A stretch of DNA of 57,198 nucleotides, taken from the NCBI RefSeq assembly GCF_028693135.1, contig NZ_JAQUVZ010000021.1:1-57198 (forward strand), in the 5' to 3' direction. Position 1 is the stretch's first letter; the number at the start of each line of letters is the position of its first letter. The notes beneath the pieces were generated by a model that saw nothing but the letters and a program-made list of their open reading frames with translations, searched no databases and had not been told where the DNA came from. Below are positions 1-57,198 of this stretch, in pieces. Made by a program: the position numbers and the translations under genes. Origin of the DNA: Methanosarcina sp. (GTDB lineage Archaea; Halobacteriota; Methanosarcinia; Methanosarcinales; Methanosarcinaceae).

Positions 1-1
1 T

Positions 2-160
2 TCCATCCGCCAGCGCCTTCGGAAGGCTGAAGGGAGTATGGCAGAAGCCTATGGTTGGGGTAAACTTTTCGGGATTGCCATTCCCTGGATAATAGACCTG
101 GGAAGCCGGCTTGCTGGAGTCGATGTTTACGGTATCGAGGGTTTTTACACATTGCAGTTG
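2..160 (-). other. possible coding remnant at window edge
   Basis: On the minus strand one frame is open from an in-frame stop near 166 to the window edge. Its translation has a protein-like composition (for example [18 protein letters not shown]) but no start codon or Shine-Dalgarno. It could be the start of a degraded gene continuing outside the window. I cannot name the family, and it may be chance. Confidence 0.2.
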
Positions 161-184
161 TCCGATTCAGATTCCTGGTACGTC

Positions 185-3100
185 TCACATCTCTTTCATC
201 TTCATTTTTTGAAGCTGTTTAATGCATGCGAGAAGGTTTTCCCTGGTGAACATACCTTTGTGCATGATGCTGGAAGCTTTCTTATCCAATTCTTTTATGT
301 CATACGGGTCCAGCTCCTTTGCAGTACAAATAATTATGGGAATATCGATGGTATCCGGCCTGTTCTTAAGCGCTTTTATGACATCAAAACCACTGATATC
401 AGGCATCATGAGGTCTAGAATAATAACTTCCGGTTGTTCTTTGAATGCAATATCTATGGCCTCTTTTCCTCCATAGGCCTTTAACACACAGAACTCCTTT
501 TCATCTAACATCGCAGCTACCAGTTCCACTGCACTTTTTTCGTCATCCACCACCAGCACATTGAGAGACGATTTTGCCACCTTTTCTTTGATATTCTCCA
601 GTGTAGAAAGTAATGTATCCTTTTGAATAGGTTTGATGAAGTGTTCCACAGCTCCCCATATGACACCCAGCTCCCTTTCATCCAGCATGGAAGTGATTAT
701 TACTGGAATATCATGGGTTTGTTCCTTCAGTTTCAAATGCTTCAGGACGTCCCAGCCGTTCATTCCAGGCATCATAATGTCCAGAGTAATTGCAAATGGT
801 TTCATCTTATTGGCAAGTTCAAGGGCCTCTTTTCCATTGGGAACAGATACCACACGGTAACCTTCCTGCGTCAGGGTGACCTCCAGCAACTCCCTTGAAG
901 CATCGTCGTCTTCCACCACAAGTATCAGTGGCTCATCCCTGCTGCTATTCAGTGGTTCGATTATTTGCGGGATATGGATAATGGGTTCAGGGACATTTTC
1001 AATATCCTCTGTTGGGACATTTTCAATATCCTCCGTTATCACTTCTGCAGTGCCTTCCTTATTTAAGCCGGCTATTAAAGGGATCTCAAAAGTAAAAGCT
1101 GTGCCTTTCCCAACTTCACTTTCAAACCATATCTTCCCCTTATGCAGCTCTACAAAACTTTTAACGAGGGAAAGCCCAAGCCCTGTCCCTTCGTACATGC
1201 GGTTTGTAGCAGAATCGAGCTGTGTGAATGGCTTGAATAGCTTGTGCCTGTTCTCTTCAGCTATCCCTATACCCGTATCTCTGACGGTGAACTGTGCCAT
1301 TTCTCCGCACATGTTTGAGGAGATGGTCATCTTTCCACCCGCGGGTGTGAACTTAATGGCATTGCTTGCAAGATTGAAAAGAATCTGTTTGAACCTTATT
1401 TTATCAGCATTTATATTTACAAGTTTCTCGTCTATGCAGAACTCCATTTTAAGCCCTTTTTTCTCAATAAGGGGTGATGTCAGCTGTTTTACTTCAGTAA
1501 ACGTTTCTTTAACAGCAAAGGTCTCATAATTCAACTCCATCTTACCCGCTTCGATCTTGGATATGTCGAGTATGTTGTTTATGAGAGAAAGCAGATGTTT
1601 CCCACTCGTGGATATGTTGCCCAGGAACTTTTTCTGCTGCTGAGACAGCTCTCCAACATTGCCTGCAATCATCAGGTCAGAGAAACCTATGACGGAATTC
1701 AATGGCGTCCGCAGTTCATGACTCATAGTTGCAAGGAATTCGCTTTTGGCACGATTTGCAGTCTCTGCTGTAATCCTGGCCTGGATCAAGCTGTCCTCTG
1801 CTTGCTTTATTTTGGTCAGGTCCACAAAACTCTCTACTAAGTATTTTTTACCTGAAATTGTTATAGGCACCACGGATTTCAGGATGGGAACCCTGTTTCC
1901 ATCCTTATTGAGCAACACACGTTCAGAGCGATCAACTTTAAATCCTGAATCAAGGATAGGGCATTTTCCTTCATCTGCAGGACAGATGAAATGATGGCAG
2001 GACTTACCAATGATTTTCTCCTGGGGGAGGCCGATCATTTCCTCAGCAATGGGGTTTACATCAGCGATTGTGGATGTTTCAGCATCTATGAGAACAACAC
2101 CGCTAATGATGCTTGAAAGTACGGTCTCCAGCCTCTGCCTGTTTTCCTCTTCAACCCTTTGAAGTTTCACGCTATCCGTAACATCATTTGTACAGTAAAC
2201 AGTACCAATCACCTTTCCATTGCGGTGTAATGGTCCGGTGCACCAGTCATAGATAACCTCATTTTTAAGGTACACTGTTACTCGATCTCTATCTGAGGCG
2301 TTTTGTAGGTTCTTAATCTCTGCAGTGCCTCCTCTGCCATCACCTGCCTGTGCAATTACATGCTCGATAACTTTTGCCTCACTGTTCTGTGAGATCAAAT
2401 CTGCGCTTATGTCCCACATTGCAATGAATTTATTGTTCATGATGCACCTATCCATACCAACAATCATTATGCCTGCATCCATGGAATCAAGGCTGGATTC
2501 AATTATTTTGAGGGTCTCAAGGACATGGGACTCAAGGGCTTTCTTATTTTCGTCCAGGGTTTTGAGCATGTAGTTTATGTTCCCTGCAAGATCGTAAATT
2601 TCGTCCTTACCTTCCATGTTTATGCGGGATGAAAGTGATCCTTTTTTAGTGATCTCGGTCAGGTTAGTGTTCAGCAAGGATATGCGAGATAAAACCGATT
2701 TTTCAAGTGAAAAAGAAAGGACAAGTTCAAATACCACTCCCATGCCTAGAATTGCAACAAGCATGTATTTTATGGCAGACCGACCATGTTGATAGATATC
2801 CCTCGGCATCTCAACGTCCAGGAACAATACAGGCTCTCCATTTATATCGTTCAGTACAGTTGTTCCTATAACCGAAGCCTCACTCACATAATTTATATTA
2901 AGGCTATTATCATCTTTTGGAGTCGATGCTGCTGCACTGGCATATGATGCTGCACGCTCTTGATTGAAGACTTCTGCACTCAGGGAGAGACTAGTTGTTC
3001 CGGAAAGCTTTTTTATCAATTCAGCATCTATAAACTTTGCGAAGATGAGGGTGCCTGCTATGGGTCCCTCTCCAGAACTCTGCGTGATAGGATGAGAAGC

Positions 3101-3592
3101 AATCAGTAATGGCCCTTCAGGAGAATTGATGATTCCAGATACCTGGCTGTCGGGTGCAGTGTGAGAGAAAATACGTTCATTTGCAGCGATGTAATCAAGC
3201 ACCGTGGTCGAGATGTTTGTGCGTTCAGTAGTACCCGAGTCTACTGCCACAGCATAGTAGAGTTTGTCTGTGGAGTCATAAAATAATACCATACTGGCAT
3301 CAAGATTGGATATTATCTCAGGGGAAAGGGTCTCGTCGACGTAACCTTCATCTTGCCCCTGGACAAAAAGAGCAGTCTTGTCCCATAAAGCGTAATCATA
3401 GGTAGTCATATTCAATACCGCTAACTTAGCATCCATTGCAGCTGTTGCCCTTCCCACATTCCTGGATACTTCGTCCTTTTCCAGGTGTTCAAAGCTGTTT
3501 CCTATTATCTGCTCGCTAGCCACCATCAGGAATACAAATAGAAAAATGAAGGTTATTCCGAGAATTACCAGTGTCTTATCGCGTATCTTCAT
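185..3592 (-). CDS. hybrid sensor histidine kinase (CHASE4-HAMP-PAS-PAS-HisKA-HATPase-REC-REC)
   Basis: A membrane sensor kinase of 1135 residues. Seen in order: TM1 (about 8-26), an extracellular CHASE4-like sensor with the DYALWD motif (about 66-71), TM2 (about 274-294), HAMP (about 295-348), two PAS domains (about 360-480 and 485-605), HisKA with phospho-acceptor His625 in [10 protein letters not shown], a HATPase_c domain (about 725-845), and two receiver domains with Asp938 (LDIMMPG) and Asp1060 (LDLMMPD). The second PAS carries a cysteine motif, [15 protein letters not shown], nearly identical to one in the kinase at 35201. The signal should pass from His625 to the C-terminal receivers and perhaps to the single receiver encoded 3 bases upstream. 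A Glu/Pro-rich linker with a short repeat (TEDIENVP twice) precedes REC1. The ligand is unknown; domain calls are confident. Confidence 0.95.
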
Positions 3593-3595
3593 GGA

Positions 3596-3970
3596 TTACG
3601 CCTTCCCATTGCCAAAAAAAGCATTCAGCTGATCCATGAACTGAAACACATCTATAGGTTTGGAAATATACCCGATGCAGCCTGCATCAATGAAACGCTG
3701 TTCGTCGCCTACCAACGCTTGTGCAGTTAAAGCCACAACCCCTATTTGCTGCGATGCTGGATTCTCCTTGATATATTTTAAGACTTCCAGCCCCCCCATT
3801 CCGGGCAACTGGATGTCCAGTAATACGAGGTCAAAGAGAGAGTTCTTGATCATGTCCAGTGCTTCTAACCCATCTACAGCTTGTGTGACTTCAATTCCAT
3901 TTGATTCCAGAAGACATGTCACCAATTCCAGATTCATAGGATTATCTTCTACTACCAGTATGCTTGCCAT
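3596..3970 (-). CDS. single-domain response regulator (CheY/DivK-like)
   Basis: A stand-alone receiver of 124 residues: acidic pocket ED (residues 8-9), phospho-acceptor Asp52 in LLDIQLPGMGG, Thr in ALTAQA, and Lys in SKPID. There is no output domain. A perfect AGGAGG lies just upstream of the ATG (about 3974-3980), so the start is secure and expression is probably strong. Its stop is 3 bases before the ATG of the hybrid kinase, so the two form an operon and probably a phosphorelay pair. It is paralogous to the receiver at 34512 (shared LLDIQLP, ALTA and SKPIDIQ/VF), which also precedes a kinase. The output is presumably protein-protein interaction. Confidence 0.94.
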   Translation of the reverse strand: MASILVVEDNPMNLELVTCLLESNGIEVTQAVDGLEALDMIKNSLFDLVLLDIQLPGMGGLEVLKYIKENPASQQIGVVALTAQALVGDEQRFIDAGCIGYISKPIDVFQFMDQLNAFFGNGKA

Positions 3971-4426
3971 GGAACCTCCTAAAAATATATAGTTATTCTA
4001 ATTATTATTCTTAACTTCCCCCATATTTAGGAAAGAAGCATTTCTAACGTCTGAATTTCCAATCTCAATAGCCCCTAATGTAGGTACTTCAGTTTGTTTT
4101 TCGCATTCCCGAATAGGGATACATCATTTTGGTGAACGTGAATTGTAGAATGCCTCTTGATTCTGAAAAGGAGTTTCACATGCAGTACTTATACCTTAAT
4201 TCGTCTGACTTGAGAATTTATATTATAAGTAAGTAATAATTTGTGATTTATTTACATTGGCCATCGGTGAAGGAATTTTCTTGTATGTATGCTATCGATT
4301 TTAGAACAAAAATCATTCCAAAGCTTCAAGCATCAATACTAAAATCGATTTCCTGTTCCAATTTCGCATCAATATCTGTTTTTGAGAAATGTTATCGAAA
4401 TAGAGCAATTTATCATGATTCCTTAC
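3971..4426. other. intergenic; transposase N-terminus relic and AT-rich DNA
   Basis: Upstream of the response regulator is AT-rich promoter-like DNA. From about 4243 to 4320 (+) a short open stretch reads HWPSVKEFSCMYAIDF, related to the fragments near 17.1 kb (minus) and 18.1 kb. It looks like the N-terminus of a transposase family that has lost the rest of its sequence. No functional gene is visible here. Confidence 0.5.
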
Positions 4427-4429
4427 TTA

Positions 4430-4558
4430 GAGCCTGTCCGAAAAGTGGTTACCTACTGTAACTTTTACAATGCAATATGAAAAACCGGGACGGATACTCT
4501 GACATTATAGACATATTGTAACTTTTCAACATGCATTACTGACTTTTCGGATAGGCTC
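4430..4558. mobile_element. 129-bp MITE with IS5-type terminal inverted repeats
   Basis: Terminal inverted repeats GAGCCTGTCCGAAAAGT (4430-4446) and ACTTTTCGGATAGGCTC (4542-4558) differ at one position. They are flanked on both sides by TTA (4427-4429 and 4559-4561), a probable 3-bp target duplication. Internal DNA has no ORF. GAGCCTGT-type ends and TNA target duplications are typical of IS5-family (IS1031-like) elements, so this is a non-autonomous derivative. A single end of the same family lies at 56531-56547. Confidence 0.75.
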
Positions 4559-4561
4559 TTA

Positions 4562-4852
4562 GGCGAAGATGAATGGATTTATTTAGAATTCTTAAATATA
4601 TATTATTTATTTATACACAATTGAAATGTATATTTAGAAAACAATAGATTTATTATTGTTTAGATAAAACTCTTTTAAGACTGGCATAATGTTATACGAA
4701 TGAAAACGTAAGTATTCGTTACACTGGAAACTTAGGGATGATAAAAATATAACTTCAAATTTTCATTTTGGGAATTGCTCTATAGTTCCATTTCCCAAAT
4801 AATCATTCTTGGCAACAAAAATCCTTGATACTATACTGAATCATTCCTTAAT
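4562..4852. other. AT-rich intergenic region
   Basis: There is no gene. A small inverted repeat (AAACAATA / TATTGTTT, about 4641-4661) could form a hairpin downstream of the minus-strand methyltransferase, but nothing else stands out. Confidence 0.35.
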
Positions 4853-5506
4853 TTATCGTGAAGAACCTGGTCTCCAGGCTGAGATCACAGCAAAACTCCC
4901 TGTTCCGGACCCTTTTTGTGGAAGTTCTATAAGCTCTATTTTCTCAGGCTGCTTGAAAAGGGTCTGGCAGATCTTAATTTTTTCGAATCCGAGCTCTATA
5001 AGCCAGCCTGACACTTCTGTAGTTGAGAGAAATTTCGCCTCTGAAGAAAACCTGCCTTCCTTTTTCCCTGATTCATAAAAATCTCCATGAAGGCTGTTTC
5101 TGTCAAGCATACCGATTACAATTTGCCCGCCTGGCTTAAGGACTCCTGCAGCCTCACGGAGTGCCTGTAAAGGCTCCTTGAAAAGAGAAAGTGCAGCAAC
5201 AATCAAAATAAGGTCAAAACCCCGTTTTTTGAAGGGCAGGGACTCGGCAACTCCGAGCACCATTTGAACGCCCTTTTTTTTTGCGATTTTTGCCATAGCC
5301 GTTGAAGGTTCAAGCCCGAACCCGATTCCAAGAGGAGATGAAAACCTCCCGGTCCCAGCTCCGATTTCCAGAACCTTCAATTTTTCCAGGTTTTCGGGGA
5401 GGAATAATTTGAGGGCGAGAAGCTCGGATTCATATGCAGGTTTATATCTGTCATACCAGGCATCGTATTCTTCTGCGTATTTTTCAAAGGCTTCCCAGGG
5501 CTTTAT
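4853..5506 (-). CDS. class I SAM-dependent methyltransferase, apparent AUA start
   Basis: A Rossmann-fold methyltransferase of about 217 residues. Motif I is VLEIGAGTGRFS, then GLEPS (acidic ribose-binding end of beta 2), an LPFKK motif region, a DLILIVAALSLF motif-4-like stretch, and L-K-P-G-G-Q in the post-strand loop. The first conventional start in this frame is a TTG at 5380, which would begin only two residues before motif I. The frame continues upstream with a convincing N-terminus (KPWEAFEKYAEEYDAWYDRY) to an ATA codon at 5506-5504, exactly 7 bases after a perfect AAGGAGG. I therefore place the start at ATA, either a genuine AUA start or a recent ATG mutation. The substrate is unknown. 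The next minus-strand gene upstream is a surface protein; no operon is evident. Confidence 0.82.
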   Translation of the reverse strand: MKPWEAFEKYAEEYDAWYDRYKPAYESELLALKLFLPENLEKLKVLEIGAGTGRFSSPLGIGFGLEPSTAMAKIAKKKGVQMVLGVAESLPFKKRGFDLILIVAALSLFKEPLQALREAAGVLKPGGQIVIGMLDRNSLHGDFYESGKKEGRFSSEAKFLSTTEVSGWLIELGFEKIKICQTLFKQPEKIELIELPQKGSGTGSFAVISAWRPGSSR

Positions 5507-5594
5507 CGGGGTCCCTCCTTATGAGGATTTCACTTTATGATGCTTCTCTCAGATGAGGTTTTCTCTTTATGACGCTTCGTTTTTCGCTTGCTGC

Positions 5595-5693
5595 TTATTT
5601 TCTGGTTATTTTCTGGTTATTTTCTGGCTATTTTCTGGTTATTTTCTGGCTATTTTCTGGTTATTTTCTGGTTATTTTCTGGTTATTTTCTGG
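5595..5693. repeat. 11-bp tandem array (9 units) across the end of the NosD gene
   Basis: Nine uninterrupted copies of TTATTTTCTGG, two with CTATTTTCTGG. The last unit contains the stop codon of the minus-strand surface protein ending at 5683. On that strand each unit contains TAA or TAG, so all three frames are closed repeatedly. Plus-strand ORFs across it are an artefact of the repeat. Confidence 0.9.
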
Positions 5694-8424
5694 TTTCTTG
5701 ATACAGGAATATGGCAAGCAAGCAGAAGACTCCGTAAATCATTTCAAATCCCGGAGCCCTCACTTTTTCTTCCTGTTCAGTTCCTTCTCCAACTTTAAAC
5801 CCTGTACTTTCCATACCTTCATCTTCAATGGAACCAGTTTCTTGCTCAGCTATTTCGGTTATACCTTCTTCAGGAAGCGCGTCGACTTCCCCTGTTATTG
5901 CAAAGGAAGAGAAACCGGGGAGATCAGCTGTGAAATACAGATATTTTTCATCTTCACTTACCAGGCTGACTGGTAGCTGTTCCCATGTTTTGCTACTGTA
6001 TCTGTCCAGGGTAATCGAAGCCTGGTCTATCTTTTTGTCCTGTATCCAGGCCTTTTCAACCTTGAAACAGAGGGCAGGGTTTTCGATGTTCTTTTCAGTT
6101 GCATATACACCGTTTCCGACCCATATGTTAAAGGATTTATAGACCTCCCCGGAAGGCAGTTCGGAAACCAGTGAGGACTTATTTTTTAACTCCTCAACAA
6201 TCGTTGTGGTTTTGCCTACGGTTTTCTTAGCATCGAAATCCACATAAACAACACAGGTTGCGTTCTTCACGAAGTCAAACTTTACAGCTTTTCCGTTTGT
6301 AATGAAGACCTGTGAGAGTTCTTTAACCTCAACGTTTTTTGCAGGTTCAGGAGAGCCCCCACCACCACCACTGCTACTCCCACTGCTGCTTCCGCCGCTG
6401 CTCTTTTTCTCTACATTTATGATCGCAGTTTTTGAAGTAGTACCGTTTTCGTTAGCCGCAGTTAGGGTAACTGTATATATTCCTGGAGAGGTGTACACGT
6501 AGATTACGGTTCCAGAACTCACGTCAGCCAGTCCGTCATTGTCAAAGTCCCAACCTATTCCGGTTGCGTTTTGTGAAAGGTCAGTGAACAGGACGGAAAG
6601 GGGAGCATAGCCGCTTGTAACATTGGCACTGAAGTCTACTACAGGAAGCCTTTTATTCACGCTTTCCGCTTCCCTAACGACAATTGTAGCAGTTTTTGAA
6701 TTCGTGCCGTTCTCGTTGCTCACGCTCATGTTGACAGTATAGCTGTTTGGAACTTCGTACACATGAACAGGGTTTTGAAGACCTGAGTCAGGGGTTCCGT
6801 CATTATCAAAGTCCCAGCTCCATGAATCTGCGTTTTGTGAGAAGTCTGTGAACTGGACGGAAAGAGGGGCATAGCCGCTGGTAATGTTAGCAGAAAAATC
6901 TGAAACTGGAGGAATTGGTTGATATGGGGCATAAACGGTTATTGTTGCAGACTTCGAATTCGTACCATTTGGATTGATCGCAGTCAGGCCAACTGTATAG
7001 GTTCCAGGGGCTGTATACACACTGACCGGATTCTGAATGCTTGAATCTATTTTCCCGTCACTTTCGAAGTCCCAGTTCCATCCGGTTGCGTATTGAGAGG
7101 TGTCTGTAAACTGGACGGTAAGAGGAGCATTCCCGCTGGTAACATTACTGTTGAAGTTTGCAACAGGAAGTATAGACTGCTGCGGGGTGGATTTGGGTAA
7201 AAGGGGCAGATAGTCGGTAAAGTTCGTTCCAGCATATTCAGTATCTGAAATGCCGCCTCCATTTGCATCCTGTGCTGTCTGGGAAAAACCCGTCCCCGCA
7301 GGATTTGCCCAGAAATTACCGCCAATATAGATTCCTCTTACAATGTTTGTACCTGTAGTTTTCGTTGTGTTCCAGGTATTTTTTTTGTTGTAAATATCTG
7401 CATTATAGGTATTATTGAGATAGTTGTTGAAAACTCGGTTACTGTCACTTCCAGCACACATGAATAAGCCGGAAACATTATTTGAGGCAACAGTATTGCC
7501 TGAGACTGTGTTCCCATCAGAGGAGTCAAGATGAATACCCCTGAAGGTTTTATTAGCTGTATTTCCAGAGATAATATTGTAGTTAGAAAGAGAGATCAAA
7601 ATCCCGTAGTTATTATTTTCCGAGACCGTATTATCTGAAATTGTGTTCTTGTGTGATGTTATAAGGTAAATGCCTCTACTGTCGTTGGTTGCTGTATTGC
7701 CGGTAAGCAAGCAATTATCGGAGTTCGTCAGATATATGCCGTAGGCACTGTTCGAATTAACAGTGTTGCCGGTAAGGTTGTTATAACTGCTTAAGCTCTC
7801 CAGTACAATACCGTAATTGTTTAAATTTGCAGTATTGTTTGAAAGTGTATTTCTCTGAGAGCGTAAGAGGTGTATTCCATATTTATCACTCGAATTTGCC
7901 CTGTTCCCAGATAATGTATTGTAGTTGGAGTCCTGCAAATAAAATCCTCTATTTTTTCCGAAGACGGTATTATTGAGGAGCCTGTTGTAGTCCGAGTACC
8001 TCAAATATACCCCAACGTAGTTGTCTGAAAGATCGTTATTAGTGATTATGCAATTACTGCATCTAACCAGATAGACTCCTGCTGCACTGGTTGAATCTAC
8101 TCCCGTAATTTTAAATCCACTAATTGTTGTATTATTTACTTCAGTGTAAAATACATTTGTACTTGAACTTTTAGCTGTAATTATTGTGTCTTCAGGTTTT
8201 CCTGTTTCGGACCTGATTACCAGATCCGGTGTTGTAGTGATTCTGATATTTTCAATATAGGTTCCGGGTTTTACAATTATTACATCTCCCGGGCTTGCAC
8301 CGCTTACTGCAGTCTGTATCGAGTCTCCTGGCTCGACAAAAATCTCATTAGCGGACCCTGACCCTATACCCGAAAATGCAAATAATATCATCACACCCAA
8401 CAGTAAGGTGGTTAATCTGTGCAT
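5683..8424 (-). CDS. NosD/beta-helix, triple-PKD surface protein with PGF-CTERM signal
   Basis: An exported 913-residue protein. Seen: a signal peptide (about 1-24), a right-handed beta-helix of NosD/PbH1 repeats (about 40-370, repeated N-x-L-x-G-N-T-A/V), three PKD domains (about 418-500, 508-590 and 600-685, each with a W-DF-DG core), a Gly/Ser-rich linker, a PGF-pre-PGF domain, and a C-terminal APGFEMIYGVFCLLAIFLY followed by basic residues. The last is a PGF-CTERM signal, known in archaea to be processed by archaeosortase ArtA with lipid attachment, so the protein should sit on the outer face of the membrane. Its paralogue is at 9367. The role is probably adhesion or S-layer association, by inference. 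Its stop is inside an 11-bp tandem array. Confidence 0.92.
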   Translation of the reverse strand: MHRLTTLLLGVMILFAFSGIGSGSANEIFVEPGDSIQTAVSGASPGDVIIVKPGTYIENIRITTTPDLVIRSETGKPEDTIITAKSSSTNVFYTEVNNTTISGFKITGVDSTSAAGVYLVRCSNCIITNNDLSDNYVGVYLRYSDYNRLLNNTVFGKNRGFYLQDSNYNTLSGNRANSSDKYGIHLLRSQRNTLSNNTANLNNYGIVLESLSSYNNLTGNTVNSNSAYGIYLTNSDNCLLTGNTATNDSRGIYLITSHKNTISDNTVSENNNYGILISLSNYNIISGNTANKTFRGIHLDSSDGNTVSGNTVASNNVSGLFMCAGSDSNRVFNNYLNNTYNADIYNKKNTWNTTKTTGTNIVRGIYIGGNFWANPAGTGFSQTAQDANGGGISDTEYAGTNFTDYLPLLPKSTPQQSILPVANFNSNVTSGNAPLTVQFTDTSQYATGWNWDFESDGKIDSSIQNPVSVYTAPGTYTVGLTAINPNGTNSKSATITVYAPYQPIPPVSDFSANITSGYAPLSVQFTDFSQNADSWSWDFDNDGTPDSGLQNPVHVYEVPNSYTVNMSVSNENGTNSKTATIVVREAESVNKRLPVVDFSANVTSGYAPLSVLFTDLSQNATGIGWDFDNDGLADVSSGTVIYVYTSPGIYTVTLTAANENGTTSKTAIINVEKKSSGGSSSGSSSGGGGGSPEPAKNVEVKELSQVFITNGKAVKFDFVKNATCVVYVDFDAKKTVGKTTTIVEELKNKSSLVSELPSGEVYKSFNIWVGNGVYATEKNIENPALCFKVEKAWIQDKKIDQASITLDRYSSKTWEQLPVSLVSEDEKYLYFTADLPGFSSFAITGEVDALPEEGITEIAEQETGSIEDEGMESTGFKVGEGTEQEEKVRAPGFEMIYGVFCLLAIFLYQETRK

Positions 8425-8918
8425 TTAATAGTCCCCAACATATTAATAAAATAATTTCTATACTTTGAATAATAAAATAGAAATTAAACGTTTAACAATA
8501 TAAATATATTGATTAAAATATTGGTGGGAATTTATTAAACTACTCAAAGACTGGTAGGCGAATAAAACTAAAAGTCACATTTGTTAAAATTAATTCTGTT
8601 TGTTTTATGAAGTGCCATGCACTTATATTTATATGCATAATATGGGTCAATAACTGCCGATAAAAATATATTCACATTCACTCTGTTGAAGTTGCACATC
8701 TCCAAACCCCTCAAAAATCAACTGTCCTCCAAAATGTAAGAATATATTATTCATCCTCAAAACAAAAGCGTCATCTACAGTTAACTAATGAATTTTTATA
8801 TCCAGTATTTAGATTATTTTTTTTATAAGTAAGTTTGAATAATAGGCGTTATGAATGAATTTTTTTATATTAAATAGAGGAATCTATATCTTATGGTATC
8901 CAGTGAACTAACGATTTC
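8425..8918. other. AT-rich intergenic DNA upstream of the NosD gene
   Basis: No ORF with coding character. The first ~100 bases upstream of 8424 are strongly AT-rich, as expected for an archaeal promoter, but I cannot fix a single TATA box. Confidence 0.4.
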
Positions 8919-9190
8919 TTTACTTGTGACAGGCAGAAAGTCCCTTGCTTTAGCTTGCGGGATGAATGGCGTAAACTTCTCTCATTTTCGCTATCTCTAA
9001 CCTTGAAATACTTTCCAGTCCCATATTACGTACTGAATTCCTAAGCGATAACCAAGCCAAGGAAACCAGAAATATTTGTATTAAATAATTTTTCACCTCT
9101 GGGACAGAGGGTAGAGCCTGTGGACCTGTGAACGGTAGTTAGAGGTATGAAGCAGGAAGCCTCACAGCTTTAGCATGGGGTAGTTCACTT
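8919..9190 (+). mobile_element. IS200/IS605-derived non-autonomous element (copy 1)
   Basis: A 272-bp unit beginning TTTACTTGTGACAGGC and ending with a hairpin-rich tail, GCTTTAGC then GGGGTAGTTCAC, the usual look of the right end of TnpB-carrying IS200/IS605 elements. An almost identical copy in the opposite orientation lies at 34885-35157. Both copies begin at TTTAC, consistent with insertion 3' of a short fixed target and no target duplication. No tnpA or tnpB ORF is present, although one frame before the right end ends GQRVEPVDL-stop and may be a residue of a tnpB C-terminus (inference). Confidence 0.75.
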
Positions 9191-9293
9191 CAGGAAAGGA
9201 CTTTAAAATTCAAAAGCTTAAGGTTAAAATTCAAAAGCTTAAGATCTTATGAAAAAGAGTAAAGGGAAAAATAAAAAAGAAAAATAAAAAAAT

Positions 9294-9322
9294 AGGATGA
9301 AGGTCTCAAACCTCCATCATTT
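9294..9322 (-). terminator. hairpin plus T-tract after the second NosD gene
   Basis: Read on the minus strand, an inverted repeat (GATGGAGGT ... ACCTTCATC) is followed by CTATTTTTTTATTTTT. It lies about 45 bases after the stop of the gene ending at 9367. Just beyond it is a 22-bp direct duplication (about 9206-9250). Confidence 0.6.
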
Positions 9323-9366
9323 TATTTTGCACTCAAATGTACTATTTTTTGCTTTCATCGGCTGTT

Positions 9367-12300
9367 TTATTTCCTTTTATACAGGAATACTGCAAGCAAA
9401 CCTGCCACACCGTAAACAATTTCAAAGCCCGGGGTTTTACTTGTTTCCTGTTCAGGTTCCTGATTCGTTTCTGATCCGGTATCCTCCGTGTTTTCTTCAG
9501 AGTTATCAGATTCATCTACAGGCTGTATTTCAGTTGCAGTTCCTTCAGAGGCATTTGCCTTTCCTGTTATTGCAAATGGAGAGAATCCCGGGGTTTTGGC
9601 TGTGAAATACAGGTATTTGTCGTCTTCGTTTACCAGGCTGACTGGAAGCTGTTCCCATTTCTCATCGTTGTATCTGTTCAGGACAATGGAAGACTGGTCT
9701 ATATTTTGATCCTGTATCCAGGTCTTTTCAACCTTGAAGCAGATAACCGGGTTTTCGATGTTCTTTTCAGTTGCATACCCACCGTTTCCAACCCACAGGT
9801 TAAAGGACTTATAGACCTCACCCGAAGGCAGTTCGGAAACCAGTGAGGACTTATTTTTTAATTGTTCAGCAGTGGTTATGGTTTTTCCCACGGTTTTCTT
9901 AGCATCAAAGCCCACATAAACAACACAGGTTGCTGCTTTCGTGAAATCAAACTTTACAGCTTTTCCGTTTGAAATGAAAACCTGTGAAAGTTCCTTTACC
10001 TCAATATTTCTGGAAGATTCAGGAGAGCCGCCACCGCCGCCGCTGCTTCCGCCGCTGCTCTTTCTGTCTACATATATCAGAATAGTTTTTGTAGCCGGGC
10101 CTTTTGCATTATTCGCAGTCAGTTTAGCTGTGTAAGTCCCTGTAGAAGTGTATGTATAAACAAAACTTGCCTCGTTTGAGTCTTCGATGCCGTCATTGTT
10201 AACATCCCAGCTCCTCGAGGTTGCGTTTTCTGAAAGGTCAGTAAAGAGGACTGAAAGGGGAGCATAGCCACTGGTGACGTTTGTGCTGAAGTTTGCTACA
10301 GGCAATACATCAATTTCTTCTTCCTCTTCTTCCAGCACAGTTATAACAGCAGTTTTTGAATCCGTGCCGTTCAGGTTGCTTACTGTAAGGTTAACGGTAT
10401 AGTTTCCTGCTGAGAGATAAGTATGCTTTGGATTCTGCTCAATTGAACTATCTCCGTCCCCAAAGTTCCAGTTTCTCGATGTTGCGTTTTGAGAGTTGTC
10501 AGTAAAGAGGACTGCAAGAGGAGCATTCCCGCTGGTAACGTTGGCGTCGAAGTCTGCTACAGGCAGTACATCAATTACTTCTTCCAGCACAGTTATAACA
10601 TCAGTTTTTGAATCCGTGCCGTTCAGGTTGCTTACTGTAAGGTTAACGGTATAGTTTCCTGCTGAGAGATAAGTATGCTTTGGATTTTGCTCAGTTGAAT
10701 TAGCTCCGTCTCCAAAGTTCCAGTTTCTCGATGTTGCGTTTTGAGAGTTGTCAGTAAAGAGGACTGCAAGAGGAGCATTCCCGCTGGTGACGTTTGTGCT
10801 GAAGTCTGCTACAGGAAACACAGGCTCTGGTACATAGACAGCTACAAGAGGGAGATAGTCGATAAAGTTCGTTCCAGCATATGACAAATCAGCAATTCCA
10901 TCCTCGTTTGCATCAGGTGTAATTTGGGAGAAGCCTATTCCCAGGGGATTTGCCCAGTAATTACCTCCAATATTTGGGCCTCCCACAATGCTTGTACCTG
11001 AAGTTTTTGTTTTGTTCCAGACACATCCAGTGTTTTTACTATTCACATTTATTGTATTATTCAGGTAGTTGTCGAAAATAAGATTACTGGTGCTCTGGGC
11101 ACACAAATATAGGCCGTAATTACTGCTCAAAGCTACATTGTTGCTTGAAACATTGTTGTTTTTGGAGGAGTTGAGATAGATACCACGGTTGCTGTTAGAA
11201 ACACTATTTCTGGAGATGGTGTTACTGTCGGAAAGCGAGAGCAGCATTCCATACTCAGCGCTGTTCGAAACCGTATTCTTTGAAATAGTGGTTCCATTGG
11301 ATGTCACCATGTAAATGCCTACATTATTCGAGGGTACTGTATTACTGTCCAGTTTGTTATTATCTGAACTCAGAAGATAAATACCGTCACCTGTGTTTGA
11401 GCCTGCTGTGTTTCCGGTCAGGTTGTTATCTCCAGAATTATCCAGAAGAATACCAGTACCGCTGTTAGAATTTACCTTATTACCTGAAAGCACGTTTCCA
11501 CTTGATGATGTGGTTATGGAGATACCTCTGCGGTTTAAGGACACGGTGTTATTGGTCAGGTTATTGTTGTTAGCATTCGCGAGGTTAATACCACTAAAAG
11601 TGTTCAACGTTGCTGTATTGCCGACCAGGTTGTTGTTGTTGCAGTTACTCAGAATTATGCCGTTCATTAAATTTGAATTTGCCTTATTTTCGGAAAGCGT
11701 GTTCATGCTGGATGTCAAGGTTAAGTAAATGCCTCTGTTATTATTGTTTGCGGTATTGTTGACCAGGTTGTTGTTGTTGGAATACCGCATAGCTATTCCG
11801 TAGTCACTGTCTGAAACGGTATTGCTTTGCAGGTTATTATTGTTAGAATTATTCAGGAAAATAGAGTGAGTGTTCAAATCTATAGTTTCATCCGATATTG
11901 TGTTCTCCTGAATTGTATTCCCGGAGGAAAATACCAGGTTGATACCGTTGGAACTGTTGAACACTTTGTTACTTATCAGGCTATTGCTGCCTGAATCTGA
12001 CAGATAGATCCCAAAGTTCACGTTTGAATTTACATTGTTGTTTTTGAGAGTAGTACTGATTGTGCCATCCAGAATAATACCGTTAACAGCACTCTGGTTT
12101 ACAGTGTTTTCTGAGAGGGTGTTTTCCTGGGAACCAAGAATAGAAATCCCATTCCTCTGGTTTGAAACCGTATTGCTCAAAACATTGGTGTAATTGGATT
12201 GTTCAATATTAAGTCCTATACCCTCACCTATAAGGAGACTCTTGCTGGCTGTGTTATTGCGGACCACAGTATTATCTGAAGTCTTAAGATATACGCCAAG

Positions 12301-12699
12301 GTTATTGTTGTATAAGATGTTGTTCTCAATGATACAGTTGAGACTTCTGAGCACATAGATTCCTGAATAATGAGTTCCTGCTCCGGTAATATTGAACCCT
12401 TTAATTGTTACGTTTTTTGTATCCTTTATAGTGATTACAGATGCGTTTATGTCGTTCGCAGCAATTATCGTATTCGCAGGGTTCCCGGATTCGGACCTGA
12501 TTACCAGGTCATTTTTGGTTATAACAATGTTTTCCGTATAAGTTCCGGGTGCGACGATAATTACATCGCCTGAGTTTGCACTGTTCACTGCAGTCTGTAT
12601 TGAAGTTGTAGAATTAGCATGAATATCAGTTGCAGCCCCTACACAGGAGCTTAGTGTGATTATGAGAGTAGTTAGCATTATAATTCGTAATATGTTTAT
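9367..12699 (-). CDS. NosD/beta-helix, triple-PKD surface protein with PGF-CTERM signal (paralogue)
   Basis: An exported protein of about 1110 residues with the same architecture as its neighbour: signal peptide ending near SSCVGAA, a long beta-helix of NosD/PbH1 repeats (roughly residues 40-590), three PKD domains, acidic E-rich and Gly/Ser linkers, a PGF-pre-PGF domain, and PGFEIVYGVAGLLAVFLY with a basic tail (PGF-CTERM). PKD1 and PKD2 are nearly identical at DNA level, so that ~240-bp unit was duplicated recently. The first ATG (12678) is 28 bases from the only Shine-Dalgarno, GGAGG at 12707-12711. The ATA at 12699-12697 is 7 bases from it and in frame, and gives a normal signal-peptide n-region (INILRIIMLTT), so I place the start there. 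Location and anchoring are as for the neighbour. Confidence 0.9.
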   Translation of the reverse strand: MNILRIIMLTTLIITLSSCVGAATDIHANSTTSIQTAVNSANSGDVIIVAPGTYTENIVITKNDLVIRSESGNPANTIIAANDINASVITIKDTKNVTIKGFNITGAGTHYSGIYVLRSLNCIIENNILYNNNLGVYLKTSDNTVVRNNTASKSLLIGEGIGLNIEQSNYTNVLSNTVSNQRNGISILGSQENTLSENTVNQSAVNGIILDGTISTTLKNNNVNSNVNFGIYLSDSGSNSLISNKVFNSSNGINLVFSSGNTIQENTISDETIDLNTHSIFLNNSNNNNLQSNTVSDSDYGIAMRYSNNNNLVNNTANNNNRGIYLTLTSSMNTLSENKANSNLMNGIILSNCNNNNLVGNTATLNTFSGINLANANNNNLTNNTVSLNRRGISITTSSSGNVLSGNKVNSNSGTGILLDNSGDNNLTGNTAGSNTGDGIYLLSSDNNKLDSNTVPSNNVGIYMVTSNGTTISKNTVSNSAEYGMLLSLSDSNTISRNSVSNSNRGIYLNSSKNNNVSSNNVALSSNYGLYLCAQSTSNLIFDNYLNNTINVNSKNTGCVWNKTKTSGTSIVGGPNIGGNYWANPLGIGFSQITPDANEDGIADLSYAGTNFIDYLPLVAVYVPEPVFPVADFSTNVTSGNAPLAVLFTDNSQNATSRNWNFGDGANSTEQNPKHTYLSAGNYTVNLTVSNLNGTDSKTDVITVLEEVIDVLPVADFDANVTSGNAPLAVLFTDNSQNATSRNWNFGDGDSSIEQNPKHTYLSAGNYTVNLTVSNLNGTDSKTAVITVLEEEEEEIDVLPVANFSTNVTSGYAPLSVLFTDLSENATSRSWDVNNDGIEDSNEASFVYTYTSTGTYTAKLTANNAKGPATKTILIYVDRKSSGGSSGGGGGSPESSRNIEVKELSQVFISNGKAVKFDFTKAATCVVYVGFDAKKTVGKTITTAEQLKNKSSLVSELPSGEVYKSFNLWVGNGGYATEKNIENPVICFKVEKTWIQDQNIDQSSIVLNRYNDEKWEQLPVSLVNEDDKYLYFTAKTPGFSPFAITGKANASEGTATEIQPVDESDNSEENTEDTGSETNQEPEQETSKTPGFEIVYGVAGLLAVFLYKRK

Positions 12700-12711
12700 T
12701 CAAATTCCTCC

Positions 12712-13230
12712 CTAGAAATAGAAAAAATTTACAATGAAACTTCTTGCAATTAATTAGGAATTGATTGCATGTAGTATATAAATATATTGGCATTAATCAA
12801 TATTTGTAAAGAGGTATATAATAGGGAGAGTAAGGCAAAATACAGTTGTATTTAGTGGAATGAATTCCGTATTTCTTCTTCCAGATTATCCTGGCTTATT
12901 TTCATTAAGGCCTCGAGTAGGTCAATTAACGCCGATAGTATGCCACAGTGTATTTTTATAAAAGTTGAAACATAATTTATTTGACAGATATAAATGTGCC
13001 AGCCATATAAATGAAATTTTTTGACTTTTGAGTGGGTATTTATGGTTAATATATGAATCTTGATTCCATATCGAAAAATTAATATATTCATAATGTTTTC
13101 GACGAAACAAATATTATCTTTTTAAATTATTTATGTAGAACCCGGCACCTCCGAAAAGGTACGGAGTAAATCAACTCAAAGGCAAAGGCATATGTAAAAA
13201 ATAGTGGGATTGAAGTAGATTAATAAAAAA
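12712..13230. other. intergenic, no supported gene
   Basis: AT-rich DNA upstream of the surface protein. A minus-strand frame at 12852-12935 ends in a protein-like stretch (LIDLLEALMKISQDNLEEE), but there is no start signal and the upstream part is not coding-like. It may be a relic. Confidence 0.3.
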
Positions 13231-13332
13231 ATGAAGATCGTACAAATGGGAAAAGGAGTCACCGTGTCAGTCAACTTTTCCGATTCTATCAGGATGGAAG
13301 ACAACGACAAAATCTGTATCGCCTCTAAATAA
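13231..13332 (+). CDS. possible 33-residue small ORF
   Basis: ATG to TAA encodes MKIVQMGKGVTVSVNFSD and continues with a charged stretch ending KICIASK. Composition looks protein-like, but no Shine-Dalgarno is visible and no family is recognised. It may be a fragment of a lost gene in this relic-rich gap. Confidence 0.25.
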   Translation: MKIVQMGKGVTVSVNFSDSIRMEDNDKICIASK

Positions 13333-13534
13333 CATGTTGTTTAACTTTGGGAGCGCAGAGGCACAGCGAGAAGTCCCCTTCCTCCCCTTCATCAGCAGGC
13401 AGGTGGGGGTAGTTCACTGATCTATCAAGCATCTTATCATGAAAGCAATCCTGAATAAATCTGATGACTAATAATAAAAATAGTTTTTGGGATCCGCTAA
13501 ATCGCTTACATTCGGCTCTACATATAATGCAGCA

Positions 13535-13705
13535 TTCTTATTGCCGCCCTCCGTTTTGATAACCCGCAACTGCAGTGTACCACAACCTGAAAAATCATGT
13601 TCTGGTTAGGCGTGATGATGTAGACGCAGTCAGGCTTGACAGCCCTCCGGTCCTTTTTCTGGTAAACCGGCATCCGTGTATAGCTCCCAAGATTGACGTT
13701 TATCT
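13535..13705 (-). pseudogene. CheB methylesterase fragment
   Basis: The minus strand resembles the CheB domain of the CheB-CheR-PAS gene at 18441-21494. The segment around 13590-13700 matches the part encoding YTRMPVYEIKDG and DCVYVIPPNHDMIFQ. About 13541-13580 matches a part that lies some 130 bases further on in the intact gene, so the fragment carries an internal deletion. Several substitutions are radical and there is no start. It is the remnant of a second member of that family or of a partial duplication. Confidence 0.65.
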
Positions 13706-13719
13706 ATTTTGTGTGGTCA

Positions 13720-14079
13720 CTTTTCAACCGGAAAATTATTTTCAATCCACACAAACCAGCGAAAAGCCATTATTGTGTATAATACCAGGAGATAAGATTT
13801 TTAAAGGGCCTGTTAAGCATTAAATGCAATATTTGGGGTTATATTTTAAATTAAAAGTTTGGAAATACTTCTTTTTTTAATCAAATCTTATTTACTTCTT
13901 TTTAAATAAGAATATTTATATTTAAACTGGTTAATATTATAACTACCAAACGATGGATAGCCGGCAAAACAATTGGAACCGGTTTTTCCAGGGACAAAGG
14001 GTCTAGTGGAAGTCAACTATCCTCTAAATCTAAATATAACTTATTTTCATTCAATTGAACAAAATTAGGGGTATAATTT
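13720..14079. other. intergenic promoter region
   Basis: AT-rich DNA with repeated ATATTTATATTT-like stretches around 13910-13930, likely the TATA region of the secreted repeat protein at 14080. At about 14006-14030 a short AAGTCAACTATCC motif resembles the end of the IS200/IS605-type elements. Confidence 0.35.
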
Positions 14080-14478
14080 ATGGGAAATAAGAAATTTGAT
14101 AGAATAAAAAAGACTCTTGCTATTTTGCTGGTACTTTGTTTTGTATTGTCAGTGACAGCTGCGTCATCAGTAAGTGCAGCTGACAGTAGTAAGTATGGCA
14201 AGAACAAAGAAGGTCACAAAGAAGGCCACAAAGAAGGCCACAAGGAAGGCTACAAAGAAGGCCACAAGGAAGGCTACAAAGACGGCTACAAAGACGGCAA
14301 AATACAAGGCCAAAAAGACTGCGAGAAATACGGAATCAAAGAAATTCTCCAGAAACTTCCTACTCCTTTCAACAAATACAGCTGGAACGAATACTACAAA
14401 GAAAACTATAACAAAGGCTACAAAGGCGGATATCTCAATGGCTACAGTAAAAGTAGATACTCATGCTTAAAGAAGTAA
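14080..14478 (+). CDS. secreted KEGH/KEGY repeat protein
   Basis: A 132-residue protein with a signal peptide (about 1-35, hydrophobic AILLVLCFVLSVTAASSVSA) followed by about eight tandem 4-residue units KEGH, KEGY or KDGY (about 44-75), then a YKENYNKGYKGGYLNGY-type stretch in the C-terminal third. AGGGG lies 8 bases before the ATG. The repeat is a 12-bp DNA unit, so its length may vary between strains. The signal peptide resembles that of the minus-strand gene at 17252. The function is unknown; the high Lys/His/Tyr/Gly content would suit cell-surface or metal binding, but that is speculation. No operon partner. Confidence 0.8.
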   Translation: MGNKKFDRIKKTLAILLVLCFVLSVTAASSVSAADSSKYGKNKEGHKEGHKEGHKEGYKEGHKEGYKDGYKDGKIQGQKDCEKYGIKEILQKLPTPFNKYSWNEYYKENYNKGYKGGYLNGYSKSRYSCLKK

Positions 14479-14597
14479 ATTCCTCCTCTCTGCCATTTCC
14501 GGCAAAGCTGGAACTGTCGAGGAAAGGGTCTTCCAGCCTGTGGTAAAAAGCCCTGAAAATTAAAATTAGAAGATTTTAACCCCTAAGATTACACTGG

Positions 14598-14646
14598 GAT
14601 CACTAAAATAGACGATTTTCCATATAGATCCCTATTTTTAGTGATC
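14598..14646 (+). terminator. long inverted repeat after the KEGH gene
   Basis: GATCACTAAAATAG (14598-14611) pairs with CTATTTTTAGTGATC (14632-14646) around a 20-base loop. It lies about 120 bases after the stop. The stem is AT-rich and the T-tract is only partial, so a terminator or mRNA-end role is likely but not certain. Confidence 0.5.
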
Positions 14647-15474
14647 TTGTTTGCGAATTCTTTTCGATACCTTCAGAATCGGGCATTTGTTTTCGTATTT
14701 TAATCCTTTTATTACATTTCTTTTATCACATCTTTTTTTACAATCAGGATTTTGCAAGTTTTTATGTGTATTTATACAAAAAGTTAGATTTTTTTAATAC
14801 ATGATCTATATTTTAATTCTATACGTTTTAATTCAGTATCCCCACATTATTTTAAATAGTACTAAATAATAAACGAAATATTTATCTGCAATATCACATT
14901 ATACTTATTCAATTGTGATCGGTATCCGTTGTCAATTTGATTTTATTCGTTAAAGTAGAAATGGCAATTAACTTGCATGAGTGATGAAGCGGGTTTATAA
15001 TTTGATGCCGGGTCAGTTGGAGTACATGGTTTGAATAATCACAGGGGGTTGTGATTATAAAAGAGATTGCATAACCATCAATACTTAATACTGGAATGGA
15101 TTTTGATAAACCAAAATAAACAGTACATATCAAATGGGGATTTGGAGAGACTATAAACTAAAGTCAACTACCCGCTACATCTAAAGATTTAACGGGTTTC
15201 CTGCTGAGAGTTTATGAAAGAGTCGATAGGCATGAAAAACGATCTCAATGAGCCTGCTTCAAAATTATATACTATTTGATTTTATCCGGAGCAATTTTGA
15301 AACGTGCTTGTTAATAAAAAATCCAAATTGGATCATGGGGGAAAGTAATTGATCCTATTTGAAAAAACGAACATATCTCCTATGTTCGGGAAAATGTAGA
15401 GATATTTTATGCTCACAATTTTTAGCAGCTGATCCCCACAAACTCAACTTGCAATACTGGAGTTACTGGTAGAA
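14647..15474. other. intergenic with mobile-element ends
   Basis: At about 15155-15215 a sequence, GTCAACTACCCGCT then CGGGTTTCCTGCTGAG, resembles the right end of the IS200/IS605-type elements. At about 15345-15430 a sequence related to 41305-41400 occurs (shared TGAAAAAACGA and GCTCAC-ATTTT blocks), a second relic family. No gene is supported. Confidence 0.45.
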
Positions 15475-16440
15475 ATGAATCTAAGGTTCTGCATTATTTG
15501 CACTGCTGCGTTATTCACTTTAGGGGCATCTGCTTCACTCACTTTAGGGGCATCTGCTTCACTCGCTTTAGATGTACCTTTCTTAGCAGACAGCAACACC
15601 ACTGCAACCGTCCACGGGGTAACATATGTATGGGATACCTTTGAACCCCTGAACGATACTTTGATTGATATAAATTCCAATCCCCCCCAATCCATAGTAG
15701 CAAAAAACGGCAAGTATTCCTTTGAACTGGTGCCCGGAGACTATACTATTACAGCCAGGTATTACCAGAACAACACTCTCACCTATTCAAAAGAAGCAAC
15801 TTTCACGATAGAAGGGGAAGGAAATTACGTGTTCGATCTCCTGCTTTATCCCGTTTCCAAATATCCGGCAACAGAAACGATCTCAGCTAAAATAAATAAT
15901 CCCAATAATGTGAATCCCTCCGAACAAACCAGGATTGGCTCTTCAGCTATAAGTTACTTGCTAATAGCCCTTACGCTTTCTCTTCTGCTCGGCGGAGGCT
16001 ATACACTTAAACTTTCCCGAAAGTATAAAAATATAGACAAAAATAAGTTTCAGGAAGAAAAGTTCAATATACCCGGGCTTCTGGAAAAAGTCCTCGGTAA
16101 AAGCATTGGTTCGGGAGTGAGACCGGGATTTGGAAACCTTGAAGAAACTGTCTCCACAACAGAACCAATAGCAGAACCAATAACAGAGCCTGCAGATTAT
16201 TCCGAAACTGAAGCTGCTGCTTTGAAAAAACTCCCTATTTCTACAGATCTGCGGAGAATCATGGACGTAATTCGAAGCCATAAAGGTCAGATTACCCAGA
16301 AAGATCTGCGCAGCAGGTTGGAGTATTCCGAAGTAAAAGTTAGCCTTATGCTTTCTGAACTGGAAAAGAGAGGACTGATTAAGAAGTTCAAGAACGGACG
16401 TGAAAATATTGTGGTTCTAATAGATGAGAAACGGAGATAA
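15475..16440 (+). CDS. membrane-anchored winged-helix transcriptional regulator
   Basis: A 321-residue protein. N-terminal signal peptide or anchor (about 1-32), in which LGASASL is duplicated by a 24-bp DNA repeat. A short extracellular beta-sandwich resembling carboxypeptidase-regulatory/PEGA-type domains (about 42-125, with GKYSFELVPGDYTITARYY). One TM segment (about 158-180) and a cytoplasmic C-terminal winged helix (about 255-318, with ITQKDLRSRLEYSEVKVSL as the probable recognition region). It should sense something outside and act on DNA from the membrane. This extracellular-domain plus TM plus wHTH arrangement occurs in Methanosarcina; target genes cannot be seen here. It has no operon partner and is flanked by relics. 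Confidence 0.85.
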   Translation: MNLRFCIICTAALFTLGASASLTLGASASLALDVPFLADSNTTATVHGVTYVWDTFEPLNDTLIDINSNPPQSIVAKNGKYSFELVPGDYTITARYYQNNTLTYSKEATFTIEGEGNYVFDLLLYPVSKYPATETISAKINNPNNVNPSEQTRIGSSAISYLLIALTLSLLLGGGYTLKLSRKYKNIDKNKFQEEKFNIPGLLEKVLGKSIGSGVRPGFGNLEETVSTTEPIAEPITEPADYSETEAAALKKLPISTDLRRIMDVIRSHKGQITQKDLRSRLEYSEVKVSLMLSELEKRGLIKKFKNGRENIVVLIDEKRR

Positions 16441-16966
16441 TTCCATCAGTCAACTGACTACAATTGTAGAATCAGTTAACTCCCCGCCACTGAAGTGACG
16501 AGACTCCTGCTTATTTCATCTTGAAATAGAGGCCTCTATAGTTACCAGGAGTAATCCCAATCTTAGAATATTTTTTGAAGCATTAAATCACGATTGATAC
16601 ATAATCTGCAGAAGGAGCAATTACTAAAAACGAAGGAGTTGCTGGGTGTATCCCTGTGTCCCGCTGAAATTGTCGGGGATTAGCTCATCCTCGCCCTATA
16701 AAGAGAGAATATATTTGGGATCAACATTTACCATTAATCCCACTTACGGATCATAAGGAAGGGCCGGGGGACTTGCGGGGTTTGCTCCGAGGTATGAACC
16801 CGGAAGTTCCGAGTAGCCAGGAGTAGGTCACATTGACTGCAATCAATCCAAAATCAATCAAAAACATCAAAAATTAGACTAAGTGAAGAATCATGATAAA
16901 TTGCATCCATCCCCACAAAAGAGGTTTAATGCCTACAAAAGAGGTTTAATAACCTGCAAAAGGGGT
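16441..16966. other. intergenic with IS200/IS605-like end fragments
   Basis: At about 16469-16512, GTTAACTCCCCGCC ... GACTCCTGCTT lines up with the hairpin end of the 34885 element. On the opposite strand at about 16790-16830 (TTCATACCTCGGAGC) a second, diverged end occurs. A near-duplicate AGAGGTTTAAT unit is repeated at 16920-16950. These are scraps of TnpB-type elements; no ORF is intact. Confidence 0.45.
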
Positions 16967-16989
16967 TCAATATTTTGATAGAGCAAGGG

Positions 16990-17130
16990 ATAGAGCAGGT
17001 TGTCGATAGGTTGTCAACTTTAGATGAATTGGACAAAATTTGAAGCAGACTTTTGATATAAAATCGATAGCCTCCAGGCAAGAAAGTTCCTTAACCGAGG
17101 ACCAATGAAAAAGTATCTCAAAAATAGGAA
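16990..17130 (-). pseudogene. transposase N-terminal fragment
   Basis: A minus-strand stretch reads FHWSSVKELSCLEAIDFISK, clearly related to HWPSVKEFSCMYAIDF at 4250 (+) and SVKEFSYLKNKF at 18092 (+). Each fragment stops within 60 residues. They are degraded N-termini of one transposase family that I cannot name without a search. Confidence 0.55.
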
Positions 17131-17251
17131 TCATTGAAAAATATGCCAATATTAGTTGGAGAAAAAGTCAGAATGAGTAGGACTTACGCAGTATTCAGTT
17201 TGCTCTTTATATGCGTAATTCCTATCCCATTAAGTTTTAATTATGTGTGTT

Positions 17252-17581
17252 TTAGCAGATTTTCCAGCAGCCAGGCATCCATATCATGATATATTTATAG
17301 ACAACAACCTGCATGTACATCATTCCAACTTTCATCTTCTGGAAACACTTTACTGGTTTCTTCTCATAGCAACCTTTCTTCCAGATTTTCTTTACTTCTT
17401 TATGCTTATACACTTCTTTATGCTTAACTTCTTCTTTATATTTCTTTACATCTTTAAACTTATATACTACTTTCTTTTCCTTGCAATTATTGGTGTCACA
17501 TGCGCTTGCTGATGCAGCGGTTACTGACAGTAAAAAACAAACCGCTAACAAAATACCGAGTATCTTTTTCATTTTCGACAT
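17252..17581 (-). CDS. secreted Lys/His-rich protein
   Basis: A 109-residue protein with a clear signal peptide (about 1-28, ILGILLAVCFLLSVTAASASA) and a mature part dominated by Lys, Val, His and Tyr, with imperfect YKHKEV/KHKEVYK repeats (about 45-70) and six Cys (residues 28, 33, 71, 79, 105 and 109, the last at the C-terminus). GGGAG lies about 7 bases before the ATG. The signal peptide is close to that of the KEGH-repeat protein at 14080, suggesting a small family of secreted cationic repeat proteins here. The function is unknown; Cys and His would suit metal binding, unproven. Confidence 0.75.
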   Translation of the reverse strand: MSKMKKILGILLAVCFLLSVTAASASACDTNNCKEKKVVYKFKDVKKYKEEVKHKEVYKHKEVKKIWKKGCYEKKPVKCFQKMKVGMMYMQVVVYKYIMIWMPGCWKIC

Positions 17582-18440
17582 TCGAGTAACTCCCTAACTT
17601 TATTTAACCCCTAATTTAATAAAATCAATACCGATAAATCCTCCAGAATGTGAAAGCATCGGTTTTGTCATTTATATTGTCTTTCCGGCTATCTGCCGGT
17701 TGCTTAAATTATCTTTTATTTTAATTATCTTGCCGACTAGCTGTCTTACCGACTAGCCGCAGCTTGACGATTCTAAAATTAGTTAGCTTAAATATAAACA
17801 TACTTATAATAGGAAAGTAGATTAAAACGATTTAATTAACAAAATAAGAGTTTTAAATGGTTTAATTAATAATATAAGAGTTTATAAGTTTTTAATATTA
17901 TTTTTATCCCTAAATAACGTATTTTAATACTTATAAAGCACCTTAAACTTCGAGGTTTGAAAAGAAGTTACTGAAAATCTCAAGCATAAAAACCTCTCTA
18001 CATTTTTCCAGAACATGGGTAATGTGTTTGTTTTTTCAAATTTGATCAATAATTCCCCCATGTATAGTATCTCATAAGTATTCCCCATTGGCGTCGGTTA
18101 AGGAATTTTCTTACCTGAAAAACAAGTTTATTTATGGAAAAAAGGGTCTAAAAGGATTTATATAACAAAATAATTTTTTTTAAACTTTTGTTTCATATAT
18201 TAACCCTAAATAATGTGTTAAATGAGTAGAAGACTCATTTAAAGTATTATATTCAAAAAAAAAGTAATATATCCGTTTATCAGGGGTTTCAAGGCGCAAG
18301 CTTAAAAATTACGCAAGAAGGCGCAACGAAAGGAGTATTGTCTTTGTCATAACTGCAGATGTAAACCGGATCCTGATTAATCAGGAGGCCATACAGGAAC
18401 CAGTATAATACTGAGATCAGTTATGGCTCTTATAGGTTTT
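17582..18440. other. AT-rich intergenic region with a transposase relic
   Basis: This is very AT-rich DNA with two similar TTAATTAAyAAxATAAGAGTTT blocks near 17835-17885. At 18092-18130 (+) a stretch reads LASVKEFSYLKNKFIYG, a third relic of the transposase N-terminus seen at 4.25 and 17.1 kb. A perfect 14-bp palindrome, CCTGATTAATCAGG (about 18370-18383), lies just beyond the CheB-CheR stop and may act in its mRNA end. No gene is supported. Confidence 0.45.
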
Positions 18441-21400
18441 TTATTCCTTTTTTTCCTTCTCCCTGTTTTCTGATTTGATCTCCCTCTCCGTAGTCGCAAT
18501 GGCATATATCTCATTGTCTTTATTCACCAGTGAGGTGGCGGTCAGCCACACATCCATTATCCGGCCATCTCTGGTAAGCCGCTGGGTGCGGTAAGGTTCC
18601 ATAACTTCAGAGTGGCTAAGCTTCTTCAGTGTGACCAGCTCTTTTTCTTTCCGGCTCGCCGGGATCAGGCTGCTAATGTTCATCTTCAGTGCCTCGGCTT
18701 CACTCCAGCCGTACATCTTCTCAGCCCTCGGATTCCAGGCCAGGATGTGGCCCTCCATATCCTGCAACGTTATAGCATCGCTCGCGTCCTGTACTACCAC
18801 GGCAAGGCGACGCATGACCTCGGATTCTTTCAGGATATCCCTTGCCCGTTTCATCTCGGTAATATCAGTAAAGGTGATCACCGCCCCCTTGATAACGTTT
18901 TCAAGGGTGCGATAGGGCCGGATGCGCAGCAGGTACCACAGGCCATCCTGGGTCTGGACTTCAATATCCTTGGGTATAAGGCTGTCCAGCACCTCCTTTA
19001 TATCTATTACAAGACGGTCGTAACCCAACAGGTTCGAGACGATATGCCCAACAGGCCGTCCCACATCAGTCGGGATCAGATTGATAATCTGTGTAACTAC
19101 AGGAGTAAAGCGCAGGATCCGCAGTTGATGGTCCACAAAAATAGTACCTATACCCGTGCCGCTCAAAAGGTTGTTCATGTCGTTAATTGCCTGCGACAGA
19201 TCAGTCACCTTGTTCTGAAGTTCGGTATTGACCGTAGCCAATTCCTCGTTGACTGACTGCAGTTCTTCCTTGGAAGTCTCCAGCTCTTCGTTGGTAGATT
19301 GCAATTCCTCGTTAATTGACTGCATCTCTTCGTTGGAGGATTTGAGTTCTTCATTGGAGGTTTCCAGTTCTTCATTGGAAGCTTTGAGATGTTCTTCCTT
19401 AACCTGCAGTTCCCGCTTCAGCTCTAGGATGCGCGTGTCATCTCCCCTTGCGCTCTCAAAGGCTCCTTCACCGGCACCTATGGCGGTTGCCTTTTCGGTT
19501 TTGCTCTGCTCCCCCTCCGGCGGTTTCTCAAAAGTGACCAGAAACAGGTCTGGCCCGGCGGCGGCGTCAGGGTCTGATGCCACAGGTCGTAACGTTAGAT
19601 TGACTGTAGTGAAGTCACCGTTGGTTTTGACCCGCAGCCCGGGGTGAAATACCGGTTCTTTATTGACTGCGACTTTGTACAGGCCCGTAGCCAACTCCTG
19701 CCGCAATCCTTCGCGAGCCATCTTAAGGATATTCATACCAGCCTCACCCGGAGCCGGTTCCAGGTACATGCCGGTCCGACCATGAAGATAGAGGATGTCG
19801 CCTTGCTGGTTGACGAGCACACTGACCGGGGCGTAATTTTGCAGTATAGTCTGTTCGGTCAGTTCGCGCATTTGAGGTTTGCTTTCTATAAGAGCCTTGT
19901 CGACTAGTCTTTTTGCTTCCCTCTCCCTGCGTTCCAGTCCAGGTGAGCTAAATATCCCTATGGGAGGGCGTCCACTGTTAGCATCCTTTTTGAGATAGAT
20001 CTTCGACTTGCGGTCCAGTGTGTCAAAAAGGTTATCGAACTCGCCCAGAGTCTCGGAGGGGCCAAGGAAAAGAAATCCTCCCGGGTTCAATGCATAGTTG
20101 AAGAGAGGGATGAGCTTCTTCTGCAGTTCCCTGTCCATATAGATTAGCACGTTGCGACAACTGAGCAGGTCAAGTTTAGAGAATGGCGGGTCTTTGATAA
20201 TGTCCTGCTCGGAAAAGACTACCATGTCACGGATACTTTTCCGGATGCGGTAGTTGCCGCCTGAATCCTGGGTAAAGAAGCGCTCCAGCCTTTCCGGGGA
20301 GATATCGATGGAGACGCTTTCTGGATAGACGCCGCTGCGAGCCTCTCCGATAGCCCGGCTGTCAATATCGGTCGCGAAGATTTGTACCTTGAAATTTTTC
20401 TTCAACATTTCCATCTGCTCCTGGAGCAGGATGCCTATGGAATAAGCCTCCTCACCTGTGGAGCAGCCGGCCACCCAGATCCGTATCGCTGAGTCAGTGC
20501 GCTTGTTGGTGAAGAGATCCGGGATTAGTTTTTTCTGGAGTGTCTCGAATGCTGTGGGGTTGCGGAAGAAACTTGTGACGCCGATTAAAAGGTCGGAAAA
20601 GAGTGCCTCCACTTCGGCAGGTTTTTGTTCTAAATAACGCACATACTCGTCCATACTCTGGATATTCTGGACGGCCATGCGCCGCTCGATGCGGCGGTTG
20701 ATGGTGTTCTGCTTGTAATGAGAAAAGTCGTGACCGGTCTGGGTGCGCAGCAGACTGAATATCTTTTTCATCGTGCCTTCGGTCCTGGGGATCGGGTAAG
20801 GTCTTTTTCCAAAAGCCTGGGTGACATAGGTAACGAGCTGGTCAGGCATCTCAACCGGCGTCAGGGTGTAGTCTACCAGGTTTGTGGCAATGGCGCTGCG
20901 CGGCATGCCGTCGTACTCGCTGGATTCTGGAGTCTGTGTCATCACCATGCCGCCCTCTGCCTTGATAGCCCGCACTCCCAGTGCGCCGTCGCTGCCGGTA
21001 CCCGAGAGTACGATGCCAATTGCCAGCTCTTGCTTGCTCTGAGCCAGGGAACGGAAGAATATATCAATCGGTAGGCGATGGCCGCGAGGCTCAGACGGTT
21101 CCAGCAACTGCAATTTACCATCCTGAAAAATCATGTCGTGGTTAGGCGGGATGACGTAGACGCAGTCAGGCTGGACAACCATCCCGTCCTTAATCTCGTA
21201 AACCGGCATCCGTGTATAGCGTCCGATCAGGTCGGTGAGGAGACTCTTGTGGTTCGGGTCCAGGTGCTGCACCAGGACAAACGCCATACCGGGATTGGTG
21301 TCGTTGGGCATAGCTGAAAAGAAGGCTTCGAATGCAGCCAGCCCACCAGCCGATGCGCCGATGCCCACGATGGGAAAATCTTCTTTTGGGATTTGATTCG

Positions 21401-21494
21401 AGTCTGCATCCGGGGAAGGCTGTTCATTAACGGCGGTTTCTTCTGCAGAATGCAGCTTTTCCTCTTTGCCTGTGTCTTCCTTTTTTTTGATCAT
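18441..21494 (-). CDS. CheB-CheR-PAS fusion (chemotaxis-type methylesterase/methyltransferase)
   Basis: Numbering here is from the longest frame, whose first ATG is at 21596. The CheB domain (about 74-260) has a catalytic triad of Ser82 (GIGASAGG), His111 (VQHLDP) and Asp203 (GTGSDGA). CheR follows (about 270-535) with RRM, the SAM-binding VAGCSTGEEAYSIG and SCRNVLIYMD. Then come a long Glu/Ser coiled coil (about 710-795, repeated SNEEL/TNEEL) and two PAS domains (about 800-905 and 930-1040). I prefer the ATG at 21494, preceded by AAAGGA, over upstream ATGs lying in low-complexity DNA. Such fusions act on receptor-like proteins or as PAS sensors; no che operon is adjacent. The gene is visibly more GC-rich than its neighbours, suggesting transfer, perhaps from bacteria. 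A degraded relative lies at 13.5 kb. Confidence 0.92.
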   Translation of the reverse strand: MIKKKEDTGKEEKLHSAEETAVNEQPSPDADSNQIPKEDFPIVGIGASAGGLAAFEAFFSAMPNDTNPGMAFVLVQHLDPNHKSLLTDLIGRYTRMPVYEIKDGMVVQPDCVYVIPPNHDMIFQDGKLQLLEPSEPRGHRLPIDIFFRSLAQSKQELAIGIVLSGTGSDGALGVRAIKAEGGMVMTQTPESSEYDGMPRSAIATNLVDYTLTPVEMPDQLVTYVTQAFGKRPYPIPRTEGTMKKIFSLLRTQTGHDFSHYKQNTINRRIERRMAVQNIQSMDEYVRYLEQKPAEVEALFSDLLIGVTSFFRNPTAFETLQKKLIPDLFTNKRTDSAIRIWVAGCSTGEEAYSIGILLQEQMEMLKKNFKVQIFATDIDSRAIGEARSGVYPESVSIDISPERLERFFTQDSGGNYRIRKSIRDMVVFSEQDIIKDPPFSKLDLLSCRNVLIYMDRELQKKLIPLFNYALNPGGFLFLGPSETLGEFDNLFDTLDRKSKIYLKKDANSGRPPIGIFSSPGLERREREAKRLVDKALIESKPQMRELTEQTILQNYAPVSVLVNQQGDILYLHGRTGMYLEPAPGEAGMNILKMAREGLRQELATGLYKVAVNKEPVFHPGLRVKTNGDFTTVNLTLRPVASDPDAAAGPDLFLVTFEKPPEGEQSKTEKATAIGAGEGAFESARGDDTRILELKRELQVKEEHLKASNEELETSNEELKSSNEEMQSINEELQSTNEELETSKEELQSVNEELATVNTELQNKVTDLSQAINDMNNLLSGTGIGTIFVDHQLRILRFTPVVTQIINLIPTDVGRPVGHIVSNLLGYDRLVIDIKEVLDSLIPKDIEVQTQDGLWYLLRIRPYRTLENVIKGAVITFTDITEMKRARDILKESEVMRRLAVVVQDASDAITLQDMEGHILAWNPRAEKMYGWSEAEALKMNISSLIPASRKEKELVTLKKLSHSEVMEPYRTQRLTRDGRIMDVWLTATSLVNKDNEIYAIATTEREIKSENREKEKKE

Positions 21495-21900
21495 ATTATC
21501 GCGTCCTTTCATGCCTGAACCTGAAGAGGTGTAATGCCCTTTATGCCCTTTATGTGTGTACTCGATGATGGAAGTCGCCACCAGGTTCACGCACATAATC
21601 CTGGTCAGATTAACTCATAACGATAGATGAAATCCAGGGAGTTTTCCGCTAGACGGGGGTATTTATTTCAAGCTCTTAATCCTGGTAAAAGATATTTCTC
21701 AGGTAAATATCCACGAACTCTTACAATTGGTCAGGGGTTGGAGAATTATTTGAATGATTTCTCCTCACTTTAATGCAATCTCGCCCTAAAACGTAACTCA
21801 ATTAAATCTTCGTCAGCAGATAAATTTATAACAAGTAATTAGCAGATAATGTTCTAATAGATAATATTCTCTTGTATTTTCGAAAATATCAAGATCCTTT
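21495..21900. other. intergenic upstream of the CheB-CheR gene
   Basis: A short tandem duplication (TTATGCCC-TTTATG, about 21535-21555) overlaps the possible longer N-terminus. The rest is AT-rich promoter-like sequence with no recognisable site. Confidence 0.3.
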
Positions 21901-21965
21901 TCGTTGCCCGAATTGCGCTTTGGGATCTCAGGAAATCGGAGATTTTCTGGGAGTTGCACTGTAAG

Positions 21966-22050
21966 TGCAACAGTACGCGGTCCTTTTCGCTGCGCTCAAG
22001 AGGACTACTTTTTGGTTTTTAGTAGTGAGCTTTGCTCAGGAGGACTCTAT
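21966..22050 (+). repeat. dispersed repeat, copy 1
   Basis: The block beginning GTACGCGGTCCTTTTCGCTG and running through GCGCTCAAGAGGACT and TAGTAGTGAG recurs in reverse orientation at about 31160-31235. It sits next to a second block (about 22088-22135: CGTTCTTGTCACGCTCGACG then GGAGAGCGGCTTTC) that recurs in reverse near 55165-55200. Both are non-coding dispersed repeats or old element ends. Confidence 0.6.
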
Positions 22051-22156
22051 TACAATATTTCTGATCCGTACAACCTTATTCGCTTCATCGCGTCGTTCTT
22101 GTCACGCTCGACGAAGGAGAGCGGCTTTCAAACAAAAAAGGAGAAAAAAGATTAAT

Positions 22157-22265
22157 ACTTACGCAGTTGAACTGAAAACCGTAAGCTGAACAGACTTAAC
22201 TGTATAAATCAGAATAATATTGATGAGTCCGCATGTGCCTGATTTTACTCTCCAGGTGCGGAAGT
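22157..22265. mobile_element. 109-bp MITE (first of a pair)
   Basis: It starts ACTTACGCAGTTGAACTGAA and ends TGCGGAAGT, so the tips form an inverted repeat (ACTTACGCA / TGCGGAAGT). A second 109-bp unit of the same organisation and clear sequence similarity lies 52 bases downstream. There is no ORF. Confidence 0.6.
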
Positions 22266-22317
22266 CTTAAAGAGAAAATGACGAAATTTCGGTTTTTATT
22301 TCTCTTTTATTTATAGG

Positions 22318-22426
22318 ACTTACGCGGTTGAACTGAAAATCAATAACATTAAACCATCAAATGTGCAAAATATGGATCTAGCTTCAACGTCTGATGTACT
22401 TGATTTTATCTCTCAAGTGCGTAAGT
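22318..22426. mobile_element. 109-bp MITE (second of a pair)
   Basis: ACTTACGCGGTTGAACTGAA ... TGCGTAAGT: same length, same tips and same orientation as the unit at 22157. Shared interior blocks include TGATTTTA near the right end. A single similar tip (AGGACTTACGCAGT) lies near 17180. Confidence 0.6.
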
Positions 22427-22497
22427 ACTAATTTATTATGCTTTTTTTGCAGGGCCATTCTGTAGGAGTCAACTGCTTCCATCTATATTCAAAAAAT

Positions 22498-22528
22498 AAG
22501 TAAGATGTAATTAAAAAACATCTTACTT
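22498..22528 (-). terminator. hairpin downstream of hcp
   Basis: The perfect 11-bp inverted repeat AAGTAAGATGT / ACATCTTACTT surrounds a 9-base AT loop. On the minus strand it is followed by ATTTTTTG. It lies 90 bases after the hcp stop. Confidence 0.6.
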
Positions 22529-22617
22529 TTCAAATTAATTTTTAAACTGTTTAATTTTTGAATTAATTCTCATGTGGTATATGTCCCCAAGTTATAAATC
22601 ACTTTTAACCCGGAAGC

Positions 22618-24240
22618 TTACCCCAGAAGCACTTTCAGGTCTTCTTCAACGGTTGTGTTAGGCCTGATGTTGAAATTATCTACCAGCACTTTAAGGACGT
22701 TCGGAGAGACACAGGCCGGAAGCGTCGGGCCGAGGGTGATGTTTTTTACTCCCAGGCTCAGGAGGGCAAGTAGGACAAGCACGGCTTTTTGTTCGTACCA
22801 GGCTATGTTGTAGGAAATCGGCAGGTCGTTTATGTCCTCAAGCCCGAAGGCTTCTGCAAGCTTCTGAGCTATTACCACAAGCGAATAACAGTCATTGCAC
22901 TGTCCGGCATCGATAACTCTCGGGATTCCTCCAATGTCGCCAAGGTCGAGTTTGTTGTACCTGTATTTGGCACAGCCTGCGGTCAGGATGACAGTGTCTT
23001 TTGGAAGGGCTTTTGCAAAATCAGTGTAGTAGGCTCTTTCTTTGTGCCTGCCGTCACAGCCTGCCATGACCATGAACCTGCTGATCTTCCCGGTTTTTAC
23101 TGCGTCTATGATTTTATCCGCAACAGCGAGGGTTGCTTCGTGAGCAAAACCTCCGACAATTGTCCCGCTTTCCAGTTGTTCAGGGGATTTGCTCATTTTT
23201 GCCTGTTCGATGAGGGCGGAGAAGTCCTTTTTGCCGTCTTCTTTTTCATCTATGTGGGGGAGTCCTTCAAAGCCCACAACCCCTGTAGTGTAGATCCGGT
23301 TCCTGTATGAATCCCTGGGGGAAACGATACAGTTGGTCGTCATGAGGATCGGGCCGTTGAACTTTTCAAACTCCTCATTCTGCTTCCACCAGGCGTTTCC
23401 GTAGTTGCCTGCGAAATTACCGTACTTCTTAAAGGCAGGATATGAATTTGCAGGCAGCATCTCTCCATGAGTGTAGACATCGATTCCTGTACCCTTTGTC
23501 TGCTCAAGGAGCTGTTCCAGGTCCCACAGGTCATGCCCGCTGATAAGGATACCAGGACTGCCTCTTACACCGATATTAACTGCAGTAGGCTCGGGATTCC
23601 CGTAAGTTTCGGTATTTGCTTTATCAAGCAGGGCGAGGGTTGAGACGCCTTTCTGCCCGCATTCCAGAACAAGACCTATGAGAGCTTCTACTTCCACACT
23701 GTCGTCTGTTGTAGAAACCAGTCCCTTTTCTATGAAATCGAAGATTACTTCGTCTTTATACCCGAGGATATAGGCATGGTGGGCATAAGCAGCCAGCCCC
23801 TTCATCCCATAGATCAAAAGTTCACGAAGAGACCTGACGTCTTCGTTCTGCGTTGAATGGACAGCAACATCCAGACTTTCTATGTTTTCAGGAGTTACTG
23901 TAGCCACGGCAGGCAGGGCTTTTTCTGAGGAGGCCTGCTCAGTGGGCAGTTTTGCCTTAATAGAGTCCCGGATCTCAAATCCTTTCTGAATGAAGGATTC
24001 GATCTGTTTCCCGTCAAAATTGGTGTTTGTAAGAGTGGAAAAGAAGCTGTCAAGCACAAACCTGTCGGTTGTTTCTTCATTAAGGCCTGCAGCCCTTGCT
24101 TTCTGGTTATAATATGCAATACTTTTGAGGACATAGAGTAATCTGTCCTGAGAGTCTGCAACTTCTCCCTTCTTTCCGCATACCCCGTTTTTCGTACAGC
24201 CTTTTCCGGAAAGTGCTTCTTCACATTGATTACAGAACAT
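22618..24240 (-). CDS. hcp: hybrid cluster protein (hydroxylamine/NO reductase)
   Basis: A 540-residue Fe-S enzyme. The N-terminal cubane ligands are Cys3, Cys6, Cys15 and Cys21 ([20 protein letters not shown]), the positions known from Desulfovibrio Hcp. Hybrid-cluster ligands are visible as SGHDL (His), HGEMLP (Glu), TNCIV (Cys), TAGCAKYR (Cys) and QCNDCYS (Cys). Family knowledge: Hcp reduces hydroxylamine in vitro and NO in vivo, and protects against nitrosative or oxidative stress in the cytoplasm. I chose ATG at 24240: GAGGTG lies 8 bases before it, and family members start MFC; the GTG at 24252 overlaps that Shine-Dalgarno. No Hcr reductase gene is adjacent. Upstream on the same strand is a 57-residue protein duplicating its N-terminus, with a related promoter. 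Confidence 0.97.
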
Positions 24241-24382
24241 ATTTTTTTTCACCTCAAATCTGCTGATACAGTTAATTTCCTATTTTCCCTTCCTTTCCAA
24301 TATTTTCTGCGGTTTTTCGATATATTTTGCCGCTCTCAACTACGGTATATTATAAATACCGCTATCATTATGATACCAGTTT

Positions 24383-24420
24383 TTATGTGATATCAAATCA
24401 TATATAGCAAACAGTTTCGA
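24383..24420 (-). promoter_or_regulatory. hcp upstream element shared with the mini-Hcp gene
   Basis: Read on the plus strand, ATGTGA-TCAA--CATATAT--CAA-CAGTTTC-AA is shared with 25116-25152, upstream of the mini-Hcp gene. On the coding (minus) strand it contains CTATATATG, a probable TATA box, and lies about 165 bases before the hcp start. The surroundings are rich in GATACC/GGTATC half-sites, which could be operators. Similarity may reflect a duplicated promoter or common control. Confidence 0.5.
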
Positions 24421-24489
24421 AGTGGGTATCAGTATCGAAGCCGATACCATAGAAAAAGCGTATCAAGAATGGAAAGCGGAAAAGCACCG

Positions 24490-24690
24490 GTAAAAGGGGA
24501 AAAACTTAAAAAAAGCCTGAGAAAGGTTTGAAAAGAACCTGAAGGAAAAAAATCCGGAGAGAAAAAAAAGATTGAAGAGAAAAAAGATTGAAGAGAAAAA
24601 ATCCGGAGAGAAAAAAAGCCTGAAGAGAAAAAGAGACTGAAGAGAAAAAAAGATTGAAGAGAAAAAGAGACTGAAAAGAAAAGGTTTGTC
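24490..24690. repeat. purine-rich degenerate tandem repeat
   Basis: Runs of GATTGAAGAGAAAAA, TCCGGAGAGAAAAAA and ACTGAAGAGAAAAA repeat about ten times. There is no ORF. It lies between hcp and the mini-Hcp gene, and on the minus strand would be a pyrimidine-rich leader or spacer. Confidence 0.7.
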
Positions 24691-24746
24691 AGCAGAACGG
24701 CTGCTGAAGACTTATTTACTTGACTTATTTCCCTTACAATTCCTTT

Positions 24747-24920
24747 TTAATGTTTTTTCTTGAAAATGCCCATCATGCTTTTTAACCGGGTCGAAAAACT
24801 TAATCCACATTCTTTGCTCTGGTTTTCGGTTCTTGAGAGCTCCTCTCTCTGCTTTTTGCAGGGTCCGTTTTTTGTACAGCCTTTTCCGCTTAAGACTTCA
24901 GGGCACTGGTCACAGTACAT
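24747..24920 (-). CDS. 57-residue Hcp N-terminus-like Fe-S mini-protein
   Basis: ATG at 24920 to TAA at 24747. The first 22 residues ([20 protein letters not shown], then CK) copy the Hcp N-terminus, with Cys3, Cys6, Cys15 and Cys21 at identical positions, then diverge into a basic tail (REELSRTENQSKECGLSF ... MMGIFKKKH). GAGGT lies 7 bases before the ATG. All four cubane ligands are kept, so it could bind a [4Fe-4S] cluster like a tiny ferredoxin. It has no hybrid-cluster domain. It lies upstream of hcp on the same strand, behind a related promoter element, and divergent to ppcA. It may be a functional electron carrier or modulator of Hcp, or the decaying 5' end of a duplicated hcp. The intact Shine-Dalgarno and open frame favour expression. 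Confidence 0.72.
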   Translation of the reverse strand: MYCDQCPEVLSGKGCTKNGPCKKQREELSRTENQSKECGLSFSTRLKSMMGIFKKKH

Positions 24921-24950
24921 TTTTCTACCTCAAATGTTGTTTTGCAGTAT

Positions 24951-25032
24951 CTTTCCGATACCTTCTTTCTGATACTTCTTTTTGATACTTTCTGCCTAAC
25001 CTTTCCGATACTTTCTGCCTAACTATACTTCC
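24951..25032. repeat. short direct repeats upstream of the mini-Hcp gene
   Basis: CTTTCCGATA and GATACTTTCTGCCTAAC recur two to three times. They lie between the mini-Hcp start and its TATA region and could be regulator binding sites or a slippage-generated array. Confidence 0.4.
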
Positions 25033-25113
25033 TTTCCGGTGATTTTCTTTGGTTCATGAAGCACATGTTCAGAAAAGTATCTATTACATACCAGTATCTT
25101 TTATGTACTAATT

Positions 25114-25152
25114 CTTATGTGAAGTCAATGCATATATGACAACCAGTTTCAA
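25114..25152 (-). promoter_or_regulatory. mini-Hcp promoter element
   Basis: TTATGTGAAGTCAATGCATA and the following TATGAC--CCAGTTTCAAA match the hcp upstream element at 24383 at most positions. On the minus strand CATATATGC is a plausible TATA box for the mini-Hcp gene. The remaining intergenic DNA to 25357 is the ppcA promoter side. Confidence 0.5.
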
Positions 25153-25357
25153 ATTCGATACCTCAATGTCAACTTATTGTCAACGAAAACATTTATTTAT
25201 GAGTAAACGTTCTTTTCCGATATCATTTTGATTTTATTTTGTGGTTAACAATATGGCCACTAAGTCCAATAAGTCCAATATGACAATTAATCTGGCAACC
25301 GACAAAAATATGCAAAAATCTAAAATTTACCCTATTGAGCAGTGAGGGTTCAGTTTC

Positions 25358-26938
25358 ATGAGCAGAAAAACTACGTTTCCAAAAGTAATGTGTACCCAGC
25401 ACCCGGATTCTGCATCCAGGTACATCTCCACGCAGGAAGAGCCCGGGGAAGCAGTTGAAGCTGCGGTGGTATTCGGCTGTGACGAATATATGCCGGATTA
25501 TGAGGGAAAGGCAACTCCCTATCATCAGAATGTCCAGATCGTATCAAAATTCATAGAAGAAACAGACCTTGTGCCCGGAAAAGATTTTTTTATCACTCCG
25601 CGGGCTCCAAGTGCAGTTCAGGAAAACCGCTTCAGGCAGCTTATGGTAATGATGTCCATCGCCGAAGCCAACCACGGTGCCCTTGAATATTCGGATGTCC
25701 AGGCAATCAATGAATTCGTGCATCCGATGACAGGCACGGTCAGGGAAATCATTGAAGCCCAGCAGCATATGGCAGACGTAAGCGAGCTTGCAAAAAAAGA
25801 ATTCGGGTTTTCAATGGAAGTCCCGAGGATAATTCCCCTTATAGAGGATGCTCCTGCCCTGCTGCACGCAAAAGAACTTGCAGAAAGTACGCTCCTTGCC
25901 TGGAAAGAGCGGTTCGGGACAGCTCCGGAGAAATTCAGGGTATTTTTAGGCAAATCCGACTCTGCCCTGTCTTTCGGGCATGTGGCAAGCACCCTCTCAT
26001 GCAAATACGCCATAAGCGGGCTTTCCGAACTGGATTCAGAACTCGATATAGAAACAGGCATCATATTCGGAGCTGGAACGCTACCTTTCAGAGGGCACCT
26101 GGACCTGAAAAACGCGGAAAACTTTTTTAAGGAATACCGGGGAGTCGGGACTGTTACCCTGCAGTCGGCTCTCAGGTACAGCCATGAAAAGGGGGATGCT
26201 CAGGCCCTGGTCCGTCTTGCGGAGGCAAGGCTTCCGGAAGCTCCGAACCTCTTTTCTCCTGAAGAAAAAGAAGAGCTTGTAAACCTCATAGGGATATTCG
26301 GGGCAAGATACGCCCGGGTCCTCAGGGAACTGGCGCCCGCTATAGACAGGCTTGCAGGTCTTCTCCCCCAGCAGCGGGACCGCCTGATGCACAAAGGAAA
26401 AGGCGGCTATTCAAGGAACGCTCCTGACATTTCCGGAATTGTCCAGCTCTGCCGCAGCGACATCGGAAAAGAGCTAAAAGCCAGCATGCCTGCAGAAGCC
26501 CTGCATCTCCCGCGAGCGATCAAGTTTACCGGTGCTCTCTACTCCATAGGCCTGCCTCCCGAATTCATAGGTACAGGTACTGCTCTCAAAGAAGCCCGGG
26601 AAAAACTTGGCGATGAGGTCTGTGAAAGGCTGCTTACAAAATATTTCCCTTCCCTTGCGAGCGACCTGAGTTTCGCATCCGGATACCTGGACCTCAATGT
26701 AGCCTCCCGCTTCCTCTCCGGAGCCTGCCTGAAGGAAATCCAGAGAGATCTCGATGTCTTACGCGACACCTTCAGCCTTAAAGTCCGGCCCGAGCCTTCA
26801 TACCGCATCCTGCTTGAGATGATGCAGCCTGAACTCCTGCAAGCAGGGACCGCAGGAAACTGTATGGATGAGGAGGTTTCACAGCTCGTATGCTCGACCC
26901 TTACCAAAATGGGAAAAATCAGAAAGGCTCTGGGTTGA
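25358..26938 (+). CDS. ppcA: phosphoenolpyruvate carboxylase, archaeal type
   Basis: A 526-residue enzyme that carboxylates PEP with bicarbonate to oxaloacetate, feeding aspartate and the partial TCA pathway of methanogens. It has the archaeal-type PEPC N-terminus (KVMCTQHPDSASRYISTQEE), which differs from the ~900-residue bacterial enzyme, and conserved stretches FLGKSDSALSFGH, GAGTLPFRGH and KGKGGYSRNAPDISG. Length is typical for the family. GAGGG lies 10 bases before the ATG. It is transcribed divergently from the mini-Hcp/hcp pair; the 437-base spacer holds both promoters. Codon use is GC-rich and well adapted, as for a highly expressed housekeeping gene. Confidence 0.97.
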   Translation: MSRKTTFPKVMCTQHPDSASRYISTQEEPGEAVEAAVVFGCDEYMPDYEGKATPYHQNVQIVSKFIEETDLVPGKDFFITPRAPSAVQENRFRQLMVMMSIAEANHGALEYSDVQAINEFVHPMTGTVREIIEAQQHMADVSELAKKEFGFSMEVPRIIPLIEDAPALLHAKELAESTLLAWKERFGTAPEKFRVFLGKSDSALSFGHVASTLSCKYAISGLSELDSELDIETGIIFGAGTLPFRGHLDLKNAENFFKEYRGVGTVTLQSALRYSHEKGDAQALVRLAEARLPEAPNLFSPEEKEELVNLIGIFGARYARVLRELAPAIDRLAGLLPQQRDRLMHKGKGGYSRNAPDISGIVQLCRSDIGKELKASMPAEALHLPRAIKFTGALYSIGLPPEFIGTGTALKEAREKLGDEVCERLLTKYFPSLASDLSFASGYLDLNVASRFLSGACLKEIQRDLDVLRDTFSLKVRPEPSYRILLEMMQPELLQAGTAGNCMDEEVSQLVCSTLTKMGKIRKALG

Positions 26939-27363
26939 GGGTGAAACTTCCCTTGACCTCTGGAACCTTTTTTGAATCGATATAGTATGGAAAGCCTCCA
27001 CCAGCCTGTTTGGCGACCCTGCACAAAAAGAAGCAAGAAGTGGACAATAATAGAATGAAGAAAAAAGGCTTGAAAAGCAGTAAAAAATGAATCGCACAAC
27101 TTAAGGAAGTTAAGGAAAAAAGAATATACATTAAAATAGTTCTTCTGTTATCGGTTTTATGAACAAGATTATAGCTAAAATTTAGAGTAAACACTGCAGC
27201 AGCATGGTATATGAAGCTTGTAGATCTCATAGAATCCATAGAGCACATATAACTTATTGTATTTTTTATAACATTTTCCAAATACACTTACATAATTGGT
27301 GCAAAGAAAAAATAATTCTCTGCACCTCAATACTTTCTCATAAACCTTCATTTCTTATGCAAA
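26939..27363. other. intergenic between convergent genes
   Basis: No gene. Minus-strand frames crossing this region are shadows of ppcA and its 3' flank. No clear hairpin or element was found. Confidence 0.4.
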
Positions 27364-28304
27364 TCAGGTTCTTTTATTAGTAACTGCCTTTTGTAAAACT
27401 GGCACAAAGTGGAAGCATTCGCCTGGAGCTGTGCTGGGATCTACGTGAATAGTAGTGCCTGAAATATGTGGCAAATTCTTCAGAAGCTTTTCTCTTATTG
27501 CATTGGCAATTTCGTGTCCCTCTTCAACTGAAAGAGAAGATGAAACAGCAACGTTGATCTCTGCATGAAGCCTATGACCTATCCAGCGAACTTTACTTGT
27601 ATCAATAACTATTTTCAGAATAGTTATTGTAATCAGCAGACCAATAAGGGGATCAATTATTGGATACCTAACCATACTCCTATTGCTCCTATAAGTACTG
27701 CAAGACTGGTCAAGCCATCAACTCTAGCATGGTAACCATCAGCAATTAGGGCTGCACTGCCAATTTCATTTCCAACTTTTATCCTCACCTGTGCCACTAT
27801 TTCATTTCCAATGCAGCCAATAATTCCGGCAGCAGCTACAGCATATAAATGCTTTATTGGCTGGGGATTAAAAAGCCTGTTAATAGATTCATATCCTGCT
27901 ACAATTGCACTGAACAAGATCAGGAGAACGATAATCACACCTGCAATATCTTCCATTCTGCCATATCCGTAGGAAAAGCTTTTGCTTGGCTTCCTTCTTG
28001 TCAAGATAAAAGCTATTGCAAGGGGGATTGCAGTTGCAGCGTCCCCGAAATTATGAATTGTGTCCGCAAGAAGGGCAACACTTCCAGACATAAAAACAAT
28101 GATAAATTGCAGAATCGCTGTTATCATCATTCCTATAAATGACCATTTAAGAACCCGGAGCCCTTTACTCGTAGCAAGTGTAGGGGGATCCATCTTTCCA
28201 TGAGTATGGCTGTGCCCGTGAAAATGAGAGAAAAACCCATGTTTATGATTTTGCTTATGGAGATCCTCAGAAGTATTATTCTCATTTAATTGCGCACTGT
28301 TCAT
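27364..28304 (-). pseudogene. cation diffusion facilitator (CDF) transporter, frameshifted and internally deleted
   Basis: The N-terminal part (28304-27657) has a His-rich cytoplasmic start (HGFFSHFHGHSHTHGK) and TM segments including the CDF metal site HNFGD (DTIHNFGD) and HARVDG. It then stops after GVWLGIQ. The remainder (PIIDPLIGLLITITILKIVI ... ) lies in the next frame and overlaps; one missing G in TTAGGTATCC explains the shift. A second lesion follows: IVIDTSK is joined directly to VRWIGHRLHAEINVAV, so about 30-35 residues normally between TM6 and the cytoplasmic domain (the R-LMDGVDPE region) are absent. Intact CDF proteins export Zn, Cd, Co or Fe. The two lesions suggest inactivation. 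It lies downstream of the AEC and ArsR genes on the same strand. Confidence 0.85.
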
Positions 28305-28362
28305 TTCATCACCAAATTTAAGGCAAATGTAGCAAGCATAGAAGGATCTACTTTTCCGTAAG

Positions 28363-29283
28363 TCACGTTGTGAAAAACACCACCAAGGGAATCGTCACTA
28401 TACTTACAGCCAGCGTTGCAGCCGTTATCCCAGCGGCGTAGGCACCTTCGTGTCCGTATAGCTTTGCGATCATTGGTACGACCGTCATCGTCGGCAGGGA
28501 CATCAGGATGATCATTGACCAGATCATGTTATTCGGCAGATCCGTCATCAACAGGAGCTTGCCCAAAAGGATCGGCAAAATAATCATTTTAACAACAATG
28601 CCGAAATACAGATCTTTTGTTTTGAATGCGGTCTTCCAGTCGGAGTAGAAGATCAAGGCGCCCAGATAGATCATGGCCATAGCGCCAACCGCGTTTTTAA
28701 TCGTCTGAAGTGTGTCATCGACGACCGTCGGCAGCTTGACACCGATCATAATGAAGATGAGTGCCAAAGCGATCGCAACGATGTTGGGGTTCACAAAGCT
28801 CTTTAATGTTATTTTCGCTTTTTTATCGGATGCAGTTGCAAGATACACCCCATAAGTCCAGAACAGGAGTTGATCGACAATACTGAACAACGCTAGATAC
28901 AAAATGCCGTCCTTCGGAAATAGAGCTATAAGCAGCGGTACACCGACAAATCCGGTGTTTCCGAAAATGAACGCAAACTGAAAAACCTTTGCTTTGTCGC
29001 CGGTCGGGCAAAGCCCTTTTGCTATAATCCAGGTAACGGCTGAAATGATCACATAAAACAGAGCTGCAAGACCGATCATTGTGGCATTCTCCCAGATCAT
29101 CTGCCTTGTCGTTCCGGCATAGGTCATATAAAAGATCAGCACAGGCAGAAGGATCTTTGAAACCAGTTTGGCAAGATCCGGTAGATAATTTTCCTGGATA
29201 ACACCCTGCCTAGCCGCCACATTTCCGACTAGAAGAATACTGAAGAAAAGGATCATCTGATGAATGACGATTGAAAACAACAT
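28363..29283 (-). CDS. AEC-family transporter (auxin efflux carrier / malate permease type)
   Basis: A 306-residue membrane protein with about ten TM segments and the family's internal symmetry of two five-helix halves; GNTGFVGVPLLIALF is the AEC signature of the first half, and SLPTMTVVPMIAKLYGHEGAYAAG of the second has been matched only in outline. Family members carry organic acids (malate) or related anions across the membrane. I use ATG 29283, preceded by AAGGAG 9 bases upstream; the longer frame to 29337 adds an unlikely hydrophilic start. The palindrome CTATAAG-N6-CTTATAG at 29399 lies upstream and recurs before the arsR-type gene, so the carrier is probably under its control. Codon use (for example many GCG, ACC and ATC-GTC runs) differs from neighbours, hinting at transfer. 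Confidence 0.88.
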   Translation of the reverse strand: MLFSIVIHQMILFFSILLVGNVAARQGVIQENYLPDLAKLVSKILLPVLIFYMTYAGTTRQMIWENATMIGLAALFYVIISAVTWIIAKGLCPTGDKAKVFQFAFIFGNTGFVGVPLLIALFPKDGILYLALFSIVDQLLFWTYGVYLATASDKKAKITLKSFVNPNIVAIALALIFIMIGVKLPTVVDDTLQTIKNAVGAMAMIYLGALIFYSDWKTAFKTKDLYFGIVVKMIILPILLGKLLLMTDLPNNMIWSMIILMSLPTMTVVPMIAKLYGHEGAYAAGITAATLAVSIVTIPLVVFFTT

Positions 29284-29398
29284 CTTGTAAATCTCCTTTT
29301 TGTTTATCTTAAAAGCGCGATAGGAATGCTGAGCCACCCGCGCGCCTGCGATATTTGCGAATCAGTTCATATAATTGTATTTCCCATTCTCTATAAGT

Positions 29399-29418
29399 CT
29401 ATAAGCAACTACTTATAG
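29399..29418. promoter_or_regulatory. palindromic operator before the AEC transporter
   Basis: Perfect CTATAAG-CAACTA-CTTATAG. The core TATAAG-N6-CTTATA is identical in layout to the site at 29863. A half-site (ACTTATAA) follows near 29452. It probably binds the ArsR-family protein encoded next door. Confidence 0.6.
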
Positions 29419-29478
29419 TCACGACGCTATATATATTCACTAACATTCGAATACTTATAATCAAGACACAATATCAGC

Positions 29479-29838
29479 TTACTGATGCTTATTATTATTA
29501 TTATTATAAGGACATTTGTCACAGGAGAAATTATATTGGCATCTCTCAAAGGCTGTCTTAAATAGTTCATCTATGTCCTTTCTATATTCAGCTAACACAT
29601 CGGAATTAATTTTATAGAAGACTCTAAAACCTCTTCGATTTTCTTCAAGTATTCCAATATTCTTTAAAACCTTTATATGCTGGGACACGGCAGGTTGAGA
29701 AATGCCAAGTTGTTTAGCCACATCAGAAACACAAAAGGTTTCATTATTATTAGAAGCAAATATTTTTACTATTTTTAGTCTTTTCTCATCACCAAGGGCT
29801 TTGAGAACTTCAGCCATGCTTTTTATATGACCTTGCAT
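29479..29838 (-). CDS. ArsR/SmtB-family transcriptional regulator
   Basis: A 119-residue winged-helix repressor: LKALGDEKRLKIVKIF (N-terminal helix), VSDVAKQLGISQPAVSQHIK (helix-turn-helix), and a beta-wing with RRGFRVFYKIN. The C-terminus has a Cys cluster, CQYNFSCDKCPY, that could bind metal or sense redox state, followed by five Asn encoded by an ATT/AAT microsatellite. GAGG lies 7 bases before the ATG. Family knowledge: ArsR proteins leave DNA on binding metal, or on thiol oxidation. The palindrome TATAAG-N6-CTTATA upstream (29863-29880) and its twin before the AEC gene suggest autoregulation and control of the transporter. Confidence 0.92.
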   Translation of the reverse strand: MQGHIKSMAEVLKALGDEKRLKIVKIFASNNNETFCVSDVAKQLGISQPAVSQHIKVLKNIGILEENRRGFRVFYKINSDVLAEYRKDIDELFKTAFERCQYNFSCDKCPYNNNNNKHQ

Positions 29839-29862
29839 TAATTTACCTCTTAATTATAAGTA

Positions 29863-29880
29863 TATAAGCATTCTCTTATA
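29863..29880. promoter_or_regulatory. palindromic operator before arsR
   Basis: TATAAG-CATTCT-CTTATA, with a further ATTATAAG half-site just before it. It is 25-42 bases upstream of the ArsR start, where it would overlap the transcription start or leader. Confidence 0.6.
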
Positions 29881-30812
29881 CATATTTGTCAGGTATTACA
29901 AATAATTTTCTATTTTACCCTGTTTCATCAAATACTGGAAGTTATACCCTGGCAAAAAAGGTATCCTCTTCAAGTTAGATGGAAATCCCTTCATTTTTCA
30001 ATCAAATGCATTTTTCTTTTTGTTTTATCCTGAAATTATTTCACTTTGACACTTTTAGTAAGTTCAATATTAACGATTTTTATAAAATTCAAAACTACGA
30101 CTGTTTTTCGATATCAAGAACAGTATAAAAAAGAGACTATGTGTATCAGATAATTTTTTTGCATTTGATAGTGAGTAATCGAAGGTAAAATGTATGAATT
30201 TACAATATTAAGTCAAATGATAACGATTTTAGAATTATGTCTAAAGTCTATGGAATAGATATTTACTAAAACACATAGCTGCATTTATCCGACATCGGTT
30301 TTATTCATTGAGTCAACAAAATCCAATAAATTTCTCGTTTTTAATTTCTAATCGTTTTAATATAATGGTGCAAAAAAGAATTCATCCATTAGATGAACGT
30401 GTTACTTCTCATTTTATATTTTCGTACTATGCATGTTTTGTACCTATACTCAGAAATTCAGAAAAATTGATTGGAATTTGTCTTAGGGAATCTATCCGAG
30501 GTAATTTTTCATTTTAGAATGGCTTAATCGGCGGAAACTCCCGTATTCCTATAGTCCCCGGAATGAATTAGTTTAGAAAAGTAGGTTTAAAGCAGACTGT
30601 TAAAATTACTGAAGTTGTGACATTATCTTCAATTTGATTCTTTTTAAAGTATGTTTGCTGGATTATGTTAAACACACCATCGTTACATTTATACAGGTTC
30701 AAAAATTTTGTGTTTTTTTAACGGAGGTATTTTAATCCTTTAAATCAAGAAATATGTTCTTTTTATCCTCATTTTTCAGACTAACTTTTAAATACTTGAA
30801 AAGATGTCACAT
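29881..30812. other. AT-rich intergenic region
   Basis: There is no supported gene; the 69-codon frame at 30308 lacks a Shine-Dalgarno and coding character. Near 30718-30735 an ACGGAGGTATTTT stretch looks like a ribosome-binding site but is followed by no ORF. Near 30530-30570 a GGCGGAAACTCCCG segment may be another element end. Confidence 0.35.
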
Positions 30813-30813
30813 G

Positions 30814-30858
30814 TTAAAGTGTTTGAGGGAGTATCCCGGACTCCTCCAAACACTTTAA
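30814..30858 (+). promoter_or_regulatory. strong 19-bp hairpin upstream of a small ORF
   Basis: TTAAAGTGTTTG (30814-30825) pairs with CAAACACTTTAA (30847-30858), extended inward by GGGAGT / ACTCCT around an ATCCCGG loop, with one mismatch and one G-U. It is not followed by a T-tract on either strand, so it is not a typical terminator. It ends 17 bases before the ATG of the 38-residue ORF, close to the ribosome-binding site, so it could be a structured leader or part of a small RNA. Confidence 0.55.
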
Positions 30859-30875
30859 AGAAAAAAGGTGTTACT

Positions 30876-30992
30876 ATGAATCTGACATTGAAACATAAAA
30901 GCTTTGTTGTAATATTCGAGCCTTCGGATAAACAGGTGTTGATTTGCATCGGACTAATATTTGGATTAAATAACGTTTTCTCCTACGTTTGA
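30876..30992 (+). CDS. possible 38-residue small membrane protein
   Basis: ATG at 30876, preceded by AAAGGTG with 5-base spacing. The product begins MNLTLKHKSFVVIFEPSD, and the second half (VLICIGLIFGLNNVFSYV) is hydrophobic enough for one membrane pass. A strong hairpin lies immediately upstream. No family is recognised; it could be a leader peptide or a chance ORF. Confidence 0.35.
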   Translation: MNLTLKHKSFVVIFEPSDKQVLICIGLIFGLNNVFSYV

Positions 30993-31159
30993 AAAGGGTT
31001 TTCCTGATTATTGTTTATTCAGAACTTTTTTTCTTTTTCGTTGAGATAGTTGTCCTGCAACTAGCAAACAGGTTTCTTTTTTCGAGTTCTTAGTAAAGAA
31101 GGTTTTTCCGCAATTCTTATAGGCTTTTTCTATTAGGATTTCTCTCCTTTCCCTGTTCT

Positions 31160-31262
31160 TGAGCGAGCGAAGCCTCACTACTATAACCCATAAATAAGTC
31201 CTCTTGAGCGCAGCGAAAAGGACCGCGTACTCCCGAGGCGCAACTCGGGTGGCGCAACTCGG
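31160..31262 (-). repeat. dispersed repeat, copy 2
   Basis: On the minus strand GTACGCGGTCCTTTTCGCTG ... CTCAAGAGGACT ... TAGTAGTGAGGCTT matches 21966-22050. It also contains a GGCGCAACTCGGG duplication and abuts the stop of the U32 gene. Confidence 0.6.
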
Positions 31263-31266
31263 GCGC

Positions 31267-33981
31267 TCAAACGCCCTTAAAGTAATGCCCTGTCGTATAT
31301 TCAATCCCTCTTATAGGTTTCAGCTTTGCCTCTTTTCCTGCAATTGCCTCTTTATATGCCTCTAAGATCTCTTCTATCTCGGCAGTAGTGTTGAACGAAA
31401 GGTCAAGCCTGAGCACGTCCACGCCGTACCCTTTCATTTTCGGAACGTATTTCAGCATGTCAAGCACCTTTGAATTATAGATAAGGGTCCGGGTGCCAAG
31501 GCGCTGGACGGGAAATTCGGAGCCACTCTGGTCAACAAGAAGCACTTCACTTTCTTCTCTTACGATTTTCCGGTCAACAAGGGGTTTTAAGAGGTCATTT
31601 TCCGTAATCAACATCACTTCTCGCCCATAAACCAGAATTTCGGTCTGGCCTGAATCCCCACATGCCTGAAGAGCTTCACAGACATGTTTTATTTCGCTCA
31701 GGTTCAGTTCGCTTGAAAGGGTTGCCCTGTACGCTCCTGCCTGGTAGAAAGTGCTCGCAGTAAAAGCATTGAATATATTGAAGTCCTTCTGGGCGACAAA
31801 AGGTATGGAAAGCTCTTTTGCAAGCTGTGCGGTTCCCAGGCTAGAACATGCCACACTGAAGCCGGCATCCCTTATTTGTTCCAGCAGGGGTTTTAATTCG
31901 GCCAGTTCACTGTCATGGGTTATCCTTGGAATCCTGAATACAAGTTCAATTCTTTCTGTTTTCAGGTCCTCAAGCTTCTCCGCGTTTTTGGGAGACATCA
32001 GCTCCTCGAACAATGATACCGGAACATAGGCGATATCTGCTCCAGATTCGGCTGCCTGTAAGAGATAAGAAATTCCCTGCACTTCAACGCTCAGGAGGAG
32101 TTTCTTTGAAGCTGTATCTCTTGCCCTGGTCCTGCTTATGCTGCCTTCATTCTTGCTAACTTCATTCTTGCTAACTTCATTCTTGCTAACTTCATTCTTG
32201 CTGCCTTCATTTTCGCTAACTTCATTCTCATTTTCGGCACCGTTTTCTACAGCGCACAGGTGGGTGCACAGGTGGTTGAAATTTGCAAGGTCAGGGTGTT
32301 TTTGCTCTTTTTTATTTTCCGTCAGGGTTTTTTTCAGCAGGAGCTCTGCAGCCTTTCGCCTTGCATTCTTCAGCACACAGACCGGGATAAAGATGTTCTC
32401 GTCAGCTTCGATCTCAATGGAGGCGGCTTCGAAAGGAGTGTCTCCAAGACTTTCCATCGCCTTTCTTATCTGCTCTTCAGTGGTTGGGGCTCTTTCGGCT
32501 TCCTGGACGATATAGTCGTCTACAAATTCTGCATATGCAGCTTCTTCTGTTCTGCTGCTTTCTTCGCTTTCTGGGCTGTTTCCACTTTCTGGGCTGTTTC
32601 CACTTTCTGCGCTTTTTCCGCTTTCTGCGCTTTTTCCGCTTTCTGCCCTGATCTCAACCTTAAAATGCTCCCCTTTTCTGGCTCTTGCCTTCAGGCTTAC
32701 GGGGAGAGCTTCTAGTTTTGTTTTCTGAAGGGTATCAAGGAGCTGCGTATCTGTTGTGAGGTAGAGTTCGTCCCCCCGCTGGACAGCTCTGCCTGTCTTT
32801 GAGCTGATCTCAAGCCCTACTTTTTCGTCTTTTTTTGCGCTTTTTACTTGCTCGCCTGTAATCGTTATAATCCCTGTTACTGCAGAGCCGAGCATCCTTT
32901 CCCGCGTGAAGAGGCTTATTCCGTCTTTTACCTGGATATCTTCTTCAAGCCGGACTGTAAGTTTTGTGTTCCCTTTTGAACGGGAAAGGTCCAGGACTTT
33001 TCCGAGGAAGGCTCCGTAGTTTGAGCTATATTTGGGATGAGACACGCCTTTTTCCCCGAGGATGAAGCCCCGCGTAAAGCCTCTGTAAAAAAGTTTGGCA
33101 AGCTTTGCTTCCCTTGCTTCAAGCTCTTCCTTTGTTGGATTTTCTCCGGCCCTGCAGATGCCTTCAACTGCAGCTTTGTAGGCAGCGGCACTTGCAGTCA
33201 CATACTCGGGCTTTTTCATCCTGCCTTCGATTTTGAGGCTAACAACCCCGGTTTTTACGATATCCTCAAGCCCTGTGAGCGTGGAAAGTTCGGCACAGCT
33301 TATGGGGTAACTTCCCCCTATATGCCTTTCATCAATTTCCCGGCCGTCTACCAGAAAATTGTATCTGCGCCGGCAGGGCTGAGCACAGGCTCCCCTGTTT
33401 GCGCTCCTGTCGTGCAAAAAACTGCTGAAAAGGCATTTTCCTGAGTAAGAATAGCAGAGGGCTCCATGGACGAAGATCTCGATACCCACTTTAGAGTGGT
33501 CCACAATATCCTTTACCTCGGCTGTGGTAAGTTCCCTGGAAACGATCACTCTTTTTGCACCCAGCCCTGCTGCAAAATCCACTCCATTTTTATTGTGGAT
33601 AGTCATCTGCGTGCTTGCGTGAAGGTCCAGGTCCGGATAGATCTCCCTTAAAAGCCTGAGAAGCCCGAGGTCCTGTAGAATAATAGCATCGATTCCGGAT
33701 GCGTATGCGCGGTCCACTATCTCAAGGGCATGCTGCAGTTCTTTTTGTTTTATGGGGATGTTCAGGGCAAGGTAAACAAGGACTCCGTGTGAGTGAGCCA
33801 GGTCAACAGCAGCTTCCAGGTCATCAATGGTGAAGTTTTTGGCTCCCTGGCGGGCATTGAATTCGCCAACTCCAAGATAAACGGCATCTGCTCCTCCCTT
33901 GATTGCACCAAGCAGAGCTTCGTTGTCGCCGACCGGGGAAAGGATTTCCGGGGGATTGCAAGATATATTTTTGTCAGACAT
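31267..33981 (-). CDS. U32-family peptidase/hydroxylase-like protein with duplicated module
   Basis: A 904-residue protein. N-terminal TIM-barrel U32 domain (about 10-300) with the family signature EIFVHGALCYSYSGKCLFSS and CAQPCRRRY (conserved Cys cluster), then a DUF3656-type region (about 380-560) and a second U32-like barrel (about 620-890). Two hydrophilic inserts are tandem repeats: ESGKSA/ESGNSP units (about 445-475) and KNEVS units (about 590-620). Bacterial relatives RlhA and TrhP are needed for hydroxylation of 23S rRNA or tRNA; older names call them collagenases. The archaeal role is probably RNA hydroxylation, by inference. The start ATG at 33981 lacks an obvious Shine-Dalgarno; a tandem array lies just upstream. 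It is monocistronic. Confidence 0.92.
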   Translation of the reverse strand: MSDKNISCNPPEILSPVGDNEALLGAIKGGADAVYLGVGEFNARQGAKNFTIDDLEAAVDLAHSHGVLVYLALNIPIKQKELQHALEIVDRAYASGIDAIILQDLGLLRLLREIYPDLDLHASTQMTIHNKNGVDFAAGLGAKRVIVSRELTTAEVKDIVDHSKVGIEIFVHGALCYSYSGKCLFSSFLHDRSANRGACAQPCRRRYNFLVDGREIDERHIGGSYPISCAELSTLTGLEDIVKTGVVSLKIEGRMKKPEYVTASAAAYKAAVEGICRAGENPTKEELEAREAKLAKLFYRGFTRGFILGEKGVSHPKYSSNYGAFLGKVLDLSRSKGNTKLTVRLEEDIQVKDGISLFTRERMLGSAVTGIITITGEQVKSAKKDEKVGLEISSKTGRAVQRGDELYLTTDTQLLDTLQKTKLEALPVSLKARARKGEHFKVEIRAESGKSAESGKSAESGNSPESGNSPESEESSRTEEAAYAEFVDDYIVQEAERAPTTEEQIRKAMESLGDTPFEAASIEIEADENIFIPVCVLKNARRKAAELLLKKTLTENKKEQKHPDLANFNHLCTHLCAVENGAENENEVSENEGSKNEVSKNEVSKNEVSKNEGSISRTRARDTASKKLLLSVEVQGISYLLQAAESGADIAYVPVSLFEELMSPKNAEKLEDLKTERIELVFRIPRITHDSELAELKPLLEQIRDAGFSVACSSLGTAQLAKELSIPFVAQKDFNIFNAFTASTFYQAGAYRATLSSELNLSEIKHVCEALQACGDSGQTEILVYGREVMLITENDLLKPLVDRKIVREESEVLLVDQSGSEFPVQRLGTRTLIYNSKVLDMLKYVPKMKGYGVDVLRLDLSFNTTAEIEEILEAYKEAIAGKEAKLKPIRGIEYTTGHYFKGV

Positions 33982-34013
33982 ATTCGATCAGGGGTATTTT
34001 CTTCAGGTTAGAT

Positions 34014-34102
34014 CAGATGTATTTTCTTCAGGTAACTGTAATTTCTTCAGGTAACTGTAATTTCTTCAGGGAACTGTATTTTCTTCAGGTAACTGTAATT
34101 TC
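34014..34102. repeat. 19-bp tandem array upstream of the U32 gene
   Basis: About four copies of TTTCTTCAGGTAACTGTAA, one with GGGAACTGTAT. It is within 35-120 bases of the U32 start, in its presumed leader or promoter. The rest of the gap to 34511 holds no gene. Confidence 0.8.
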
Positions 34103-34511
34103 GGGTGAATGGAAAATTTTGATATCTGAAAAGTGACGGGAACTGTTGAGAAAAAGATTTATGTAAATCAGTTCCGAGCCTATTTAAACCGTAAAGGCGC
34201 TTCTCGCATAAAAAATGGATGGTAAAGTCCGTAATGTCAACAGAGTAGGTCAGCTCCTCTTAGCCTGTTTTTATGATCTCTTAGCCTGTTTTATCAGGTT
34301 TATTCTGGTGGGTGCCTTTTTTGATGTTATCCCCCAACTTTGCGATTTTATGATGTCAGTTTCACACTGAAACTTAATTAAATAAATAAAATAGATATAC
34401 CAATAACTCTTAGTATTATTGGTAAAGTTCTTTATTTTAGGAAGTGCTATTTCCAATCAATGTGATCATGCATTCAAGGCTAAGAAAGTAATGGGGATTA
34501 AAGTGGTTTAG

Positions 34512-34886
34512 ATGTATTTGCCCATGAAGAGCGTACTTGTCGTGGAAGATGATCCTTTAATTATGGAACTTGTCAGGACCCTATTGGTTTCATTTGGATA
34601 CGACCCAATAGAAGCTGTTGATGGTGCCATGGCTATTGAACTCAGTAAAAAAAATAGCTTAAACATTATATTATTAGATATACAGTTGCCCCGGATTGAT
34701 GGAACTGAAGTACTAAAAATATTGAAAGGAGATCCTGTCACACGTGAGATCCCGGTTATTGCCCTTACAGCCCATGCAATGCGCGGCGATGAGGAAAAGT
34801 TTCTGAAAGCAGGGTTTAGTGGTTATGTTTCCAAGCCCATCGACATTCAGAAATTCAAATCACTCATAATAGAGCTCATCGTATGA
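34512..34886 (+). CDS. single-domain response regulator
   Basis: A 124-residue receiver with an acidic pocket EDD (12-14), phospho-acceptor Asp56 in LLDIQLPRIDG, Thr in ALTAHA, and Lys in SKPIDIQ. There is no output domain. The second ATG (34524, MKSVLVVEDD) is the likelier start by comparison with its paralogue at 3596; neither ATG has a clear Shine-Dalgarno. The stop codon overlaps the edge of the IS200/IS605-derived element, which separates it from the kinase at 35201. In the paralogous locus the receiver and kinase are only 3 bases apart, so this pair was probably one operon before the insertion. Confidence 0.92.
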   Translation: MYLPMKSVLVVEDDPLIMELVRTLLVSFGYDPIEAVDGAMAIELSKKNSLNIILLDIQLPRIDGTEVLKILKGDPVTREIPVIALTAHAMRGDEEKFLKAGFSGYVSKPIDIQKFKSLIIELIV

Positions 34887-35157
34887 AGTGAACTACCCCC
34901 CGCTAAAGCTGTGAGGCTTCCTGCTTCATACCTCGAACTACCGTTCACAAGTCCACAGGCTCTACCCTCTGTCCCAGAGGTGAAAATTATTTAATACAAA
35001 TATTTCTGGTTTCCTTGGCTTGGTTATTGCTTAGGAATTCAGTACGTAATATGGGACTGGAAAGTATTTCAAGGTTAGAAGATAGCGAAAATGAGAGAAG
35101 TTTACGCCATTCATCCCGCAAGCTAAAGCAAGGGGCTTTATGCCTGTCACAAGTAAA
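34885..35157 (-). mobile_element. IS200/IS605-derived non-autonomous element (copy 2)
   Basis: Nearly identical to 8919-9190 over its whole length but inverted. On the plus strand it begins GTGAACTACCCCCCGCTAAA and ends TGTCACAAGTAAA. In LE-to-RE orientation it follows TTTAC, like copy 1. It lies exactly between the response regulator stop and the histidine kinase, and creates a spurious in-frame N-terminal extension of the kinase frame to 35015. Confidence 0.75.
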
Positions 35158-35200
35158 AACAGAGAGAAGGGTATTATTTTTATTCTACGGGGAAAATACA

Positions 35201-37006
35201 ATGACAGATTTTTTCAGAAATACGTTTGGGAAAAAATCGGATGATTTGTTAATTATTTTAGTCGTGGGCCTTTTCTTCACATCATTTGCCTCCTACTTTG
35301 GTATTTTTGAATCCATCATTTTATTTGTTGAAGAATACAGTAACCGTGAAATTGGTGGGATGCTTACTCTTTTGATTTATCTTACCTTTGCTTTCGGAAT
35401 TTTCTCCCTGCGGCGCTGGATGGAACTTGAAAATGCTCTGGTGCTTCAGGAGCAGGCAGAAGAGAACATCAGAGAGAAAGATAAAAGATACAGGGCTCTG
35501 TTTGAAGAGTCAAATGATGTAATCGCTATTCTTAATGAGGAAAAAGTCCTGGACCTTAATAAAAAAGGCCGCATTGCTCTCGGGCTGGGCAACGGGAACC
35601 TTGTAGACGTCTCATTGGGGACACTGGTGCCCAAAGAATATCTACTGACAGTCCGGGAAGCCCTGAAAGCCACTCTTGCAAATGGGACTTCCCGTTTTGA
35701 AATGAAATTTCAGAAACAGAACGGGGCTATTATTGATGTGGAGGTTAATTCCTCTTCCTTGAGCCTTGAGGACAGAGAAGTCCAGTTTGTTGTTAGAGAT
35801 ATAACTTCACGTAAAAGAGCCGAAAAAATGGAGCATGAAAGCCAGGAGAGGTTGAATAAAATAATTGACAATGCCCTTTGCGGGATTTTACTGGTAGAAG
35901 TTTCCACACACGAAATTGTGGAAGTAAATCCGGCAGCTGAAGAAATGATAGGGCTTCCGAAAGATGAACTCGTAGGAAATGTCTGTCATCAATTCGTCTG
36001 TCCTGCTGAGAAAAATAAGTGTCCGATAACTGACCTGGGGGAGACTGTCGACAGGTCTGAGAGATTAATGCTCAGAAATGGAAGAGGTGAACATTTATCT
36101 GTCCTGAAAAGTGTGGTCCCTGTAAAAATAGGAGGGAAAGAATACCTTATAGAGAGCTTCATCGACCTATCCGAACGCAAAAAAGCCGAACAGGAACTAT
36201 TGCAGGCAAAGCTTGCTGCTGAAAGTGCCAACCGTGCCAAGAGCGAGTTCCTGACGACTATGAGCCATGAACTGCGTACTCCTCTTTCAGCAATCATCGG
36301 ATTTTCGGATGTGATGCTCGGCGGAATGAGCGGGGAATTCAATGAACAGAATAAAAAGTTTCTCAACAACATAGCTAACAGTGGAAAACATCTCCTCGCC
36401 CTCATAAATAACATTCTTGACCTTTCCAAAATTGAAGCCGGCAAGATGGAACTGGATATGGAGATGTTTTCAGTTTCCGAAGCATTTAGCTACACCAGGG
36501 CTGTAACCTCAGATCTTGCCCTGAAAAAGGACATCACAATAAAATATGATCTGGTGCCTGAGCTTTCAATCTATGCTGACAGGATACGTTTTAAGCAGGT
36601 CATCTACAACCTTATGAGCAATGCCATAAAATTTACACCAAAAGGTGGATCAGTAGAGGTTTTGGCCGCAAAAGCAGGAGATTCTGTCAGGGTAAGTATT
36701 TCGGATACGGGGATAGGAATTTCAGAAAAAGACCAGAAACTCCTTTTCCAGCCCTTCATGCAGGTCGATTCCAGTATCAGCCGTCAGTATGAGGGCACAG
36801 GGCTTGGGCTGGCTCTGGTCCGGAAGTTCGTAGAACTCCACGGGGGCAAGGTCTGGGTTGAGAGCGAAACTGGAAAAGGCTCGACTTTTACATTTGAATT
36901 ACCTTTGAAATACAGAAAAATTTCCTACACATGCATAAATGGTTCAAGCATTTCCAAAAAAATAGTCCCGCTTACAGTCGAAAAGGAAGAAAAGGAAGAA
37001 ACTTAA
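35201..37006 (+). CDS. membrane histidine kinase (2 TM-PAS-PAS-HisKA-HATPase)
   Basis: A 601-residue kinase. Two TM segments (about 16-36 and 50-68) with almost no extracellular loop, a PAS domain (about 95-205), a second PAS (about 215-330) with cysteines CHQFVCPAEKNKCPI, HisKA with His356 in [10 protein letters not shown], and HATPase_c (about 455-570, with NAIKFTPKGG, DTGIGIS and GTGLGLAL). There is no receiver, so the partner is probably the receiver at 34512. The frame is open to 35015, but that part lies in the inserted element; the ATG at 35201 follows a weak GGGGA. The Cys-PAS, HisKA and ATPase domains are close to those of the kinase at 185, so the two loci are paralogous. The extreme C-terminus (EKEEKEET) runs into a tandem array. 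Confidence 0.93.
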   Translation: MTDFFRNTFGKKSDDLLIILVVGLFFTSFASYFGIFESIILFVEEYSNREIGGMLTLLIYLTFAFGIFSLRRWMELENALVLQEQAEENIREKDKRYRALFEESNDVIAILNEEKVLDLNKKGRIALGLGNGNLVDVSLGTLVPKEYLLTVREALKATLANGTSRFEMKFQKQNGAIIDVEVNSSSLSLEDREVQFVVRDITSRKRAEKMEHESQERLNKIIDNALCGILLVEVSTHEIVEVNPAAEEMIGLPKDELVGNVCHQFVCPAEKNKCPITDLGETVDRSERLMLRNGRGEHLSVLKSVVPVKIGGKEYLIESFIDLSERKKAEQELLQAKLAAESANRAKSEFLTTMSHELRTPLSAIIGFSDVMLGGMSGEFNEQNKKFLNNIANSGKHLLALINNILDLSKIEAGKMELDMEMFSVSEAFSYTRAVTSDLALKKDITIKYDLVPELSIYADRIRFKQVIYNLMSNAIKFTPKGGSVEVLAAKAGDSVRVSISDTGIGISEKDQKLLFQPFMQVDSSISRQYEGTGLGLALVRKFVELHGGKVWVESETGKGSTFTFELPLKYRKISYTCINGSSISKKIVPLTVEKEEKEET

Positions 37007-37135
37007 AGCCAGTATCCTTAAAGCCAGTATCCTTAAAGCCATTAACTTTAAAGTCAGTATCCTTAAAGCCATTAACCTTAAAGCCAGTATCCTTAAAGCT
37101 ATTAACCTTAAAGTCAGTATCCTTAAAGCCAGAAA
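37006..37135. repeat. 15-bp tandem array between convergent genes
   Basis: About nine units of CTTAAAGCCAGTATC or CTTAAAGCCATTAAC. It begins at the kinase stop. Because the unit is a multiple of three, both strands show repetitive long frames (LKPVS on plus, ALRIL/ALRLM on minus), which are artefacts. Confidence 0.85.
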
Positions 37136-37211
37136 CATATGACGAAACTGGGGCTTTGGTAATGAATCCGGCAATCCTGAACCTTAATCCTATCAGAAGC
37201 AGGAGCAGATT

Positions 37212-38159
37212 TCAACTATTTTCAGGACCTTCTTTCTTAAGGAAGTCCAGGGTCGCCTCTGCATATTTTTCCGGGAAATAGCGTTCTCCGGAGTGCTCTC
37301 CATCCTCGAATATAATAATCTGTACTTCAGGAAGCTTTTCTGCCATTGCAAGAGTAATTCCCGGAGGAGTGTACTCATCTTCCGTACCAACCAGAAGCAG
37401 GGTTTCACTCCTTATTTCCGGCAGGCGTTCGTAGGTGCCGTTCCATTTCAGGTTTGCATCTGCCTGTTTCCGGATTGCGGGGCTGATTCCTGAATTGTTT
37501 GCAACGGACTGAAGCATACTTTTGAGATAACCGGCTTCAGGGGCATCAACGCTGTAAACTGCTGACGAGAAGACAAGTTTATCAACTTTTTCCGGATAAT
37601 TGAGAGCCAGTTCCTGAGCAATGGATGCACCCATTGATGTTCCGAAAACACTGGCTTTTGGAATCCCGAGAGCCTCGAGAAGGCCGGCTGTATCACTGGC
37701 AAAAAGTTCAAGAGAATAATTTTCCTCGTCATCTGAAGAGTACCCTACTCCTCTGTTATCGAATACGATTACCCTGTAATCCTGAGCCAGCTCCCATACA
37801 AAAGTTTCGTTCCATGCACCCATGGTTCCCCCAAAACCCATAATCAACAGAAGGGGCTCTCCTGACCCGAACTCCCTGTATCCGAGTTCGATTCCGTTAA
37901 CAGAAACATACTTTACAGGAGAGGAGTCGAGGGAAAAGTTTGAAGCCATTAATTGTTGAGTCGAGTCTTCTTGTTGAACACCTGTACACCCGGAACCTGC
38001 AAGAAATATAAGAAATAATACCGTTGGGAATAGGCTCTTCAGGAGAAACGAGTTTTTCATACTAAACGAGTTTTTCGGACTAAACGAGCTTTTCAGACGA
38101 AACAAGTTTTTCATATTAAACAGGTTTTCTAAGGTTAACAGGTTTTTAAGACTCATCAC
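37212..38159 (-). CDS. alpha/beta hydrolase lipoprotein
   Basis: A 315-residue predicted exported hydrolase. A lipobox-like LAGSGCTG (Cys about 59) follows a hydrophobic stretch, so the protein is probably lipid-anchored outside. Catalytic residues: nucleophile Ser in GTSMGAS, Asp in GTEDEYTPP, His in GEHSGERYFP; the oxyanion region is LLIMGFGGTMGAW. The first ~45 residues are built from 6-residue repeats (MKNLFR, PKNSFS, MKNSFL; an 18-bp DNA repeat), unusual for a signal-peptide n-region, so translation may really start at the ATG at 38060. Relatives include 2-hydroxymuconate-semialdehyde hydrolase-like and haloperoxidase-like enzymes; the substrate is unknown. It is convergent with the kinase. 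Confidence 0.88.
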   Translation of the reverse strand: MMSLKNLLTLENLFNMKNLFRLKSSFSPKNSFSMKNSFLLKSLFPTVLFLIFLAGSGCTGVQQEDSTQQLMASNFSLDSSPVKYVSVNGIELGYREFGSGEPLLLIMGFGGTMGAWNETFVWELAQDYRVIVFDNRGVGYSSDDEENYSLELFASDTAGLLEALGIPKASVFGTSMGASIAQELALNYPEKVDKLVFSSAVYSVDAPEAGYLKSMLQSVANNSGISPAIRKQADANLKWNGTYERLPEIRSETLLLVGTEDEYTPPGITLAMAEKLPEVQIIIFEDGEHSGERYFPEKYAEATLDFLKKEGPENS

Positions 38160-39220
38160 TTTTGATTAAACTCCGCCTCTCAGTATAAATATTGCTGTTC
38201 TAATTTTCTATTTAGGATAAGCTGAAAGTCTGTTCTATCAAAACTATTTTTTGATCCTTCCTGAACCAACTTCAGGACAGTTTCTTACCTTGCCCAGGAT
38301 CCTGAGAATTCAAACACATTATTGGTTTGAACTTCCTAAATATACCTCTCACACTCTCACACTTTTAGAGAATTGTCATATTTTGACAGAACCCTTATAT
38401 GTATGTAAAATAAATATATGTAATATACTTAAAAACCTTATAATGAAATATTGTCTGTATCAAGTTTAAAATATTTCTAAACTTTCTGAGAAGTATATAG
38501 TTTCTCATTAGTTTCTCATATTTTTTTGCACATCGTTTTTCAGATAGAGGCCGAAATTTGTTTTTGGTCTCATAATAAGTAACCTGGTAAAATAGGAGAG
38601 AATATGAATGTATAAATATGGCATAAATAGGTATTAGCGCATAAATACAGACCCGCTTGTCTAAAAATAAGATTACTGGCTAATTTGCTTTATTTATATT
38701 TCCATAAGATTTCTATTAGAAATTTTTACATGAACTTTCTATTCAGGATTTCCTATCCGGAATTCCTATTTAGGAGTCTTTATCCAGAATTATCTATTTC
38801 GATTTAATCCGCTTTTGGCGGTTAATAAATGATGAAGTTTTGTAAAAAATTGAATTGTGTTGCAGAGATGTAATGCAAAACAACCCTACGAATAATCAAC
38901 CCTCAGAATATATGCAATTATCAGTTCAGCGCAGGCAGAAAAATTAATTCTGCAACAAAGCAGCTACACCTTCGATTTGCATATTTTCCAAAGCTTCATC
39001 TGGAACAAAAAATGTCTTTATAGCAACCATTTACAAAAGTTAACCAACACACAACAAATTTTTTAAAAGAATACAACGCCCTGAAAAAGTATAATGTCAC
39101 CTATCTTGCTTTGAACAGGTCTTTCGTAAGAAAAGCCTGGGCTTTTCTTTCTCCGAAAGGACCGGGAATCCGGCTGCATGCTCCCAAAATAGCGGCTTTG
39201 CAGCTTGCGGAGGCCCGGAT
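38160..39220. other. long AT-rich intergenic region
   Basis: No coding sequence is supported. Around 38715-38800 degenerate TTTCTATTCAGGA-like units recur. From about 39080 to 39200, just before the MATE gene, there are short inverted repeats (AAAGCC-TG-GGCTTT; GACCGGGAATCCGG), possibly a structured leader. Nothing matches a riboswitch I know. Confidence 0.35.
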
Positions 39221-40693
39221 ATGGTAAGTGACGAAGAGATGAGGTCCGGGAACATTTTGAATCTATTCTTGAAGTTTGCTTTTCCGGCAGTTGTGGGGGT
39301 TGTCGTTGCAGGAATCCAGGGAATAATCGACGGCTTCTTCATAGGAAATGCGGTTGGAAGCCAGGGACTTGCAGGCATTACCCTTACATATCCCCCTTAT
39401 CTGGTTATAATTGGAGCTGGCATAATTATAGGGATAGGCTCGTCCAGCCTTACAGCTCTGGAACTTGGAAAAGGCAATGCAAAGGGAGCACTGGATATAG
39501 TGAACAATGCTTTTCCTTTATGCCTTCTTGCAGGAGCCATTTTTACCATAGGCGGGCTGATTTTTTGTAAAACCTCAATAAATCTCCTTGGAGCCAGTGG
39601 GACTGCCCTTAGCCTTGCTCACGAATATCTGCAGATAATCTTCCTGGGTTCTGTCTTCATGATCCTTAATATTGCCCTCGAACCTCTCGTAAGGAATGAC
39701 GGAAAACCAAAGCTATGTATGAACATAATGGTTGCCGGAATAGTTGTAAACGTTGTGCTTGACTACCTCTTTGTCATGCGTATGGGAATGGGAATGTCCG
39801 GTGCTGCCATTGCAACAGTAACTGCCTTTGCTCTGTCTGCATTGATGCTCATGTATTACCTTTTCGGCAGCGAGGCAAAGTTGAAACTCCGGGTTAAATC
39901 CATGAGATTCAAAATAGGAATCCTGTTCCAGATCCTCAGAGCAGGCCTTCCGTCCTTTGTAATGCAGATTTCCCTGGCTCTTGTGCTCTTTGTGCATAAT
40001 TACATGCTGCTCATATACGGTTCAGAGCTTGCGGTCTCAGCCTACGGGATCATAGGGTTTGTCTTTTCAATCTTCTACATGCTCTTTGAAGGAATAGCCC
40101 TTGGTGTACAGCCAATTATCGGTTTCAATTACGGGGCTGGCTACTATGAAAGAGTTTCGAAGACTCTGAAACTGACAATGTTTTCGTGTATCCTTGTCGG
40201 AGCTTTAGGATTTCTGTTAATCTACTTCTTTTCCGAGAACTTAGTACATATTTTCAACAGGGAAGACTCCGAACTTCTGGTAGTTACGCTTAGAGGAATG
40301 AACATTATTATGTTCTCTTTGCTTGTTGAAGGCACAGTGCTTCTCACGGCCATCTATTATCAGTCAATAAACAGGGTCAGAGCAGCCCTCTTTATCCATC
40401 TAGGAAAGATCTTCATTTTTCTCTTTCCCCTGCTGTTCATCCTTCCCAGGTTCTTCGGGCTCGATGGTGTCTGGTCTGCAGCTCCGGCTACGGAATATAT
40501 TATGATGGTAGTGGTGCTGGTTATGCTTTCTAAGGAATTTAAATTCCTCAGTAACAACGGAAAGACAGTCATCAAGCAACCAGTAGATACAAAACATGTA
40601 GTGTCGGTGTCCAGAAACAATGTAAAAGCAGGGAGTGAAGAGAGTAAAGGGTTTGTTACTTTCAGGCACGCTGATAAAGTAGAAACCTCATGA
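39221..40693 (+). CDS. MATE-family multidrug/Na+ exporter
   Basis: A 490-residue transporter with twelve predicted TM helices in two six-helix halves. The first half contains GIIDGFFIGNAVGSQGLAG, typical of the MepA/DinF branch of MATE proteins (helix 2), and the second GIALGVQPIIGFNYGAG at the equivalent position. The family exports cationic drugs or metabolites in exchange for Na+ or H+. GGAGG lies 7 bases before the ATG. The hydrophilic C-terminal tail (about 450-490) is unusually long. The last ~230 bases plus the 3' flank are duplicated at 42457-42808. The regulator is unknown; a leader with short inverted repeats precedes it. Confidence 0.93.
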   Translation: MVSDEEMRSGNILNLFLKFAFPAVVGVVVAGIQGIIDGFFIGNAVGSQGLAGITLTYPPYLVIIGAGIIIGIGSSSLTALELGKGNAKGALDIVNNAFPLCLLAGAIFTIGGLIFCKTSINLLGASGTALSLAHEYLQIIFLGSVFMILNIALEPLVRNDGKPKLCMNIMVAGIVVNVVLDYLFVMRMGMGMSGAAIATVTAFALSALMLMYYLFGSEAKLKLRVKSMRFKIGILFQILRAGLPSFVMQISLALVLFVHNYMLLIYGSELAVSAYGIIGFVFSIFYMLFEGIALGVQPIIGFNYGAGYYERVSKTLKLTMFSCILVGALGFLLIYFFSENLVHIFNREDSELLVVTLRGMNIIMFSLLVEGTVLLTAIYYQSINRVRAALFIHLGKIFIFLFPLLFILPRFFGLDGVWSAAPATEYIMMVVVLVMLSKEFKFLSNNGKTVIKQPVDTKHVVSVSRNNVKAGSEESKGFVTFRHADKVETS

Positions 40694-40804
40694 TTCACCC
40701 CTTCAATGGCATTTTATGTGCTGCGGTCTTGACAAAGGGGCAGAAATCCCCCTTACCATCCCGTAAAGTAAACCTGTAAGTTATGCATAAATCGGGAGTT
40801 TACT
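40462..40804 (+). repeat. direct repeat, copy 1 (MATE 3' end and 3' flank)
   Basis: This segment is repeated at 42457-42808 with about 90% identity by eye. It covers the last MATE codons and a 3' flank with two hairpin-forming motifs (GGGGCAGAAATCCCC; AGTAAAC ... GTTTACT at 40767-40804), a probable transcription-end region. The intervening 1.65 kb carries a broken transposase and a lipoprotein gene. Confidence 0.85.
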
Positions 40805-40905
40805 GAGGAATAAAAAAAATATAATTTCAAGTATTTGGTTAACGATATTGTCTTTGATGATTATTTGGTCGTCTCCCCAAATAATTGACTTGATTTTATA
40901 TAATA

Positions 40906-41302
40906 TTGAATCTATTATTTGGAGGCATTGGAATCACTTCTGAAATCGATTTTTCACAATATTTTTGCTGGAACAAAGATTGTGCTGATTCTGGAGTTAA
41001 AAATCAAGGGAATATAGTTTTTAAAGAGAGATACGGTAAAAATAACCATGCACTTCTTAAATGTAAAATCTGTAAGCATTGCTTGAGTAAAACAAAAGGT
41101 ACAGTATTTTTCGGACTCAATACTCCTGATGACGAATTTCTGAGGACATTAGCAATGATTCCCGAAAAAGGAAGTATTCGTGGAGTTGCAAGAGCTACTG
41201 GACATAGTAAAGAAACAGTTTATAGATAGCTCGAGATTGCAGGAACCCATTCAAAAGAAGTTACAACTTATTTCCTCACAAATCTTAATCTTAAGAGGGT
41301 AG
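40906..41302 (+). pseudogene. IS1-type transposase fragment
   Basis: The N-terminal zinc-binding part is recognisable (CWNKDCADSG, then LKCKICKHCLSKTKGTVFF) followed by helix-turn-helix-like IRGVARATGHSKETVYR. The next codon is TAG where the family has Trp (YRWLEIAG); the frame then continues LEIAGTHSKEVTTYFLTNLN to LKRV, where similarity ends before the catalytic core. A nonsense mutation plus a 3' truncation make it non-functional. The family assignment (IS1-like, Cys-rich N-terminus) is from motif memory. Confidence 0.7.
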
Positions 41303-41410
41303 GTAGTGTCCGTGAGTTATTGATCTATTCTGAAAAAACGAGTAATTCCCCTGCATTTGAGGAAAATGCAGAGAGATTATTGTGCTCACTATTTTCAGTA
41401 ACTTGCGGGC
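41303..41410. repeat. relic related to 15345-15430
   Basis: Shared blocks are TTATTGATC-TATT, TGAAAAAACGA, GGAAAATG-AGAGAT and GCTCAC-ATTTT. The left edge, TAGTGTCCGTGAGTTA, resembles the tip of the element at 54859. It is an eroded copy of an unidentified small element. Confidence 0.5.
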
Positions 41411-41455
41411 ACGACAAGGTTACGTAATCAATTAAAAAAGGGATAGTCGAGATTT

Positions 41456-42253
41456 ATGAGAATTTTCAAATTTTTATGTATATTTGCTTTTATGACAGTT
41501 CTGGTCCTGATTTCCGGCTGCACCGAGCCCGGAGAACTGCGTACTGAGTCCCATTCTACAGATGTAGGAAACGCCAAATCGGTCCATGCCCTGATAAGAA
41601 TGGGAGCCGGGGACTTGGAGCTTTCCGGAGGCTCAGAACAGCTTCTGACCTCAACTTTTACTTATAACGCTGATCCCCTAAAACCTGAGGTCGAGTATGA
41701 AGTTGCCGATGAGAACGGCAGGCTTGTTGTCCGCCAGAGTGACGTCTCCGGAAGCATCAACAGAGGCAAGTTCCGGAATGAATGGAAGCTCCGCTTCAAT
41801 AATGATGTGCCGCTTCTGTTGGGTATAGAATTTGGTGCTGGTAAAGGAAACCTTGAGCTTGGCAGCCTGAATCTGGCCGGAATGGAACTTCAAATGGGGG
41901 CAGGGAATGTTCAGATGAACCTTTCCGGTAGCCGGGCCCTGACCAATTTATCCCTGGAAATGGGGGTTGGAGATGCTGTTGTGGATCTCAGGGGAGACTG
42001 GGAACATGACCTGGATGCCAGGATTAAAGGAGGTGTCGGGTCCCTCACCCTGCGGCTTCCGGAAACGACAGGAGTGCGCATAAAAGTTAAAGGAGGTGTC
42101 GGGGAAATCAGGACAGGCGACCTGAAAAAAGATGGAGAAGCCTACGTAAATGAGGCTTACGGAAGTTCGGATGCTACTCTGGATATTGAGGTTGAAGGGG
42201 GTTTAGGGAAGGTCTTTCTGGAAACCGGGGGAATAGAAGGTGGAGAAATTTAA
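41456..42253 (+). CDS. toast-rack-domain lipoprotein
   Basis: A 265-residue exported lipoprotein: signal peptide with lipobox LISGCTEP (Cys at about 22). The mature part is a beta-solenoid-like fold of repeated glycine-aspartate/glutamate turns (IRMGAGDLELSGG, EFGAGKGNLELGSL, QMGAGNVQMNL, EMGVGDAVVDL, KGGVGSLTLRL, EGGLGKVFLE), which is the toast_rack/DUF4097-type repeat pattern. The function is unknown; bacterial relatives are associated with envelope-stress genes. GGGATAG lies about 10 bases before the ATG. It is bracketed by the two MATE 3'-end repeats. An open fragment follows directly. Confidence 0.85.
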   Translation: MRIFKFLCIFAFMTVLVLISGCTEPGELRTESHSTDVGNAKSVHALIRMGAGDLELSGGSEQLLTSTFTYNADPLKPEVEYEVADENGRLVVRQSDVSGSINRGKFRNEWKLRFNNDVPLLLGIEFGAGKGNLELGSLNLAGMELQMGAGNVQMNLSGSRALTNLSLEMGVGDAVVDLRGDWEHDLDARIKGGVGSLTLRLPETTGVRIKVKGGVGEIRTGDLKKDGEAYVNEAYGSSDATLDIEVEGGLGKVFLETGGIEGGEI

Positions 42254-42256
42254 AGG

Positions 42257-42455
42257 ACGGAAAAAGTCCTGAAAGAAAAAGCACAGGAACTCCGGGCTTC
42301 TGACTTCGTGGAACTTGAAGCATCCATCCTTGAGGAAATGAGCGAACAAATACCCCGGGAGCAACAGTTGCTGTTGTCAAAGGAGATGAGGCTTCCCAGG
42401 TGACCTCACACCAGCTACTGACCCATACGGTGGGCCGGCGGGACGAAGCCAGTCA
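42257..42455 (+). pseudogene. short coding relic between lipoprotein and MATE fragment
   Basis: One frame reads EKVLKEKAQELRASDFVELE and continues EEMSEQIP before a stop; a second frame carries on with GATVAVVKGDEASQVTSHQL. Together they look like one frameshifted protein fragment that ends where the MATE duplication begins. I do not recognise the family. Confidence 0.4.
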
Positions 42456-42456
42456 T

Positions 42457-42808
42457 GTGGCTCGATGGTGTCTGGTCTGCAGCGCCGGCCACAGAATATA
42501 TTATGATGGTAGTGGTGCTGGTTATGCTTTCAAAGGAATTTGAATTCCTCAGGAACAACGGAAAGGTCGGGACCAGACAACCAGCAGATACAAAACATGT
42601 AGTGTCGGTGTCCAGAAACAATGTAAAGGCAGGGAGTGAGGAGAGTAAAGGGTTTGTTACTTTCAGGCACGCTGAAAAAGTGGAAACCTTGTGATTCAAC
42701 CCCTTCAATGGCATTTTATGTGCCTGCGGTTTTGACGAAGGGGCAGAAATCCCCCCACCATCCCGTAAGTAAACCTGTAAATTATGCATAAACCGGGAGT
42801 TTACTGAG
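42457..42808 (+). pseudogene. duplicated 3' end of the MATE gene (direct repeat, copy 2)
   Basis: It encodes LDGVWSAAPATEYIMMVVVL and the rest of the MATE C-terminus (last ~78 residues) with few changes, followed by the same 3' flank. It has no start or upstream part. It is the second copy of the 343-bp direct repeat and probably arose by segmental duplication. Confidence 0.88.
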
Positions 42809-42924
42809 CTTTTTATCCGGACTTATTTTTCGCCCCGTTGCAGACTTACTTTTCATGTTTTATCCGATGAAGCGGGTGGGTCCTATCTGTTTCACAGGTT
42901 AACTGTTTCACAACTCATGACAAA

Positions 42925-42945
42925 AATTTATATAGTCTGGCCACT
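42925..42945 (+). promoter_or_regulatory. putative TATA box for the DUF4234-like gene
   Basis: AAAAATTTATATAGTC lies about 105 bases before the ATG at 43041 and matches the archaeal TATA consensus preceded by a purine-rich BRE-like stretch. Confidence 0.4.
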
Positions 42946-43040
42946 TTGTATACCCCGGATAATATTCTTTAAAGAGCCATATCTCTCAAGGGCTAAAGCT
43001 TGCCATAAATGCGGTACAGGAAATAAAATGAGGGGTACTG

Positions 43041-43532
43041 ATGCCTGATGATGATAACTATTCTAGGGTGATTCCCGTATGGAAATTTGCACTTTTCTCT
43101 GTAGCATCTTTTGGATTGTATGAGCTGTACTGGAACTACAAAAGCTGGAAATTCTTTAAGGAAAAAGATAACCTGGAAGTTTCTCCTTTCTGGAGAACTA
43201 TTTTTTCAACTTTTTTTCTCTGGTCTTTATTCAACAGATATTCTTGTATGCTGAAAGAAGAAGGTTATCAGGTAAGTTACTCGGTGACACTACTTGTATT
43301 TTTTTGGATAGGAATGAACTTTACTGGTGGTATGTCTGAAAGCCCGATCTGGTTGATTTCTTTCCTATCCTTCCACGCGTTCATCCCTATTCTAAACACC
43401 ACGAATGCCTATTGGGAACAAAAATTCCCTGGACTTCCCGAAAAACCTCTCATCTGGTGGCAGGTAATTCTGTTAATCACAGGAACAATTTTCGTTTTCC
43501 TGAGTATTGTGGGCACATTCATTCCTGAATAA
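43041..43532 (+). CDS. small DUF4234-like membrane protein
   Basis: A 163-residue protein with about four hydrophobic segments (about 10-30, 52-70, 80-112 and 138-160). The N-terminal VWKFALFSVASFGLYELYWN followed by a charged helix resembles DUF4234-type proteins, but this is a weak match. GAGGGG lies 7 bases before the ATG. It precedes mprF by 161 bases on the same strand; separate promoters are possible. The function is unknown; the position suggests an envelope role. Confidence 0.78.
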   Translation: MPDDDNYSRVIPVWKFALFSVASFGLYELYWNYKSWKFFKEKDNLEVSPFWRTIFSTFFLWSLFNRYSCMLKEEGYQVSYSVTLLVFFWIGMNFTGGMSESPIWLISFLSFHAFIPILNTTNAYWEQKFPGLPEKPLIWWQVILLITGTIFVFLSIVGTFIPE

Positions 43533-43693
43533 TAAACTCTGAGGACTCAATTACATTAAACCCCGGACTGATCACTGACAAAAAATATATTAACTTTAAA
43601 AGAATAGTTCAACATTAAAAACTTTAATCATGAGCTCTCTTTAACTTAAATACTGAACTCTGATCCCATAATGCAAAAAGATACTCGATCCTG

Positions 43694-46279
43694 ATGAAAC
43701 AAAACGGCAGTATACGGGAAAAAGCCCTTAAAATAGTCAGTTACCTCTTACCAGGCATCATATTTGCCCTGGCTTTATGGACTCTTGACCAGCAGTTGCA
43801 CCATCTGCGTTCGAGTTATATTCTGAAAAGTATCGCCAGCGTTCCCCTGAGCCATATAGGAATTGCCGTATTTTTTACTATTTTGAGCTATGCTGTTCTA
43901 ACGGGCTATGATTACCTTGCAACCCGCCATATTAACCATCCCCTTTCCTATAAACAGGTTGTCAGATCTTCCTTTATTAGCACGTCCATCAGTTACAGCA
44001 CGGGTTTTAATTTCCTGACAGGCAGCTCCCTGCGCTACAGGCTGTATTCAATGTACGGGTTGACTTTCCTTGAGATCTGGGAAATTATAGTTTTTTGCAT
44101 CTCCACTTTCTGGATCGGATTTTGTTTTATTACAGGTCTGCTTTTTACCTTTTATCCTGTAAAGCTGCCGGACTACACCCCTGAGGTCCTGGTTACGGTC
44201 GCGGCTCCGGTTTCACTGGAGATTATTGGGATTCTTTTACTGCTGCTTCTTGCTGCCTATTTCTTTTTATCATTCCGAAAACGGGACATAGAGATAATGG
44301 GATCCCGAATCAGGGTCCCCGAGCCAAAAATTGCTTTCCTGCAGCTTGCTTTATCCTCAACGAACTACCTGCTTTCAGGAAGCATAATCTACTTCCTCCT
44401 ACCCTCAAACCCGCAGCTCACCCTGCTTCATGTGCTTGTATTTTTTGTGCTGGCACAGTTGATAGGGATGATAAGCACGGTTCCCGGGGGACTTGTCGTT
44501 TTCGAGACCACGATGCTGTTTATGCTGGGACCTTATTTCGCCACGGTTGAGATACTAAGTTCTCTTTTGATCTTCAGAGCAGTTTATTATTTCCTTCCTT
44601 TCCTGCTCGGGTTCCTGGCTCTGATATTCCATGAATTTGAAGGAAGAAAAGAATTCCTGAAAAAAGCCGGAAAGGCTACTTATTCCAGCTTCTCGGAGGT
44701 AACCCCCCAGGTCTTTTCGATCCTGATCTTTCTGGGAGGAATTTCCCTCCTTTTTTCCGGAGCCCTGCCTTCAAACCCTCAATACCTGCGTGAACTCACA
44801 TACATCGTTCCTCTCCCTCTCATTGAAGCTTCCAGGCTGTTTGGAAGCATAATCGGGGTATTGCTCCTGCTTCTGGCAAACGGGCTCTGGAAGAGGATTG
44901 ACGGGGCTTATGTGCTCTCCCTCATAGTCCTTTTACTGGGCGGGGTCGTTGCCCTCCTGAAGGATTTTGATTACCATGTGGCTGCAGTGCTTTTTGCCCT
45001 GTCTGTCCTTTTGTTCCCCTCAAGGAAGCATTTTTACAGGAAGTCCTCGCTTTTGCACCAGTCCTTTAGCAGAGAAAATATAATTGCCATAATTCTGGTG
45101 CTGGTAAGCTTCATCTGGCTCGGATTTTTTTCATACCGGAATGTGGAGTATTCAAATGAACTCTGGTGGCAGTTCGGGGTAAATTCCCAGGCATCGAGCT
45201 TTTTAAGAGCTGTCGTTGGAATCTTCTTCCTGCTGCTGGTCCTTGGAGTCATGAAAATGCTAAGCCCCTTTTCCAGGGATATCCACCTTCCCGGACCTGA
45301 AGAGCTTGAACTTGCAAAAATGATTCTTGGAGAAAGTCCGGAAACCTGGGGGAACCTTGCCCTTACCGGAGACAAATACCTGCTTTTTGATGATGAGAAA
45401 AAGGCTTTTTTGATGTACGGAGTTTCGGGAAAGAGCTGGATTGCTATGGGAGACCCTGTCGGGAAGAGCGGCCAGATAAAAGAGCTGATCTGGGACTTTT
45501 ATGAAATGAGTAAGCTGCACCAGGGCAGAGCCGTCTTTTACGAGGTAAGCGAAAAATATATTCCCATTTATCTCGACCTGGGCCTGACCCTGATCAAAAT
45601 AGGGGAAGAAGCAAAAGTCCCTCTGGAGTCCTTTACGCTGGAAGGAAGTACAGGCAAAGATTTCCGCTATGCAGTGAAAAATGTAGAAAAAAAAGGGTAC
45701 TGGTTTGAAATTATCCAGCCAGAAGGGGTAATTGCCCTCATCTCCGAACTTAAACAGGTCTCAGATACCTGGCTGGAAATGAAAACCGGAAAAGAAAAGG
45801 GGTTCTCAGTCGGGTTTTTTGACGAAAAATACCTCAGCAATTTTCCGCTTGCCATTGTCAGGAACGAAGAAGAAATCGTGGCTTTTGCAAACATATGGAC
45901 AGGAGCAGGCACAGAAGAGTTCAGTATCGACCTGATGCGCCACAACTCCAGTGCTCCAGCAATGGACTACCTTTTTGTCAAACTCATACTCTGGGGAAAA
46001 GAGAACAGATTCAAACATTTTTCCCTCGGAATGGCTCCCCTTTCAGGGCTTGAAAATAGGCAGTTTGCCCCTCTCTGGCACAAAGTAGGGGCTTTAATCT
46101 TTGCCAACGGGGACTATATTTATAACTACAAAGGCCTGCGGGCTTATAAAGAGAAATTCAATCCGGTCTGGAGCCCAAAATACATTGCTCTCCCCACAGG
46201 ATTTAAGAAGAGCCTTGCCCTGAAAGATATTGCAACTCTGGTCTCAGGGATGAAAGATCCTTTTAAAGACATCTTTTAA
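43694..46279 (+). CDS. mprF: MprF-like bifunctional lipid flippase/aminoacyl transferase
   Basis: An 861-residue membrane protein, close in length to bacterial MprF (about 840). The N-terminal ~500 residues hold about 13-14 TM helices (flippase domain, including STGFNFLTGSSLRYRLY and STVPGGLVVFE). The C-terminal ~330 residues form the soluble GNAT-like synthase (DUF2156), with DEKKAFLMYG, WIAMGDPVGK, DLMRHNSSAPAMDYLF and FSLGMAPLSGL. In bacteria it transfers Lys or Ala from tRNA to phosphatidylglycerol and flips the product, giving resistance to cationic peptides. In an archaeon the acceptor would be archaetidylglycerol (inference). Its last four bases overlap the convergent amidotransferase gene. 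It was probably acquired from bacteria. Confidence 0.93.
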   Translation: MKQNGSIREKALKIVSYLLPGIIFALALWTLDQQLHHLRSSYILKSIASVPLSHIGIAVFFTILSYAVLTGYDYLATRHINHPLSYKQVVRSSFISTSISYSTGFNFLTGSSLRYRLYSMYGLTFLEIWEIIVFCISTFWIGFCFITGLLFTFYPVKLPDYTPEVLVTVAAPVSLEIIGILLLLLLAAYFFLSFRKRDIEIMGSRIRVPEPKIAFLQLALSSTNYLLSGSIIYFLLPSNPQLTLLHVLVFFVLAQLIGMISTVPGGLVVFETTMLFMLGPYFATVEILSSLLIFRAVYYFLPFLLGFLALIFHEFEGRKEFLKKAGKATYSSFSEVTPQVFSILIFLGGISLLFSGALPSNPQYLRELTYIVPLPLIEASRLFGSIIGVLLLLLANGLWKRIDGAYVLSLIVLLLGGVVALLKDFDYHVAAVLFALSVLLFPSRKHFYRKSSLLHQSFSRENIIAIILVLVSFIWLGFFSYRNVEYSNELWWQFGVNSQASSFLRAVVGIFFLLLVLGVMKMLSPFSRDIHLPGPEELELAKMILGESPETWGNLALTGDKYLLFDDEKKAFLMYGVSGKSWIAMGDPVGKSGQIKELIWDFYEMSKLHQGRAVFYEVSEKYIPIYLDLGLTLIKIGEEAKVPLESFTLEGSTGKDFRYAVKNVEKKGYWFEIIQPEGVIALISELKQVSDTWLEMKTGKEKGFSVGFFDEKYLSNFPLAIVRNEEEIVAFANIWTGAGTEEFSIDLMRHNSSAPAMDYLFVKLILWGKENRFKHFSLGMAPLSGLENRQFAPLWHKVGALIFANGDYIYNYKGLRAYKEKFNPVWSPKYIALPTGFKKSLALKDIATLVSGMKDPFKDIF

Positions 46280-46980
46280 GAATGCGTAATTTTTTCGAAT
46301 CTGTCCAGCACCGTGAACATAAATTCTTTCGTACTGGCCAGATACTTCTCCTGTCCAACCATCTCTTCCTTTCTCTGGATGAACGGTCCATTTCCGAATT
46401 CGCCCCCAAAACGACCGATCATGGATTCAACCCTTTCTTCATGCACTTCCGGGTGAAATTGAAGCGCGACAACCCTGCCGTTGAATATAAAACCCTGATT
46501 TTTGCATCCCTCGCTCCGGAAAAGATGCCCAGCTCCAGCAGGAAGGTCAAAGGTCCGGGAATGCCAGTTGAAAACTGTGATTTCTTCCGGCAGCCCTTTG
46601 AGAAATCCAGGTTTATTTTCCTCCATCCGGACCGCCTTTACAGGATACCAGCCCATTTCTCTGTGCCCATTATCATAAACGCGGGCGCCGAGGACGTCAG
46701 CAAGCAATTGAGCGCCGAGGCAGATCCCGAGCACAGGCTTTTCTGATTCGATTGCCTGTTTGATGAAGGCTTTTTCGGCTCTCAGCCAGGGGTTTTCGGC
46801 GTAGTCGTAGATTCCCATAGGGCCGCCCATGATGATTAGAAGGTCAAATGAGTCGAGAACTGGCGGGTTTTTGGTTTTGTAAAAGCGGGTTGACTCAAGG
46901 GGGTAGTTTTTAGTTCGGGCATATTCTTCAATTGTGCCTAGGGTGTTAAGGGCGGAGTGCTGGAGAACGTGGATTTTCAT
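46276..46980 (-). CDS. class I glutamine amidotransferase-like protein
   Basis: A 234-residue GATase1 domain protein (GMP synthase glutamine-domain-like family). The catalytic Cys is in VLGICLGAQLLA, His in LQFHPEVHEE and Glu two residues later. The oxyanion loop is IIMGGPMGIYD. There is no synthetase partner domain, so it probably acts as a gamma-glutamyl hydrolase-like or stand-alone amidotransferase. It overlaps mprF tail to tail by 4 bases. The ATG at 46980 is preceded only by weak purine-rich DNA. Confidence 0.92.
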   Translation of the reverse strand: MKIHVLQHSALNTLGTIEEYARTKNYPLESTRFYKTKNPPVLDSFDLLIIMGGPMGIYDYAENPWLRAEKAFIKQAIESEKPVLGICLGAQLLADVLGARVYDNGHREMGWYPVKAVRMEENKPGFLKGLPEEITVFNWHSRTFDLPAGAGHLFRSEGCKNQGFIFNGRVVALQFHPEVHEERVESMIGRFGGEFGNGPFIQRKEEMVGQEKYLASTKEFMFTVLDRFEKITHS

Positions 46981-47290
46981 GAGAGATCAATTTATTGTTT
47001 TTTCATTTAAAGTGAACAGTTCAACACTTTGTTTAAACCACAACTGAAGCGAAACTCTGGCTTCAACTCGAGTTTCTGGTGCAAATGAGGACTGCAAAAT
47101 CTCACCTGTTAATTAAACGCAAAAAATGTATCTGTAAGAAACATAAAAAATTTTGATGAATTTTTTGAGGACCCTCTGAGATAAAGATAATTACGGATTT
47201 TTGATTAATGCCAAAAAAGATAGTAAGAGAAATGTTCTTTTCTTGAGAACATCTGCGGAATGTCGGGTGAAATCCAATACAAATTAATGC
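46981..47290. other. intergenic, promoter of amidotransferase and flank of repeats
   Basis: No gene. AT-rich with no clear element before the first leader repeat. Confidence 0.3.
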
Positions 47291-47358
47291 TGGTATAGTT
47301 AAATAATGTTAAAGCAGTGGGGTAGTAAAAAGTCCTTCAATAGTGTAAACTATTTATA
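47291..47358 (+). repeat. leader repeat, copy 1, with truncated reading frame
   Basis: GGTATAGTTAAATAATGTTA and following bases are repeated at 47688 and, with the functional start, at 47766. The embedded frame reads MLKQWGSKKSFNSVNYL then stop, aligned with MLKRWCNKKMKSFKGVNYL of the gene at 47778, so this is a copy of its leader and first codons. Confidence 0.65.
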
Positions 47359-47687
47359 GTCAACACACAAATTAAATACACTGTTAAACACTATGATTCA
47401 AACTCTAAAATCAAAAATACCGATGGGCATGGAAAAACTCAATCCAGACTCCATAACCACGGAGAGTACGGAAATCTCTGTGCCCGTGTTTCCTTCAGTC
47501 CGTGTTTTCCGTGCTTTCAGTGTTTTATCTTTTCGCTTGAATTATGGCCGACTGAGAAATTATATTCAACTCAAAAATTAATTGTACTTCTCAATGTTTA
47601 ACTTACAGTTATCGTTCTTGTTTATATGTGTAAATATTTTCTACGTCGACTATAAATGAATAAATGAATAATGGTATAGTTATGAAT
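47359..47687. other. gap between leader repeats
   Basis: Contains a phased segment with repeated GTGTTT/CCGTG words (about 47460-47530) and a 62-codon frame without a ribosome-binding site. I see no supported gene. Confidence 0.3.
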
Positions 47688-47755
47688 AATGGTATAGTTA
47701 AATGGCATTAAAGTGGCTGTTTAATTAAAAATCATCCTGTAGTATAAACTATTTT
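47688..47755 (+). repeat. leader repeat, copy 2
   Basis: GGTATAGTTAAATGGCATTA ... TAAACTATTTTAC. The ATG is lost and the frame is closed. It directly precedes copy 3, which carries the real start of the membrane protein gene. Confidence 0.6.
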
Positions 47756-47777
47756 ACAAAGAGGGTATCGTTAAATA

Positions 47778-48536
47778 ATGTTAAAGCGGTGGTGTAATAA
47801 AAAAATGAAATCATTCAAGGGTGTAAACTACTTATTTTTATCACTGTTCTTACTTTTACTTCTTGCAAGTACGGCATCAGCAACAAACATTGAGATCAAT
47901 GGTCAAACACAGGACAAAGTTTTAGAGGGACAGGTAATAAGTTACACATTAACAATAAATAATATCCCACCAGCTGCAGATTATATCTCTTTTGACACTG
48001 ATCTGGTTAAAGTTGATGATTCCCCTTTATATAATTTCACAAATTTGAACTTTACAAGTGATGCTAACAAATTTGATTTTCCAGTTAATGAAAGCACAAC
48101 ATCAATTATTGTTACTATTAATGGACAAATCCCACAAATCACTAATAAAAAACAGTATGATGGAGTAACACTTATAACATATAAACAAAGTACGGGCTAC
48201 GCTTATGACAGAATAACACTTACAAATAGTAAAGGAAATCTGATTGAAAGCGTGGAAACACGTCCCTTTGAAATTTCAATCCCGGAAGTTGATTCATTCA
48301 GAGAACAGATAAATCAAATCGAAGATCCTTTTTTTAAGAAATATCTGCAGGACCTGCATGATAAAGGGCTTGTTAAGGAGTCAAAAACACTTGCTGATTA
48401 TTTGACTGAAAATGATAAATGGCCTTCATACTGGTGGCTTATTCCAGGTGCAATCATAGGCCTTATAGTCGGTTTTTTAATTGGTGTGAGATTTAATTCT
48501 AAGGATGATATCGATCTAGGAGAAGATACCGAATGA
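47778..48536 (+). CDS. cassette protein A: signal-peptide, single-TM exported protein
   Basis: A 252-residue type I membrane protein: n-region, hydrophobic LFLSLFLLLLLASTASA (about 20-36), an extracellular beta-rich domain (about 37-180), a short helical/charged stalk (QINQIEDPFFKKYLQDLHDK), one TM (about 217-237) and a 15-residue acidic tail. GAGGG lies 12 bases before the ATG at 47778; an inner ATG at 47808 has none. It is the first gene of a four-gene unit and overlaps the tubulin-like gene by 4 bases (ATGA), so they are translationally coupled. No family is recognised. It may present an extracellular sensor or anchor for the cytoplasmic filament-forming partner (inference). Copies of its leader lie upstream. 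Confidence 0.88.
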   Translation: MLKRWCNKKMKSFKGVNYLFLSLFLLLLLASTASATNIEINGQTQDKVLEGQVISYTLTINNIPPAADYISFDTDLVKVDDSPLYNFTNLNFTSDANKFDFPVNESTTSIIVTINGQIPQITNKKQYDGVTLITYKQSTGYAYDRITLTNSKGNLIESVETRPFEISIPEVDSFREQINQIEDPFFKKYLQDLHDKGLVKESKTLADYLTENDKWPSYWWLIPGAIIGLIVGFLIGVRFNSKDDIDLGEDTE

Positions 48537-51500
48537 AAAAGGTAGATGACTCGAGTCAATCTTTTAAGTACCCTCCAAACCTGACAATTGTGGGTCTGGG
48601 AGGATGCGGAAAAAAACTTGCTCGTGAAATATGCGATTACGATTGGTTACTCCACTACTACTCCAATGATGTAAATAGGCTTAAGATTTATACGATGGAT
48701 ACGGACGCCAATGAATCTGCAGAAGATCATTGGTGGGAAACAAAAATTATGGAGAAAGTAGATAATCTGGAGGGAGCGGGAAATATCGAATTTAAGTCCT
48801 ACTATCTACCAAACCTTGCAAATATTACACATGTATCCGATTTAACCAGCTCTGAAGTTTCAGCAAGCATAAAAAGATCCCGCTCGATCAAAACATGGTG
48901 GTTGAATGATCCCGAAAACGATGGAGTTACTTTCCAGGACCTGAAACGTATTGATCACTTCATCATGGATGATTTCGGGGGTGGTGTGCATCGCAGAAGA
49001 GCTGTTTCAAAAGCTATTCTGTATAAAGTTTTGAGTGAAGGACAGGCAAATGGGTTCCCTACCTTTTCGAATCCTGGAGTCACTGCCATCATTGTCGGGA
49101 TCGGGGGAGGTACTGGCTCAGGCATGTTCATAGACCTTGCAAGATATATCAAGGAAAAACGAGATGATGCTATCTATCTCTTTGTAGTACTTCCAACGAC
49201 AAAAGAAGGAGAAAAAGAACAGCTTAATGCTGCCATTTCCCTTACCGAGCTTGAATACTTAAACGTGTCTCACGATGAGAGACTTTTCGATCATGTAATA
49301 TTTACATCTCTGGGTCCCACGGAGTATACCAACGGACAGTATGAACTGGAAGAAGTAGATGAATTTGATTCTGTCTTCCCGCAGATTCTCACTAACTTCT
49401 TCCATATAGAGAGAAGTGACCTTAACCTTAGTGACGCAAGAAAATCCTATTCTTCTTTTATATTTGCCGATTCGCATGTGATCGAATACCCCGTAGAAGA
49501 GCTCAGGGAATTAAAGGAACAGTACAGCCAGATTATTCATGAACTGGAAGAAATCGATGCTGTCAGGAAAAATGTAAACGAGATTATTGAAGGTCTCCTT
49601 ATTAAGTTCAACATCAGTGGAGAAGCCACTCCAACGATGGAAGTCTTTGAGTTCATAAAAACTGAGTATAGAAATATTGAAAAAGTGTGGACAAACAACA
49701 TCGCAAAACTGCTTAATTATCACAGCGTGGAACAAATAGAGGAATTTATTAAATATAACATTTCAGAGATTCAATTTGAAAAGATCGGAACCTATAACGA
49801 CCTGACATCCTATATTTCACGAGTTAATAATTTTGCTCAAGGCGTTGCGCAAGAGAAACTCAAAGATGAAATCGATAAAAAATTATTCCGTTTGATTCCA
49901 GAAGCCCTTGAGACTCTAGAAAAAAATGCAAGTTTATTCAAGCGGGTTGCAGCGGTTGAGAATGAAGATTGCAGGTCTGTAATGATTAATATCCTGAAAG
50001 GGAAAAAGGATATCCCTCCTCTTCTTGGAGCCCTGAACGCCAAGAGTCAGGAAATCCAAACTCTGAACACGAAGCTGAAGCCGACCGAGCAGAAAATGGC
50101 CGAGCTAAATTCTTTGCCCATCGAGGTCGACAAAAAGATCAAAGATAAATTAAATGATATTGATCTTGACCTTGAGTCCTATGCAAAACTCAACCGGAAT
50201 ATTAAATACCTCCCGGATAATGAACAAAAATTGAAAGAAATATTAGATCGATATATAGAGAAATTGAGTACCGGGAAAGTTAGAGGGAACGATAAAAATA
50301 GCTGGTTTTTGTCTGCTGGCACTAAAGATATTAGAATGGAAATTGAGGCTATCTCAAAAGAGAACGAATGTGATCTTGAAAGCTTAAGCAGGTTTATTGA
50401 TTCCGTTACCAATTATTATTTTTATAAATATAAGGTAAAAGAAGTTGAAAAGGGCGGCTTGCGTGCACTTATACTGGGGAAGAGAAAGCAACTAATAAAA
50501 AAATATAAAGAGCATGCCGGGAAAGAAGAAGATTATATCAAATCAAATATGAAATACTGGGCGATTCGTATCGATACACCCTTTAATATAATCATACCTG
50601 ATAATTTTTTAACCATTGATTTAATTAAAAAAGTTGAAGTACTTCGAGAAAGGATCTGTAATTCTATATTTGCAGATTTAAATACAAATAATATAGACAG
50701 TGAGAGGCTGGATCAAATATTTGCATCCGATGACAGGGTAAAAATCAGGCAGTTTTTGCGAGAAAATCTGACAGAACTCCATTTAGAAGCTGCTAATTAC
50801 TTCAATAGTATGGAAGAGTTAAATAAATACATTAAAGATATAAATCGAGAAATAGAAGAAAAGCAACTGCAGTATGATATGCTTGTTAAAGTCGATGCCA
50901 CCAACACGGAAACATTTTCAAGCCGAAAAAATTTCAATCTGCATTATGAATATTTCCATGAACATTTTGAGATAATCAATAAAAAAATAGAAGCCGGAAA
51001 ACGGACGAAAAAAGGCATATACAAAACTAAATTTGGAAGTGTCAACCCCCAGATCCTGTCTCTTGTGGAAGGCAGGTCTGATACGAATGCCATTCCTGAT
51101 ATGGGCAATCTTGACATGGACACAAACGGGAAATTAGAACTTGATAAACTCATAAACCTCGCAAAATCAACATATCAGGACCTGTTTGAAAGCAGGAAAC
51201 TTGGAGTAAATTCTTTAAAAATTTCAATAGGCGAGACTGAAAGGTGGACTTTTGGGAAAGCTGCTTTAGTTGTATCATCCACTTCCGGATATGTACGTTC
51301 CGAGCTCATGAAAAGCATGATCAGTAAAGATATCAATCAGAGCCTGTCTTTGAAAAAACCTAATGATTCCCTGCTAACTCCCCATGGACATACAAAACCC
51401 TGGGAGATTGCTCTGACCTTTTTTGCCGCATCAAGTTTTCTTGACAACATTTATCCCCTGGTAGCCGGAGGAGGTTACTGGGAAATTTATGCAAGGAATA

Positions 51501-51688
51501 AGGAAAATATACTGCATCATGTCCTGAAACTTCAGGATGGAGAGTACATAACTCGAAATGTCCTCTTAAGCTCGGAAGCAGCCGGAAAGATTGCAAACAG
51601 TGAAAGGATAGAGGAAATTCCCCAGGAGATCAAGAGCCTTTATAAAACGAAGTCATTAAAGGAGGCCCTGAAGCTTGAAAATAAGTAG
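48533..51688 (+). CDS. cassette protein B: tubulin/FtsZ-like GTPase with long coiled coil
   Basis: A 1051-residue cytoplasmic protein. N-terminal Rossmann-like TIVGLGGCGKKLA (about 17-30) and the tubulin signature GGGTGSG at 191-197 (VGIGGGTGSGMFIDLARYIK), with the nucleotide-binding strand YTMDTDAN and VVLPTTKEGEKEQLNAA downstream, identify a tubulin/FtsZ superfamily GTPase domain (about 15-330) of the Tubulin_2/FtsZl1 type rather than cell-division FtsZ. The following ~550 residues are rich in coiled coil (for example 500-560, 780-830), and the C-terminal ~200 residues are globular. Gene neighbourhoods pairing such proteins with a GTPase and membrane proteins were predicted to form membrane-remodelling systems (Makarova and Koonin 2010, from memory). 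It overlaps A by 4 and C by 14 bases. Confidence 0.9.
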   Translation: MKKVDDSSQSFKYPPNLTIVGLGGCGKKLAREICDYDWLLHYYSNDVNRLKIYTMDTDANESAEDHWWETKIMEKVDNLEGAGNIEFKSYYLPNLANITHVSDLTSSEVSASIKRSRSIKTWWLNDPENDGVTFQDLKRIDHFIMDDFGGGVHRRRAVSKAILYKVLSEGQANGFPTFSNPGVTAIIVGIGGGTGSGMFIDLARYIKEKRDDAIYLFVVLPTTKEGEKEQLNAAISLTELEYLNVSHDERLFDHVIFTSLGPTEYTNGQYELEEVDEFDSVFPQILTNFFHIERSDLNLSDARKSYSSFIFADSHVIEYPVEELRELKEQYSQIIHELEEIDAVRKNVNEIIEGLLIKFNISGEATPTMEVFEFIKTEYRNIEKVWTNNIAKLLNYHSVEQIEEFIKYNISEIQFEKIGTYNDLTSYISRVNNFAQGVAQEKLKDEIDKKLFRLIPEALETLEKNASLFKRVAAVENEDCRSVMINILKGKKDIPPLLGALNAKSQEIQTLNTKLKPTEQKMAELNSLPIEVDKKIKDKLNDIDLDLESYAKLNRNIKYLPDNEQKLKEILDRYIEKLSTGKVRGNDKNSWFLSAGTKDIRMEIEAISKENECDLESLSRFIDSVTNYYFYKYKVKEVEKGGLRALILGKRKQLIKKYKEHAGKEEDYIKSNMKYWAIRIDTPFNIIIPDNFLTIDLIKKVEVLRERICNSIFADLNTNNIDSERLDQIFASDDRVKIRQFLRENLTELHLEAANYFNSMEELNKYIKDINREIEEKQLQYDMLVKVDATNTETFSSRKNFNLHYEYFHEHFEIINKKIEAGKRTKKGIYKTKFGSVNPQILSLVEGRSDTNAIPDMGNLDMDTNGKLELDKLINLAKSTYQDLFESRKLGVNSLKISIGETERWTFGKAALVVSSTSGYVRSELMKSMISKDINQSLSLKKPNDSLLTPHGHTKPWEIALTFFAASSFLDNIYPLVAGGGYWEIYARNKENILHHVLKLQDGEYITRNVLLSSEAAGKIANSERIEEIPQEIKSLYKTKSLKEALKLENK

Positions 51689-53129
51689 AACTCATACGAT
51701 TTTTGAAATCATTCTGGTTTTATTGGGGGTTCTCCTTTCCCTTATTTTTTTACATATGAGTATGCCCTACTGGCTATCAGATACGGCATGGTACATAAAA
51801 CTCATTTTCAGCTTTTTCGTTGCATCCTTTATTTCCAGTGCAATTGGGATGATTCTCGAGTTTCGCTCCAGAATCGGGGGAATTTTCTTACTTGCAGTGT
51901 TCTTGCCGTTTGTGTACGTCTTTTACGTAAGCGGGTTATTACGTCTTGACGGATTTGTGCTTGGAATGCTGGAAGGTGGATGCTTAAGCTTTTATTCCTA
52001 TTATAATAATCGCTTTGACAGGCTTGCGATGTATTTACGTCGATTCATCAAGATTTTTGTTGTATTTACCTCATTGTATCTAATCCTGGCTCTGGTTAAG
52101 ATTATGTGGTCTTCTCAAGAACCGGATTTCATGTCAAGTGGGTCAAGCGAGATTTTTGAATTTATGATTTTGCTAGGAACTTTATTTACATTTTCTTTCC
52201 TTCTGACGAAGACCATTCGCGGTATAAAGGCTTATGATGTATTTGTGTATGGGCCTTCACGGTCCGGAAAAACATTGTTACTGCTTGCATTCTACAATCA
52301 GTTTGTAACTGTTCTGGGGGGCCAGAGAAAAGAAATTATCGTGTCGGAAAAAAACAAAGAAAGTTTAAAGATTGAAAATATGCTTGCAGATATGGAGAAG
52401 GGAGAACTTCCAAGAAGCAACCTCCGGACAGATCTTGCAATATATTTGTTATCAGGCAAAAAAGGAGTTAAACCTGTAGGAATGACATTTGTCGACTACG
52501 GGGGAGAACATACAAAAAATTTTGACCCCGCGCAATATGGGACAATAATTGAAGAACTCAACGAACGTTTCAATATAGACGTTCCCACACTGGAACAGAA
52601 TATGGGAAATATAGATTTTATAAAAAACCTGCGAGATAATCATAAAAATGAATTTGCAGAGGCTGTAGAGAAAGTCACTTTTGCCCATGTATATAAAAGA
52701 TTTGAAAGTGCAGGGAAAATCATTTTTCTGGTAGATGGAGATCATATCGTTGACTACCATAATGGCGGCAAAACAAATTTGACACAACTCTTCGGCCACT
52801 ACTCAAATATCATCAATATATTCGGGAATGAGAAATCGTATGCGATTGTGGTGACCAAGACTGACATGTTTAAGGATCTTTCCAAGATTATGGAGGATTC
52901 AAAAGAAGCCAGGGATATAGAGCATGAAATATATGATCTGTTCTGCGAGATTACCACATTCAAGGAAATTGTAAATATGGCATATCAAATGCCGATCTAC
53001 ATGTACACGGTCAGTGTGGATGCAACCCTGAAACCTCTCACTATAGAAAGTGAGAATCCGGAAATTCAGCGGGAATATCCAAAAATAAATCCATGGAGGG
53101 TTGGAGAAATTGGGAAATTCAGCTTCTAA
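51675..53129 (+). CDS. cassette protein C: multi-TM P-loop GTPase
   Basis: A 484-residue protein with 5-6 TM segments in the first ~185 residues and a cytoplasmic P-loop domain: Walker A GPSRSGKT (193-200), a DxxGG switch-like motif, VDYGGEH (about 272-278), and a G4 motif VVTKTD (392-397) specific for guanine. These are the marks of a TRAFAC-like GTPase. A TTG start at 51675 follows GGAGG with 9-base spacing inside gene B, and the genes overlap by 14 bases, so expression is coupled. It probably links nucleotide switching to the membrane and to the tubulin-like partner (inference from context). It overlaps the last gene by about 20 bases. Confidence 0.9.
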   Translation: MKISRTHTIFEIILVLLGVLLSLIFLHMSMPYWLSDTAWYIKLIFSFFVASFISSAIGMILEFRSRIGGIFLLAVFLPFVYVFYVSGLLRLDGFVLGMLEGGCLSFYSYYNNRFDRLAMYLRRFIKIFVVFTSLYLILALVKIMWSSQEPDFMSSGSSEIFEFMILLGTLFTFSFLLTKTIRGIKAYDVFVYGPSRSGKTLLLLAFYNQFVTVLGGQRKEIIVSEKNKESLKIENMLADMEKGELPRSNLRTDLAIYLLSGKKGVKPVGMTFVDYGGEHTKNFDPAQYGTIIEELNERFNIDVPTLEQNMGNIDFIKNLRDNHKNEFAEAVEKVTFAHVYKRFESAGKIIFLVDGDHIVDYHNGGKTNLTQLFGHYSNIINIFGNEKSYAIVVTKTDMFKDLSKIMEDSKEARDIEHEIYDLFCEITTFKEIVNMAYQMPIYMYTVSVDATLKPLTIESENPEIQREYPKINPWRVGEIGKFSF

Positions 53130-54819
53130 TCGTCGTGATAAAACTCCAGAGAGCTTTGCTTTTTTCCACCTCTCCAATGCAAGCCAGAACTCAGATTATG
53201 GAATCTATAATTCAACGGGCCATCTATTAAAAGGTAATACACTTTTTGAACAATATACTGAACTGGCAACGCAGCTTGATACAAAAAGAAGTGCATTTTA
53301 CCTGGAATCAAAAGAGAATGAACTCATTTTTGGATGCAGTTTGAGTGTAAAGGCTGAGAATGGAAGAGAAGAAAGAGTCGTATTCATCCAGGTCTACAAA
53401 AATTTACCGTTAAAGGATGAGATTGATTCTGATATTCAGTTATTAAAGCAGTTCTATGAGAGGGTTAAATTTGAGGTAGAGAATCTCGACGTGAAGAAAT
53501 ATAAGCTAGTTGGATTTTGGGAGGAAGGGGACTTTAAAACTATTAAAGGGGCCCCTATAGAAAAAGAAGTTTTAGAATACACAGCAGGCAAGATTCGTTC
53601 TCGCAAAAAAGTCTCTGTCAAGATTTCAGAACTCAGTAGTGGACTTTCCCTTATCCTTAAATTAATTACCATATTAAGGTACAGATTTACATTTGTTTTT
53701 GATGTTTCTCAATATCCTTCAGAAGCTGATGTTTCTGTTAGTCTCATCAAACCAAATCCGGATTTTGAGATCGGAGAAAACGGAACGTTTCGAGAATTTT
53801 CTAAATCAGGATCATGGAATTTTTATAAAGAGTTGGGTGAAGAACTCTTTAAAGGTAAAACTTCTTCTTCAAAAGGAAGTAAAACCAGGTCAGATTCCGT
53901 AAGCCTTATTGTGAAAAAAATCTTAAGTGACCCATTCTATTATTGCAGTTCTTCTAATTCTATTTTAGACAACTTTGATGATCTGGAGAAAGTTGAAATA
54001 TTTCAGGGATTGGTCCAAAAAACCACTGATGTAAACGATCCCAATATTAGAAAAGTTCTCATAAATATCTATAGCAAAATTGAAGCGTCAGAATGCAGGA
54101 AAGATCTTTACAAAATATTACTCTCAAGAAATCTATATATTGAAGACCTCATCGTGAATCTTGTACTAACCATATATAAAGAACATAACAAAGATTTGTT
54201 CAATTTGCTCTTTAAGAAGACTTCACGGGAGAATTTACCTTTAAATTATTTAGATAACGACTGGACACAGAATTCCAGAAGAGATTCCAGGTACAATTCT
54301 TTTGAGAAAGGAATTAAACAAGCACTAAAACTCTTAGAATATTCAGACAAGATTAATTTTGTAAAATTTATTGCCAGTGAAGCACCTTCAAAGCCAAAAG
54401 CCGAGGGAAAAATCCTTCTCAAAACTCTGATCGAAGACCTGGTTGATCAAAAAGGCAACAATGACTTTATTTCAAAGCTAAGCGAAGAAGAAGCTGAAAA
54501 TCTGGATAAAATCCAGGGTTCAGAATACCTGGATTCAAAAAAATGGATGAAAAAAAGGAAAAGAAACAGGAATTTCAAAACCGTTTTTTGCGCTGTCGCT
54601 CTGGTTCTGATTATATCTTATTTTTCCATATATTATACCCATTCAACGGGAAATAAAGGAGAGAACAATTCCTCCGGAAACAATACGTCTACATTTATTG
54701 AATATTTGAAATCAGTGTATGAAAATAAATCCATAAATAGTTTAGAGGATGCTATAATCTCCGAGGATGATCAAAAAGCAGAGAATAATACAGAAATAAA
54801 CGACACAGATGGGACATAA
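53110..54819 (+). CDS. cassette protein D: large protein with C-terminal TM
   Basis: About 569 residues. N-terminal globular region (about 10-130, beta-rich), a middle Lys/Asp/Glu-rich helical region, a single TM (about 488-508, VFCAVALVLIISYFSIYY) and a ~60-residue Asn/Ser/Glu-rich extracellular tail. I use TTG at 53110, 10 bases after GGAGG; the TTG at 53101 abuts the Shine-Dalgarno. It begins inside gene C, completing an unbroken coupled operon. No family is recognised. GTPase-associated accessory proteins of NTP-dependent conflict systems have a similar position next to a TRAFAC GTPase, but I see no diagnostic motif. Codon use is AT-rich, unlike the preceding mprF, suggesting the cassette moves as a unit. 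Confidence 0.85.
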   Translation: MGNSASNRRDKTPESFAFFHLSNASQNSDYGIYNSTGHLLKGNTLFEQYTELATQLDTKRSAFYLESKENELIFGCSLSVKAENGREERVVFIQVYKNLPLKDEIDSDIQLLKQFYERVKFEVENLDVKKYKLVGFWEEGDFKTIKGAPIEKEVLEYTAGKIRSRKKVSVKISELSSGLSLILKLITILRYRFTFVFDVSQYPSEADVSVSLIKPNPDFEIGENGTFREFSKSGSWNFYKELGEELFKGKTSSSKGSKTRSDSVSLIVKKILSDPFYYCSSSNSILDNFDDLEKVEIFQGLVQKTTDVNDPNIRKVLINIYSKIEASECRKDLYKILLSRNLYIEDLIVNLVLTIYKEHNKDLFNLLFKKTSRENLPLNYLDNDWTQNSRRDSRYNSFEKGIKQALKLLEYSDKINFVKFIASEAPSKPKAEGKILLKTLIEDLVDQKGNNDFISKLSEEEAENLDKIQGSEYLDSKKWMKKRKRNRNFKTVFCAVALVLIISYFSIYYTHSTGNKGENNSSGNNTSTFIEYLKSVYENKSINSLEDAIISEDDQKAENNTEINDTDGT

Positions 54820-54858
54820 AGACAAATTTGAATATTTTTTAATCAGTTGAATGCCCCG

Positions 54859-54965
54859 CTAGTGTCTAGGAAATTTAGTTCTGAGTCCTCAGAATTAAGA
54901 AAGGGACTACGGATAAGGTATTGTCTAAATATTAACGCCCAGTAATTAATTTGCCACGACACTAG
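54859..54965. mobile_element. 107-bp MITE-like element in a hairpin end
   Basis: CTAGTGTC (54859-54866) and GACACTAG (54958-54965) form its tips; the outer CTAG on each side could be a 4-bp target duplication. It interrupts a CCCCG ... CGGGG hairpin (54854-54976) that resembles an IS200/IS605-type end. There is no ORF. Confidence 0.5.
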
Positions 54966-55368
54966 CTTACCGCGGGGATGGAAAACTTCCCCGGTAAACG
55001 TTAATGATAATATGATTTATTAATTCCATTTTTTGGTTGTTAAGTTCTACTCAAACTAAATATTTTAGGGTTATTGTCTACTTTAACGAAATTTGGAGCG
55101 GTGGCGCAAACATACCCCGTTGCTTGCAGAGGAGTGCGCCAGCGCAACTTTGATTTTTTTGTAAGACTGCTCTCCTGTGTTGAGCGTGGAAAGAACGACA
55201 AGATACGATAAATGACGCTGTACAGGTTAATATTCAGATCCAATAATTTCAAGCCCGTTTTTTGTCCCCACAGAAACATCCACAGAAACCCACCGAAAAA
55301 TCCACAGGATATTCGACTGAAATAAATTTGTTTATATCTCAGGATGCAGTTATAAAAGATGATTGAAA
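54966..55368. other. intergenic with dispersed-repeat fragment
   Basis: The GC hairpin arm (CGGGGATGGAAAACTTCCCCGG, about 54972-54993) and, at about 55085-55200, a block with GGCGCAAAC/GCGCCAGCGCAAC and reversed CTCTCC---GAGCGTG---GAACGACAAG that matches 22088-22135. No gene. Confidence 0.4.
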
Positions 55369-55629
55369 ATGAAACTTGACATTATAATCCGCAGTTTTTT
55401 GATAGCAGTTTTAATCTCACTTATAGCAGTACTTCTGGAGTCGGCTTACTATGGGCTGCATGCAAGGAACATGTATTCTGCCAGCAATGCTGCTTATTCT
55501 ATTACCAGCCCTTTTGTCAATAATTTTTCAGGTATAAGCGGCCCCACAAATACGGTAGTACTCGCTATAATATTCATTTCCAGCTTCGTGATAGCCTTGA
55601 ACCTGATATCTAAAAGAGAAAAAACATAA
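55369..55629 (+). CDS. small two-TM membrane protein
   Basis: 86 residues from ATG 55369 (a TTG at 55363 would add two). Two hydrophobic segments (about 6-26 and 64-80) with a Ser/Asn-rich loop between, and a basic C-terminus (ISKREKT). No strong Shine-Dalgarno is visible. The function is unknown. Membrane topology is plausible, and codon use looks real. Confidence 0.6.
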   Translation: MKLDIIIRSFLIAVLISLIAVLLESAYYGLHARNMYSASNAAYSITSPFVNNFSGISGPTNTVVLAIIFISSFVIALNLISKREKT

Positions 55630-55741
55630 AAAGACACATAACATCTGGCTGAAGGGTACATTCTCCTTGAGCGGTTAATTAGATTTGATAGAGGATGCCC
55701 TTTGATTTTTATTTCAACTTGTTTATAAAAGCCGCCGCAGC

Positions 55742-56014
55742 TCACAATCTTCCATACTTCTTGTGCGCCTGTTCAGTTGTGAGAATATCGAAAACATAAA
55801 CTTTCTTTTCGTCTTTATCTACGTTGTAGAAAATGCGAACGTTTCCTACTCTGAGGCGGTATGAAACTTTTCCAGCACCCTTAATTTCTTTTTTGTTTCC
55901 TCCACTTCCGGGAAAAGGATCGTTAAGTTCTTTAATTGCTGATTTAATGTGTTGTTTTAGCTCTGAGGGAATCCTGTCAAATAATTCCGGAAGCACCAGG
56001 ACATCAAAGCTCAT
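55742..56014 (-). CDS. RelE/ParE-family toxin
   Basis: A 90-residue RelE-fold protein with the typical helix-helix-beta pattern: LPELFDRIPSELKQHIKSAI, GKVSYRLRVGNVRIFYNV and a C-terminal basic stretch (HKKYGRL). RelE toxins cleave mRNA at the ribosome. It begins 11 bases inside the upstream antitoxin gene, the usual antitoxin-toxin order, and should be co-translated. Arg/Lys residues in the GNVRIFYN strand are where the family has catalytic basic residues. Confidence 0.88.
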   Translation of the reverse strand: MSFDVLVLPELFDRIPSELKQHIKSAIKELNDPFPGSGGNKKEIKGAGKVSYRLRVGNVRIFYNVDKDEKKVYVFDILTTEQAHKKYGRL

Positions 56015-56198
56015 CTATGCTCACAAACTTTTCTTTCTTTTCATTTACTATTTTTTGACCATATTCTGCGAGCCGATTTTTGTTATGCTCTATGATCAGC
56101 TTCTCGATGACATTATTGTAATCGTCTCCCATAGATCCGATAGCACGTAGCTGGTCACGTGTTTGTTTTGTTATTTGTATAGTGGTAGTTTCAGCCAT
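56004..56198 (-). CDS. RHH-type antitoxin of the RelE pair
   Basis: 64 residues from ATG 56198 (MAETTTIQITKQTRDQLRAI), a ribbon-helix-helix N-terminus, then a basic acidic-alternating helix and a C-terminal tail ending FVSIDEL that would wrap the toxin. Upstream ATGs (to 56261) are in frame but their extension is not protein-like. It overlaps the toxin start by 11 bases. Autoregulation by the complex is expected from the family; the AT-rich 56262-56300 region would hold the operator. Confidence 0.8.
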   Translation of the reverse strand: MAETTTIQITKQTRDQLRAIGSMGDDYNNVIEKLIIEHNKNRLAEYGQKIVNEKKEKFVSIDEL

Positions 56199-56261
56199 AT
56201 CCTTCATCATAGTGGCTATAGTACTTATAGTTTGTATATGAAAAAATACGGAAAAAAACAT

Positions 56262-56636
56262 ATGAAAAAAGCAATGCTATAAAAAGGATGGATAGAAAAA
56301 GATTTTGGATTTCTGCTTGTCATCAGGGAGAACGGTTATCTAAAGGTTTGATAGAGGGTTCCATTTGCTTTTTTGAAAAATTAACCGAACCTGCCGATAA
56401 GGGCACTTAATATATGGTTAAAGCAAGCATAACAGATTACGCAGAGGAATAATACTCAAAATTGGCGAATACCCGTGTGTCTGCTACGTTGTACATATTG
56501 CCAGGTATAAAACCTATAGCAGGTTACAACACTTTTCGGATAGGCTCTAAGATTTAAATCCTTATTTTAAAGGCTATACCATATATCGGTAGAATAGCCA
56601 GTTGCAAAATTTTTCTTATTCCCCTATTACTGGTTA
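56262..56636. other. intergenic with a solitary MITE end
   Basis: ACTTTTCGGATAGGCTC (56531-56547) followed by TAA matches the right tip of the MITE at 4430; no matching left tip is present, so it is a remnant. The rest has no supported gene. Confidence 0.5.
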
Positions 56637-56900
56637 TTAATTAGCTCCACCACAGTTATGCATAGCGTCATTAAGCTTATCTGTTATCATCCCACAGGGG
56701 AGAATCAATGGTTTACTTGTAACAGTGATAGTGAGATTTGTCGTTCCATCCCATTTGAAGTGCCCTTTAACTCCATATCCTTCAATGTCACCTTCGTTTC
56801 CTGCAGGTACTTTTACCCCTACATTTTCAAGTTTCTTTTTCAAACAATTAAATACATTTTGTGTAACGCCGTGATACGTTATCGAATCACATCCACCCAT
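56637..56900 (-). CDS. small hypothetical protein
   Basis: 87 residues, beginning MGGCDSITYHGVTQNVFNCL. GGGGGAC lies about 8 bases before the ATG. Three Cys (4, 19, 69) plus one near the C-terminus (HNCGGAN) and a compact alternating beta pattern (KGHFKWDGTTNLTITVTSKP, GMITDKLNDAM) suggest a small, folded domain. There is no signal peptide and no family is recognised. Coding character is good, so I think it is real. Confidence 0.7.
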   Translation of the reverse strand: MGGCDSITYHGVTQNVFNCLKKKLENVGVKVPAGNEGDIEGYGVKGHFKWDGTTNLTITVTSKPLILPCGMITDKLNDAMHNCGGAN

Positions 56901-57073
56901 ATTTTGTCCCCCTTTGTTTGTTGAAAAAATTTTATTTTAGAACTTAAGCATTTAAATCAAAAATCAATTAAAGATCACTTTGTCTATATCTAATATAAGA
57001 CAATTATATTTATATAATCATACGAATATAAAACTTGTATAGAAACTATATTTCGCTTGACAGTGTCACATTA
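56901..57073. other. AT-rich gap before IS21-type element
   Basis: Upstream region of the small hypothetical gene, with AT-rich promoter-like DNA. No other signal. Confidence 0.3.
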
Positions 57074-57198
57074 TGTCAATGGCGGTTAAGAATCTTCCAA
57101 TTTCGGCGGTTTAAAACCTTCCAATTCACAATCCTTGAGAAAAGTTCGAGGATTGTAGATAATGTTGAAAATGGAGGAATGGCTATTGATACGAGATT
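57074..57198 (+). mobile_element. left end of an IS21-family element (runs off window)
   Basis: TGTCAATGGCGGTTAAGAAT begins the end; GGCGGTTAAGAATCTTCCAA and GGCGGTTTAAAACCTTCCAA are two direct repeats (57081 and 57106), the multiple transposase-binding repeats typical of IS21 ends. The istA start follows at 57162. Confidence 0.75.
57162..57198 (+). CDS. istA: istA transposase, 5' end only
   Basis: ATG at 57162 opens MLKMEEWLLIRD, the usual IstA N-terminus, and is cut by the window edge. Shine-Dalgarno is weak. The catalytic DDE domain and istB would lie beyond the window. Confidence 0.65.
   Translation, partial: MLKMEEWLLIRD

Follow-up and report, generated by a model that had tools for sequence, protein, structure and literature searches.

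A small four-cysteine protein encoded upstream of hcp in Methanosarcina: a probable hcp-derived gene and candidate partner of class I Hcp

Introduction

The hybrid cluster protein (Hcp) is an enzyme that is thought to handle nitric oxide, and class II Hcp is associated with an NADH-dependent HCP reductase, Hcr, which is a flavoprotein of large size and contains a [2Fe-2S] domain. Class I Hcps lack Hcr, their electron donor is unknown, and their genes have no syntenic partner genes, which has been interpreted as a hint of a general electron donor (PMC10210160). Among the small archaeal proteins that might be compared with an Fe-S partner, sORF_06 of Methanosarcina mazei is a stand-alone protein with four conserved cysteines that is suspected of carrying an Fe-S cluster (PMC11456600).

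Here we analyze a 57,198-nt stretch of Methanosarcina sp. DNA (contig NZ_JAQUVZ010000021.1, positions 1 to 57,198; hereafter the window) that encodes a full-length class I Hcp together with a 57-residue protein resembling only its N-terminal head. The gene for this miniprotein, here called the mini gene, was not described in the open-licence literature on Methanosarcina Hcp, M. mazei small proteins, and truncated Hcp or Hcp microproteins. We conclude that it is very probably a real protein-coding gene under selection and propose, far more tentatively, a role for its product.

The mini gene and its product

The mini gene (24747..24920, minus strand) is an open reading frame of 171 bp preceded by the Shine-Dalgarno sequence GAGGT (24927..24931, minus strand), which ends 6 bases 5' of the ATG and has similar counterparts in the orthologs. 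Translation confirms the original prediction of a 57-residue product with cysteines at positions 3, 6, 15 and 21, in the CX2C-X8-C-X5-C spacing of the Hcp head. The protein matches the head of hcp in a search of the whole genome (E=2.4e-7), profile-profile comparison of its residues 1-26 with Hcp gives E=2.2e-14 (hhalign), and residues 4-30 of the HCP structure 1gn9 in PDB are matched at E=0.028. This likeness, which is not accidental, does not extend beyond residues 1-26, and the score against TIGR01703 is 21 bits with a cut-off of 360.8, so that the predicted lack of an Hcp body is borne out as well. The miniprotein has the N-terminal four-Cys cubane motif of Hcp and lacks the prismane/CODH body and the hybrid-cluster ligands. 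Nor does it qualify as a classical ferredoxin, having neither the CxxCxxCxxxCP motif nor a Pfam ferredoxin match. One-domain zinc-finger micro-proteins are defined by two CPxCG-type motifs; the miniprotein has CDQC and GCTKNGPC, and no CPxCG. No Pfam match and no convincing match in PHROGs were found, and AlphaFold gives a model of low quality (pLDDT 57.5) in which a C-terminal helix is moderately confident.

Residues 25-57 form a basic tail, and the net charge of the protein ranges from +3 to +8 among the intact copies; a fifth cysteine, C38, is not kept in the orthologs. The possibility that the tail is a leftover of the first helix of Hcp was rejected, its similarity to the Hcp segment following the head being no better than that of shuffles, as was an amphipathic membrane anchor, the hydrophobic moment being no better than in shuffles. 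The further claim that the length of the gene escapes the usual gene calling is doubtful, given that common gene callers take open reading frames from about 90 nt.

Genomic context and promoter

Downstream of the mini gene, on the same strand, lies hcp (22618..24240, minus strand, ATG at 24240), which encodes a full-length class I Hcp with its own intact four-Cys head. The divergent neighbor on the other side (25358..26938, plus strand), which we take to be ppcA, the gene for archaeal-type PEP carboxylase, marks the conserved site: in Methanosarcina the mini gene adjoins ppcA in a constant position. Across the orthologous loci the mini gene is typically on the strand of hcp, some 0.5-1.1 kb 5' of it; in G011 the two genes are on different contigs. 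In many genomes that lack the mini gene hcp adjoins ppcA directly; others have hcp at a different place or have lost it. One genome, G010, carries a scar of the lost locus, a ppcA fragment fused to a truncated hcp head (L059:4818-5250), and neither a full-length ppcA nor a full-length hcp was found in that genome. The hcp leader of G037 (L005:5330-5635) is taken up by a tandem repeat, CGGATTCACTAAAAAA, that is interrupted by an assembly N run.

Both genes are preceded by a conserved box adjoining a TATA-like box, TTYGAAACTGNYTGCTATATATG. In the mini gene the predicted promoter element is TTTGAAACTGGTTGTCATATATG (25131..25153, minus strand), with a GAAACTG box and the TATA-like box, and the same element, TTCGAAACTGTTTGCTATATATG, stands before hcp (24399..24421, minus strand). 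This element is nearly private to the two genes: with at most 3 mismatches it occurs at three sites in the 4.22-Mb genome, namely without mismatch at hcp, with 2 mismatches at the mini gene and with 3 at a further, weak site. Moreover, nearly all sites in the 31 Methanosarcina genomes precede hcp or the mini gene (L065-L097), compared with a single match in total for the reversed-element control. In M. acetivorans the only site that remains is the one at the mini gene. The position of the mini gene and this element together uphold the earlier claim that it lies upstream of full hcp behind a similar promoter. Sites that could mark additional members of such a regulon stand before a cupin-like gene in G021 (L101:1134-1156) and before a peptidase-like gene ahead of hcp in G026 (L098:1176-1198).

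GTATC/GATAC boxes flank the element. The leader of the mini gene (24921..25130, minus strand) is rich in them and is the densest 240-bp stretch of the window in this respect; the mini gene and hcp leaders contain 7 and 6 such boxes per 240 bp, respectively, against a window mean of 0.45. A search of the literature returned no regulator of GTATC boxes. The GTATC cluster at window position 36900 was rejected as related because it is an unrelated tandem repeat; at 37005-37130 the window holds a tandem repeat of AGTATCCTTAAAGCC-like units 3' of a histidine-kinase-like gene. Given the common element, the box-dense leaders and a T-rich tract 3' of the mini gene (24520..24682, minus strand), which by its composition is a putative archaeal transcription terminator, the mini gene looks like a transcription unit of its own under hcp-type control. 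It is linked to hcp and, judged by the common sequence element alone, co-regulated with it, as would be expected of an Hcp partner.

Selection on the head and the tail

Codon tests were performed with kappa profiled on the six intact copies, taking codons 1-24 as the head. Omega is approximately 0.01 in the head and differs from 1 with 2dL=32.7 (p=1e-8); the constraint persists when M. acetivorans is added (p=2e-7). Any two intact copies differ in head codons 1-24 by 0-1 nonsynonymous and by as many as 7 synonymous changes, and because synonymous sites vary, selection acts on the protein. Furthermore, the reading frame is free of indels in all 21 genome pairs compared; flanking stretches of equal length have 48 gap openings on the upstream side and 84 on the downstream side. 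For the tail, omega is approximately 0.8 (p=0.33), so that constraint is not significant; an apparent constraint obtained with the kappa of the null fixed was rejected, since it loses significance once kappa is profiled. The strong evidence of constraint thus concerns the head only, and the basic tail of the original prediction is real and kept in frame, with no measurable constraint on its sequence and no significant amphipathicity.

All intact miniproteins have the six residues Y2, D4, P7, V9, P20 and K22, none of which occurs at the matching positions in the Hcp heads of 11 genomes. Within one genome, the DNA of the two heads is 67-78% identical. This divergence of 22-33% of bases, together with the fixed mini-specific residues, rules out gene conversion from hcp; the mini gene is not maintained by copying from its parent.

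Distribution and origin

An initial contig scan yielded five loci, and the ortholog searches covered 31 genomes of the genus, 112 of the family and a 393-genome phylum set. Intact four-Cys copies are present in six genomes, four of Methanosarcina (the window, G007, G011 and G023) and two of a neighboring genus (G037 and G039); the 393-genome phylum search found no further orthologs. Several short frames were discarded: the 63-residue match in G064 comes from reading another gene out of frame, those of G148 and G279 belong to a separate duplication of the hcp 5' end, in G113 and G140 the hcp sequence goes on in a second frame, that of G230 runs into a contig end, and an isolated 30-residue head in G238 was set aside.

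Every intact copy is in a genome with hcp, and none of the eight hcp-negative Methanosarcina genomes, a small sample, has an intact copy. Most relatives, including most of those with hcp, lack the mini gene, which indicates that Hcp does not need the miniprotein; the gene is dispensable, an accessory that lineages can lose and not an essential subunit. Degraded versions are found in three genomes: a relative that we take to be M. acetivorans, which has no hcp, carries C6R and G19E; DH2 carries C6Y; and in the metagenome-assembled genome G025 the start is lost and the frame shifted. Conservation and purifying selection across Methanosarcina, the check proposed with the original prediction, were borne out in the constraint on the head of intact copies and not in the distribution of the gene.

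Mini-bearing genomes fall on either side of the midpoint root of the ppcA tree and copies occur in a second genus, so that an old origin followed by repeated loss fits the distribution best. Absence or frame disruption in close relatives, which the original prediction took as the sign of a decaying hcp copy, is indeed widespread; given six intact orthologs in two genera with the head under very strong purifying selection, these losses are better seen as lineage-specific.

Function and alternative explanations

In the lineages that keep it, the mini gene is best read, from its sequence, as a neofunctionalised fragment of hcp. Presumably, a partial tandem duplication copied about 26 codons of hcp along with its promoter and leader; the duplicated head would then have gained a new basic tail. 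Like those of class I Hcp, the four cysteines may ligate a [4Fe-4S] cluster, and the miniprotein would be made whenever Hcp is made. Because the separate head gene shares the rare promoter of hcp and has been kept by selection, its product is a candidate helper of Hcp. We hypothesize that the miniprotein docks on Hcp, perhaps via the basic tail, as a small accessory partner. Under nitric-oxide or redox stress it would deliver electrons to the Hcp cubane or, alternatively, supply or protect that cluster. Taken as a whole, this scheme of an hcp-derived, [4Fe-4S]-binding electron or cluster partner has, in our estimate, somewhat less than an even chance of being right. The loss of the ligand Cys6 in M. 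acetivorans, where hcp is lost too, is in line with a partner of Hcp, and the genomes in which Cys6 is lost (DH2) or the gene is broken (G025) with hcp intact speak against one. The stronger proposition, that a head which was duplicated, detached and kept under selection now serves the enzyme it came from as a dedicated electron carrier or cluster donor and represents a new kind of redox microprotein, is doubtful. If that proposition is true, class I Hcp gains its first known specific partner; a selected, apparently co-regulated and syntenic four-cysteine miniprotein is a concrete candidate for such a partner. The mini gene would also exemplify a detached cofactor-binding segment of an enzyme that turns into an independent gene.

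The miniprotein could instead be a regulator or sensor that tunes the hcp stress response, with an Fe-S head modified by nitric oxide or oxygen and a tail that attaches to DNA, RNA or Hcp. Predicted co-regulation with hcp through the common element and the GTATC/GATAC boxes, the positive charge of all intact copies and the concentration of constraint in the cluster head are all compatible with such a role, which we nevertheless consider unlikely: no DNA-binding fold or family match was found, the tail sequence shows no measurable constraint, and many genomes that lack the mini gene have kept the promoter element of hcp, so that the miniprotein is not needed for hcp control.

It is rather improbable that the four cysteines bind zinc, or serve as a thiol, iron or nitric-oxide scavenger, with no specific tie to Hcp. 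For many small four-Cys proteins of archaea zinc binding is assumed, and the 21-residue head of the miniprotein stands without the Hcp body in which the cubane is normally enclosed. An example of such a zinc-binding assignment is the family in PMC6562870. Against this, the miniprotein has the cysteine spacing and neighboring residues found at the cubane site of class I Hcp, and its gene is tied to hcp by the promoter.

That the mini gene is a functionless partial duplicate of hcp, decaying and kept by chance along with its promoter, would account for its absence from many relatives, for the two lost ligands and the one broken frame, and finds a precedent in head-only fragments that arise as by-products elsewhere (G148 and G279). 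For the intact copies we strongly disfavor this explanation, and overall give it a slim chance: the omega of the head, the integrity of the frame across two genera, the fixed residues that distinguish the miniprotein from Hcp and the exclusion of gene conversion as a means of maintenance all run counter to decay.

Finally, a leader peptide or cis-acting RNA, whose translation or folding upstream of hcp would control hcp expression, suits the usual position of the mini gene but is hardly credible, because a promoter copy of hcp itself and the T-rich tract stand in between, hcp of G011 is on another contig, selection acts on the protein while synonymous sites vary, and no Rfam match was found.

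Comparison with known systems

A duplication of similar kind is found in another archaeal family of the phylum, where the hcp promoter and about 26 codons are duplicated in G279 (L131:3900-4770) and G148 (L132:3650-4290). The copies lie on either side of an inserted module, which on visual reading looks like an antisense toxin-antitoxin pair, and an HxlR-like regulator lies divergently upstream. These head copies are still close to their own hcp, and the start codon of the G279 copy is gone; they are a picture of the unselected by-product. The Methanosarcina mini gene may have begun in an event of this type and did not stay a by-product.

Of the described proteins, class I Hcp (prismane, hydroxylamine reductase; PF03063, TIGR01703) shares with the mini gene the cubane head (residues 1-26 of the miniprotein), the start context and the promoter element. 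The differences are in size, approximately 540 versus 57 residues, in the missing body and hybrid-cluster ligands, and in the new basic tail and six diagnostic head residues of the miniprotein. Hcr is comparable through the proposed role of dedicated electron partner alone and has no sequence relation to the miniprotein. Bacterial-type small ferredoxins resemble the miniprotein in being small, in having four cysteines and in being able, potentially, to accommodate a single [4Fe-4S] cluster; in place of their CxxCxxCxxxCP signature, the miniprotein has the cysteine spacing and sequence of Hcp. As for sORF_06, compared here by description only, it is reported to be conserved in the genus, with weaker homologues in the family (PMC11456600), whereas the miniprotein is absent from most Methanosarcina.

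Follow-up and report, generated by a model that had tools for sequence, protein, structure and literature searches.

The closest known kind of element to the one examined here is the PATEs of haloarchaea. In the accessible part of the report on Haloquadratum walsbyi (PMC3119063), PATEs are short, transposase-free elements without terminal inverted repeats or target duplication, their ends are related to those of IS605-type transposons, they carry nested insertions of small elements, and the tnpA copies of the genome are mostly broken; the paper predates omega-RNA, which is not described in that part of it. A 271-nt PATE-like element of Halanaerobium hydrogeniformans, an ends-only IS605 derivative with an entire right end, appears in the available excerpt of its description as a single copy with 58 nt of tnpB left, and neither a multi-copy family nor a second block is described in that excerpt (PMC7290912). 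As for the protein partner, TnpB of ISDra2 works with an RNA (omega-RNA or reRNA) from the right end of the transposon, has its guide supplied by the 3' flank and cleaves the donor joint beside a motif equal to the insertion target, according to the accessible sections of that study (PMC8612924), and the accessible text of a preprint describes donor-joint cutting by TnpB as acting as a gene drive in plasmids (PMC11870625).

The short elements of Methanosarcina sp. described here share with PATEs a size too small for a transposase, the lack of tnpA and tnpB, of target duplication and of terminal repeats, ends related to IS605, nested insertions and a genome in which tnpA is found broken; in size and in their entire right end they also resemble the H. 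hydrogeniformans element. Unlike the H. walsbyi PATEs as described, they retain a TnpB scaffold with covarying pairs, and a second conserved internal block is common to several of their families. The insertion is of the ordinary PATE-like kind, and what is new is the conserved two-block RNA anatomy, which is unusual and testable and which suggests a non-autonomous element giving its own guide to TnpB in trans. As in ISDra2, the predicted RNA lies at the right end, its guide would come from the 3' flank and the predicted target motif is that of the insertion site, but the scaffold sits here in an element without tnpB, so that any TnpB must act in trans. A literature search, mostly outside subscription journals, found no description of short omega-RNA elements in Methanosarcina.

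The transposase-free element is real and occurs twice in the window, that is, the whole stretch of 57,198 nucleotides analysed. As the first-pass annotation had claimed, the two copies are nearly identical and inverted relative to each other (97% identity over 271 bp), both follow TTTAC, and both share the right terminus GGGGTAGTTCAC. Once the target pentamer is excluded, the element proper measures 265 bp in both copies, too short to encode the Y1 transposase that an autonomous IS200/IS605 element has of its own and that is absent here. Read from left to right end on the minus strand, copy 1 is TTTAC/TTGTGACAGGC...GGGGGGTAGTTCAC/TTCATACG, and reading TTGTGACAGGC against the reverse-complemented right end GTGAACTACCC revealed no terminal inverted repeats. 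The features of the window are the following:

34888-35152, minus strand: short IS200/IS605-derived element, copy 1, with its left end at 35152 and its right end at 34888
35153-35157, minus strand: target pentamer TTTAC of copy 1, from the sequence, the predicted TnpB TAM
35098-35152, minus strand: left end of copy 1, subtype A (TTGTGACAGGC...), from genome matches and comparison of ends
35006-35042, minus strand: internal conserved block of copy 1 (CTGAATTCC..GCRATAACCAAGC..GGAAACCAG), a possible structured 5' domain
34916-34986, minus strand: predicted omega-RNA (reRNA) scaffold core of copy 1, covariance-model match, 90.9 bits, E 1.7e-22
34888-34915, minus strand: terminal right-end hairpin region of copy 1 with a cleavage-site-like GTAGTTCAC, the hairpin being weakened in this copy
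34868-34887, minus strand: predicted 20-nt omega-RNA guide of copy 1, from its position 3' of the scaffold, by the rule in the accessible sections of Karvelis 2021 (PMC8612924)
8924-9188, plus strand: short element, copy 2, 265 bp, by sequence comparison
8919-8923, plus strand: target TTTAC of copy 2, from the sequence
9090-9160, plus strand: predicted omega-RNA core of copy 2, covariance model, 85.0 bits, E 6.7e-21
9189-9208, plus strand: predicted guide of copy 2, from its position
16737-16807, plus strand: third, degenerate omega-RNA core, of another element, 54.6 bits, E 9.4e-13, with a P2 helix of CCGG/CCGG type
34512-34886, plus strand: receiver-only response regulator of 124 aa (Pfam), its stop codon intact and adjoining the insertion
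35201-37006, plus strand: PAS-PAS-HisKA-HATPase sensor kinase (Pfam), its native ATG intact

In this genome 314 nt separate the receiver stop codon from the ATG of the kinase, as against 50-51 nt in the two orthologous empty sites that were measured. The empty site, receiver then kinase without the element, was found in G007 and G006, and also in Methanosarcina sp. DH2, 2.H.T.1A.6 and the MAG UBA10923, whose kinase side is N beyond ~40 nt. In the count of four empty-site genomes, DH2 is taken as one with G007, to which its stretch around the joint is identical, and 2.H.T.1A.6 and UBA10923, which may also be among the genomes compared under other labels, are taken once each. Comparison with these four related genomes places the joint precisely, with zero bases duplicated and no larger or different element in the relatives, and these empty sites without target duplication show a clean IS200/IS605-type insertion. 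In KYL-1 and one Methanosarcinaceae MAG the element is absent and the intergenic DNA has diverged. Since TTCAC or TTAAC stands at the four empty sites in place of the TTTAC found here, a one-base difference in the target itself, the TAM is not directly visible in the relatives; among the left flanks of the 20 copies listed, TTTAC occurs 15 times, CTTAC three times, and ATTAC and TTTGC once each. The 3-base spacing between receiver and kinase genes that the first-pass annotation had cited holds for the paralogous pair (185-3592 and 3596-3970) but not as the ancestral state, the orthologous gap being the 50-51 nt given above.

An insertion of 265 bp exactly between receiver and kinase could also be read as an adaptive switch uncoupling the response regulator from its kinase. 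This we hold to be very improbable, given that both genes, the kinase ATG at 35201 and its 48-nt leader are intact, and that other copies are found at unrelated sites. The predicted guide of copy 1 runs antisense to the 3' end of the receiver gene, across its last codons; any omega-RNA of copy 1 would be antisense to the receiver-kinase operon, and its effect on the operon is probably small.

The genome assembly (G000; 4.22 Mb in 89 contigs) contains far more relatives of the element than expected by chance: BLAST returned 39 matches, down to E 2.8e-4, and the family's internal block is present at 14 loci, two of them interrupted by other inserts. These 14 loci correspond to 15 locus records, L013 and L015 overlapping, and tnpA is absent at all 15 records checked, while tblastn found no tnpB homologue within ~1.5 kb on each side of them. 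Three left-end subtypes can be distinguished, A (TTGTGACAGGC), B (GAAAGTCGAAGG) and C (ATGTAATAGCC), and one copy (L008) combines a B left end with an A right hairpin, from which it follows that ends have been exchanged between subfamilies. Several copies carry interruptions or partial duplications. The internal region is strongly matched in three of the 30 genus genomes searched, at 14 loci in G000, 10 in G041 and two in G042, with one further, more divergent relative in G041 (L166), while many other genomes of the genus match the right or left end only. Exact-pattern scans of genome-contig and viral-contig collections gave no match.

Several copies are of interest in themselves. The short element at C56:108473-108953 of G000 (L013/L015) is interrupted by ~207 bp whose ends equal those of a 629-bp IS200-like tnpA-only element (on C36, and in G041 copies), and this insert is an internally deleted derivative of that tnpA-only element. 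The copies L164 (G041) and L167 (G042) have a common right flank and are apparently one insertion retained at an orthologous site; L164 also bears several tandem repeats within scaffold helices P1/P2. Additionally, an inverted-repeat element of 113-128 bp with AGGCTGTCCGACAATT ends has ~24 near-full copies (L007, L175-L194; on C77, C41, C31, C58 and others). Its site is a TAAA/TTTA-like tetranucleotide in 21/21 copies examined, nearly all of them flanked by hairpin arms resembling IS200/IS605 ends, and it seems to target these hairpin loops, much as SMR-A of Haloquadratum attacks PATEs.

The derivation from IS200/IS605 that the first-pass annotation proposed is supported by longer relatives in G000, where related tnpA and tnpB genes do exist. 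Subtype C and the A-type right hairpin have their counterparts in a tnpA-tnpB element on C47 (~3310-5092), and those of the subtype B ends are found in ~1.4-kb elements with tnpB only, on C43 and C54; different short subfamilies match different longer elements. The C47 tnpA is the only one in the assembly with matching ends, and it reads ...VTLDVVKQ*IEEQK where an intact, 78% identical homologue in G021 reads ...VTLDVVKKYIEEQK, a TAA standing in place of the catalytic tyrosine, a position that we assign from IS608. The idea that the element could be mobilised in trans today is weakened by this broken sole match, with the limit that an 89-contig assembly could miss an intact copy. Two other tnpA genes, IS200-like and located on C36 and C77, are not obvious helpers, their ends being different. 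In the case of tnpB, the six genes read (C47, C43, C54, C3, C56 and C62) are open and have D/E/D motifs GxDxG, ETLN and HDRDxNAA, and downstream of each lies a scaffold of the same type. In L119 and L120 (C54, C43) and in L170 and L172 of G041, a 429-aa tnpB frame continues across the scaffold as far as a stop codon in the terminal hairpin, and coding sequence and omega-RNA scaffold therefore overlap.

The right half of the short element is, by its sequence, a TnpB omega-RNA scaffold that adjoins the flanking DNA, which would serve as the guide. The evidence comes from an alignment (A3) of 23 right ends outside the 14-copy family, of which eight have tnpB directly upstream (seven checked, one by coordinates) and at least six are tnpB-less short elements, among them the divergent family relative L166. 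Its 18-pair structure consists of a hairpin P1 and a helix P2, CCTG/CAGG, enclosing P3 and P4. Paired cells amount to 86.2% and doubly changed cells to 75, where shuffles give 68.8% and 25.5, and both sides have changed in 12 of the 18 pairs; the observed paired, cell and covariation values were reached by 0/500 shuffles, the pair count by 11/500 and the pair types by 4/500, and in slid versions of the alignment the paired share falls to 33-52%. The covariance model built from A3 (R1) matches both window copies (34916-34986 and 9090-9160) and, more weakly, 16737-16807, which bears out the suggestion that the reRNA could be retained. In related genomes, among the matches listed, R1 falls many times between a few and ~50 nt behind PF07282 tnpB domains, a repeated position that identifies it as a tnpB-linked RNA; a structured right-end scaffold common to tnpB-linked right ends is what characterises TnpB omega-RNAs. 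The third match of the window lies in 16470-16832, on the plus strand, beside a right-end-like palindrome on the opposite strand near 16470-16520, and one or two other IS605-type elements have left their remains in this stretch.

Within the short family the same structure is kept: in 19 short elements, 98.2% of 342 pair cells are paired, with too few changes to show compensation (31/500 shuffles were as high), and RNAalifold on the 19 found a double change in 1/45 pairs, again with too little variation. Folding the element as one unit gave results no better than those of shuffled sequences (z -0.18 and -1.52), so that the case for structure rests on covariation and not on energy. PATEs have near-terminal palindromes at both ends; here a long hairpin forms at the right end of subtype B, and the DNA hairpins at the left and right ends of the window copy are no better than in shuffled sequences. 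HEARO (RF02033), the IscB-type omega-RNA, also occurs with IS605-like ends but is a different RNA family; it has no match within the window, and its matches above the gathering score (L120:358-563 and 2995-3203, L202:1749-1954, L205:2018-2222, L201:1600-1847) lie near tnpB-type elements, at least one of them between IS605-like ends.

Across G000, R1 has 45 matches at E <= 0.001, compared with 24 tnpB domain matches. Comparison of the two lists places 10 scaffolds immediately behind a tnpB of the same orientation, 14 in the short family and 21 elsewhere. When 20 of these 21 (2.5-2.6 kb each) and the window's third match were searched by tblastn with 21 tnpB proteins, tnpB remnants were found in L210 and L213, L203 contained a tnpB of a different type, and the remaining loci gave no match; overall, 33/45 scaffolds have no nearby matching tnpB detectable by tblastn.

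The element had been described as reduced to its ends, and this did not hold: ~110 nt of internal sequence, including the conserved block, are missing from tnpB elements. This second block is conserved across several families of short elements and was not found in tnpB elements; a related block (CTGAAATCC..GCGATAACCAGGC..GGATA) occurs in other short families of G000 and in L166, 45 to ~170 nt before the scaffold. When 19 short elements are aligned (seven of subtype A/C and 12 of subtype B, with interrupted, partial and internally duplicated copies excluded), the two groups share on average 93.7% identity over the scaffold core and 93.1% over the internal block, compared with 82.0% over the remainder of the internal region, 60.8% over a variable stretch, 50.2% over the terminal right hairpin and 48.8% over the spacer that separates core and block. 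Conservation of core and block where spacer and terminal hairpin have diverged is our best evidence, at the level of sequence, that the RNA rather than the ends alone is kept. This pattern could also partly reflect recombination or gene conversion among copies, which counts against our preferred explanation. The structure of the internal block is only suggestive: RNAalifold on the automatic alignment found five pairs, two with double changes, and a hand alignment, three of whose 19 rows are uncertain, is 88% paired against 78% when shuffled, with 19 doubly changed cells against 5.3 (91% and 10 cells without those rows). A coding origin of the internal region was rejected, five frames (stops as X) giving no Pfam match up to E 10 and translated comparison with tnpB loci matching essentially the ends alone, except for the L123 self-region.

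These identities bear on whether the element is simply a dead remnant, a plain PATE mobile in the past, whose scaffold has no RNA function and would survive only through the youth of the copies and the need for the right end in cis during transposition. The broken matching tnpA, the weak terminal hairpins of the window copy and the several interrupted or partly duplicated copies all fit such a history; what it accommodates poorly is that the terminal hairpin, which a Y1 transposase would be expected to need, is down to 50% between subfamilies while the core stands at 94% and the spacer at 49%, and we judge it possible but on balance unlikely. Less likely still, the conserved blocks would act as DNA or as a cis RNA, for example in transcription termination or as a repressor RNA titrating TnpB, and not as working guides. 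Circular omega-RNAs of archaea have been proposed to act as decoys, in the accessible text of one study (PMC12558985), and the internal block is conserved with no known role and no Rfam match in the short-element stretches searched; on the other hand, the whole scaffold fold is kept up to the flank junction, which a decoy would not need.

The reading that we favour, with some reserve, is that of a non-autonomous, PATE-like IS200/IS605 derivative which carries the scaffold and would supply its own guide to TnpB in trans. It retains from the first-pass interpretation the derivation, the insertion after TTTAC and the scaffold, and abandons the reduction to the ends, with mobilisation in trans today left as a weakened part. 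Also against it stand the stop in the sole tnpA with matching ends, the scarcity of changes within the short family, the weak DNA hairpins of the window copy and the TTCAC or TTAAC of the empty sites. On the RNA side the short element appears complete, with scaffold and flank, and we infer the transcription, TnpB loading and cutting. A Y1 transposase acting in trans would have moved the element as single-stranded DNA; the right end, when transcribed, would yield an omega-RNA with the 3' flank as guide; a TnpB made elsewhere would load this RNA and cut TTTAC plus flank, that is, the empty allele or donor joint; and repair from an element-bearing copy would restore the insertion. Through such cutting and repair the element could be kept, or spread among chromosome copies, without encoding a protein.

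A bolder and rather doubtful extension is that the short elements are trans-acting guide-RNA parasites of a few hundred bases with a conserved two-domain RNA, made up of a 5' block and the TnpB scaffold, hiring TnpB from unrelated elements to cut chromosomes that lack them. If so, they would be protein-free gene drives in polyploid methanogens and would outnumber the tnpB elements that they need, 33/45 scaffolds having no detectable tnpB and 10/45 lying directly behind one. If the RNA works in trans, many loci that lack its gene could programme one TnpB, and natural TnpB guides per genome would be several times what tnpB counts suggest. The persistence of transposase-free PATEs would also be explained, and archaeal TnpBs could be tried with small natural scaffolds that may include an additional 5' domain. 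As intact TnpBs occur in G000 together with matching scaffolds and recorded target sites, the idea can be tested directly.
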